From Xanthobacteraceae bacterium (GTDB lineage: Bacteria; Pseudomonadota; Alphaproteobacteria; Rhizobiales; Xanthobacteraceae), in contig JASHVN010000171.1 of NCBI GenBank assembly GCA_030044555.1, positions 1 through 37,821 of the forward strand: a stretch of DNA of 37,821 nt, read 5' to 3'. Under the pieces are notes generated by a model. The model made no database searches, was not told the origin of the DNA, and saw only the letters and a program-made list of their open reading frames with translations. Made by a program: the position numbers and the translations under genes. Shown here in pieces: positions 1-37,821 of the stretch (positions are counted from its first letter, which is position 1; each line of letters starts with the position of its first letter).

Positions 1-2664
1 GTAGCCGGCGTTTACGCCAAGATAGATACCTGTCCAATTGACGGGAGTGCCGGCCCAACCAGCGGGCGACGCTTTCGTGAACAGCGGCGGTGGGGCGTTG
101 GCAAATGCCGGCCCCCCGGCCGGCAAAGTGCCGCGTACGCCGATATAGGCGGCGAACGGCATGCCCGGAAGGAAAGTGCGGTCGTCGGTCAGATTCAAAT
201 AACCGAACTCGGTGACATCGGTTAACGTCCCGAACGTGTAGTAGTGTTGATTGAATAGATTGCGGACCAGCCCGAACACTTCGATGCTGTCCGAGATTTT
301 GTATGACGAATGCAGGTTCACTACCCAATAAGGCGCCACTTTGGGGAGCTGGTTCGACTCGTCGCCAACAAGCCACTGGCTGCCAATCATGTTGAGGTCG
401 GCGCCGAACAGCCATGGTTTGGTAATCTGATACTCGGCACCGACTTTGGCACGGTAATCCGGAATGCCTGTCAAGTGATCGCCGGGAACCACGTTCTGGG
501 TGCCGCTCGCGTTCACCGTTGAGGGGAGAAGCAAATTGCTCAAGAACGTGGCATCGACGGTGGTGTAGTTGGCGTAGACGTTCCAGCGATCCTGTTTGTA
601 CGTCAGATTGGCTTCGATTCCCTTCCGCAGCGTGTTGCCGGCGTTCTGAAAGAACTCGTGCCCTATCACCACCGATTGCGGGCTTAATACGTCGATAATG
701 TCGTCGGTATTTAGCGCGTGGTAAGCACCGAGACTCCAATTCACGTGCCCAGCGCCGACGCCAAATTGGCCGCGCAGGCCGCCCTCATAGGTGTACGTCA
801 CCACTTGGTTCAGAGGAGGATCGCCGACAAGAGCGTTATCGATGAGGCAGGGCCGCGCCGGATCGGAACACTCCAATTCCAATGGGGTCGGCGCGCGATT
901 TGAAACGGCGTAATCGCCATAGGCGGTAAGATTCGGCGTGATCTTGTAGGTTGCGCCGATCATCGGATTGAAATGGGCGTAGGTGTCGTTGCCATTGAGT
1001 TCGGAATCATTGCCGAGTTCGTCGGTGAGGTTAATTTGGGCGAGGTTGAAGCGGCCACCGCCAGTGACCGAAAGCCGCCGGGTGACATCCAGCGTGTCGG
1101 TCGCATAGAGACCCGTATAGAGCGTGCGGGCCCCCAATCCGACCGGTGCGACGTCCCCTACGCCGGGGGAAGAAGGCTGGTCGATGAAAAGTCCCGAGCC
1201 ATTGACTACGGGGAACTGGTCAGCGTTGACCGTCCCCAATTCGCTCGTGGTGGTGAACTGCACCAGGCCGCGGTCGACGCTCAGGCCTACCGTAAAGTTG
1301 TTGTCGTGATCAAATACTGGCGCCGAAGACGCCACCTGAAGCGTTCCACCGAAGCTGTTGGTGGTGGTCCAGGTGCGATCGATTTCGCCCAAAACATTCG
1401 GAGAGCCGAGAGCACCAGCGTTCGGGATCTGCTGGCCCGTCGTGGTCATGAGCGGAGAAGTAGTGCCGTTGGGATTATCGAAGCAGATCGGATCCGAAGG
1501 GCTGCCGGTCAAGCATCCTGGTGTGTTGTCCGCGTTAGTGCCGTTGCCATCAACGTGAGCTTGCTGGAAATCGCGAAAGTAGGCGACAGCCTGATAGGTC
1601 CAGGTGTCGCTTGGCTTCCAGCTTGCGCTCGCCGTTAAGAACGCCAGCTGATTATGCGTCGTCTGCGGAATAGTATAGATGCTCGCCCAATCCTGGTTGA
1701 GCATTTGCACCGGTGTTGCGGCTGCGGCGCCGAAAGTGTTATCGGCGCCGGTGAAAGTGACATGGAATTCCGTGTTGTTGTCGCCGCGCGCGCCGAAATC
1801 GGCATAAACGCGGCGCAGCGATGATGGAGAATCATCACGCCAGCCGGCATCGTCGATGGCATCGGCCGCGATGTAGCCGGACAAGTTCCCGACTTCGCCA
1901 CCGGCCTGTACCGACGTGCCAACTCGTCCATATGATCCACCACTTACTTCGCCTTCGACACCATGATAGGTGAAGCCATTTTTCATATCGAACGACAGCG
2001 CACCGCCAATCGCGTTCAGTCCGAAGACCGGATTGCTTGGATAGAGGGTAAGGCTATTAATGGCGTTCTGCGGGACCAAGTCCCAATTGACGACGTCGCC
2101 AAAAACCTCGTTGATGCGCACGCCGTTCTGATAGACGGCCAATCCTTCCGGCGTGCCGATGACCGGGGAAGCGGTAAAGCCGCGGTAATTGAGGTCAAGC
2201 TGGAATTGATTACCGGTCTCGTCGCTCAGCGCTACGCCAGGCAGGGCCTGGAACATTGATTGCAACAGGTCGGGCGACTTCGTGGGCTCAAACGCAGAAG
2301 GTCCAACCGCCTCGACATTGGATGGGATTTTATCTTGGTCGATCGCGCCGGGCTGAGAAACTGCTTCTTGAACGGCTGCGTTTTCGGCAGGAGCAGCAGT
2401 TGAAGTGGGAGGAGCAGCAGACGGAATGGGGCGCGCCGTGCTCGCGGCCCGAGGGATCCGGGGCGGCGGTCTGCGCGGTGGTGGCCTGACCGGAGTGGTG
2501 GCGATGACATGGATTTCGGGAAGGCTCGTTGTGTTCGATGCGCCGCTCGCTCCTGGAGCCTCCTGCGCCCGAGCGGTCTGAGGTGAAAGCACAAACGCGG
2601 CGACGGTCGCGCAAAGCCATCCAAGGGAAAAAGCTTCCCTCCTGATACGCACGTTGTTACTCAT
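1..2664 (-). CDS. TonB-dependent receptor with C-terminal second barrel domain (partial, 3' end off window)
   Basis: An open frame of 888 codons runs from ATG at 2664 to the left edge without a stop. Residues 1-33 form a signal peptide ending in ARA. A TonB-box-like stretch (SLPEIHVIATTP, about 48-58) follows, then a Pro/Ala-rich linker (60-100), a plug domain (about 112-230, with DLLQSMFQALPGV and NAIGGALSF) and a long beta-barrel. The barrel appears to end near 850. The frame then continues through a proline-rich linker into NWTGIYLGVNAGY (876-888), the typical first strand of Omp25/Omp31-type outer-membrane barrels (PF13505). The visible part is therefore a receptor with the start of a second barrel fused to it. 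TonB receptors import scarce ligands through the outer membrane. Next to a XoxF island a lanthanide or lanthanophore receptor (LutH-like role) is plausible but inferred. The start has GAGG 6 nt upstream, within a hairpin. Confidence 0.93.
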   Translation of the reverse strand, partial: MSNNVRIRREAFSLGWLCATVAAFVLSPQTARAQEAPGASGASNTTSLPEIHVIATTPVRPPPRRPPPRIPRAASTARPIPSAAPPTSTAAPAENAAVQEAVSQPGAIDQDKIPSNVEAVGPSAFEPTKSPDLLQSMFQALPGVALSDETGNQFQLDLNYRGFTASPVIGTPEGLAVYQNGVRINEVFGDVVNWDLVPQNAINSLTLYPSNPVFGLNAIGGALSFDMKNGFTYHGVEGEVSGGSYGRVGTSVQAGGEVGNLSGYIAADAIDDAGWRDDSPSSLRRVYADFGARGDNNTEFHVTFTGADNTFGAAAATPVQMLNQDWASIYTIPQTTHNQLAFLTASASWKPSDTWTYQAVAYFRDFQQAHVDGNGTNADNTPGCLTGSPSDPICFDNPNGTTSPLMTTTGQQIPNAGALGSPNVLGEIDRTWTTTNSFGGTLQVASSAPVFDHDNNFTVGLSVDRGLVQFTTTSELGTVNADQFPVVNGSGLFIDQPSSPGVGDVAPVGLGARTLYTGLYATDTLDVTRRLSVTGGGRFNLAQINLTDELGNDSELNGNDTYAHFNPMIGATYKITPNLTAYGDYAVSNRAPTPLELECSDPARPCLIDNALVGDPPLNQVVTYTYEGGLRGQFGVGAGHVNWSLGAYHALNTDDIIDVLSPQSVVIGHEFFQNAGNTLRKGIEANLTYKQDRWNVYANYTTVDATFLSNLLLPSTVNASGTQNVVPGDHLTGIPDYRAKVGAEYQITKPWLFGADLNMIGSQWLVGDESNQLPKVAPYWVVNLHSSYKISDSIEVFGLVRNLFNQHYYTFGTLTDVTEFGYLNLTDDRTFLPGMPFAAYIGVRGTLPAGGPAFANAPPPLFTKASPAGWAGTPVNWTGIYLGVNAGY

Positions 2665-2666
2665 GG

Positions 2667-2685
2667 CGGACCTCACTGTGGTCCG
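2667..2685 (-). promoter_or_regulatory. Hairpin over the ribosome-binding site of the TonB receptor
   Basis: A perfect inverted repeat, CGGACC-7 nt-GGTCCG, ends 2 nt before the receptor ATG. On the minus strand the GAGG Shine-Dalgarno sequence sits at the junction of the loop and the 3' arm, so pairing would hide it. Regulation of translation by this structure is inferred. Confidence 0.5.
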
Positions 2686-2846
2686 AATTTGAAATTGGCG
2701 CCGGCGCGTACGACGCTTTCATCAAAGCTTACAATGGAGCCTGCCGCGCCTCCGCAGTTCGTTACGGTCGTGCATGCTCCATTCGGCAGATCATCCCCGA
2801 CCGACAGCAAATCCTGACACGGGCCGACCACCGGCGAAAGCCGCAT
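2673..2846 (-). pseudogene. C-terminal remnant of an outer-membrane beta-barrel protein
   Basis: A 57-codon frame (ATG at 2846, TGA at 2675-2673) lies between the response regulator and the TonB receptor. The same frame stays open further upstream into the regulator's 3' end without a better start. It ends in SFDESVVRAGANFKFGPQ, which looks like the last strand of Omp25/Omp31-type barrels (commonly VRxGxNYKF), preceded by a small loop with two cysteines. There is no signal peptide and no N-terminal strand, so it cannot be a full porin. The neighbouring receptor enters the same kind of barrel at the left edge, so this may be the tail of a deleted tandem copy. It could instead be a chance open frame. 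The stop lies inside the hairpin before the receptor. Confidence 0.45.
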
Positions 2847-2899
2847 ATTTTTCCAAATCGACCGGGAACTTTTGGCAATGGGACAGCTAGGCCAAATTC

Positions 2900-3535
2900 C
2901 TACGTCGGCAGCGACACCAACCGCACCGCGGCACGGATCAGCTCAGGCAAATTACGGGCGTCCAATTTCTGTTTGAGCTGGGCACTCAAATTGGCCACGG
3001 TCTTGTAGCTGACGTTGAGCTCTGCGGCGATGCGGCTGTAAGGCTTGCCCTCGGCCAACAGCGACAGAGCCTGCAATTCGCGCGGCGTCAACTCGGCCAG
3101 CGGATTCTGCCGTACCACCGTATTGGCTAGCGCGACCTGCATGGCGAGTTCGTTGCTCAGATAAGGCGAGCCGATCCTGACGCTTTCAAATGCCGCGATG
3201 AAATTTTCCGCCGAGGTATCCTTGACGACATAACCGATTGCCCCCGACTGCAGGGCGCGGGCAACAATGACCGGATCGCTGTGCATGCTGAAGACGAGAA
3301 TGCGCGCGTGCGGATCGTGCGTGGTGATGCGCCGGATGAGTTCCAGACCACCAAGTCCCTGGCCTTGCATGCCAACATCGATGATCGCCACCTCAGGCCG
3401 AGTGCGGCGATACAGCCGATAGGCCGAAATGACATCGCGTGCCTCGATCACATTGGCCGCCCCGGCATCCTGCAGCATCCGGCGGCAGCCCTGCAGCACG
3501 ATCGGATGATCGTCCACGATGAGCACACAGGTCAT
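2900..3535 (-). CDS. LuxR/NarL-family response regulator
   Basis: A 211-residue two-component response regulator. The receiver domain (1-120) starts MTCVLIVDDHP, giving the acidic pair D8/D9 and the phospho-acceptor D53 in IIDVGM; the conserved Lys is in YVVKDTS. A LuxR-type helix-turn-helix (about 147-208) has the usual LTPRELQALSLLAEG opening and the recognition helix SRIAAELNVSYKTV. The start at 3535 was chosen because its ATG overlaps the kinase stop as ATGA, so the two genes are translationally coupled; a longer frame to 3613 would run 81 nt into the kinase. Control of methanol-oxidation or PQQ genes, as with the MoxYX/FlhSR systems of other methylotrophs, is inferred from location. Confidence 0.93.
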   Translation of the reverse strand: MTCVLIVDDHPIVLQGCRRMLQDAGAANVIEARDVISAYRLYRRTRPEVAIIDVGMQGQGLGGLELIRRITTHDPHARILVFSMHSDPVIVARALQSGAIGYVVKDTSAENFIAAFESVRIGSPYLSNELAMQVALANTVVRQNPLAELTPRELQALSLLAEGKPYSRIAAELNVSYKTVANLSAQLKQKLDARNLPELIRAAVRLVSLPT

Positions 3536-4986
3536 GCGTGCGCCCTGCGCGCCCGGCCGGCGTCCGCTGCGGCGTCGTGGTGCCGGCCTGTCGGAATGGC
3601 GATCTCTACGCAAGTGCCATGGCCGGGCGTGCCCGCGATTCGGTAACGGCCGCCCAAACCTTCGACGCGCTCGCGCATGCCGCGGATGCCGAACCCCGGC
3701 GTCGTATCAGGGGCGATGCCGCGCCCGTCATCGCATATCGCCAACCTGAGCAAGCCCGCAGCGTCGTCGTGGCAAAGCTCCACGGTCACATGAGCCGCCC
3801 GAGCATGACGTGCTGTGTTAGTCAGGCCTTCTTGGATGCAGCGGTAGATCGTTAGATCGATTGTGTCGCCGTAACTGCGCGACAGCGGCCCGAGGTTGAA
3901 ATTGAAGGCAGTCTGCGGATGCTGGTGCGCGCGCTCACGCACGAGCTGCGCGAGAATGTCCGTCAACGGTACGTGACTCAATGCCATCGGCCGCAGGCGC
4001 TCGAGCATGCTCCGGTTGATGGCCTGCAAGTGCTCGATGATCGTCAGAATCTCCCGCGCACTTTGCTGTATCGTGTGCCGTACCTGATCCGGCAGTTCGC
4101 CAGCCGCACTGGCAATCGACGAGGCATAAGCCTTGAGACCGAAGAGGCAGGGCCCGACCTCGTCGTGCAGGTCAAGCGCAGTACGCCGCCGCTCGTCGTC
4201 CTGTGCCGTGATCAAGCGCCGGTTGAGCTGTCGATTCTCGATGCGAGCCGTTTCAAGCGCGCGCGCGAGCGCGTTGAACTGGTCGGCAATCCCGGCAAGC
4301 TCTCGCGCCTGCGGACGGGGCAAGCGTACGCCGTCACTCTGCCGCTCGAGATCGGCAAGACCGGCCGCCAGCGCGGTCAGCGGGCCGAGAACGCGGCCAA
4401 AGAGCACATAAAGAACGCAGATCATGCCAACGTTCAGCACCAAGGCCACGCCTGCCATTGCGACCAGGTTCTGCCAAATCTCAGCAATTTCGTCGGCCGG
4501 TTCACCGATGATTTCGACTTGTCCAACTTTTCGTCCGGCGGCGATCACCGGCACCACGTGAAACGGAATTGGTGGTGCTACGAGCGCCGTGAACCAGGGT
4601 GGCGCAGGTGCGCGGTCGCGTACGTTCAGACCGGCTGGCGGCATGACCGCAACACCCGAGTCGTTTCTTACCTCGATCCGCACGTGCCGAAGCGAACGCA
4701 ATTGCCTAGGCAGCGTGCTCAGGAATTCCTCGGCCGGGATTTGTTGATGAACAAAATTGGCAGCGTCGCCGACGAGAAGGTCGGCCAGCCGCATCGATGC
4801 CGCAATCTCGACGCGGATCTGCGTGCGCGCGCGCAAGATCGCCAAGCTGCCGGCGAGGAGCACCGTTATCAGATCGATCATGGCGAATGCCAACAAGAGC
4901 TGAATCCGGATCGACCGATTATTCCAGACTGACCGCGGAACGGACACCAGCAATGGCGCAGTCGCGGAGCTGGATTGGGCGCTCAT
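3532..4986 (-). CDS. Membrane-bound HisKA_3 sensor histidine kinase
   Basis: A 484-residue NarX/UhpB-class sensor kinase. It has an N-terminal membrane helix (LLLAFAMIDLITVLLAGSLA), a periplasmic sensor region of about 110 residues, a second helix (NLVAMAGVALVLNVGMICVL), a HAMP-like linker and a HisKA_3 dimerisation domain with the phospho-accepting His in ALDLHDEVGPCLFGLK (about residue 274). The HATPase domain has CIQEGLTNTARHA, DDGRG and GIRGMRERV. The start at 4986 is preferred over 5010 because GGGGGAGGAG lies 5-6 nt before it. It overlaps the regulator by 4 nt. The ligand is unknown; the periplasmic domain has no motif I recognise. It is divergent from pqqA across 316 bp. Confidence 0.92.
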   Translation of the reverse strand: MSAQSSSATAPLLVSVPRSVWNNRSIRIQLLLAFAMIDLITVLLAGSLAILRARTQIRVEIAASMRLADLLVGDAANFVHQQIPAEEFLSTLPRQLRSLRHVRIEVRNDSGVAVMPPAGLNVRDRAPAPPWFTALVAPPIPFHVVPVIAAGRKVGQVEIIGEPADEIAEIWQNLVAMAGVALVLNVGMICVLYVLFGRVLGPLTALAAGLADLERQSDGVRLPRPQARELAGIADQFNALARALETARIENRQLNRRLITAQDDERRRTALDLHDEVGPCLFGLKAYASSIASAAGELPDQVRHTIQQSAREILTIIEHLQAINRSMLERLRPMALSHVPLTDILAQLVRERAHQHPQTAFNFNLGPLSRSYGDTIDLTIYRCIQEGLTNTARHARAAHVTVELCHDDAAGLLRLAICDDGRGIAPDTTPGFGIRGMRERVEGLGGRYRIAGTPGHGTCVEIAIPTGRHHDAAADAGRARRAHA

Positions 4987-5128
4987 GACGGCTCCTCCCC
5001 CCATCGACACCGAGCCTGCGCGCTTCGGCGGCGAATTCGCTCAGGTCGGCGGTGTTATCCTAGCGGAGACCGCCACTTGTTGTCCCAACGTGATCGTTTT
5101 CAGCGTCCCAAATTTGCTCAGGACAGTC

Positions 5129-5160
5129 GCCCAACTTTCCGCCACGGCTGTCAGTTGGGC
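5129..5160. promoter_or_regulatory. Candidate operator dyad GCCCAACT-N16-AGTTGGGC
   Basis: An 8-bp perfect inverted repeat with a 16-nt spacer. It lies exactly midway between the kinase start (4986) and the pqqA start (5303), 143 nt from each. The same arrangement (TCCCAACA-N16-TGTTGGGA) recurs at 17445-17476 before the metallohydrolase and xoxF. A binding site for the adjacent response regulator is possible but inferred. Confidence 0.5.
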
Positions 5161-5188
5161 AGCTGTTCGCGTTCGGCCGTAGTTCCAT

Positions 5189-5218
5189 CCAAAATCACTA
5201 AACCCAAAATCACTAAAC
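5189..5218. repeat. 15-bp perfect tandem repeat
   Basis: CCAAAATCACTAAAC occurs twice head to tail (5189-5203 and 5204-5218), about 85 nt upstream of pqqA. It is AT-rich compared with its surroundings. It may be a regulator site or a simple slippage duplication. Confidence 0.7.
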
Positions 5219-5302
5219 CAAGGCTTGCAGACGGCTAGTCCTCGGGCATATCATTGGTGTGCACGGCCCCTCAGAAGGTGCTGCAAAACGGAGGACTCCC
5301 CT

Positions 5303-5380
5303 ATGGCTTGGACAACGCCTGTTCTCGTTGAGGTGTGCAGCGGGCTTGAGATCAACGGCTATTTGCCGCCCGAATTTTAA
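5303..5380 (+). CDS. pqqA: PqqA, precursor peptide of pyrroloquinoline quinone
   Basis: A 25-codon gene. The peptide starts MAWTTP and contains GLEINGY, placing Glu at residue 16 and Tyr at residue 20, the same numbers as the two PqqA residues that PqqE joins to make PQQ. Length (22-29 residues in the family) and the MxW start also fit. A strong GGAGG lies 8 nt before the ATG, and two small hairpins follow the stop (5386-5401 and 5420-5436). No pqqB, C, D or E is nearby, so this is either a detached gene or an extra copy. It is divergent from the sensor kinase, which suggests that the two-component system may control PQQ supply. Confidence 0.9.
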   Translation: MAWTTPVLVEVCSGLEINGYLPPEF

Positions 5381-5385
5381 GGCTC

Positions 5386-5436
5386 ATTCGCTCCGGCGAA
5401 TCGTATCGGCGTCTGCGGTCAACTCTCGGCGAGTTG
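5386..5436. terminator. Two hairpins between convergent pqqA and the DUF447 gene
   Basis: ATTCGC-TCCG-GCGAAT (5386-5401) and CAACTC-TCGGC-GAGTTG (5420-5436) are both perfect 6-bp stems. They lie between the pqqA stop and the end of the convergent gene. No clear T-run follows either, so they may be transcript-end stabilisers rather than classic intrinsic terminators. Confidence 0.45.
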
Positions 5437-5447
5437 GCCGGAGGCGT

Positions 5448-6017
5448 TTACGTCTCCATCTCAGCGTAGAATAACGCCGTTGCCTGTTTTAGCCAGGTCC
5501 ATGCCTCCTCCTCGGCGGGGGACGCGGTTTTAGCGACCGCAGTTTCCAGATAGGCTAATTCGCGCTCAACCTTTTCGCGTGGCAGCATTGAAAGCCGACT
5601 TACCAGGATCGCGCCTTCGATCACCGCCGATTGGGCGCGGTTGAAGCCCATGAATGGGGCATGCGCCGCCGTTCGCAGCGTGCGGCAGTGGAATCTCGGC
5701 CTCAATTCGTCCTCGGTGATGCGGGTCACAGCCAGTTCGGCGTGCGCGAGAGCGCCCGTAAGACGCGGAACTGGAATTTCCGCACACAGAGTGGTCGGCC
5801 ACTGATTACGCCCGGTCAGGCAGCCAGCAAAGATGCGAACGTCATCAGTGAAACTGGCTGCTGCGAACGGCACAGCCCGCAGATTGTTGAGCGTGGTCGA
5901 AGGATGAAACGGCGCAATGACCCAGCCACCGTTGTCGGCGATGATGCCTATCGGAGCAAGATGAACCCGACCTGAGTCGTCCGTCGTCGAAACAATCGTT
6001 TCCCGGATCATCGGCAT
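5448..6017 (-). CDS. DUF447 family protein of the H4MPT cluster
   Basis: A 189-residue soluble protein resembling the DUF447 (PF04289) family, which is shared by methanogens and H4MPT-using methylotrophs. The N-terminal half (IVSTTDDSGRVHLAPIGI... FHPSTTLNNLRAVPFAAASFTDDVRIFAG) has a flavin-reductase-like split-barrel character, with FMN binding suspected for the family. The start at 6017 leaves a gap of 4 nt after the stop of the upstream gene, so it is the last gene of the minus-strand cofactor operon (10292 to 5448). The exact reaction is unknown; a redox or reduction step in H4MPT or methanofuran assembly is inferred from neighbours. Confidence 0.85.
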   Translation of the reverse strand: MPMIRETIVSTTDDSGRVHLAPIGIIADNGGWVIAPFHPSTTLNNLRAVPFAAASFTDDVRIFAGCLTGRNQWPTTLCAEIPVPRLTGALAHAELAVTRITEDELRPRFHCRTLRTAAHAPFMGFNRAQSAVIEGAILVSRLSMLPREKVERELAYLETAVAKTASPAEEEAWTWLKQATALFYAEMET

Positions 6018-6021
6018 GACA

Positions 6022-7413
6022 TCATTTCTTCCCCGCGCGAAGCGTGTGACCAGCCTCAGCCAGGCGCGTCAGATCTTCAGCCGCACGATCGACAGCGCAT
6101 CCCCAGTCGAGTGGAGAATCCTGCGTGTAACGCTTGCCGAGCCGCCATGCGATCTCCGCCTTCATCAATTCGCCGCCGAGGTAAAATGCGTGTGCGCCTT
6201 CCTTTTCCACACCAAGCCTTACAAACAGTGACATTGCGTCCCGCGCCACGTAGTGACCGTCGCGGTTATAGAGGTGAATGCCGTCTTCGGTGGTCTCGAT
6301 GCGAAAATTGGCGTCCTTCACCTCGGCGGCCAGTTCAGCGATCTCGCGCGCCGTGTTGGGAAATGGCTTGCGGTCGTGGAGCGAAAGGAGCGCGCTGCTG
6401 TAACCTTTAGGGAGGCTCGCGTCCTCGCGGGCTGCGAACATCATGCGCCGCGCCGCGTCATGTTCCTGGATCGTCCGCCGGGTATGCGGACTTACTTGGA
6501 CGACAAGCAAATTGCGGATGAAGAGCTCGGAACACACGCCGAGCAATGCCGCCGTTACGCCACCAGAATCGGCGTCCGTCAACTCCGTGAGATTTCCGGT
6601 ACCCATCAGGATCTCGGCCATGGGCAAACGTCGACGCAGCTCCGCGTAGCGCTTAAGGGATTCCATGAATCCGAAATGAATGGGGTCGAGGACCGGATCG
6701 AGTATGACGCCTATACCTTGCTTGTCGGCCGCTTCCGCGGCGCGCAACAACGATGGCAGCTCGCCGTGCGGATCTGGAATAAGGATGGGCGTCGCACCGC
6801 TTTCGCACGCCACGGCAAGCGTGTTCTCCGTCAGGCTCAGCAGAAATTGGGCCCCTGCCCGCGCTCCGCGCCGCAGTTCCTCGGTATCGGCCGAGTCGAC
6901 GCTCACGGTGTGGCCGTCCGCTCGCAATGTTTCGACCGCCTCTTGCAGATGCGGAAACGGCGTGTCCGGAAGGCAGCCGAGGTCGATCACGTCGGCGCCC
7001 GCTGCCTGCATCGCGCCCGCACGCGCAACGATCGCCTCTACGCTCAGCGCGGAGGCGTCGACGATCTCGGCAAAAATTCGCATGTCGTGCCGCGATAGAT
7101 CTTCGCCGCGGCCATACTTTCCGAAATACGCCGGCAAATCCTTCAATTCATCGGGTCCGCGCACGAACGGGACGCCGAATTCAGCGCTGAGATGTTCAAG
7201 ATTGGCGCGGCATCGGCCGGGCACCATGATCATCGTAGCGTCGATCGGACGCGGCAGTCGGCGCAGAATGATCGATTCGGTCATCAGTGCAGCAACCTTG
7301 ACACCGACGTCGAACACCGACCACGCAAATCCCAGGTCCCTGGTCTCGCGAAGCACCTTCTCCAGCCGCGCGCGCGCCAGATGTCCAGTCAGAAAGAGGG
7401 TGCGATCAGACAT
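6022..7413 (-). CDS. Dihydropteroate-synthase-related protein (MJ0107/TIGR00284 type)
   Basis: A 463-residue protein. The N-terminal about 130 residues are a separate domain (LFLTGHLARARLEKVL... TMIMVPGRCRANLEHL), followed by a DHPS-like TIM barrel (AAGADVIDLGCLPDTP, VSVDSADTEELRRGARAGAQFLLSLT, GVILDPVLDPIHFGF, ILMGTGNLTELTDADSGG) and a C-terminal extension. Archaeal members are thought to join the pterin diphosphate to beta-ribofuranosylaminobenzene phosphate in H4MPT synthesis, which fits mptG at 27447. The start MSDRTLF at 7413 overlaps the flavoprotein stop by 8 nt (ATGTCTGA). A standard FolP is encoded separately at 21360, so the window holds two DHPS-fold enzymes. Family assignment is good; the reaction is by analogy. 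Confidence 0.87.
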   Translation of the reverse strand: MSDRTLFLTGHLARARLEKVLRETRDLGFAWSVFDVGVKVAALMTESIILRRLPRPIDATMIMVPGRCRANLEHLSAEFGVPFVRGPDELKDLPAYFGKYGRGEDLSRHDMRIFAEIVDASALSVEAIVARAGAMQAAGADVIDLGCLPDTPFPHLQEAVETLRADGHTVSVDSADTEELRRGARAGAQFLLSLTENTLAVACESGATPILIPDPHGELPSLLRAAEAADKQGIGVILDPVLDPIHFGFMESLKRYAELRRRLPMAEILMGTGNLTELTDADSGGVTAALLGVCSELFIRNLLVVQVSPHTRRTIQEHDAARRMMFAAREDASLPKGYSSALLSLHDRKPFPNTAREIAELAAEVKDANFRIETTEDGIHLYNRDGHYVARDAMSLFVRLGVEKEGAHAFYLGGELMKAEIAWRLGKRYTQDSPLDWGCAVDRAAEDLTRLAEAGHTLRAGKK

Positions 7414-7951
7414 GCAGTTCGGACTTGCGTCGCGCCAAGGTTTTCTCAAGTTCTTCGAGCGTTTCGACCACGGTCGTGCTCTCGAACGATTTCAACCGCT
7501 CGCTATTTTTCAAATCGATGCTGCGTGGATAGACCTTAACCATGCCCTTCGGGGCCTCGGTCTCGAGCTCGGGCGCGGTGTCGCAAGCAAATACGATCGT
7601 CGGCACCCGGCACTTGCCAGCCTGAGCGAAAACGTTCGTAACGAGGGTATCAGAAATCCCGAACACGCATTTGGCGACGGTGTTGGAGGTGGCCGGCGCC
7701 ACGATCAAGGTATGATACACACCGTAGTAGAACAGACCGACAGGTGCGGCACTGGCCGTGGTATCGCGAAACACCCGGGCCCCCTTCGGCAGCTTGAGCT
7801 CCTGCCGATACATACGTACGACTTCCCTTGCCGCTTTGCTGACAAAGAGATCGACCTCATCAAGGTTGCCGATCATGCGCAGGCATTCCTTGAAAAAATG
7901 CCCCGATCCGGTGAGGGCCCACCCCCAGCGCGGCGTCCTAATTTTGGCCAT
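7406..7951 (-). CDS. Flavoprotein, dihydromethanopterin reductase-like (DmrB/AfpA type)
   Basis: A 181-residue flavoprotein of the phosphopantothenoylcysteine-decarboxylase-like fold: WGWALTGSGHFFKECL at the N-terminus, then TLIVAPATSNTVAKCVFGISDTLVTNVFAQAGK for FMN binding, and VPTIVFACDT. Homologues in methylotroph H4MPT clusters and methanogens are called archaeoflavoprotein or dihydromethanopterin reductase; the last step of H4MPT synthesis is reduction of dihydromethanopterin. The start MAKIRTPRWG at 7951 was chosen over 8068, which would run into the kinase gene upstream. Neighbours on both sides are cofactor genes. Which exact reductase it is cannot be settled from sequence. Confidence 0.85.
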   Translation of the reverse strand: MAKIRTPRWGWALTGSGHFFKECLRMIGNLDEVDLFVSKAAREVVRMYRQELKLPKGARVFRDTTASAAPVGLFYYGVYHTLIVAPATSNTVAKCVFGISDTLVTNVFAQAGKCRVPTIVFACDTAPELETEAPKGMVKVYPRSIDLKNSERLKSFESTTVVETLEELEKTLARRKSELHV

Positions 7952-7983
7952 GGCGCATTCTACTCCATTGCGCCTCCCAAGTA

Positions 7984-8607
7984 CTATTCGATGCATAGCC
8001 CGATCGGCGCACCGTCTCGTATGACGGCAATTGCTGCAGTGTGATCGGTCGGACCAAGAATCGAGCAACGCAGCGCGCTCGTCCGCAAATAGCGCGGAAG
8101 CGCTTTGTCAACGATTCCAGAGGCGGCAAGGCTTTCGCAGGTCTCGCGGCGGGACGCTAAGTCGACGCTTTTGACAAGTATCAGCCGATCGGCACCGATT
8201 CTGCCGCTCAACCATGCCGCCAAACTGTCGGAGGTTATATCCCATGATGGAGCGATATCGGGTGCATCAAATACCATGCGTCCCGGCATCCACACTGGAA
8301 CGCGCCGAGCGGCGAGACAATGTCGGATCGCATCCGGCGTATCCGCAAGGGACAGTAAGGGATTGCCGCTGGCGAGTGCGCGGCCGTACTGCTCCATCGC
8401 CAGCACCGCCATCTCGTGCGCTGCCCGATCATCGAACGCCATCCGTGATTGCGCTGCCCGTACTGCGTCGGCAAAAGGTCCGCCGCCGGGTACAATTATG
8501 ACGCTTCCCGCGCAGGCTCCGCAGGCCGCGACCCATTGTTGTAGGTTTTGCGAGAAAGCCAAACTGCCGCCGAGCTTCACGGCGACGGGAGCCTCGGCTC
8601 CGCTCAT
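7984..8607 (-). CDS. mfnE: Amino-acid-kinase family protein, MfnE-like (aminomethylfuranmethanol phosphate kinase)
   Basis: A 207-residue member of the amino-acid kinase fold: VAVKLGGSLAF (nucleotide phosphate loop), SVIIVPGGGPFADAVRA, SWDITSDSLAAWLSGRIGADRLILVKSVD. In methanogens MfnE phosphorylates the furan building block of methanofuran. The gene directly follows the MfnB-FolB fusion (stop at 8608 abuts start at 8607), so the two act in the same pathway. The family is shorter than UMP or aspartate kinases, which fits. Activity in bacteria is by analogy. Confidence 0.86.
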   Translation of the reverse strand: MSGAEAPVAVKLGGSLAFSQNLQQWVAACGACAGSVIIVPGGGPFADAVRAAQSRMAFDDRAAHEMAVLAMEQYGRALASGNPLLSLADTPDAIRHCLAARRVPVWMPGRMVFDAPDIAPSWDITSDSLAAWLSGRIGADRLILVKSVDLASRRETCESLAASGIVDKALPRYLRTSALRCSILGPTDHTAAIAVIRDGAPIGLCIE

Positions 8608-9783
8608 TTAGGTTGCAGCCTTTGTGTCGCCAGCCGCGGTGGGATAGAGGTGATGCGCCCTGGCAACCTCGTTCGGACGATGGCGCACGATCTCGACGCC
8701 GGCTGCGCCCGGCCCCACTTCGAGCTTTTCCACACGAACCATCGTCTTCACCACCCGCGGGTGGGTCAAGATAAGCGCGGCGATCCGTTCGGCGAGCGTT
8801 TCGACCAGATCGATATGTTCTTGTGCTGCAATAATTCGGATCGAGTCGGCTATTAGGTCGTAAGAGACCACATCGCGCATGTCCTCCGCTAAGTGCTCGG
8901 AGCGACGGACCCTGACATCGACGTCGAAACGGACTTTTTGCGTTTTGCCGCGCTCATGCGCATAGGCGCCGACGCGCACGGGTAATACGAAATCGTGCAA
9001 AAATATGCGGTCGTCATCGCCCCTGTTCGGCTCGAGTGCGTACCCGCGCGCCGCGAGCAGGCGATAGTCGAGCCTGGGCGTAGGCGAACTGCCTGCATCG
9101 ATCCGGCGCATGTCCTTCGGAATCAGTTCGCGCACGACGGCGATTGCCTCCGCGCTCAGCGGCGCCTGTCTGTCCTCGCCCGCACACAACGCCCGCCGAA
9201 AACCGAGCACGTCAGGCGCCGCCAGCAGCAGCCGAGGAATGTCGGGCGGTTCCAGCGAACCTGCAAGTCCGGCCATAAGCCCGCGGCTATGCGCTTCATC
9301 TGTGAAATGCCCGATCGCCGCAATATCCATGTGATCGAACAGGCGCCCACGGTCCTTTCGAACTGTGTCGATCATGACTCCGCAAAAGCCATTCTCCGCC
9401 ATCAGCGCAATAAGAGTTTGGTCAACCTCGTTGTCGGCAAACATTACGCCAATCAGGCGCACCCTGCCGGCCAATGCGGAGAGCGCGCGGATACGCTCGC
9501 GACGTTTCGAATCGGAATATAGGGCAATCTTGATATAGCTGGCGCCAGCATCGGTTATAGCGCTTGCCGCACGCAGTACACTTTCGGATTCCATGCCCGG
9601 GTTGCCGGTCACCGCACTAACCGGCCGCTGCCGACCCACCACACGGATCGTCGCGGCAACAAGAGCGGGATCGGCGGCGCCAAATCCACTGCGGACATCC
9701 TTTACGTCAATGATATCAGCGCCATGACGTAGCGCGATTTCGGCCTCTAACGCATCGGTGACGCTGGCGAGCATGAGCGTCAT
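8608..9783 (-). CDS. mfnB: MfnB-FolB fusion: furan phosphate synthase plus dihydroneopterin aldolase
   Basis: A 391-residue two-domain protein. Residues 1 to about 235 match (5-formylfuran-3-yl)methyl phosphate synthase (MfnB, DUF556): HGADIIDVKDVRSGFGA, YIKIALY, GVMIDTVRKDRGRLFDHM, GLAGSL. Residues about 260-375 match dihydroneopterin aldolase (FolB): IFLHDFVLPVRVGAYAHERG, VSYDLIADSI, LVETLAERIAALIL, VEKLEVGPGA. One chain thus covers the first committed methanofuran step and an early pterin step shared by folate and H4MPT. The start MTLMLAS at 9783 overlaps the upstream stop as ATGA, with AAGGAA about 7 nt upstream. Whether both halves are active is not known. Confidence 0.9.
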   Translation of the reverse strand: MTLMLASVTDALEAEIALRHGADIIDVKDVRSGFGAADPALVAATIRVVGRQRPVSAVTGNPGMESESVLRAASAITDAGASYIKIALYSDSKRRERIRALSALAGRVRLIGVMFADNEVDQTLIALMAENGFCGVMIDTVRKDRGRLFDHMDIAAIGHFTDEAHSRGLMAGLAGSLEPPDIPRLLLAAPDVLGFRRALCAGEDRQAPLSAEAIAVVRELIPKDMRRIDAGSSPTPRLDYRLLAARGYALEPNRGDDDRIFLHDFVLPVRVGAYAHERGKTQKVRFDVDVRVRRSEHLAEDMRDVVSYDLIADSIRIIAAQEHIDLVETLAERIAALILTHPRVVKTMVRVEKLEVGPGAAGVEIVRHRPNEVARAHHLYPTAAGDTKAAT

Positions 9784-10292
9784 TGAAAGATTCCTTGCCT
9801 CGCCAAGAGCTGGTATCGAACCGGCCAATCCACCGCACGCGACCAAGTGTCATTGGTATTGCCACGCATGTCCACACTCCTAACAGCAACGATCCTCCCG
9901 CTCTTGGCTTCCCGCACCGCGACGTTCATGTTGAGAATAAGATTTGAAACTTTCTGCACCCAGTCGACGATCGAATAATCCACTCCTATCCCGCACGCCA
10001 ACTTCGCGTCGCAGCCGTCGCATGTCCGCAAGTCGACGGAATGAGCCTGCGCGGCGACCGCCGCAACGTCAACGACCTCAACCCGCCCCGATTTCGTCAA
10101 ACGATCGCGCAATTGATTTCCGGCGCATACGAGGCGCTGCTGCTGGTCGGGCCGCGGGCCGTTTGTCGCCCCTTCGAGACCGGTGTCAACAAGTTCGAAG
10201 TCGAAGATTGCGACTTTCGGCTCAGCCGCTCCGGCACTTATCGGCAACGCGGCGAGCACGATAGCGATTGCAATTTTCCAACGGACACGCAT
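9780..10292 (-). CDS. Secreted DUF3280 (DUF2380)-type protein
   Basis: A 170-residue protein with a signal peptide (MRVRWKIAIAIVLAALPISAGAA). The mature part starts EPKVAIFDFELVDTGLEG and keeps a cysteine pair in RTCDGCDAKLACGIGVDYSIVDWVQKVSN, resembling DUF3280/DUF2380 proteins found beside PQQ-alcohol-dehydrogenase genes. The function is unknown; it acts in the periplasm. It is translationally coupled (ATGA) to the cytoplasmic MfnB-FolB gene, an odd pairing that joins the periplasmic methanol module to cofactor synthesis. It is the first gene of the minus-strand operon and is divergent from the solute-binding protein. Confidence 0.82.
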   Translation of the reverse strand: MRVRWKIAIAIVLAALPISAGAAEPKVAIFDFELVDTGLEGATNGPRPDQQQRLVCAGNQLRDRLTKSGRVEVVDVAAVAAQAHSVDLRTCDGCDAKLACGIGVDYSIVDWVQKVSNLILNMNVAVREAKSGRIVAVRSVDMRGNTNDTWSRAVDWPVRYQLLARQGIFQ

Positions 10293-10415
10293 GATACTGG
10301 CGTCTGTTGCGCGTCGGAGCGGTTCAGCCGACCTCCAAAGAGTAATCGAAAGCGATCATAGTTTAAAGTATTATAATGGGTTAGTGGGGGGCGAACGAGC
10401 CGGAGGAACAGAGGC
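10293..10415. promoter_or_regulatory. Divergent promoter region with perfect -10 element
   Basis: These 123 bp separate the DUF3280 gene (minus) and the solute-binding protein gene (plus). A consensus TATAAT (10372-10377) lies in an AT-rich patch 38 nt before the plus-strand start. I see no good -35 at 16-18 nt, so the element is tentative. Confidence 0.35.
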
Positions 10416-11600
10416 GTGCTGCGTGGATTCTGTTTCGCTGCCTTGCTGCTGGCGGCAATATCGACTGCGTCGGCTGCCGATCAGCTCAACGTCAAGGTCG
10501 GCTATCTCGGCAGTGCCGATAAGACGGAAACGATTTCGCTCATTGAGATGCCGCCCCCCAATGACGGCGTAGCCGGCGCGGAACTCGCCACCGACGACAA
10601 CAACACAACCGGCAAGTTCCTCAATCAGTCGTTCTCGCTGCAACAGATTTTGCTGAAAGACGGGGATGATCCAGTTGCCGCGGCGCAAAAGCTCGCAGAC
10701 AGCGGCATCTCGCTGATCGTCGCCGACTTGCCTGCAGCCATGCTCCTCAAGGCTGCCGATGCCGGACGCCAACGCGGGATCTTTTTCCTCAATGCCGGAG
10801 CGATCGACGATAGGCTGCGCCAGGAGGACTGCCGGGCCAACGTGCTTCATACCGCGCCAAGCCGCGCCATGCTGGCCGACGCCCTAGCCCAGTATCTGGT
10901 TTGGAAACACTGGACGCGTTGGCTGCTCGTCGTCGGCTCGCACGCGCCGGACAGGCTGTTTGCCGATGCGTTGCGGCGGTCAGCGACGCGTTTCGGCGCT
11001 CAGATCGTGCAGCAACGTGAATTCAAGGACACCGGCGGCGCCCGGCGTACCGACAGCGGCTTGGTCCAAATTCAAAGTCAGATTCCGCTCTTCACGCAAT
11101 CGGCTCCGGATTACGACGTGCTTGTGGCAGCCGACGAGAGCCAAGTGTTTGCGGATTACATGCCGTACCGCACCAGCCAGCCGCGGCCGGTCGCTGGCTC
11201 GGCTGGGCTGGAACCGACGACCTGGGATCCTTCGTTCGATCAATGGGGCGCCATCCAACTACAAAGTCGATTCGAGAAGAAGTTTTCCCGGTGGATGACC
11301 GCGCTCGATATGCAAGCTTGGACCGCGATACGCATGGTCGGCGAGGCCGTGTCGCATGTAAATTCGGACGACGCCAAGACCATCGTCAAATATATAAAGG
11401 GACCGGACTTCGCGTTGGCTGCGTTCAAAGGGCGCAAGCTGACGGTGCGCGATTGGGACCTTCAGCTGCGCCAGCCTATCCTTCTGGCCGACGGCCGCAC
11501 GGTTGTATCGGTATCTCCGCAGGAGGGCTTTTTGCATCAATATTCGGAACTCGACACGTTGGGAATCGATCGTCCGGAGACCAAGTGCAAGCTCAAATAG
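10416..11600 (+). CDS. Periplasmic solute-binding protein, PQQ-dependent alcohol dehydrogenase system (TIGR03863 type)
   Basis: A 394-residue secreted protein: signal peptide (residues 1-20, MLRGFCFAALLLAAISTASA), then a branched-chain-amino-acid-receptor-like bilobal fold (GISLIVADLPAAMLLKAADAGRQRGIFFLNAGA, WTRWLLVVGSHAPDRLFADAL). Proteins of this type are found with PQQ-dependent alcohol dehydrogenases and are named as the binding part of an ABC system. Here no ATPase or permease follows in the window. The start is GTG at 10416 with GGAGG 9 nt upstream. It is followed after 16 nt by the beta-propeller. The ligand is unknown. Confidence 0.88.
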   Translation: MLRGFCFAALLLAAISTASAADQLNVKVGYLGSADKTETISLIEMPPPNDGVAGAELATDDNNTTGKFLNQSFSLQQILLKDGDDPVAAAQKLADSGISLIVADLPAAMLLKAADAGRQRGIFFLNAGAIDDRLRQEDCRANVLHTAPSRAMLADALAQYLVWKHWTRWLLVVGSHAPDRLFADALRRSATRFGAQIVQQREFKDTGGARRTDSGLVQIQSQIPLFTQSAPDYDVLVAADESQVFADYMPYRTSQPRPVAGSAGLEPTTWDPSFDQWGAIQLQSRFEKKFSRWMTALDMQAWTAIRMVGEAVSHVNSDDAKTIVKYIKGPDFALAAFKGRKLTVRDWDLQLRQPILLADGRTVVSVSPQEGFLHQYSELDTLGIDRPETKCKLK

Positions 11601-11616
11601 TTGGGAGATCAGACGA

Positions 11617-12585
11617 ATGTGCCTCCGGTTCATTCTCGGTATTGCACTTGCGCTGATGCTTGTCGGCCGGGCCAACGCCTACCACGCGTACGTTTCCAAC
11701 GAGCGGAGCAACACCGTTTCGCTGATCGATACCGATGCCTGGAAGGTCGTGAAAACGATCAAGGTCGGACAGCGGCCGCGCGGCATTGCTTATACAAAGG
11801 ACCAAAAGTACGTTCTGGTAGCCTGCGGCGACGACGACACGATCCAAATGATCGACACCAGCAGCAACACGGTCGCCGACACGCTGCCTTCCGGACCGGA
11901 TCCGGAGCTTTTCACCGCGAGCCCAGACGGTAAATTTCTCTACGTCGCCAACGAGAACGACAACACCGTAACGATCATCGACATAGCACGACGGGCACAG
12001 GTCGGCGCGGTCCAGGTCGGCGTCGAGCCGGAGGGCATGGCGGTGAGCCCCGATGGCAAGATTCTCATCAACACATCGGAAACCACCAACATGGCCCATT
12101 TCATCGATCCGGTGAAGCACGAGGTGGTAGCCAGCGTGCTGGTAGACCAGCGGCCGCGCTTCGCGGCATTCACGCCGGACGGAACCGAACTTTGGGTGTC
12201 GTCGGAAGTTGGCGGAACGGTCAGCGTCATCGATCCGGCCAGGCACGTCGTCAAACAGAAAATCGAATTTGCAATCGCCGGCATGCGGCCGGATCCAATC
12301 CAGCCGGTCGGCATCAACATCACCAGCGACGACAAATTGGCCTTCGTCGCACTGGGCCCCGCCAATCACGTTGCTGTGGTTGACGTCAAGACGCATAAAG
12401 TCCTCAAATATCTTTTGGTTGGCCAGCGGGTCTGGCACATGGCGTTTACGCCTGACGGTAAATATCTCCTGACGGCCAACGGAGTATCGAACGACGTATC
12501 GGTGATCGACGTCCCTGCGCTCAAGGTCGTCAACACGGTTCAGGTGGGCGAACTGCCATGGGGCGTGGCAATGTCGGACCATTGA
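11617..12585 (+). CDS. YVTN beta-propeller protein, PQQ-catabolism associated (TIGR03866 type)
   Basis: A 322-residue secreted protein with a signal peptide (residues 1-21) and about seven repeats of the YVTN/NHL-like blade (AYVSNERSNTVSLIDTD, VLVACGDDDTIQMIDTS, LYVANENDNTVTIIDIA, LWVSSEVGGTVSVIDPA, LLTANGVSNDVSVIDVP). The family sits beside PQQ-dependent dehydrogenases and their solute-binding protein; its role may be binding to a quinoprotein or a cytochrome, but this is unproven. The start at 11617 was chosen over 11503 because the shorter form begins with a signal peptide and has GGGAGA upstream, and the longer one overlaps the previous gene by about 100 nt. Confidence 0.88.
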   Translation: MCLRFILGIALALMLVGRANAYHAYVSNERSNTVSLIDTDAWKVVKTIKVGQRPRGIAYTKDQKYVLVACGDDDTIQMIDTSSNTVADTLPSGPDPELFTASPDGKFLYVANENDNTVTIIDIARRAQVGAVQVGVEPEGMAVSPDGKILINTSETTNMAHFIDPVKHEVVASVLVDQRPRFAAFTPDGTELWVSSEVGGTVSVIDPARHVVKQKIEFAIAGMRPDPIQPVGINITSDDKLAFVALGPANHVAVVDVKTHKVLKYLLVGQRVWHMAFTPDGKYLLTANGVSNDVSVIDVPALKVVNTVQVGELPWGVAMSDH

Positions 12586-12631
12586 GACGCTGATACCGTA
12601 TTGGGAAAAGCGATCGGACCGGAGGACACGG

Positions 12632-13249
12632 ATGAAGCGCATCGGATTTTTCTTCATCCTTTTCACGATTGAGAGTGTCCTGCTCTCGCCGGCGCGTGCC
12701 GCCGACCCGCGCTATCCGGACTGGCCGTGCGTTCAGCCGAAAGTGCCAGAACTCTCGGCCACATCAATGTGGGATGGTCCCTCGATCGCTGACGTCGGCG
12801 CCAGTTGGCAGGACGATCCGAAAGTCAAGGATCTCGTCGACCTGATCGCGGCACGCCGCACGCCCTTGGACGCAGCGAAAAAAGCGATTTCCGAGTTCAT
12901 CACTGGCACCCCCGCCGAAAAGCAGAAGAAAGCGAAGGAGGTCTTCGCCGGCGTTTTCGATACGTTAAGCGCGCAGCGCAGCGAAGTCATGGATGGTCTC
13001 GAGCGCGTCGCGCGCAAGGAGATGGATCTGGCCGGCAAGATCGAATTCGACGTCGGCAATCTGCACACGCTCGAGGACAAGACGGACGCAGATCAAGCAA
13101 AGGTCAAGACGCTCGCCAGCGAAATCGAGTGGAGCACGCGAATCTTCGAGGATCGTCGCAAGACGATCCGGTACGTTTGCGATGTACCGACCACGATCGA
13201 GCAACGTATCTTCGCGCTGGCACGCGCAATCCAGCAGACGCTCAACTGA
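12632..13249 (+). CDS. Secreted conserved hypothetical protein, probably helical
   Basis: A 205-residue protein. A signal peptide (1-23, ending PARA) is followed by ADPRYPDWPCVQPKVPELS and then a highly charged, heptad-like helical region (residues about 85-190; AKKAISEFITGTPAEKQKKAKEV, TLEDKTDADQAKVKTLASEI). Two cysteines remain in the mature chain (WPCVQ and YVCDV), possibly a disulfide joining the ends. I do not recognise a named domain. It follows the beta-propeller by 46 nt with a strong GGAGG, so it belongs to the same periplasmic PQQ-associated operon. A scaffold or chaperone role for the dehydrogenase system is conceivable but not shown. Confidence 0.8.
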   Translation: MKRIGFFFILFTIESVLLSPARAADPRYPDWPCVQPKVPELSATSMWDGPSIADVGASWQDDPKVKDLVDLIAARRTPLDAAKKAISEFITGTPAEKQKKAKEVFAGVFDTLSAQRSEVMDGLERVARKEMDLAGKIEFDVGNLHTLEDKTDADQAKVKTLASEIEWSTRIFEDRRKTIRYVCDVPTTIEQRIFALARAIQQTLN

Positions 13250-13254
13250 GCTGG

Positions 13255-13806
13255 CTACTCCACGTCCGCCGGTGCGGGATCCGCTTTCTGAAGCGGAAGC
13301 CTAACCGCCTGCCAGCCATCAGTGCCGTCCGGGTACCATGCGACATTCTTGTAGCCAACGCTCAGTGCGCGTTTGGCGGCGTTCCACGACATCCAGCAAT
13401 TCTTCATACAATAAATAACCAGCCAGCGGGTGCGATCGCCGCCGGTGACCTTGGCGAGACCGTCACGCAAGTATTTTTCGGTCACTGCAGCAAGTGCTCC
13501 ATAGCCAGTATCCGGCAGCCAGATGCTGCCAGGAATATCCATCCTTGGATTTTCGTGCCAGATCGTGCCCGCCGGTAAATTGGCCGGACGCGGGGCGTGG
13601 GGCAGCACGTCGACGAACGCCGCGCCGGCCTTCCACAACGCGGCGGCCTCCACTGTGGTAACAACACGGGCGCCGGTAAGCGTCGCTGGAGTCCCCCCGC
13701 GATAATCTTTCATGCGATAGCCGGATGGTTCCGGCGGCTGCTGACCCCACGCAGCGGCTCCAGCGAGGACGAAGAGAGCCAGCGCCGCGACGACAGCGCG
13801 CCTCAT
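13255..13806 (-). CDS. PQQ-catabolism-associated CX3CW protein (rhodanese-like, TIGR03865 type)
   Basis: A 183-residue secreted protein: signal peptide (1-21), then a rhodanese-like fold with the motif YCMKNCWMSWNAAKRAL at residues 132-148 (C133 and C137, followed by Trp) and the tail WYPDGTDGWQ. The two cysteines replace the single rhodanese active-site Cys, so redox or sulfur-relay chemistry in the periplasm is likely, but not shown. It is the last gene of the xoxFGJ operon, 7 nt after xoxJ, and ends 5 nt from the convergent hypothetical gene. Confidence 0.9.
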   Translation of the reverse strand: MRRAVVAALALFVLAGAAAWGQQPPEPSGYRMKDYRGGTPATLTGARVVTTVEAAALWKAGAAFVDVLPHAPRPANLPAGTIWHENPRMDIPGSIWLPDTGYGALAAVTEKYLRDGLAKVTGGDRTRWLVIYCMKNCWMSWNAAKRALSVGYKNVAWYPDGTDGWQAVRLPLQKADPAPADVE

Positions 13807-13813
13807 GGCTGTC

Positions 13814-14710
13814 TCATGGCCTTTGCGTTAGAGTATCGGCGGTGATGCGCTGGTCCTGCTCGTTGAGGAGCGGCACGCCGTAATCAAGCAGCAGCTTATT
13901 GATAGCCGGCTGGTTAGCGGTAATGAGCTGATTCAGCTGCCTTCGCCAATTCGCATCGGAAGGGCGAACGCCCATGACGATTCGGTAAACAAGGTGCGGC
14001 CCGCCCTTTTCCTTCAGCAGCAGCGTTGCGCGCATCGGCGGGTCGGCGTGAGAGGCGTAGTATCCGGCAATCGGCCCCCACAAAATTCCAGCGTCGACCG
14101 CGTCCGACTTGATGTCATTGATCATTGCCAGGGTCGATGAATCGTAGCGCGTGTCGACAACGAGCGGATATGACTTCGCCTTCTCCATCAGTCCATCAAT
14201 GACGAGGTACGTCGCCGGCGGCGTGCCGGCCACGATACCGAGCCGCTTGTTCTTTAGTCGTTCGTCGCTGAGCGTATCCACTCCAGCGAGCGGACTATCG
14301 GCCTTGGATACCAGCGCATATCCGGTCCGATAATAAGGGTTTGTGCTATCCACGAGGTCATCGCCCTGTGGGAAGCCCATAATGACGTCGCAACGGTATG
14401 ACCCAAGCGTCATGCGCACGAACCCAGTCGCTTCCGGATAATAGGTGTAAGAAAGACTTTTGCCGAGCTTGGCGGCAAAAAGCTCCGCAAGCTTGTTCTC
14501 GAAGCCTTCACCCTTATCGTTCGACAACGGCAGATTATTTGGATCCGCGCAGACCCTGAGCACCTTTGGATCGACCAGTTCCAGTCCACCCTGCAGTACG
14601 CTGCTGGCTTGTCCCAGCGACTTGACCGGGGAAAGGACGGCGGTCGCGGCACAACAGGCGGCGAAGTAGATTGTCACGCGGCGCGCGGCCGCTCTTGCTG
14701 CACTCTTCAC
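13814..14710 (-). CDS. xoxJ: XoxJ, quinoprotein-dehydrogenase-associated periplasmic binding protein
   Basis: A 298-residue member of the solute-binding-protein family 3 fold (TIGR03871 type), as MxaJ/XoxJ. It has a signal peptide (residues about 1-34), then DPKVLRVCADPNNLPLSNDKGEGFENKLAELFAAKLGKSLSYTYYP, CDVIMGFPQGDDLVDSTNPYYRTGYALV and SDAVDAGILWGPIAGYYA. XoxJ is thought to help mature or activate XoxF rather than transport. GTG at 14710 with GGTAGGA before it gives an 11-nt gap to xoxG; an upstream GTG at 14752 has no ribosome-binding site and overlaps xoxG. It is the third gene of the xoxFGJ order, as in other methylotrophs. Confidence 0.9.
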   Translation of the reverse strand: MKSAARAAARRVTIYFAACCAATAVLSPVKSLGQASSVLQGGLELVDPKVLRVCADPNNLPLSNDKGEGFENKLAELFAAKLGKSLSYTYYPEATGFVRMTLGSYRCDVIMGFPQGDDLVDSTNPYYRTGYALVSKADSPLAGVDTLSDERLKNKRLGIVAGTPPATYLVIDGLMEKAKSYPLVVDTRYDSSTLAMINDIKSDAVDAGILWGPIAGYYASHADPPMRATLLLKEKGGPHLVYRIVMGVRPSDANWRRQLNQLITANQPAINKLLLDYGVPLLNEQDQRITADTLTQRP

Positions 14711-14721
14711 TGTCCTACCCG

Positions 14722-15261
14722 TTACGCCGGGCCCATGCAGGAATTCTCCCACTTTTGGGCAGCTGTCGGTTTCTCTTCGTGCTTTGCCGGACGCCCTCGG
14801 CCGAGGGCGCCGTCGGCGCGGGCCCTGAGATAGATGTAGATATCATCTATATAACACATCACGTTCCTATCGACGCCGAACGACGGCATGACGAGATCGT
14901 TGGCGGTATTGACGTCCTTCTTGCCGCCTGCGACCACGCCAAGGAAATCGGTGTAGCTCACCGTCTTGAGCGAGTTGGTCAGGTCGGGCGCATAGGAAGA
15001 GCCTGCGCCATCCGGGCCATGGCAACGGAGGCACTCGGAACTGTAGCGGCGATAACCAGAATAGGTATACCAGTCCACAGTGCCGTCTGGCTTGATGCTG
15101 TAGGTCGGAGTACCTTGCTTGTCGTAATATTTGCCGTCTTGGTTTTTAGCGGCGGTGGGATCTCCCGACCCATCCGCGTTCGCTGCGATTACGACGCCCG
15201 CCCACAGCGCTGCAACAGTGAGCACGCACGCGGCCACGAGAGCACGTGATTTCACGGACAT
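14722..15261 (-). CDS. xoxG: XoxG, cytochrome c electron acceptor of XoxF
   Basis: A 179-residue c-type cytochrome with a signal peptide (1-27), one haem motif CLRCH (77-81) and a likely axial Met at 125 in LVMPSFG. The length and the TYSGYRRYSSECLRCHGPDGAGSSYAPDL context fit the cytochrome cL-like XoxG that takes electrons from lanthanide-dependent methanol dehydrogenase. The start MSVKSRALV at 15261 has AAGGA about 5 nt upstream; an in-frame ATG at 15279 and the longer form to 15357 lack this. A 99-nt gap with a strong hairpin separates it from xoxF. The C-terminus has an extra Lys/Glu-rich tail with one Cys. Confidence 0.92.
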   Translation of the reverse strand: MSVKSRALVAACVLTVAALWAGVVIAANADGSGDPTAAKNQDGKYYDKQGTPTYSIKPDGTVDWYTYSGYRRYSSECLRCHGPDGAGSSYAPDLTNSLKTVSYTDFLGVVAGGKKDVNTANDLVMPSFGVDRNVMCYIDDIYIYLRARADGALGRGRPAKHEEKPTAAQKWENSCMGPA

Positions 15262-15293
15262 AATCCTTGCAAGGCTCATGAAGACAAAGAACG

Positions 15294-15328
15294 CCTCCGG
15301 CGCGCCGCTATGGATAACGCGCCGGAGG
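15294..15328 (-). terminator. Perfect 11-bp intercistronic hairpin between xoxF and xoxG
   Basis: CCTCCGGCGCG (15294-15304) pairs perfectly with CGCGCCGGAGG (15318-15328) around a 13-nt loop, starting 32 nt after the xoxF stop. On the minus strand a T-rich but broken tract follows (GTTCTTTGTCTTC). It could act as a leaky terminator or as a 3' stabiliser of xoxF mRNA. Confidence 0.65.
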
Positions 15329-15360
15329 GACCGCAGATCCGCTTCGCGAAGTCCCAAGTC

Positions 15361-17169
15361 TTAAGGCACTGCGAAGACTGTGAGTTGTCCGCCGAGCGCA
15401 GTGTAGTTGCTCAGCGCGGCATAGCCGCCGACTGCACCCAATCCGGCATGCGGATCGGTAAGACCGGCTGCCAGTCCGATCCCAGCCCAGCCGCCGACGC
15501 CGGACAACACCGCAACGTACTGCTTGCCGGCGTGCTGGTAGGTCATGACATTGCCGATGATGCCTGACGGGGTCTTGAATCTATATAGTTCCTTACCCGT
15601 CTTGGCGTCGACAGCCTTCAGATATCCTTCCAGCGTTCCGTAAAACACCACGCCGCCAGCAGTCGCCAGCGCGCCGGACCACACCGAAAACAGCTCGGGG
15701 TCAGACCAAACGATCTTGCCCGTCTTGTTGTCCCAAGCGATGAAGTTCCCCATGTTCGAGTCGCCGGGAGGCGGATACATGGAGAGAGTCGCCCCAACAT
15801 AGGGCTGTCCCGCGGTGTAGCTGACCCGGAACGGCTCGTAGTCCATGCAAACGTGGTTCGTCGGCACATAGAACAGCTGGGTTTCCGGCGAATAGGCCGC
15901 CGGCTGCTCGTCCTTCGATCCCAGTGCCGCCGGACAGATGCCGGTGGTGTTGTGATCCTCACCGCCAGCTTGCGTCGAGTATCGCTGCACAACTGTGGGC
16001 CGACCGTAATTCGGCGAGTTCTTGTCCATGTCGACGCCGCTGGTCCAATTGACCTTCGGATCGTACTTCGCAGCAACCAACAGCTCGCCCGTTGCACGGT
16101 CGAGAGTGTAGCCGAGACCGTTGCGATCAAAGTGGGTCAGGAGCTTGCGCTCGCGGCCATTGATGCGCTGATCGGTAAGGATCATCTCGTTGACACCATC
16201 GTAGTCCCATTCGTCATGGGGCGTCATCTGATAGACCCATTTGGCTACGCCAGTATCCGGATTGCGCGCCCAGATTGTCATCGACCATTTGTTATCGCCG
16301 GGGCGCTGCGTCGGATTCCAGGTCGAGGGATTGCCCGACCCGTAATAGACGAGGTTCAACTCGGGATCGTACGAAATCCAGCCCCAGGTGCAGCCGCCGC
16401 CGATCTTCCACTGATCGCCCTGCCAGGTCTTCAGGCTGGAATTTTGCCCCACCGGCTTACCGAATTGCGTCGTCTTCTCGGGATCCACCAGAATTTGATC
16501 ATCCGGCCCCTCCGAGTAGGCGCGCCAAGCCAGCTTGCCGGAATTGATGTCGTAGGCAGCAAGAGAACATTGCACTCCGAATTCGCCGCCAGAGGTGCCG
16601 ACCAGCACCTTGTCCTTGACGACAAGCGGCGCCGACGTGCCGGTCTGCCCCCTCTTCGGATCGCCGTTAACGGCGGTCCAGACTTCCTTGCCAGTTTTGG
16701 CGTCGAGCGCCACTAGTTTGTCGTCGGCTTGGTGCAGGAAAATCTTGCCGTCGGCGTAAGCGACACCGCGATTGACTGTGTCGCAACACATCACGGGGAT
16801 GACGCTCGGATCCTGCTTCGGCTCGTATTTCCACAGGATCTTGCCATCGTGACTCAAATCAAGCGCATAGACGATGTTAGGAAACGGCGTCGACAGGTAC
16901 ATGACGTCGCCCACGACAAGGGGAGCACCTTCATGCCCACGCAAAACGCCGGTCGAGAAGGTCCATGCGACCTGCAGCTTACCGACATTGCTGGTATTGA
17001 TCTGTTTGAGCTGTGAGTAACGGGTATTGGCGTAGTTCTTTGCTGGCATCACCCACTGATTTGGGTTCTGCGACATCTTCGCGAGATCGTCCTGGGCGTA
17101 GCTGAAGCCGCCGACAAGCACGGCCACCGCGCCCACCAAGGTACCTATTGTGAGAGACATGCAACGCAT
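15361..17169 (-). CDS. xoxF: XoxF, lanthanide-type PQQ-dependent methanol dehydrogenase
   Basis: A 602-residue periplasmic quinoprotein: signal peptide (1-25), then an eight-bladed tryptophan-docking propeller. Visible key features are the vicinal cysteines C128-C129 (MCCDTVNRG), the metal ligand Glu in SGGEFG (E196), Asn in GSGNPSTWN (N280), and [11 protein letters not shown] with the catalytic Asp at 322 and the extra Asp at 324. That extra Asp marks lanthanide-dependent XoxF; calcium-type MxaF has Ala there. It converts methanol to formaldehyde (or formate) and reduces XoxG. ATG at 17169 is preceded by GGGAGG at 7 nt. Odd: [14 protein letters not shown], where XoxF proteins I know usually read GVRG. 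It heads the operon xoxF-xoxG-xoxJ-CX3CW protein. Confidence 0.97.
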
Positions 17170-17271
17170 CGTGCGTCCTCCCTACGATGTTGTCATCGGG
17201 GGGTGCACCGACGTGAACAAGCCCAAAGCAGGCTTGACCTCGCGGCGCAAACCCGTGCCTCGGGAAGCATG

Positions 17272-17290
17272 TCCGGCAGCGTGTCACAGC
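17272..17290 (-). promoter_or_regulatory. 19-bp box upstream of xoxF, copy 1
   Basis: On the minus strand the box reads GCTGTGACACGCTGCCGGA and lies 103 nt upstream of the xoxF ATG. It is identical over all 19 bp to 21014-21032, upstream of the MetA-type transporter gene, in the same orientation. It contains GTGNCAC symmetry. Confidence 0.65.
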
Positions 17291-17444
17291 ATGAGCGCAG
17301 TGCGAATTTTTTTCTCGCTACCCGCGTACGCCTTCGAAGAAACGCCAACCCTCCCTAAACAGCGGGCGTCCTTGAAGCCGGAAACTTCATCGATACTATG
17401 CCCGCACCGGTTGGCGTGCAATAGCAATTCACGGCAGCGGTGCG

Positions 17445-17476
17445 TCCCAACATTTGCAGGGTGGAATGTGTTGGGA
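17445..17476. promoter_or_regulatory. Candidate operator dyad TCCCAACA-N16-TGTTGGGA
   Basis: A perfect 8-bp inverted repeat with a 16-nt spacer, 36 nt before the metallohydrolase ATG and far upstream of xoxF. The half-sites and spacer length equal those of the dyad between the kinase and pqqA (5129-5160). Confidence 0.5.
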
Positions 17477-17512
17477 GAGGTTCGCAACGCACAGCAAACA
17501 TGAATCGTACTC

Positions 17513-18472
17513 ATGAAAACAACACGTCGCCATTTTGTTAGATCAGTATCAATTTGTGTTTTGCTGATTGGAGTCCTCCTCTGCAGGTCAGCAATATTGA
17601 CCTATTCACAGGAGCGTCTGAAACCGCTGACCGTCGACCAGGTCGCGCCAGGCGTTTACGTCCACACCGGCGCGATCGCGCTGATGACGGCCGCCAACGA
17701 AGGCGGGATCGCCAATGTCGGATTCGTAGTCGGCAGCGACGGCGTCGCGGTCGTCGACACCGGAGGCAGCGTACGCGAGGGCCGCCGACTGCTCGCGGCA
17801 ATCCGCAAAATCACCAACAAACCAATCCAGTATGTGATAAATACCCACGGCCACCCCGATCATGTGTTCGGCAACGCGGCCTTCGGACCGCCAACCATCT
17901 TCATCGGCCATCATAATTTGCCGCGCGCATTAGCGGAGCGAGGCGCGTATTATCTTAAATCATTTCGCCCGAGCATGGACGGGCTTCTTGACGATGTGAA
18001 GATCGTCCCACCGACACTAACTGTCGCCGATCGGATGAAACTCGACCTCGGCCACCGCCCACTCACGCTGCAAGCGTGGCGCGCATCGCACAGCGACAGC
18101 GACCTCACTGTTCTCGATGAAGCGAGCGGAACGCTCTTCGCCGGAGATCTGGTCTTCGTGCGTCACATCCCGGTTATCGACGGGAGCATCCGCGGCTGGC
18201 TCAAGACAATTGACGATCTTGCGAGAATTCCCGCGCGACGGGTTATTCCCGGCCACGGCCCGGCACCGGCGCCTTGGCCTGCCGCACTAGCCGACGAAAG
18301 AGGTTACCTGCAGCGGCTAGAGAGCGATTGCCGCGACCTGATTAAGCGTGGAGTGCCGCTGTCGGTCGCGTCGCAGGTTGCCGGGTCATCCGAAAAATCC
18401 CGCTGGGAGTTATTTGAGGACTATAATGCACGCAATGCCACGGCTGCGTATTCCGAGCTGGAATGGGAATGA
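17513..18472 (+). CDS. Quinoprotein relay system metallo-beta-lactamase-fold hydrolase
   Basis: A 319-residue exported protein of the metallo-beta-lactamase fold. The N-terminus (TTRRHFVRS, then a hydrophobic stretch) looks like a signal sequence with a twin-arginine element. The zinc motif THGHPDH (H112, H114, D116, H117) is intact, with further ligands expected in [16 protein letters not shown] and IPGHGP. It fits the family named quinoprotein relay system zinc metallohydrolase 2. The substrate is unknown. It lies divergent to xoxF and 33 nt before the SoxYZ-like carrier, a pairing that recurs next to PQQ dehydrogenases and suggests a carrier-bound substrate. No clear Shine-Dalgarno sequence is seen. 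Confidence 0.88.
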
Positions 18473-18505
18473 GCACGCGCCCCGGCAAAAGCAGGAGGCA
18501 GATCG

Positions 18506-19321
18506 ATGATAGGGAAGAAATTACGGTGGTTGGGGCTGGCTCTGCTGGCGGGGGCAGTGGCATGGGGCGCGGTTCAAACTGCGCCGGTGGCGGCTGATGA
18601 TGATCCATGGCCGCAGATTGCGGCCGCTGCGTTCAACGGGCGGCCGCTTGCCGACGGCTCCGGACTCATCACCCTCGAGATGCCGGCGCGAGCCGAGGAC
18701 GCCGCAATTGTTCCGGTCACGATGCGCACGATCCTGCCCCGAGACGACACCCGCACGCTTCGATCGTTCACCCTCATTATTGACCAGAATCCTTCGCCGG
18801 TCGCCGCCACGTTCAAGGTCGGTGCCGGCGTGACGATGATTTCGACGCGGGTCCGTGTGAATTCCTATACTAACGTCCACGCGGTGGCCGAGCTCAGCGA
18901 TGGCAAGCTTTACGTCGTCAAGATTTATGTGAAGGCTTCCGGAGGCTGCTCGGCGCCCATGACAAGCAGCGCGGAAGACAAGACCACCTTGGGTCAAATG
19001 CGTCTTCGGCAATTCGTCATGGCGTCCGTGGGGCCGGCGGCCGCATCGCACGAAGCGCAGATCATGATTCGCCACCCTAACAATTCCGGCCTGCAGCGCG
19101 ATCAGGTTTCGCTGCTCTACATTCCGTTATTCATCGTCCGGAAATTGAGTGTGTGGCAAGGCGACCAGCTTCTCCTGGAGATGGAGGGCGGCATATCGAT
19201 CTCGGAAAATCCCAACATCCGGTTTTCCTATGTGGCGAACGGCGCCGCCATGTTCCGCGCAGAAGCTGATGATACTGAGGGCCATGTCTTCAAAGACGAG
19301 TGGCCGGTCCAGGCGATGTGA
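18506..19321 (+). CDS. Quinoprotein-dehydrogenase-associated SoxYZ-like carrier
   Basis: A 271-residue secreted protein with a signal peptide (1-30). The N-terminal half resembles SoxY (DPWPQIAAAAFNGRPL... ending in VKASGGCSAPM, Cys 148), and the C-terminal half resembles SoxZ (GQMRLRQFV... AQIMIRHPNNSGLQRD). In SoxYZ the swinging C-terminal Cys of SoxY carries sulfur intermediates; here the Cys is internal, at the junction of the two halves. This matches the single-chain SoxYZ-like carriers found with PQQ dehydrogenases. The start ATG at 18506 has AGGAGG upstream. No other sox genes are present, so sulfur oxidation is unlikely. What the Cys carries is unknown. Confidence 0.88.
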   Translation: MIGKKLRWLGLALLAGAVAWGAVQTAPVAADDDPWPQIAAAAFNGRPLADGSGLITLEMPARAEDAAIVPVTMRTILPRDDTRTLRSFTLIIDQNPSPVAATFKVGAGVTMISTRVRVNSYTNVHAVAELSDGKLYVVKIYVKASGGCSAPMTSSAEDKTTLGQMRLRQFVMASVGPAAASHEAQIMIRHPNNSGLQRDQVSLLYIPLFIVRKLSVWQGDQLLLEMEGGISISENPNIRFSYVANGAAMFRAEADDTEGHVFKDEWPVQAM

Positions 19322-19330
19322 AGGGCGACG

Positions 19331-19693
19331 TCAGAAACAGCGAACTTCCGCTTCCGCCTGCGCCCGGCGCAGATCCTCGACCGCCGAACGGGCGATGTCT
19401 GTCGAACGAAATTCGCCGCCGAGGTTTCCCGGCACCTGAGCCATGCTCAGGACGGTTTCCGCCGTTACATATCGATCATAGGGCAACAGCGAGGCGATGA
19501 CGTCGATTGAACAAGAACATTTCTGCAGCGAGACCTGCGATTCCCCATTGGCTTTCATGCAGCCAAAAACGTAGTCAACGCGCGCGGACGTCGGATAATC
19601 GTTGAGCTCGGCTGCTTGTGCCTTTGAATTTGTGCCGCAGGCAAGCAGCATAACGCCAAGCCCAAACCCAACCGATATTGTAACGCGAGGCAT
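19331..19693 (-). CDS. Small secreted cysteine-containing protein
   Basis: A 120-residue protein. The N-terminal signal is lipoprotein-like or Sec-type (VTISVGFGLGVMLLACGTNSKAQAAE; the LLACG stretch resembles a lipobox). The mature part has ARVDYVFGCMKANGE, LQKCSCSIDVIASLLPYDRYVTAETVLSMAQ and ends EVRCF, giving four cysteines that could make two disulfides. I recognise the pattern of short proteins found beside XoxF modules but know no function. The start MPRVTIS at 19693 has AGGGAA about 8 nt upstream; the TTG two codons earlier is less likely. It is convergent with the SoxYZ-like gene (9-nt gap). Confidence 0.78.
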   Translation of the reverse strand: MPRVTISVGFGLGVMLLACGTNSKAQAAELNDYPTSARVDYVFGCMKANGESQVSLQKCSCSIDVIASLLPYDRYVTAETVLSMAQVPGNLGGEFRSTDIARSAVEDLRRAQAEAEVRCF

Positions 19694-19757
19694 GATCAAA
19701 TTCCCTGCTGTGGCTCCTGCTCTGGAGCGATCTGCCCCCTTCTGTGGCCGAGTTTAA

Positions 19758-19791
19758 GCTAGCCGCGGCGCGTTGTCCTATGGCGGCTAGC
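19758..19791. terminator. Perfect 9-bp inverted repeat between two minus-strand genes
   Basis: GCTAGCCGC (19758-19766) and GCGGCTAGC (19783-19791) pair perfectly around a 16-nt loop. It is about 110 nt downstream of the transporter stop and 65 nt upstream of the small secreted protein's start. No T-run follows on the minus strand. It may be a terminator of the transporter transcript or an operator for the next gene. Confidence 0.45.
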
Positions 19792-19902
19792 CGTTACATT
19801 TCCGCTGACCGGCAGGCGCGTGAGCGCACGTTCGTCGGCCACTGGGCTCCGAACGACGAAAACACTCGGAAACCCGGCTGGTGATTTCAGCGTTTGATTG
19901 CC

Positions 19903-20832
19903 TTACTTGAGTGGCAACGCTTTGACCGGCATCGGCGCTTCTGCAGTCTGGACCGGCGGCGACCACAGCGGGATGACCAAGCGGAACCAACCGCGCGTGT
20001 CATATCCACCATAGTTCTCCTGCCACACGGTCTCGGTGAGATAGACCTGCAGGTCGACCGGACCGAAATTGTAGCCGACAAGGCCGCCGAGTGCGAACTG
20101 GCTCTGCCTCGCGTAACCGACGACCGGCGTAGAGAGGTCCCAGGAGCCGAACCCCACCGGGCCAATCTCCCATTTGTCGAACTTATGGGTGGCTGTTAGG
20201 TCCAGGTTCAGCCAGTCGGGATTGCAGCCGCCGGTGATCCCGGTTACCAAATTCAAGCACGGGGAAACCTGCCCCCTGCCGGGAACGAACTGGTCGAAGT
20301 CAATGCCGTAGGCGGCGGTAGCTGAGAGATTCCAACCATCTTTGGTATAGCTCAGCGCGAAGTCCTGTCTCAGTGAATTCGTGCTCCAGCCAAGCGGCGT
20401 GTCGACGTCGAAATAATTGCCGATCCCGTAGCTGAAGCTGAAGCCGTTGCCGAGGTCCCAGGCGATCATCCCCAGCAGAAGGGGATTGTACATGCTGTAA
20501 TTGTAGGAGGTGCCTACCGTCCCCGCTTCGAGTTCCGGCGCTGCGCCCACCGCTTCGACTCTGCCGCCCAAAATGGTCCACGGCGTCGACCAAATAAGCA
20601 CTGGGATATTCACGCCCAAGGCCGTGTTCGGCGAGGTGCTTCGGACACCCCAATCGAACGTATCGATGTAGTAAAGGCCCTGCGGCAACGGCGCCCCTAC
20701 TGCGAGTCCCACTGTCTCACCCGGCTGCATCACCGACCCGGCCAGCGCCGCCGGGGCGGCACTGCAGACCGATAGCACGCACGCTGCGCAAAACTTCGCC
20801 AGCTTACCTGCGATTCCCGCTGTGCAATTCAT
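19903..20832 (-). CDS. Outer-membrane transporter, MetA-pathway type (PF13557-like)
   Basis: A 309-residue exported protein with a signal peptide (about 1-31, ending AALA). The remainder alternates as beta-strands with aromatic girdles (GQVSPCLNLVTGITGGCNPDWLNLDLTATHKF, WEIGPVGFGSWDLS, QSQFALGGLVGYNFGPVDLQVYLTETVW) and ends in a barrel-type strand before a Pro/Ala tail. This fits the Phenol_MetA_deg outer-membrane family, often annotated simply as transporter. The start MNCTAG at 20832 has GGGGAGG 8 nt upstream. Its upstream region matches that of xoxF, so co-expression with methanol oxidation is likely. The cargo is unknown; passage of a small alcohol or a metal complex is possible. Confidence 0.85.
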   Translation of the reverse strand: MNCTAGIAGKLAKFCAACVLSVCSAAPAALAGSVMQPGETVGLAVGAPLPQGLYYIDTFDWGVRSTSPNTALGVNIPVLIWSTPWTILGGRVEAVGAAPELEAGTVGTSYNYSMYNPLLLGMIAWDLGNGFSFSYGIGNYFDVDTPLGWSTNSLRQDFALSYTKDGWNLSATAAYGIDFDQFVPGRGQVSPCLNLVTGITGGCNPDWLNLDLTATHKFDKWEIGPVGFGSWDLSTPVVGYARQSQFALGGLVGYNFGPVDLQVYLTETVWQENYGGYDTRGWFRLVIPLWSPPVQTAEAPMPVKALPLK

Positions 20833-21359
20833 CCGCTGATCCTCCCCAGGTTGCATCGACGGCGTTGCAGCTGTTCGCGGTACACTTGCCGGGCTTCATC
20901 TCCCTTTCGTTCGCATGCTCAAGGCCGGCCTGTACCGGCCCGTTCAAACAGCTCGGCAATAGCCAAACGTCTTTGCAACGTCGCGAACGTTAACAGTTTC
21001 AGTCGGGATAGCTTCCGGCAGCGTGTCACAGCCTGGGCGGGATCAGAGGGATCGCATTCCGGCTCCCTCGCCGATCCCCGACTTCCGAAAGCACGTCAGC
21101 CTTTCCCGCGACCGACGCCCTTTGAAGCCTGGAAGCTTAGAAACAGTTTATGCTTGGTCCACTTGCATGTCGTCGCGTATTTGAACGGATGTACTTCTTT
21201 CTTCGCTGGTGTGACTAAAATGTCACCAAAAAGTTGCATTCCACACATTCTACAAGCAAAAACAAATGTTTCCGGGGTGCCAAATCAGCCATTCGGTTGT
21301 GGAACAAATCCCTGGAGGGGATGTGCGGCGGGTGGCAGATACAGCGCCCGTCCGCACTG
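20833..21359. promoter_or_regulatory. Long upstream region of the transporter gene
   Basis: No gene is supported in these 527 bases. From the transporter outward there is a leader hairpin GGCCGG-6 nt-CCGGCC (20923-20940), the shared 19-bp box (21014-21032), a CTTCCGAAAG near-palindrome (21082-21091), and the reverse complement of GGCTTCAAAGGGCG (about 21115-21128). A more AT-rich part (21160-21290) carries GTGAC-TAAAAT-GTCAC (21211-21226). The last 70 bases before 21360 are the 3' flank of folP. Confidence 0.55.
21014..21032 (-). promoter_or_regulatory. 19-bp box upstream of the transporter gene, copy 2
   Basis: Identical to the box upstream of xoxF (17272-17290) and in the same orientation, 182 nt before the transporter ATG. 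Flanking blocks are also similar. Confidence 0.65.
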
Positions 21360-22208
21360 TCAGCAGATCGGCGCTTGGCTGCCGCACTTGCGGATCGTGT
21401 CCAGCACCTTAAACGCGCTGATATGCTCGGCGACATCATGGACCCTGAAGATCGACGCGCCGCACATGGCCGCCGCAAGATTCGCCGCAACGGTACCGAT
21501 CAATTGTCCTTCGATGCCGCCCTTGACCAGCGATCCCAGAAACGTCTTGCGCGAGACCCCGACCATAATCGGACAGCCAAAGTCGGCAAGCTCGCCGAGT
21601 CGGGCGATTACTTCGACATTCTGGCGAGCGGTCTTGCCGAAGGCAATTCCAGGATCGAGGATGATGCGCGAGCGTGGAATTCCCGCAATGTTGGCAAGTT
21701 CCAGAGAACGAGCAAAAAACCGCCTGATCTCGCTAATGATGTCCAGCGATGCGTCCTTCTCGGCTCGATTGTGCATGATCACCACTGCGGCCCGGCCGCC
21801 GGCAACTGCGTCGGCCATGGCAGGATCCTTCTGTAAGCCCCAGACGTCATTCACCAGGATAGCACCCCCCTCGATCGCACGCGCAGCAACGCTGGCTTTA
21901 TAAGTATCGATCGACAGCGGGACTTCGAGCTTCGCCGCCAGTTCGGTCAATGTCGCTTCGACGCGTGAAAGCTCTTCGGCCTCGGTGACGGGAGCGGCGC
22001 CAGGCCGGGTCGACTCGCCGCCGACGTCGATGATATCGCAGCCCGCGCCCGCCATCGCAGCCGCATGCGCTAACGCGGCTTCCGTGGCAACAAAACGTCC
22101 GCCGTCGGAAAACGAATCCGGCGTCAGGTTGAGAATTCCCATAACCAGCAGACGGCTTCCAATTTTTTCAAGAAACGCGTCACGCCGTGCGCACTGCTCC
22201 GCGCGCAT
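21360..22208 (-). CDS. folP: Dihydropteroate synthase
   Basis: A 282-residue DHPS with all family signatures: LLVMGILNLTPDSFSDGGRF (pterin diphosphate site), DIIDVGGESTRPGA, PLSIDTYKASVA, ILVNDVWG, RIILDPGIAFGK and the C-terminal VGVSRKTFLG. It condenses the pterin diphosphate with p-aminobenzoate for folate. Because it closes the fhc operon it could alternatively serve H4MPT, but the MJ0107-type protein at 6022 is the better candidate for that. The start MRAEQCARRD at 22208 was chosen by homology; the longer frame to 22319 lies inside the upstream small gene. Its start overlaps that gene by 29 nt. Confidence 0.93.
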   Translation of the reverse strand: MRAEQCARRDAFLEKIGSRLLVMGILNLTPDSFSDGGRFVATEAALAHAAAMAGAGCDIIDVGGESTRPGAAPVTEAEELSRVEATLTELAAKLEVPLSIDTYKASVAARAIEGGAILVNDVWGLQKDPAMADAVAGGRAAVVIMHNRAEKDASLDIISEIRRFFARSLELANIAGIPRSRIILDPGIAFGKTARQNVEVIARLGELADFGCPIMVGVSRKTFLGSLVKGGIEGQLIGTVAANLAAAMCGASIFRVHDVAEHISAFKVLDTIRKCGSQAPIC

Positions 22209-22416
22209 TGGCTCTGTCTTTCTTCCGTGGGAATTCGCAGTGGTATCGTTTGATCGTCCAATTCGGGTGCTCGCCAATCCACTGCGCGAGATAAGGTTGA
22301 GCTCCCTGCACGCACTCACGCAGCGAGCCGTGCCAGAAATACTCGATTCGCTGCTCCTCGCATTGATTAGGGTGCGACAGTGCGCAAACGGTAAATACGA
22401 TGGCGACTATGTCCAT
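22180..22416 (-). CDS. Small conserved hypothetical protein overlapping folP
   Basis: A 78-residue protein: MDIVAIVFTVCALSHPNQCEEQRIEYFW..., then ECVQGAQPYLAQWIGEHPNWTIKRYHC. The pattern of C-A-L near the N-terminus, a cysteine pair, QPxLAxW and a late HPxWxIKRxxC matches short alphaproteobacterial proteins I have seen annotated only as hypothetical. The N-terminal hydrophobic stretch is short, so membrane or export status is unclear. It lies between fhcC and folP in the same direction and overlaps folP by 29 nt, implying co-translation. Confidence 0.65.
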   Translation of the reverse strand: MDIVAIVFTVCALSHPNQCEEQRIEYFWHGSLRECVQGAQPYLAQWIGEHPNWTIKRYHCEFPRKKDRANARGAVRTA

Positions 22417-22466
22417 GACATCGGCTCCGCCGCTTAGACGCTGCATCCTATGCGATTTTACCGCAA

Positions 22467-23297
22467 TTAGGTATCTGACAAGAAACTTGCACCATTTCTG
22501 ACAAAAATTTCGCCTTTGCCCAGTATCGCCATATCCCCGGCAAGCCGTCTGAGCGGTTGACGCATGAGCTTAGCGGCGCGCTTACTGTGGGATTCGACCA
22601 TCGCTGCCATGAATCGATTGCCGAGGAGCTGGTGCACGCCGCAATCGACGAATGTCGGCGATAATGCACCGCAGCCGCCGAGAAATATGGTGCCGCGCTT
22701 GAGAAGATATCCAGGAAGCCGTCCGGCCCTGCCCAGCACGACCACCGTACCGGCAATCATCCTGCCGCCGGCATAAGGTCCGGCATCACCTTCGATGATG
22801 ATCGTGCCGCGCCGCATGCGATCACCGGCGCGTTCGCCGGCGTCGCCGCGAACAACGACGATTCCGCCGCGCGTTCCACTCATCTCGCCCGGCAGCGGCG
22901 CGCCGAGCCGATCGCCGGCCGCGCCCGTTATCTGAAAGACGCCGGACTTCATGCCGGAAGCGGCCCACGGCCCCGCATTGCCCCGCACCGTAAGCCGGCC
23001 GCCGCTCATCAGCCGGCCGGCTTGGATACCAACATCGCCCTCGACCAAAAGCTCACCACCCGCCATCTCGCGGCCTACATAATCGAAACGCTCACCGCCG
23101 CCCTCGATGCAAATTTGCTCGACGTCTCCCATGCGCAACCGAAACACATCACCGACTTCGATACGATGGCGCGTCGTCTGCAATTCAAGACGTTCGATCT
23201 CGCGCACCGATTTGCCGGCTAAGCGATGCGACACCAGCGGCGACAAATCGAGCCGCTGGCGAGGATTCTCTCGGAGCGTGAAGATCAGGCGTGTCAC
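22467..23297 (-). CDS. fhcC: FhcC, formyltransferase/hydrolase complex subunit C
   Basis: A 276-residue protein with repeated G-x-x-x-G-x-x-x-x-G turns of a right-handed beta-helix (GGELLVEGDVGIQAGRLMSGG, GGIVVVRGDAGERAGDRMRRG, GTIIIEGDAGPYAGGRMIAG) and the C-terminal GGCGALSPTFVDCGVHQLLG. It is homologous to FwdC/FmdC of methanogens. In methylotrophs FhcABCD moves the formyl group from H4MPT to methanofuran and hydrolyses it to formate. The start is GTG at 23297, overlapping the fhcD stop as GTGA. Confidence 0.95.
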   Translation of the reverse strand: MTRLIFTLRENPRQRLDLSPLVSHRLAGKSVREIERLELQTTRHRIEVGDVFRLRMGDVEQICIEGGGERFDYVGREMAGGELLVEGDVGIQAGRLMSGGRLTVRGNAGPWAASGMKSGVFQITGAAGDRLGAPLPGEMSGTRGGIVVVRGDAGERAGDRMRRGTIIIEGDAGPYAGGRMIAGTVVVLGRAGRLPGYLLKRGTIFLGGCGALSPTFVDCGVHQLLGNRFMAAMVESHSKRAAKLMRQPLRRLAGDMAILGKGEIFVRNGASFLSDT

Positions 23298-24202
23298 GGC
23301 AGTAACTTTCGCAAATAGTAGTGATGCGGGCCGAGTTTGCCGCCGTAATTGCCGGCGCCGATCCGCGTCGCGCCGCGTTTGGGACCAAGCTTGACGATCG
23401 CCGCAATACCGGCGCGCATGGCCGAAGCGACAGCATCGGACGTCAGCCCGTCGATGACGATCTCCAGTACCGAGCTAGCGTCGCTGTCGAGCTCCGTCTT
23501 CACGACGCCGCGCAGTGTTGGACAATAAGCGTCGTTGGTGGAGGCTGAAACGCCTTTATATTTCGAGCCGACTTTCGAACCGGATCGAACGATTCCGCCT
23601 GGAAACGGCGCAATTACATCCGGAGCTTTAGCGATTGCCGCGGCGGCCGCCTCGGCCGCAGCCCGCGTAGTCTGGGCCGTACGGCCGATAATAAGAAGGT
23701 TACCGCCGCCGACCGCTTGCTTGGTCAAACCAGAGGTCGCCTCGCACACAAACTCTCCGTCCATGACGGGAATGCGCCAGAAGTGCTTGGCGCCAACGCG
23801 CTTGGAAATCTGCCAGCCGTCGCCGAAATAACGCAGCCCATCGCCGAGACGTAGCAACTCTTCACCTTCGAGGCCAGAATAGCAAGCCGAACTCGGACTC
23901 GTAAGCACGCATTGTCCAACGCGGGTCTGCACCTGTTTCTGCAGTTCGGCTGTCGATACTGCAAACAGCAAAACCCGAATTCCCGGCCGGCCGTCCGGGG
24001 TGTCTTTGCCGCTGAGCTCGCGATCAATACCGGCCTCGCAGCCGCAACCGATTACCGACGTGGCCATACCAGTCATGGTAACTGCGGCTTGTCGCGCCCA
24101 CTTCGTGCTGTCGGCGGTGATGATGAGCGCCGTTGCCCGCATGCCAAAGGCTTCGGCGAAAGTGTCGTCAACTTGCACACCTTTGACGATCAAGTTCGGC
24201 AT
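23294..24202 (-). CDS. fhcD: FhcD, formylmethanofuran:H4MPT formyltransferase
   Basis: A 302-residue Ftr homologue. Recognisable stretches are VDDTFAEAFGMRATALIITAD at the N-terminus, GCGCEAGIDRELS, TPDGRPGIRVLLFAVS, GQCVLTSPSSACYSG, FWRIPVMDGEFVCEAT and CPTLRG. It catalyses formyl transfer from H4MPT to methanofuran and is a subunit of the Fhc complex. It overlaps fhcA by 13 nt and fhcC by 4 nt, so the complex is translationally coupled. The length equals that of the archaeal Ftr (about 296-300). Confidence 0.96.
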   Translation of the reverse strand: MPNLIVKGVQVDDTFAEAFGMRATALIITADSTKWARQAAVTMTGMATSVIGCGCEAGIDRELSGKDTPDGRPGIRVLLFAVSTAELQKQVQTRVGQCVLTSPSSACYSGLEGEELLRLGDGLRYFGDGWQISKRVGAKHFWRIPVMDGEFVCEATSGLTKQAVGGGNLLIIGRTAQTTRAAAEAAAAAIAKAPDVIAPFPGGIVRSGSKVGSKYKGVSASTNDAYCPTLRGVVKTELDSDASSVLEIVIDGLTSDAVASAMRAGIAAIVKLGPKRGATRIGAGNYGGKLGPHHYYLRKLLP

Positions 24203-25824
24203 GGCACAAATTCAAACGGCTCCGGCCGACCCAGCGCGTGGGCCGGAACTTTGAACAACTCTTCCGGCACTCCGTAGCGCTCTTCATAATACTCTTTCAT
24301 CCGCCGATCGATCGCGCGATCGCGTCGCAGCGCGACGGTAAGGGCGCGGCCCCACGTGCGGTGCGTAATCTCGCCGTCACGCACTACGAGTTCGCCGCCC
24401 TTGAATACAAGCGCAGCGGAGCGAAACATTTTGGCGCGGTCGGCGCCGTCCGCATACACTGCTACGTCGGCTACTGCACCAGCACCAAGATGGCCACGAT
24501 CGGTCAAGCCGAAAAGGCGCGCCGGCGCAGCTCGGGTCATGGCGGCGATCTCGGTAAGCGTATATTCGCGCGTGATTGATGGCAGCGTCGTCATTGCCAT
24601 TGCCGCATTCGGCAGATCAGCGATCCATCTCGCGCGCAGATCACGGCTCATGAGCAGTGCGAAAATCTCAGGATAGCTTGTAAAGGGTGCGCCGTTTGGG
24701 TGATCGGTGGTGAAGAACACGCGTTCGGGTTTGTCGATCAGCAAAAACAGTTCGAGGCCAACGGCCCATTGGACGGCGTTATAGAAATCACTGCGACGAT
24801 AATCATATGGCACAATGCCGGCGCCGTTGGCGTCGCCGTCGAGGATCAGCCACTTTTTCGGCCGCGCTCGATGCCGCGCGTTGAACTGCCGCAGCACGTC
24901 CGCCGAGATCGTCACCGTAGGCCCAAACATGACCTGGCCGACGTCGATGGTCACCTCCGCCGCCGCGTTCACGGCCTCCGCGAGCCGCGCCGCCGCAGAA
25001 GAAAAACCTCGCTCTCCTTCGGAGCCATAGCCATAGAATTGCAAATGGGCGAGATGCAGGGGCAATCCTTCCGCTGCTGCTATCGTATCGAGCGCGGTCT
25101 CGACATTTCCCGCAAGCCCGAGGTTGTTGCAATGCACGTGAAGTGGGTGCGGCACGCCGAGTGTGTTGACGGCGCGCTGCAACGCTTTCACGATTTGTCG
25201 TGACGAGACCCCATAATGGGGTACGACGTCGTCCAGCGAGAACGCTCGCACGTTTTCCTTGAATGCAGCGGCGCCGCCTGCATTGACGACCTTGATGCCG
25301 ATCGAGCGCGACATTTCGAGGATCCAGGCGACGTAATCCTCGATGGCCGATTCGCTCTCGTTGGCGTGCAGCAGGCTGAGCAGATAATCGTCGTTGCCGA
25401 GCACTGCGAGCGTGGCCTTGTCGATGATTGGAGTGTCCGCCAGTTCAAGATGAGCATGCAACGCGTAATGCGGCGATACCGCAGGCTCGACGACGGTGGT
25501 GAAGCCCATCGCGGCGTAGCAGCATCCGGTTTCGAAGGTGGACCATCCGGCGTAAGACAGGGGCGTGGCGGCCGGACGCGGCATGGCGGCGCGGTGATAT
25601 TCAGGCAGCAACAGACGCGCGGTGTTTACGTTCCAGCCGGCGATATGCGAGTGGATATCGATGGCTCCTGCCATAACGATCTTTCCCGTCGTGTCATAAG
25701 TCGCGTCGGGTCGCGCCTCGCTCGGTGTGTCGATGATGCGGCCATCGCGCATCCACACGTCACCCACGTCGTCACGGCCATTGGCCGGATCGATGACACG
25801 GCCGCCGGCGAGGCGCGTCAGCAT
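24190..25824 (-). CDS. fhcA: FhcA, formyltransferase/hydrolase complex subunit A (amidohydrolase)
   Basis: A 544-residue amidohydrolase-fold protein, homologous to FwdA/FmdA. The metal motif IDIHSH (H58, H60) follows GKIVMAGA. Other ligand-bearing stretches are LHVHCNN, LPLHLAHLQFYGYG and FFTTDHPNGAPF. This subunit hydrolyses formylmethanofuran to formate. It overlaps fhcB by 7 nt and fhcD by 13 nt. Confidence 0.96.
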   Translation of the reverse strand: MLTRLAGGRVIDPANGRDDVGDVWMRDGRIIDTPSEARPDATYDTTGKIVMAGAIDIHSHIAGWNVNTARLLLPEYHRAAMPRPAATPLSYAGWSTFETGCCYAAMGFTTVVEPAVSPHYALHAHLELADTPIIDKATLAVLGNDDYLLSLLHANESESAIEDYVAWILEMSRSIGIKVVNAGGAAAFKENVRAFSLDDVVPHYGVSSRQIVKALQRAVNTLGVPHPLHVHCNNLGLAGNVETALDTIAAAEGLPLHLAHLQFYGYGSEGERGFSSAAARLAEAVNAAAEVTIDVGQVMFGPTVTISADVLRQFNARHRARPKKWLILDGDANGAGIVPYDYRRSDFYNAVQWAVGLELFLLIDKPERVFFTTDHPNGAPFTSYPEIFALLMSRDLRARWIADLPNAAMAMTTLPSITREYTLTEIAAMTRAAPARLFGLTDRGHLGAGAVADVAVYADGADRAKMFRSAALVFKGGELVVRDGEITHRTWGRALTVALRRDRAIDRRMKEYYEERYGVPEELFKVPAHALGRPEPFEFVPCRT

Positions 25825-26906
25825 CGCCGCGCTCCATCGTACGGCAGCACGGACGCAATGCGCGAAATTGCATCGGCGACGGAAATCAGTTCGCTTGGCT
25901 GCGATGCGGCAACCGCCACCAGCGTCCCAGTCGATGGCGCATAATGGACGGCACCATGATCGACGGCCGGAGTGCCGACGGCAATATGGACGCGCGGCGG
26001 CACCTGGAAGCCGGCTTCCGCAGCCGTCAGAGCGATGGTTGGCGCCGCTTCACGCCACGGTGGCGCTTCGGCCCGATAGGCCGAAATCCAGATAACGCAA
26101 TCGGTTTCGCCGCAGCCGATCAGACGTCGGCTGTCGAACAGCCACGGATCGTGGTGTGGATAGCCGCGGCCAAATCCAGTGCGCATCGGCAGGCCCGTCA
26201 TCCAACCGCAGACCTGCAGAGCACCGAGCGCATTGTCCGCCGGGAACAGCGGCAATGTGGAGAAGCGGGTCGTTGCATTTAGATCATCCACTAGGCCGCA
26301 CAACATCTCGATTGTCAGCGCCTCGACATGCGCGACGGACCAAATCGCGACACCAAATCGTGAAGCTTTGAGATCGCGCGAAACCTGCTCCAGTGTTCTG
26401 GCCGCTATCGCGGTTTTGCCGATGGATCGGCCGGCGATGCGCGCGCGCAACGCAGCGAGCAGCACCGGCAGATCGCGCGACTCTCTACCGACGAGCCTCA
26501 CGCTGTGTCGGCCCGCAGCCGCTGTTGCTCCGTCGTTCTCAGGACAGAGCCAAAAAATGCGGCGGGCCATCCTGGCAGATCCCGAAACGAGTTGCTGAAA
26601 TGGTCCGCTCTGAGAAAGCGGGCCCGCCAAAAGCAGCGTGTCGGCGTGCGCATCTGCCTCGGCCGGCGTCGTCAACATCAGGCCGGAGGAACGCGCGATA
26701 TCTAGATCCCCCAACAGGCTTTCTGCATGCATATGGTCGATAACGGCGCCGATGCGCTGCGCTAACGATATTGCTGCGCGGGCGCCGGCAATATCGGTGC
26801 CCAGCCCGGTAATGAGCGGCTGATTGCTCGCAGCAACGAGCTTAGCCGCTTCGGCAACCGCAGCATCGAGGGCCACCGGCTCACCCGCAATCCACGCGCG
26901 CTCCAT
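25818..26906 (-). CDS. fhcB: FhcB, formyltransferase/hydrolase complex subunit B
   Basis: A 362-residue protein similar to the FwdB/FmdB C-terminal part (LDAAVAEAAKLVAASNQPLITGLGTDIAGARAAISLAQRIGAVIDH, CGWMTGLPMRTGFGRGYPHHDPWLFD). The N-terminal iron-sulfur and Mo/W-pterin cysteine region of archaeal formylmethanofuran dehydrogenase is absent, as is usual for bacterial Fhc, which runs as a hydrolase without redox metal. The start MERAWIAGE at 26906 was chosen because the longer frame (to 27152) is the antisense shadow of pcd. It overlaps fhcA by 7 nt and lies 41 nt after pcd. Confidence 0.93.
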   Translation of the reverse strand: MERAWIAGEPVALDAAVAEAAKLVAASNQPLITGLGTDIAGARAAISLAQRIGAVIDHMHAESLLGDLDIARSSGLMLTTPAEADAHADTLLLAGPLSQSGPFQQLVSGSARMARRIFWLCPENDGATAAAGRHSVRLVGRESRDLPVLLAALRARIAGRSIGKTAIAARTLEQVSRDLKASRFGVAIWSVAHVEALTIEMLCGLVDDLNATTRFSTLPLFPADNALGALQVCGWMTGLPMRTGFGRGYPHHDPWLFDSRRLIGCGETDCVIWISAYRAEAPPWREAAPTIALTAAEAGFQVPPRVHIAVGTPAVDHGAVHYAPSTGTLVAVAASQPSELISVADAISRIASVLPYDGARRC

Positions 26907-26947
26907 CGCCGCTCCCGCGTCTAAAGCGGATCGAAAAGTCCCCGGCC

Positions 26948-27328
26948 TCAGTCGTATTTGACGTAGGCGAAACGCTGATCCTTTTCCGGAGTGCCTTCGA
27001 GCGCGCCACCCTCTTTGGCAGGTTGCCAGTGAACGACATCTTCGATCTTTTTGGCTAGCTCGAAATCCTTGTCGGTGATGCCTTTGGCGGCATGATTTTG
27101 CAGCCGCACTTCGACCCAGGCGTAGGACGCGGTGATGTCCGGATGATGCCACGCCGCCTCGGCGAGGTGGCCGACCGTGTTGATGACCATCAGCGTTCCC
27201 TTCCAGCTGTTGGTGCGATATTTGCGACGTATCCAGCCGTTCTCAAGAAACCAATGTGGCAGGTCGCGCTTGAGACGCTGCTGAACTTCTTCATCGGTAT
27301 AAGTTCGCTCTTTGGAACCTTCGGCCAT
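26948..27328 (-). CDS. Pterin-4a-carbinolamine dehydratase-like protein
   Basis: A 126-residue protein of the PCD/DCoH family. The active-site signature E-x3-H-H-P is in LAEAAWHHPDI, followed by YAWVEVRLQNHAAKGITDKDFELAKKIE. The N-terminus is TYTDEEVQQRLKRDLPHWFLENGWIRRKYRT. No aromatic amino-acid hydroxylase is present, so the classic biopterin recycling role does not fit. Proteins of this family occur in H4MPT clusters and may act on a pterin side reaction. It is first in the pcd-fhcBADC-small-folP operon, with GGAAGG upstream of the ATG. The C-terminal extension (GTPEKDQRFAYVKYD) is longer than in standard PCD. Confidence 0.87.
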   Translation of the reverse strand: MAEGSKERTYTDEEVQQRLKRDLPHWFLENGWIRRKYRTNSWKGTLMVINTVGHLAEAAWHHPDITASYAWVEVRLQNHAAKGITDKDFELAKKIEDVVHWQPAKEGGALEGTPEKDQRFAYVKYD

Positions 27329-27446
27329 GACTGCGCCCTTCCGCGTGCGGGTTTGGTCCAGATTGCAAACCGAAACGGGATGACGCAGTTTAGTCCTGTA
27401 TTCCTGTTGGCAAAACCCCGGCGAACACCGATTTCGGGAGTTGCGC
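27329..27446. promoter_or_regulatory. Divergent promoter region of pcd-fhc and mptG operons
   Basis: These 118 bp separate the two large H4MPT operons. A perfect inverted repeat GGTTTG-N10-CAAACC (27350-27371) is the only clear symmetry and lies 22 nt from the pcd start. A shared operator is possible. Confidence 0.4.
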
Positions 27447-28442
27447 TTGTATACCGGCGTCCCCCAGCCAGACCGGATTACGGTCACCATTCCGGCGCGG
27501 CTGCATTTGGGTTTTCTCGATCTCAATGGCGGACTTGGCCGGCGGTTCGGCAGCATCGGGCTTGCCATTAGCGATCTCAAAACCAGCCTCACAATCTGGC
27601 GAACGAAGTCCCCCGAAGTTTCCGGTCCCGAACGTGACCGGGTACGACAATACCTGGAGATTATGCAGCACTCGCTCGCGCTTGACGAGACGCATGCGGT
27701 GAACGTTACCCAGACCGTTCCCGCGCACGTCGGCCTCGGTTCCGGAACTCAGCTCGCTCTGGCCGTGGCGGCGGGCGTGCGGCGCTTGCACCATCTGCCT
27801 TTGGATATTGAAACCGATGCATTGAAACTCGGACGCGGGGCGCGCTCGGGAATTGGAATCGGACTGTTCCGCCGTGGCGGGTTGGTTGTCGACGGCGGCC
27901 GTGGCGCCACTGCAACGGCGGCACCGATCGTCAGCCACATGACGTTCCCGCACGATTGGCGCATTCTGATCGTGCTCGACCCAGCACATCGCGGCATGCA
28001 TGGGGCGGAAGAGTCGGCAGCTTTTGCTTGCCTCGCACCGATGTCGGATGCCGAGGCTGCCCATCTTTGCCGGCTGGTTCTTATCAAAGCGCTGCCAGCA
28101 CTGGCGGAACACGACATGACGAGTTTCGGCGCCGCGATCCAGGAATTGCAGCAACGGCTTGGCTGTTATTTTGCTCCAGCGCAGGGCGGCTCACCTTTCA
28201 CCAGTCGAGCCGTTGCCGCAGTGCTGGCGACGCTCGAGGCCGCCGGTGCCCACGGCATCGGTCAAAGCTCCTGGGGACCGACCGGTTTTGCGTTTGCCTC
28301 GTCGGCTGACGAGGCCGACCGCATCACAGCGATTGCGCGCCAGTGCGTGCACAGCGAAGGGCTAGACATCCGCATTTGCAGCGGGCTCAATCGTGGAGCG
28401 GAGATCGTCGCGCATATACAGTGCTCCGCCCACGACGAATAG
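27447..28442 (+). CDS. mptG: Beta-ribofuranosylaminobenzene 5'-phosphate synthase
   Basis: A 331-residue GHMP-kinase-fold enzyme: ITVTIPARLHLGFLDLNGGLGRRFGSIGLA near the N-terminus, the glycine-rich loop PAHVGLGSGTQLALAVA, and GQSSWGPTGFAF near the end. It makes the first dedicated intermediate of H4MPT from p-hydroxybenzoate or p-aminobenzoate and phosphoribosyl diphosphate. No ATG fits; two TTG codons lie at 27441 and 27447. The second has GGGAG 6 nt upstream, so I prefer it. It heads the plus-strand operon through fae, 14 nt before mtdB. Confidence 0.92.
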   Translation: MYTGVPQPDRITVTIPARLHLGFLDLNGGLGRRFGSIGLAISDLKTSLTIWRTKSPEVSGPERDRVRQYLEIMQHSLALDETHAVNVTQTVPAHVGLGSGTQLALAVAAGVRRLHHLPLDIETDALKLGRGARSGIGIGLFRRGGLVVDGGRGATATAAPIVSHMTFPHDWRILIVLDPAHRGMHGAEESAAFACLAPMSDAEAAHLCRLVLIKALPALAEHDMTSFGAAIQELQQRLGCYFAPAQGGSPFTSRAVAAVLATLEAAGAHGIGQSSWGPTGFAFASSADEADRITAIARQCVHSEGLDIRICSGLNRGAEIVAHIQCSAHDE

Positions 28443-28456
28443 ATCAGGAGGACGCC

Positions 28457-29353
28457 ATGGCGGACAAGAACATCATTCACATGGCCACGCCAACCAAGCA
28501 CGTCAGTCCGTTCGACGTGAACATGGCGCTCGACGCCGGATACGACGCGGCTCTCGTATACACGAACGTGACTCTCGAGGAAGTAACGTCGTTGGTTCAA
28601 GACGCTATCTTCTCGCGACCGCCGAAGCTCGGCGTCCGTACGGCGATGTTCTTCGGCGGCAAGAACGCGAACGTTGCGCTCGACATGATGGCACGAGCCA
28701 AGAACGCGTTGGTGCCCCCATTCGCCATTTCCTTCTTTGCCGATCCCGCCGGTTCGTTCACCACAGCAGCCGCGATGGTAGCTTGCGTCGAAAAGATTCT
28801 GAAGGACAGAAAACAGCGTACCCTCAGGGATCTTAAGGTCGCTGTGTTCGGTGCCACCGGCGTTGTCGGATTTGCGTCAGCGGTCATCGCCACGATGCAG
28901 GGCAGCGACGTCACGCTTGTCGGCTATGACGGTATCAAACGCGTCACCGACGCCGCCCAGGAGATCAAACGCCGTTTCGACGTGGACGTGCACGCAGCGG
29001 ACGGCAGCGACGACGACAAGAAGTCGATCATTCTCGCCGAATCCGAAGCGGTGTTCTGCGCCGGTCGCGCCGGCGTGGCGATCCTGTCAAATGCCCAGCT
29101 TGCCGGGGCGAAGAGGCTGACGATTGTCGCCGACGTGAATGCGGTCCCGCCCCCCGGCATTGAGGGGCTCGATGTGCAGGCGAACGGCCAGGAAATCACG
29201 TCCCACGGCACGTTGGGACTGGGTCCGTTGACGATCGGCAACATCAAATACAAGACAGAATTCGGACTGTTTCAAAGAATGATTGCAGCGACAAAGCCAG
29301 TGCAATTCGATTTTCGCGACGCCTTCGCGTTGGCCCGCGAGATCAATGGCTGA
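28457..29353 (+). CDS. mtdB: MtdB, NAD(P)-dependent methylene-H4MPT dehydrogenase
   Basis: A 298-residue enzyme: substrate domain (SPFDVNMALDAGYDAALVYTNVTLEEV, FGGKNANVALDMM), then a Rossmann nucleotide loop VAVFGATGVVG (G132, G135, G138) and C-terminal GIEGLDVQANGQEI. It oxidises methylene-H4MPT to methenyl-H4MPT, with NAD or NADP; the two closely related enzymes MtdA and MtdB are hard to split by eye, but the location with mch, fhc and fae supports MtdB. It has AGGAGG 5 nt before ATG and overlaps the ATP-grasp gene by 8 nt (ATGGCTGA). Confidence 0.92.
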   Translation: MADKNIIHMATPTKHVSPFDVNMALDAGYDAALVYTNVTLEEVTSLVQDAIFSRPPKLGVRTAMFFGGKNANVALDMMARAKNALVPPFAISFFADPAGSFTTAAAMVACVEKILKDRKQRTLRDLKVAVFGATGVVGFASAVIATMQGSDVTLVGYDGIKRVTDAAQEIKRRFDVDVHAADGSDDDKKSIILAESEAVFCAGRAGVAILSNAQLAGAKRLTIVADVNAVPPPGIEGLDVQANGQEITSHGTLGLGPLTIGNIKYKTEFGLFQRMIAATKPVQFDFRDAFALAREING

Positions 29354-30458
29354 AGGCAATTCCATTCTTATTGCCGCGATTTCCGGCCGCGCCCTGGCGC
29401 AATCGGCGCACCGCGGCGGCTATCATCCGCTTGTTGCCGATTTTTTTGGTGATCAGGACGCTCTACAGGTAGCCAAGAATCACGTGCGGCTCGCCGGCTC
29501 CCTCGAGCGCGGCATCGAGGAGGATGCGCTGTTCAGCGCGTTGGATGCGCTCTGTGCGCGCGACCAACCTCTGGGAATTGTCTGCGGCAGCGGATTTGAA
29601 GACAGACCCCAATTACTCGAACGCATCGCCGAGCGCTGGCGGCTGTTTGGCAACAGTGCCGCGGTTGTTGCTAAGGTCAAGAATCCTGAGACGCTTTTGG
29701 CCATCTGCTGCCAGGCCTCGATCCCAGTGCCGGATTTCTGTTTGGAAAAGCCGCAGCACCCCGCCGATTGGCTCGCTAAGCGCAGAGGCGGTGCAGGCGG
29801 CAGCCATATCAAGCCGGCGGAGAACGGGATCGGCGATCGTATCTATTATCAGCGCAAAGTGCCGGGTGTTCCGATATCGGCGCTTTTTCTCGCCGACGGC
29901 GCGAGCGCCACCGTGCTGGGCTTCAGCAGCCAATGGCATTTGCCTACGGCCGACAAGCCTTATCGCTACGGCGGAGCCGCGCAGCCCGCGATTCTGCCGG
30001 GCCACGTCGCCGTTTTACTTACTGCCGCCGTCGTCCGCCTCAGCGCCGCAGCGGCGCTTATGGGCCTCAACAGCGCGGATTTTATCCTCGATGGCGAGCA
30101 ATTCTGGCTCTTAGAAATCAACCCGCGCCCGGGCGCAACACTGGACATTTTTGAATCGACGCAGGCTTCCCTCTTTTCCCTGCACATGGCAGCATCCGCC
30201 GGCCAGCTGCCGCCGGCTCCGTGCTATTCCGGCCGTGCCAGGGCGGCCGCAATCGTGTATGCTGAGAGAGATATTCCATTATTTCCAGCGCTGACCTGGC
30301 CGCACTGGACCGCCGACCGCCCGCAGCAGGGAATTGCGATAAGAGTTGGCGAGCCGTTGTGCACTGTTTACGCTTGCGGCACGGATGCGATAGAGGCCAG
30401 AGCCGGAACAGAGGAACGGCGCAAACAGGTTCTCGCTTGGGCCGCAGGTCGATTATGA
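29346..30458 (+). CDS. ATP-grasp domain protein of the H4MPT cluster
   Basis: A 370-residue protein. The N-terminal region (ILIAAISGRALAQSAHRGGYHPLVADFFGD) is followed by an ATP-grasp core (GGAGGSHIKPA, DRIYYQRKVPGVPISALFLADG, SADFILDGEQFWLLEINPRPGATLDIFE with the metal-binding E-x-N-P-R-P). ATP-grasp enzymes form peptide or amide bonds. A ligase adding glutamate to the tyrosine or polyglutamate part of methylofuran (a MfnD-like job) is plausible; the gene also resembles the ATP-grasp gene next to mch in Methylorubrum extorquens. The substrate is unproven. It overlaps mtdB by 8 nt and mch by 4 nt (ATGA). Confidence 0.87.
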   Translation: MAEGNSILIAAISGRALAQSAHRGGYHPLVADFFGDQDALQVAKNHVRLAGSLERGIEEDALFSALDALCARDQPLGIVCGSGFEDRPQLLERIAERWRLFGNSAAVVAKVKNPETLLAICCQASIPVPDFCLEKPQHPADWLAKRRGGAGGSHIKPAENGIGDRIYYQRKVPGVPISALFLADGASATVLGFSSQWHLPTADKPYRYGGAAQPAILPGHVAVLLTAAVVRLSAAAALMGLNSADFILDGEQFWLLEINPRPGATLDIFESTQASLFSLHMAASAGQLPPAPCYSGRARAAAIVYAERDIPLFPALTWPHWTADRPQQGIAIRVGEPLCTVYACGTDAIEARAGTEERRKQVLAWAAGRL

Positions 30459-31426
30459 CGACGGTGCCAGCAGTCAGCGTGAATGAAAACGCGGCCAAAC
30501 TGGTTTCGCAACTCGTGGCGGACGCAGAGCAGCTAAGGCTCGGCGTTTCACGCGGCGAGCTTGGCGAAATGTTGATCGATGCTGGCAGCCGAAATCTTGG
30601 CGGCATCGCCGCCGGTCTGCGCATTGCGACTATCTGCATGGGCGGGCTTGGCGACGTGACGTTGGCGCCATCTTCGGCAACGCCGCGCTGGCCATGGACG
30701 CTGGTTGTGCACTCCTCAAATCCGGTGATCGCATGCCTGGCAAGCCAATACGCCGGCTGGCGGTTGACCGATGACGGTCCCGGCAAAGCGTTTTTTGCTT
30801 TGGGCTCGGGACCGGCGCGCGCGCTGGCGCGCCGCGAACCACTGTTCGAGCATTTAAACTACGCCGACAGTGCCGCACATGCCACTTTGGTGATCGAGAG
30901 CGCCGGGCCGCCTCCGGCCAAGGTTGTTGCCAAAGTTGCCGGAGATTGCCGCGTCAGTCCGAACGATTTGACGATTATCTTTGCGCCGACGCAAAGTCTA
31001 GTTGGCAGCACGCAGATCGGCGCCCGCGCCCTCGAAGTCGCTTTGCACAAGACTCACGAATTGGGCTTTCCGGTCGAACATATCGTCGACGGCATCGGCG
31101 CCGCGCCGCTGTGCCCGCCGCACCCTGACTTCGTCACGGCGATGGGACGCACTAACGATGCCATCATCTTTGCCGGCCGGGTTCAGCTCTACGTAACCGG
31201 GCCAGCCGATGACGCGCGCGCTCTCGCCGGCGAGCTACCAAGCAATGCCTCGCGCGATTATGGCCGACCATTTGCGCAAATCTTCAAAGACGTCAAAGGG
31301 GATTTTTACGCGATCGACCCAATGCTGTTCAGTCCGGCGAAAGTTACGGTGACGGCGCTCGAAACTGGCGAAAGCTTTCACGCTGGCGAGATGGATTTGG
31401 GCCTGCTCGATGCCTCCTTTACTTGA
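30455..31426 (+). CDS. mch: Methenyl-H4MPT cyclohydrolase
   Basis: A 323-residue enzyme matching Mch: VSVNENAAKLVSQLVADAEQLRLGVSR, GLGDVTLAPS, VVHSSNPVIACLASQYAGWRL, ALGSGPARALARREPLFEHL, FAPTQSLVGSTQIGARALEVALHKTHELGF and DGIGAAPLCPPHPDFVTAMGRTNDAI. It interconverts methenyl-H4MPT and formyl-H4MPT between MtdB and Fhc. The start at 30455 overlaps the ATP-grasp stop as ATGA; the stop overlaps the next gene by 17 nt. Length is as in the family (about 320). Confidence 0.96.
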   Translation: MTTVPAVSVNENAAKLVSQLVADAEQLRLGVSRGELGEMLIDAGSRNLGGIAAGLRIATICMGGLGDVTLAPSSATPRWPWTLVVHSSNPVIACLASQYAGWRLTDDGPGKAFFALGSGPARALARREPLFEHLNYADSAAHATLVIESAGPPPAKVVAKVAGDCRVSPNDLTIIFAPTQSLVGSTQIGARALEVALHKTHELGFPVEHIVDGIGAAPLCPPHPDFVTAMGRTNDAIIFAGRVQLYVTGPADDARALAGELPSNASRDYGRPFAQIFKDVKGDFYAIDPMLFSPAKVTVTALETGESFHAGEMDLGLLDASFT

Positions 31427-32363
31427 GCACGTCGGCCGCGGAGCCGCTGGCGCTCGGGCGCTCATCGGGCTGGTCGTCGAACGCGTAGATTGGCATGCCC
31501 GCGAATTGATCGCAGCGCTCCGGATGCGCGGCATGGAAACAATTCCTGTTCGGCTGACGCGTTGTGGATTTGCCACGCAAAGCGCCACCGGCCTGCACAT
31601 CGATGGGTTCGACAGCACACTTCCGCATGCGATCATTGTGCGCAGCATGGCGGGCGGCACGTTTGAGGCGGTCACCCTGCGGCTCGGGGTTCTGCATGCG
31701 TTGCGCGAACTCGGCGTTCCAGTATGGAACGATGCACGCGCCATCGAACGTTGCGTCGACAAATCGATGACGAGCTTTCTGTTGTCCCGCGCGGGCATTG
31801 CCACTCCCGCAACCTGGACGACGGAATCATACGAAGCGGCGCGCGCAATCGTGCGGCGGGAGACAGCAGACGGGCCGCTGGTGCTCAAGCCGTTGTTCGG
31901 ATCGCAGGGACGCGGCCTCCTGCTGATCCGCACGCTGGAAGATCTGCCGCCGGCGGAGCAGACCGCAGGGCGGGTGTTCTATCTGCAGCGCTTCATCGGT
32001 GTCGAACGCGGCGGCTATCACGATTTTCGCGTGCTCGTGGTGCATGGCCGCATCGTAGCCGCCATGCAGCGGCACTCCGCGCATTGGGTTACCAACATCA
32101 AACGCGGCGGGCGACCGGTGGCGGTCGCCGTCAATGACGAGCTGAAATCCGTGGCGCTGCGTGCGGCGGCGGCGGTTGGCGCCGCATTCGTCGGCGTCGA
32201 TATTATCTACGGTGCGGATCAGCGACCGAACGTGCTCGAAGTCAACAGCATGCCGGCCTGGTCAGGCTTGCAAAGGGTCACCGCCGTTAACATCGCTTCC
32301 GCCTTCGCCGACTGCTTTGCCGAAGTTGTCGGCGTCCGCGACACGCGGGGCGCCACCGCATGA
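31410..32363 (+). CDS. RimK-family ATP-grasp ligase
   Basis: A 317-residue protein of the RimK/MptN type: LHIDGFDSTLPHAIIVRSMAGG, VPVWNDARAIERCVDKSMTSFLLSRAGIATPATW, GPLVLKPLFGSQGRGLLLI, FYLQRFI... YHDFRVLVV, and VGVDIIYGADQRPNVLEVNSMPAW with the metal-binding E-x-N. Archaeal MptN adds glutamate to H4MPT, so glutamylation of the pterin or of methylofuran is the likely role (inference). It overlaps mch by 17 nt and the CitG-like gene by 4 nt. The start ATG at 31410 was kept because it is in the overlap typical for this operon. Confidence 0.88.
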   Translation: MPPLLEHVGRGAAGARALIGLVVERVDWHARELIAALRMRGMETIPVRLTRCGFATQSATGLHIDGFDSTLPHAIIVRSMAGGTFEAVTLRLGVLHALRELGVPVWNDARAIERCVDKSMTSFLLSRAGIATPATWTTESYEAARAIVRRETADGPLVLKPLFGSQGRGLLLIRTLEDLPPAEQTAGRVFYLQRFIGVERGGYHDFRVLVVHGRIVAAMQRHSAHWVTNIKRGGRPVAVAVNDELKSVALRAAAAVGAAFVGVDIIYGADQRPNVLEVNSMPAWSGLQRVTAVNIASAFADCFAEVVGVRDTRGATA

Positions 32364-33229
32364 GTTCGCACGCCCAAGAAATAGCAGGGGCGTTCGTGTG
32401 GGCCTGTCTTGCCGAGCTTGACGCGCCGAAGCCAGGCAACGTGCATGCTTTTGCCAGCGGCCACCGCATGACGATGGGAGATTTTATTCACAGCGCACAC
32501 GCCGCCGCGGTTCCCTTATCGGCTGAGGGTGCCCGCATTGGGGCGCGCATCCTCGGCGCGGTAGAGGCAACCTCGGCTGCGGTTGGCGCAAACACCAATC
32601 TCGGTATCATCCTGCTCTGCGCGCCCCTGGCAGCGGCGGCCGACACAGACCTCCAGAAATCCCAATTGCGCGCGGCGCTTAGCCAGGTTTTGCGCGGTCT
32701 CGACGTTGAAGACGCCGCGCTAGCGTTTCGCGCAATTGTCAAAGCGGCGCCCGCCGGACTTGGTAACAGCACCCGTCACGATGTGTACGCGCCGGCAGCC
32801 GTCAATCTGTTGGAGGCGATGGCGGAGGCGGCGAATCGCGACCGCGTGGCGCGGCAGTACACGACGGACTTCGCCGAAATATTCGAGTTGGGATTACCGT
32901 TGTTCGAGGCGGCGCGAAATTCTCACGCGGAGCAAAAATGGGCGACGCTGGCGGTTTTCTTAGGCTTTTTGGCGGGATTTCCGGACAGTCATATCGTGCG
33001 CAAGCTAGGTGCCAAAAAGGCCGCAGAAGTTCAGCGCGAAGCGACAAAATTCCAGAGCAGATTGCGCTCAGCCGAACGGCCAGCGGAGATACTGCCCACA
33101 TTGCTGGCTTGGGACGCCGCCCTCAAAGCCGAAGGAATTAATCCCGGCACAAGCGCCGACCTTACCGTGGCGACGCTCTTTGCCGATCGATTACGGACCG
33201 TCTTGCCGCCGCTGCTGAACAGTGGTTGA
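32360..33229 (+). CDS. Triphosphoribosyl-dephospho-CoA synthase-like protein (CitG/MdcB family)
   Basis: A 289-residue protein: DAPKPGNVHAFASGHRMTMGDFIHSAHAAAVPL (family signature KPGNV), GANTNLGIILLCAPL, GLGNSTRHDV, and SHIVRKLGAKKAAEV. CitG makes the prosthetic-group precursor of citrate lyase, but no citrate or malonate lyase gene is near. The gene is a constant member of bacterial H4MPT clusters, so transfer of a phosphoribosyl-type group during H4MPT synthesis is a reasonable guess (inference). The start overlaps the upstream stop as ATGA. Confidence 0.88.
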   Translation: MSSHAQEIAGAFVWACLAELDAPKPGNVHAFASGHRMTMGDFIHSAHAAAVPLSAEGARIGARILGAVEATSAAVGANTNLGIILLCAPLAAAADTDLQKSQLRAALSQVLRGLDVEDAALAFRAIVKAAPAGLGNSTRHDVYAPAAVNLLEAMAEAANRDRVARQYTTDFAEIFELGLPLFEAARNSHAEQKWATLAVFLGFLAGFPDSHIVRKLGAKKAAEVQREATKFQSRLRSAERPAEILPTLLAWDAALKAEGINPGTSADLTVATLFADRLRTVLPPLLNSG

Positions 33230-33261
33230 CTTTGATCTGCGGAGCTTTCGTTCCGCCGCTA

Positions 33262-33322
33262 TCTGGCTAACCGGTCCGGCCACCCATGCCGGGCGCTGAC
33301 AACAAGGATAGATGTTACCAGA
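33262..33322 (+). promoter_or_regulatory. Two-tier hairpin in the fae leader
   Basis: TCTGG(c)TAAC (33262-33271) pairs with GTTACCAGA (33314-33322) with one bulged base; inside, CCGGC (33276-33280) pairs with GCCGG (33288-33292) around a 7-nt loop. It ends 48 nt before the fae ATG. It may end the upstream transcript or stabilise fae mRNA. Confidence 0.45.
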
Positions 33323-33370
33323 CAGGCAGATCAGCCTATGCGTTTTCAGTTTCCTTGGGAGGAGATGGCG

Positions 33371-33883
33371 ATGGCAAAGATCAACGGACTCTGCGTCGGT
33401 GAATCGCTCGTCGGAGACGGTAACGAAGTTGCTCATATCGACCTCATCATGGGCCCGCGTGGCAGTGCGGCCGAAACGGCATTCGCGAACTGCCTGACCA
33501 ACAATAAAGATGGCTTCACGTCGTTGCTTGCGGTGGTGGGACCAAACCTGATCGCCAAGCCCGCCACCGTGATGTTCAACAAGGTGACGATCAAGGGCGC
33601 CAAGCAAGCGGTACAAATGTTTGGACCGGCACAGCACGCCGTCGGAAAGGCGGTTGCCGACAGCGTCGCTGATGGCGTTATTCCCCAGGATGAGGCCGAC
33701 AATCTATTCATGTGCGTCGGCGTCTTCATACACTGGGACGCTGCCGACGATAAAAAGATTCAGGACTTCAATTATCGCGCAACCAAGGAAGCCATCGCAC
33801 GCGCTGTGAACGGCGAGCCGAAGGCCGCGGAGGTCGTCGCGAAACGCAACGTAGTCAAGCATCCGTTCGCCGCCGCGTCGTAG
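33371..33883 (+). CDS. fae: Formaldehyde-activating enzyme
   Basis: A 170-residue Fae of full family length: [31 protein letters not shown] (with the conserved His at 22), [62 protein letters not shown] and [10 protein letters not shown]. It condenses formaldehyde with H4MPT in the cytoplasm, the entry step of the pathway encoded around it. The ATG at 33371 was chosen because GGGAGGAG lies 6-7 nt upstream and family members begin this way; an upstream in-frame ATG at 33338 would add 11 residues. A 141-nt gap from the CitG-like gene suggests its own promoter. Confidence 0.97.
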
Positions 33884-33912
33884 CACGTAGCCTTAAGACG
33901 GATAACGCGAGC

Positions 33913-34605
33913 TCACAGTCGGGCGATCTGCTCGCCTGTGAGCGCCCCATTGTGCAGACACGTCGCGACGAGCGCGCCGGAAACTCCGGCCTCTGCCAAG
34001 GCGGCGAGATCATCCGCGCCGCGAACGCCTCCGGCCGCGTAGACGCGCTTGCTGGGAGCTTTCGCCTTAACGACGGCGAGCCGCGCCATATCAGGCCCGA
34101 CGGCACTGCCTACGCGCGCCAATGTCATCACAATGATGTGGGAGGGCCAGGCAGCTGCTTCGTCGAACAGTACGGCTGGCCCCATGAAGGCGTCGCCGCG
34201 GAAGTCCAGCGAAAGGACGACCCGTTCGTCTTGCTGGAAATGACGAATCAGTTCGCCGTTCCTTTGCGTCTCGCTGCCGACCACCAAACATCCGAGCCCA
34301 GCGTCGAGCCACCGCTTCGCGCCGCCCAGATCGGAGACCCCGTTATCCACCCAAAACACCAAATTAGGGAAGGCCTTCTTTAACTTCATCAGAGCTGCGT
34401 TGTTGTCGCCCCGGCGCTCGATGGCATCGATATCGGCGATGTAAAACGATGTGAACGGATGGATCGATAAGAGTCCGCGAGCCACATCTGTGGGGTCGCT
34501 ATTTGTCGAGAGCGGAGTGTCGATCGGACGATATTCGCTGCGCATTCCCATGCGGGCATGCACGACAACTCCGCCTTTGAGATCGAGAACGGGTATGACT
34601 TCCAT
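33913..34605 (-). CDS. HisA/HisF-related TIM-barrel protein of the H4MPT cluster
   Basis: A 230-residue protein similar to HisA (TIGR00734-like): MEVIPVLDLKGGVVVHARMG, FYIADIDAIERRGDNNAALM, FWVDNGVSDLGGAKRWLDAGLGCLVVGSET, VVLSLDFRGDAFMGPAVLF and VYAAGGVRGADDLAALAEAGVSGALVATCLHNGAL. Both phosphate-binding glycine turns are present, so it probably works on a phosphorylated sugar intermediate. It is not the histidine enzyme: no his genes are near and its relatives accompany H4MPT synthesis. Start MEVIPV at 34605 was chosen by homology over a GTG at 34647. It is convergent with fae (29 nt) and divergent from the next gene. Confidence 0.88.
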   Translation of the reverse strand: MEVIPVLDLKGGVVVHARMGMRSEYRPIDTPLSTNSDPTDVARGLLSIHPFTSFYIADIDAIERRGDNNAALMKLKKAFPNLVFWVDNGVSDLGGAKRWLDAGLGCLVVGSETQRNGELIRHFQQDERVVLSLDFRGDAFMGPAVLFDEAAAWPSHIIVMTLARVGSAVGPDMARLAVVKAKAPSKRVYAAGGVRGADDLAALAEAGVSGALVATCLHNGALTGEQIARL

Positions 34606-34673
34606 AGCGATACTAGCATGAACGAACCGGAAATTCGCTGTATACACTGGCGAAACATCTATTGCGAGGCGAC

Positions 34674-35687
34674 ATGAGCGTTGTCATCGGATGGGACATT
34701 GGCGGCGTTCACCTGAAGGCGGTACGGGCTGAAGACGGTCGCATCGTCAAGGCGGCGCAATACGCCTCGCCGCTGCGCAGCGGAACTGGGCTGCTTTTGG
34801 AGGCCTTCGCCCGAGCTCGCGACGAGATGGGCTCGGCCGAACGCAACGTCGTCACCATGACAGGCGAGCTGGCCGACACTTTTCAGTCACGTGCCGACGG
34901 CGTCGAGCAGCTCGCGATGCTTGCCGCCCGCGAGCTCGGCAACGTGTCGATCTACGCGGGGCCACGAGGTTACGTTCGCCCCGAAGATGCGCGCCCGCAT
35001 TGCACGGAAGTCGCGTCGGCCAACTGGCACGCTGCTGCCACACTGGTCGCCAAACGCTTAAGCGACGCTCTCCTTATAGATCTTGGATCGACAACGACCG
35101 ATATCATTCCCATCGCTCGGGGCAAGGTGGCGGCGCGCGCCTATGCCGACGGGGACCGATTGGCCGCTGGAGAACTTGTTTATACCGGGCTTGTTCGCGG
35201 GTTCGTCATGGCGACGGCGGAGCGTGCCCCGCTGCGCGGCTCGTGGATGCCATTGATTAACGAGAATTTCGCCACGATGGCAGATGTCCATCGCATTCTC
35301 GGCACATTGCCAGGAGGCGTCGACCTGATGGTCACCACCGACGGGCGCGAAAAGACCATCGAGGCTTCGCGCGCGCGCCTTGCACGCATGGTGGGTTGTG
35401 ACGCGAGCGACGCGGACAATACGACTTGGCACCGGCTCGCCCAGTGGTTCGCCGAAGCGCAAACGCGCTCCATCATGGACGCCGCTATGCTGGTCATGTC
35501 GGCTTCTACGATGGCGTCAGCGCCTATCGTTGCGGCCGGGATTGGACTCACCGTGATCGCCGAGGTAGCGCGGCGCCTAGGATGCGCCTGCAACAGCTTT
35601 CACGAGCTTTTTGATGTTGTCCCTGGCGCCGAAATTGACCTCTGTCACTGCGCGCCAGCAGCCGCACTTGCTGGGCTCACGTCGTGA
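34674..35687 (+). CDS. H4MPT-linked C1 transfer pathway protein, hydantoinase/oxoprolinase-like (MfnF type)
   Basis: A 337-residue protein with an actin-like ATPase fold: MSVVIGWDIGGVHLKAVRAEDG (phosphate 1 loop), NVVTMTGELADTFQSRADGV, LIDLGSTTTDIIPIARGKV (phosphate 2 loop), and APIVAAGIGLTVIAEVARRLG. The family (TIGR03123) occurs only with H4MPT and methanofuran genes; the archaeal member MfnF joins the furan and tyramine parts of methanofuran. The same role in methylofuran synthesis, together with MfnB and MfnE at 8608 and 7984, is inferred. Start ATG at 34674 has GAGG upstream; an in-frame TTG at 34662 is less likely. Confidence 0.9.
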   Translation: MSVVIGWDIGGVHLKAVRAEDGRIVKAAQYASPLRSGTGLLLEAFARARDEMGSAERNVVTMTGELADTFQSRADGVEQLAMLAARELGNVSIYAGPRGYVRPEDARPHCTEVASANWHAAATLVAKRLSDALLIDLGSTTTDIIPIARGKVAARAYADGDRLAAGELVYTGLVRGFVMATAERAPLRGSWMPLINENFATMADVHRILGTLPGGVDLMVTTDGREKTIEASRARLARMVGCDASDADNTTWHRLAQWFAEAQTRSIMDAAMLVMSASTMASAPIVAAGIGLTVIAEVARRLGCACNSFHELFDVVPGAEIDLCHCAPAAALAGLTS

Positions 35688-35745
35688 ATCGGCGCTTCCT
35701 CACCTTAGCATCGTTCGAAAAGCCAACCTCGCCTTCTCGACCAAT

Positions 35746-35758
35746 TGATCTTTGATCA
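35746..35758. promoter_or_regulatory. Palindrome TGATC-TTT-GATCA
   Basis: A perfect inverted repeat with a 3-nt centre, 81 nt upstream of the pentapeptide gene. It may be an operator; there is no second copy to support this. Confidence 0.3.
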
Positions 35759-35839
35759 TAGACAGCGCTGAATAGCCGTTAATCTTTTTCGATACTACTC
35801 AATGAAGTTGCGGGACGGTTGATCGACGGAGGAACCGCA

Positions 35840-36610
35840 ATGCGTCTATTGTCACGCGCAGTATGGATGACCTGCCTCATCCTGAGCGGATCCGGCGTCC
35901 TCGCCGCTGAACTCACACGCGCTGATGTTCTGGCTGCGCTATCATCCGCACCGGCCGGCCAGCCCGCAAATTTCTCCGGGCGGAGTCTTATAGGACTTGA
36001 CCTTCACGACTTGGATTTCACCAATGCCGATCTGTCGGGTGCCGATCTTTCGGACGCTGATCTGCGTGGCGCCAAGTTGGTAGCGGCGAAGCTTGTTGGT
36101 GCCAAGTTGAGCAGGGCGAAGCTCAATCTCGCGTGGATCATGCGAGCCGACTTCTCGCGTGCCGACCTCTCAAATGCGGACCTAGAAACACTCGTCGTTT
36201 CGGCCGGAATGGAAACGAAACCGGAAGAGGCGGTCAGCTTTGTCGGCGCCAACCTCTCTGGTGCCAAGGTCATGGCGCGCTTCAGTCTCGATGACATGCG
36301 CGGAGCAAATCTCTCCCATCTGCGCGCTTCGGTCGACATGCGCAACCAGTCAATGGGTTTAATTCGCGCTGATTTCTCACGGGCTGATCTAGTCGATGCC
36401 AATTTTGAAGGAGCTTCACTCGAACGCGCCAACTTTGAGTTCGCCAAGCTTTCGAGTGTAAATTTTTCGGGAGCAGATCTGACGAACGTTGATTTCGCAG
36501 GGGCTGATTTGACCGATGCCAATTTCGCCGGCGCAAAGACAATTGGAGCCAGCTTTATCGACGCCACGCTTAATGGCGCAAAAGGGCTGCCGATGACGCC
36601 TGGTCGATGA
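35840..36610 (+). CDS. Secreted pentapeptide-repeat protein
   Basis: A 256-residue protein: signal peptide (1-22, ending VLAA), then pentapeptide repeats A(D/N)LxX in three blocks from about residue 45 to 245 (FTNADLSGADLSDADLRGAKL, SRADLSNADL, SGADLTNVDFAGADLTDANFAGA). Such repeats fold as a square beta-helix. The block is broken at about residues 120-160 by a less regular segment (VVSAGMETKPEEAVSFVGANL). It carries an export signal, so cytoplasmic topoisomerase-protection roles do not fit. GGAGG lies 7 nt before the ATG at 35840. The gene stands alone after the H4MPT block; its function is unknown. Confidence 0.85.
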   Translation: MRLLSRAVWMTCLILSGSGVLAAELTRADVLAALSSAPAGQPANFSGRSLIGLDLHDLDFTNADLSGADLSDADLRGAKLVAAKLVGAKLSRAKLNLAWIMRADFSRADLSNADLETLVVSAGMETKPEEAVSFVGANLSGAKVMARFSLDDMRGANLSHLRASVDMRNQSMGLIRADFSRADLVDANFEGASLERANFEFAKLSSVNFSGADLTNVDFAGADLTDANFAGAKTIGASFIDATLNGAKGLPMTPGR

Positions 36611-36825
36611 GGCCGGCGTCCACCGGCATGATTCGGACCGAAGCGGCGGCAACTGTCGTCGGCGGCCGCCGTCGCTGGCAATACTAAAATCTTGCGGCAC
36701 CCACCAATTGGATGGAAGGCACTGAAGCAATCAGCCGGCCCAATCGGAAGCTTCCTTCCTAATTTGGTCTATTCGGCGCCTAAATTTATCCGTTTCTGCA
36801 GAATTAGGTGGAGGCAGAGGGGGAT
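36611..36825. other. Intergenic stretch after the pentapeptide gene
   Basis: I see no gene in these 215 bases. GCCGG-6 nt-CCGGC (36612-36627) directly follows the stop, and CGGCGGCCGCCG is a perfect palindrome near 36660; neither is followed by a T-run. Confidence 0.4.
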
Positions 36826-37230
36826 ATGCGATTTTTTTCGCCTCTTCGTCACCTTCTTCGCCTGCTGGCGCGCCGTCGTGCTTGTCGCTGTAATCGGCGT
36901 CGCCACGCCGGGTTCGGCACGTTGGACCGGGCCAACCGACCCAACGTTGCGCGACTGGTTTGAAAAGTTGGCAAGCGGAAAGGACTGTGTTGCAGCTTTG
37001 CAGATGGTGTCGCAATCGAGGATGTTGATTGGGGAACCCAAGCAATAAAAGACGTCAAGGGGAAGAGCAGTACAGCCTATTGGGTTGTTGTTGATGGGCA
37101 TAGCCTACTTGTGCCCTCGGAGGCGGTCGTGACTGGACCAAACCGTTACGGCAACGCAGTCGTCTGGCCCGAGCTTGACAGTAACGGCCGCTTGACCGTC
37201 CGCTGCTTCATACCGAGCATCGAGGGCTAA
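36826..37230 (+). pseudogene. Frameshifted small exported protein gene
   Basis: Two frames together give one small alphaproteobacterial protein. The first (in the ATPGSARWTGPTDPTLRDWFEKLASGK part) has a hydrophobic signal-like N-terminus; the second carries ADGVAIEDVDWGTQ, VPSEAVVTGPNRYGNAVVWPEL and RCFIPSIEG before TAA at 37228-37230. At 36981-36984 one added G would restore GKGLCCSFADG, a stretch typical of the family. At the start, removing one T from a run of seven (36832-36838) would join ATG at 36826 to the signal-peptide frame as MRFFRLFVTFFACWRAVV. With both changes the gene is 134 codons. Either it is a real pseudogene or the assembly has two indel errors. Confidence 0.7.
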
Positions 37231-37302
37231 TAAAGAACCCGATCGGCCGATCGCAACGCGGTCGCGGACCTCGACTGGGTTCACGAGGCAGCGAATAGCG
37301 AC

Positions 37303-37506
37303 TTAAGCATCTTCCGGCCGGTGGACGAGCTTGTAAACTCGAGCCGCATTCAACTCTGACCGATCCATGGCTTGGCCACAGACAACACACTCCACGCTGT
37401 AACCGTCGTTGGTCTTGGAAGGCCTCGAATGCGTCACGGAATAAAGCGCCCCGCAATGGGGACAAAAGAAGCTCCTGCCCTCTGGAATTGGTCCTGTTAG
37501 AGGCAT
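37303..37506 (-). CDS. Small zinc-ribbon-like protein
   Basis: A 67-residue protein with two cysteine pairs, FCPHCG and VECVVCG, 20-odd residues apart, as in zinc ribbons. The remainder (LNAARVYKLVHRPEDA) has no motif I know. The start MPLTGPIPEG at 37506 has GGAGG 7 nt upstream; the longer frame to 37536 does not. Similar short proteins are common in the Hyphomicrobiales with no assigned role. It is convergent with the pseudogene (72-nt gap). Confidence 0.65.
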   Translation of the reverse strand: MPLTGPIPEGRSFFCPHCGALYSVTHSRPSKTNDGYSVECVVCGQAMDRSELNAARVYKLVHRPEDA

Positions 37507-37536
37507 GTCAGCGCCTCCGCATTCACCGACAAACAT

Positions 37537-37821
37537 ACACCCCTGACGAAACCAATTCCAGGAGCCTCATGACTATCGGTCGACGCGCATACCTCGTGGA
37601 CTGAGCGCCACCCCGACTCTTTTGCAACGGCATTGTCTCAATGCGATTCTCAACCGATTTTGGTCTCGGGGCGATGCTCGCCCAGTATCCCACACGCCGC
37701 TAGAGCGATTGCCGCAACTTTGTCGGCTAAAGCGCCGACGACGGTTGGAAAGCCGCGCACGACCCATTGTAGGGAAAATGGCCAGCGACAGACGCAAAAT
37801 TGCGCCGAGGGCAACTCGTCT
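37537..37821. other. Right-edge region without a supported gene
   Basis: Nothing convincing is visible here. A possible ATG with AGGGAAA before it at 37778 (plus strand) runs off the window after 14 codons and cannot be judged. Confidence 0.35.

Follow-up and report, generated by a model that had tools for sequence, protein, structure and literature searches.

A conserved structured leader RNA, probably riboswitch-like, predicted upstream of xoxF and of an outer-membrane channel gene in a Xanthobacteraceae bacterium

The window analysed here, 37,821 nucleotides of a Xanthobacteraceae contig (JASHVN010000171.1), carries on its minus strand two genes that are separated from each other and preceded by similar DNA, which raises the question of what this shared upstream region does. 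The first gene, xoxF (15361-17169), encodes a lanthanide-type PQQ methanol dehydrogenase (PF01011), whose closest structural entries were 6oc5/6oc6 (1061.7 bits) and the XoxF entry 6dam (909.5 bits), ahead of other methanol dehydrogenase entries. The second (19903-20832, start taken at the ATG at 20832 after GGGGAGGA) encodes a predicted beta-barrel outer-membrane channel. Its product resembles the COG4313/PF13557 channels in having orthologues within the family (PF13557 matches of 1e-18 and 1.5e-23; 58 and 61% identical to the window protein) and a matching predicted fold, a low-confidence barrel (pLDDT 63.2) with the COG4313 channel 4rl8 as best PDB match, whereas the window protein had no Pfam match of its own up to E 10.

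The first-pass annotation had described three blocks upstream of both genes and had taken them for one shared promoter carrying several regulator sites. All three were recovered, in a common order. A 19-bp box is identical in both regions (17272-17290 and 21014-21032), where a uniform model predicts about 0.005 exact 19-mer repeats for 37.8 kb; CTTCGAAG lies at 17332-17339, 41 nt from the box on the xoxF side, its counterpart CTTCCGAAAG (minus strand, CTTTCGGAAG) at 21082-21091, 49 nt from the box on the channel side, and the distal GGCTTCAA blocks at 17372-17379 and 21122-21129. Similarity between the blocks, which had also been claimed, was present in the pairwise comparison but only in part, so that structure appears to be conserved more than letters. 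Allowing up to three mismatches, the box had four matches in the 4.9-Mb assembly (estimated completeness 75.5%); the exact ones were the two window copies, and the two with three mismatches were at chance level, a reversed control pattern also giving four. A gapped letter pattern was too strict, with no match in the same genome and both known copies missed; one locus (L056) carried the box with a single mismatch and no element around it. In other genera, too, these blocks precede the xoxF orthologue, and the regulatory-looking region is kept in many orthologous xoxF leaders, which supports the annotation on this point.

Comparison of these leaders indicates that the shared region is almost certainly a structured leader RNA at the predicted 5′ end of the xoxF and channel-gene transcripts. 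The element comprises three helices, P1, P2 and P3, joined by the near-invariant junctions UUCAA, UUCGnAG and GUGACACG. In an alignment of 31 copies picked by letter patterns, 87.6% of the cells paired versus 76.1% in shuffles, and covariation was 0.435 versus 0.233, a value that none of 500 shuffles reached; these shuffles, like the permutations and the Wilcoxon test of this analysis, ignore kinship among copies. From the same alignment RNAalifold recovered P1, P2 and P3 unaided, with compensatory change in 18 of 24 pairs. In a larger alignment, itself fitted to the structure, of 63 copies (62 distinct rows; matches from 64 sources, L129 falling below threshold), 91.9% of the cells paired, and covariation was 0.636 versus at most 0.154 when the structure was slid. 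Compensatory changes were seen in 18 of 19 pairs. The paired columns held 138 G-U and 13 A-C cells, and such an excess of G-U points to an RNA of this strand. A rougher first alignment of 29 copies had given a consensus fold with P1 and part of P3, without P2. Folded alone, the window xoxF element was not more stable than its shuffles (z 0.68), with a minimum-energy fold that differed from the consensus; the channel-gene copy folded close to the consensus (z -2.19). In the Methylobacterium variant there is no GUGACACG junction.

In the xoxF leader the element with its 3′ tail spans 17244-17388 on the minus strand (covariance model R1, 113.1 bits, with an E-value of 7.8e-29 for the window). The covarying P1 is formed by GUUUCCGGC (17377-17385) and GCCGGACAU (17269-17277), the first six letters of the latter being the end of the 19-bp box, and the covarying P2 by the strands at 17362-17368 and 17343-17349, which enclose the loop GGGAGG (17350-17355). 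The near-invariant junction UUCGAAG and the P3 5′ strand (17330-17338) overlap CTTCGAAG, and the P3 3′ strand GCU with the conserved GUGACACG junction (17280-17290) lies inside the box. The tail CUUCCC (17262-17267) is predicted to pair with the P2 loop in a pseudoknot; the Shine-Dalgarno sequence AGGGAGGA (17176-17183) is its possible alternative partner. The second copy, in the channel-gene leader (20986-21139, minus strand; R1, 87.9 bits, E 3.3e-22), is built from P1 strands AGCUUCC(A)GGC (21127-21137) and GCCGGAAGCU (21010-21019), P2 strands GCGUCGGUC (21110-21118) and GGCUGACGU (21093-21101), and the P3 3′ strand with the GUGACACG junction (21022-21033); its tail AUCCCG (21004-21009) is the predicted partner of CGGGA in the P2 loop.

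A sigma-70-like promoter (TTG...-N16-18-TA...T at a fixed place) directly precedes P1 in 58 of the 63 copies, versus one copy at most at each of 61 control offsets. Upstream of xoxF it consists of a -35 TTGCAC (17416-17421) and, after a 17-nt spacer, a -10 TAGTAT (17393-17398), which places the predicted transcription start at the foot of P1. The channel gene has a -10-like TAAACT (21145-21150) and no TTG -35; the latter was missing from its usual place in the three confident channel-gene copies, two by count and the third by eye. In the two window leaders neither a scan with a stricter promoter consensus nor a search for intrinsic terminators gave a match. Covariation, the asymmetry of G-U over A-C and the predicted promoter just upstream agree in placing a conserved, structured RNA within the predicted 5′ leader. 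The proposal of a promoter with multiple regulator sites is for the most part not supported, since the conserved promoter-like sequence lies upstream of the blocks and these correspond to helices and junctions of one RNA: the supposed palindrome CTTCGAAG is the UUCGnAG junction at the P3 foot, and the box is made up of the P3 3′ strand, GUGACACG and the greater part of the P1 3′ strand.

Pairing between the P2 loop and the downstream (U)UCCC strand is supported by the sequences in most, although not all, copies. The loop-tail pairing score was 792.5, versus 707.7 ± 17.4 when tails were swapped among copies (the highest of 300 being 770) and 593.8 ± 20.5 with shuffled tail letters, and 82.1% of the cells in the pseudoknot columns of the 31 copies were paired, counting four of the six possible pairs. 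A loop-tail run of at least five pairs was absent in 14 of the 63 copies, and the UCC tail strand was absent from the searched stretch in nine (the Ancylobacter group, Methylocella and Limobrevibacterium). A GGA loop motif is characteristic of CsrA targets; loop-tail covariation seems a better account of this loop than CsrA-like control.

In order to relate the tail to translation, the Shine-Dalgarno openness predicted by a fold model was compared in 53 of the 63 leaders, excluding the nine without a UCC tail strand and one that was too short. Blocking the tail strand raised openness from 0.35 to 0.52, versus 0.37 when other 6-nt strands were blocked, and openness exceeded the other-strand control in 45 of the 53 leaders and fell below it in five; in the Methylopila-like copies the tail strand was GUCC, which is not a proven pseudoknot strand. 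A first version of the test had been less clear (36 up and 14 down of 63), and both versions took starts from a strict start-site pattern. From this modelling, a pseudoknot that frees the Shine-Dalgarno sequence and so acts as an ON switch is a proposition for which we see about equal chances either way.

The element was matched in 33 of 397 genomes of the order, in all 33 directly upstream of xoxF, and in three genera (those of the window, G022 and G063) it also lies before the orthologue of the channel gene, which supports the suspected tie of the transporter gene to xoxF and constitutes a consistent link to functionally related genes. No confident match lay upstream of any other gene (E ≤0.001 in one sample and ≤0.01 in the others, under strict filters by which weak matches are lost in samples of more than 40 genomes), and hence neither PQQ-synthesis nor C1-pterin genes were among those seen to carry the element.

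We consider that the shared region is probably a signal-responsive, riboswitch-like cis-regulatory leader RNA of the xoxF and channel mRNAs, a reading drawn from the sequences compared. The transcript would begin at the P1 foot, and the junction of P1, P2 and P3, with single-stranded UUCAA, UUCGnAG and GUGACACG, would be the likely sensing core. While this core is unstabilised, the UUCCC strand may pair with the GGGAGG Shine-Dalgarno sequence or nearby leader and damp translation; with the signal bound, the P2 loop (GGGA/GGGAGG) would take the (U)UCCC strand just 3′ of P1 into the pseudoknot and translation would be turned on. The lanthanide or methanol response suggested by the first-pass annotation is a guess. 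Of the candidate ligands, lanthanide is the one of greatest interest: Ln3+, by itself or carried by a small chelator, might organise the junction, promote the pseudoknot and free the Shine-Dalgarno sequence, so that the lanthanide-dependent methanol dehydrogenase and the channel are made, a scheme that we advance tentatively and hold to be rather unlikely as it stands. To our knowledge, no riboswitch for f-block elements has been described earlier. In Methylocella silvestris BL2, as far as the available text of PMC9291206 goes, xoxF5 responds to lanthanide at the mRNA level, which it does not in an xoxF5 deletion strain; a response at that level indicates a transcriptional layer, which counts against the leader-switch model.

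Two other readings of a genuine leader RNA appear possible and doubtful to a like degree. The element could be read by a protein, a small RNA or ribosome/Rho traffic instead of a small molecule or metal ion, as its narrow phylogenetic range, the mere two kinds of target gene seen and the dependence of xoxF regulation on its own product, with a sensor kinase probably involved too (PMC9291206, in part), would allow, but near-invariant junction letters within a multi-helix core look aptamer-like. As a sub-case of the signal-responsive leader, the signal of methanol oxidation could be other than a lanthanide (PQQ, a formaldehyde adduct, a C1-pterin or calcium), in keeping with xoxF as the dominant target and a COG4313-type channel as the other, against which stands the lack of PQQ-synthesis and C1-pterin genes among the confident matches. 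As regards the protein or small-RNA readers, we know of no candidate. A constitutive 5′ stabiliser or translation enhancer of the mRNA, which would not switch, fits the predicted position of P1 at the extreme 5′ end of the transcript, but is improbable given that most copies keep a pseudoknot strand linked by the fold model to Shine-Dalgarno openness. Finally, a promoter region common to both genes with several protein operator sites (box, palindrome and distal block) draws on the exact 19-bp identity, the conserved block order and the two-component control of xoxF suspected in Methylocella (PMC9291206, in part), and is rejected as very improbable because the blocks covary as an RNA fold with strand asymmetry and lie downstream of the predicted promoter, whereas operator sites kept as sequence would be expected at or upstream of it, and because the TTG -35 is not common to the channel copies.

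Among known systems, cobalamin-class riboswitches combine a pseudoknot with a translational platform. The element shares with them a multi-helix junction, a conserved single-stranded core, a predicted loop-tail pseudoknot, a downstream Shine-Dalgarno sequence and a place in the 5′ leader of metabolic genes, but has its own consensus and no match in Rfam 15. Metal-ion riboswitches (Mn yybP-ykoY, NiCo, Li and Na) offer another likeness, in that the element might respond to a metal while governing an enzyme that depends on one, although it matched none of them in Rfam. The scan of Rfam 15 (4227 families) gave no match over the element at 10 loci with E ≤5, at nine loci with gathering scores, or in the window at 17100-21300 with E ≤10; five chance-level matches in the latter all fell outside the elements, and a sub-threshold istR match in L036 (1570-1666) was far from the element. 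In the literature searched we found no description of an xoxF leader RNA or a "lanthanide riboswitch", Rfam being the one RNA-motif catalogue compared. Two-component control of methanol dehydrogenase genes by MxaY/MxaB, which is lanthanide-linked in the available part of PMC9291206, and by MxbDM and MxcQE, mentioned in that of PMC5784242, has the same or sister targets, but there a protein acts at the promoter, whereas the element is an RNA in the predicted transcribed leader; both may coexist.

In the available part of PMC9291206, lanthanide sensing and the switch between calcium and lanthanide methanol dehydrogenases are discussed in terms of sensor kinases and of XoxF itself. An RNA conserved in the xoxF leaders of some Hyphomicrobiales could add a layer after transcription start, connects an outer-membrane channel to the xoxF system, might serve as the basis of a lanthanide or C1 biosensor, and can be studied in genera that grow in culture, namely Xanthobacter, Ancylobacter, Labrys, Methylocella, Methylopila and Methylobacterium. 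Bradyrhizobium-type xoxF leaders (21 loci) carry a different conserved motif, with unconvincing RNA covariation (3 of 18 pairs). Among the weak model matches, L193, L196 and L197 (E 0.07-0.26) were set aside as lying in apparently coding stretches, and L198 (E 0.44), on account of its place upstream of another PF13557 gene, was retained as possibly a degenerate copy.

The first-pass annotation had described an identical 19-bp box, a palindrome-like block and a distal block upstream of both xoxF (15361-17169, minus strand) and a gene for a predicted outer-membrane channel (COG4313/PF13557-like; 19903-20832, minus strand, start taken as the ATG after GGGGAGGA). Exact copies of the box were found at 17272-17290 and 21014-21032, and the other two blocks lie where they had been placed. 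Elsewhere in the 4.9-Mb assembly the box occurred at two places, with three mismatches each, which is at chance level. When up to two mismatches were allowed, the box was met in 35 genomes out of 198 from the same family, often at two-mismatch places without a nearby xoxF. Boxes with 0 or 1 mismatch preceded xoxF, or the channel orthologue in genome G063, and were mostly accompanied by the other blocks. There were exceptions: locus L056 has a one-mismatch box yet lacks the structured element described below; in L036, L043 and L063 the element is present and a contig end interrupts before the gene; and at a second exact box before xoxF in G197 an N run partly hides the blocks. A letter-based comparison of 80 named XoxF loci identified the blocks in Xanthobacter, Ancylobacter, Labrys, Methylocella, Methylopila, Limobrevibacterium and several MAGs.

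Comparison of the copies argued for a structured RNA with helices P1, P2 and P3. P1 is formed by complementary strands at the two ends of the element, which covary among copies (UUUCCGGC/GCCGGAAA, CUUCGGC/GCCGAAG, CUUCAGC/GCUGAAG and CUUUCGAC/GUCGGAAG). When 31 copies were aligned with MAFFT without regard to structure, the drawn structure gave 87.6% pairing cells against 76.1% when shuffled, and a covariation of 0.435 against 0.233 when shuffled and at most 0.157 when slid, the slid control being biased towards a structure drawn after inspecting the sequences. RNAalifold, not supplied with the structure, recovered P1, P2 and P3 from the same alignment, with compensatory changes in 18 of 24 pairs; on an earlier 29-copy alignment it returned P1 and part of P3, with P2 absent. 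A covariance model, R1, picked out these two copies and nothing else in the window, with scores of 113.1 and 87.9 bits. Across 63 model-aligned copies (62 distinct rows), an alignment that is fitted to the model and hence leans to the structure, both-side changes were seen in 18 of 19 pairs, and pairing was 91.9% against 71.4% shuffled; like the other statistics on copies, these treat related sequences as independent. Folded alone, with z 0.68, the window xoxF element gained no stability over its shuffled versions, and the fold of lowest energy is unlike the consensus; the RNA claim is carried by comparative evidence. The first-pass view of the shared region as DNA operators for proteins accommodates the conserved blocks, but G-U/U-G occurred 138 times and A-C/C-A 13 times in paired columns, a bias that selection on an RNA read from this strand would produce and a DNA site would not; that view is very improbable. 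No family in Rfam 15 scans covers the element and a literature search found no published description of it; we call it a putative new class of riboswitch-like leader.

Directly before P1, the pattern TTG-N3, 16-18 nt, TA-N3-T was present at a fixed position in 58 of 63 copies, whereas none of 61 control offsets had it in more than one copy. At the window xoxF it reads TTGCAC-17-TAGTAT (17416-17421/17393-17398) and marks the predicted transcript 5' end; a strict sigma-70 scan of the two window leaders did not call the promoter. The five copies without the pattern are two channel-gene copies (L002, L047), L116 and two Methylocella copies. Channel-gene copies (window 21145-21175; L047; L195) lack the TTG -35 at the usual place, unlike most xoxF copies, and for this reason the two genes, with the RNA in common, may differ in the control of transcription start.

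The P2 loop GGGA is complementary to a UCCC strand immediately 3' of P1, with which it is predicted to form a pseudoknot, and the partners covary (GGGAU/AUCCC, UGGGGAU/AUCCCCA, CGGGGA/UCCCCG). Summed loop-tail pairing was 792.5, compared with 707.7 ± 17.4 when tails were swapped between copies (the highest of 300 swaps reaching 770) and 593.8 ± 20.5 with shuffled tail letters. A run of at least five pairs was found in 49 of 63 copies and was missing from 14 (Ancylobacter group, Methylocella, Methylopila-like). In the Ancylobacter loci L115, L117, L118, L119 and L122, and in L150, P2 has no GGGA loop and the UCC tail is absent; judged by sequence, these represent a pseudoknot-free form of the RNA.

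Readable xoxF starts lie roughly 60-105 nt 3' of the P1 3' strand, behind a GGAGG-type Shine-Dalgarno; in the window, xoxF starts 99 nt and the channel gene 177 nt beyond that strand. With aptamer helices enforced in 53 leaders, blocking the tail strand raised the predicted Shine-Dalgarno openness from 0.35 to 0.52, and blocking other 6-nt strands gave 0.37; the tail exceeded this control in 45 leaders and fell below it in 5. In a cruder first test on 63 leaders, openness rose in 36 and fell in 14. Since, in addition, neither window leader showed a terminator, we propose that pseudoknot formation would free the Shine-Dalgarno and turn expression ON, a polarity suggested by an energy model across related sequences.

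With a cutoff of E 0.001, matches were obtained in 33 of 397 genomes from the order, each with one match directly upstream of xoxF; the window genome carries the additional copy at the channel gene. In the class and phylum samples, which overlap and were searched with strict filters, 2 of 385 and 11 of 398 genomes matched, all within the same order. One copy outside the order, judged by organism name, is that of Limobrevibacterium gyesilva (L102), perhaps acquired by transfer. Among the 80 named XoxF loci, 22 matched with E no higher than 0.01, in every case immediately upstream of xoxF, and 58 did not; no Bradyrhizobium locus fitted at that threshold. Of 25 chosen genomes, 16 matched at E values up to 0.5, and at E 2.1e-8 or better 15 genomes held 17 matches: 12 before xoxF, 3 cut at a contig end and 2 before channel orthologues (G022 and G063, 59 and 57% identical to the window's channel protein). 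Together with the window, three genera thus carry the RNA on both genes. The close-kind channel gene was found in only the window genome and G022 among 61 relatives, five others having matches at 36-43% identity. In G063, a weak match that precedes a different PF13557 gene (L198, contig 307, 1501-1646 minus; E 0.44) is possibly a degenerate copy, with P1 kept and the junction lost. In the G022 channel-gene copy (L195, contig 54, 1501-1641 minus), P3 holds a second GUGACAC opposite its complement GUGUCAC, which resembles a duplication of some of the core within the hairpin.

In several Methylobacterium xoxF leaders the element is shorter and lacks the GUGACACG junction; it retains P1, P2 and the position behind the promoter and has a longer pseudoknot (e.g., CAGGGAUG/CAUCCCUG). 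Because their R1 scores are weak (11-25 bits), kinship rests on position, fold and L167, a full form in the same genus as L179. Among 149 genomes from that family, a short-form model matched 6, all in a single genus and each upstream of xoxF. Adjoining the Shine-Dalgarno, a hairpin (approximately CAGRNC...GNYYUG) was seen by eye to vary in both strands (AUC/GAU, GUC/GAC, ACC/GGU, GCC/GGC; L136 mismatched). In 21 of loci L066-L101, xoxF leaders of Bradyrhizobium and one Rhodopseudomonas, a different conserved block replaces the RNA roughly 150-230 nt upstream of xoxF (approximately TTCGCT..GAGCAAAC..TTC.CTCTTGGGCAAGTTTCC); with little covariation (3 of 18 pairs), it possibly consists of DNA sites or another RNA.

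Junction letters are near-invariant among copies, which suggests a putative binding core, and methanol or lanthanide physiology is suggested by the gene set, xoxF plus an outer-membrane channel. Lanthanide is the slightly favoured candidate ligand of a switch, though less likely than not. Sensing of another small ligand is nearly as probable, as is, to the same degree, reading by a protein or sRNA; a leader RNA without switching is unlikely, and explanations of any other kind are very unlikely. According to the xoxF5 passages of PMC9291206, lanthanide raises xoxF5 mRNA 180-fold in Methylocella silvestris BL2, and a gfp fusion with 619 bp of upstream DNA responds 10-fold; the leader would fall within this stretch, provided that BL2 has one as strain TVC (L127) does, and the L127 leader lacks the pseudoknot tail. 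In the same passages, the response is lost in a xoxF5 deletion strain, ascribed to XoxF5 itself or a suppressor, and MxaY/MxaB are favoured for the lanthanide response (PMC9291206). A transcriptional layer of xoxF control therefore probably exists, and the RNA probably does not account for all of the switching.

Pfam gave no match to the window channel protein up to E 10; its orthologues match PF13557. An AlphaFold2 model from seven sequences (mean pLDDT 63.2) shows a barrel, matched best among PDB structures by the COG4313 channel 4rl8 (E 2.4e-6, TM 0.57). Divergent from xoxF, on the plus strand, are genes for a metallo-beta-lactamase-fold protein (17513-18472) and a SoxY-SoxZ fusion (18506-19321), relatives of one or both of which adjoin xoxF in many other loci. 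By Pfam match, a pterin-binding-enzyme gene (21360-22319, minus) adjoins the channel gene, and a GXGXG-motif gene (22467-23297, minus) lies near it, a motif that we take to be reminiscent of formylmethanofuran-type C1 enzymes.
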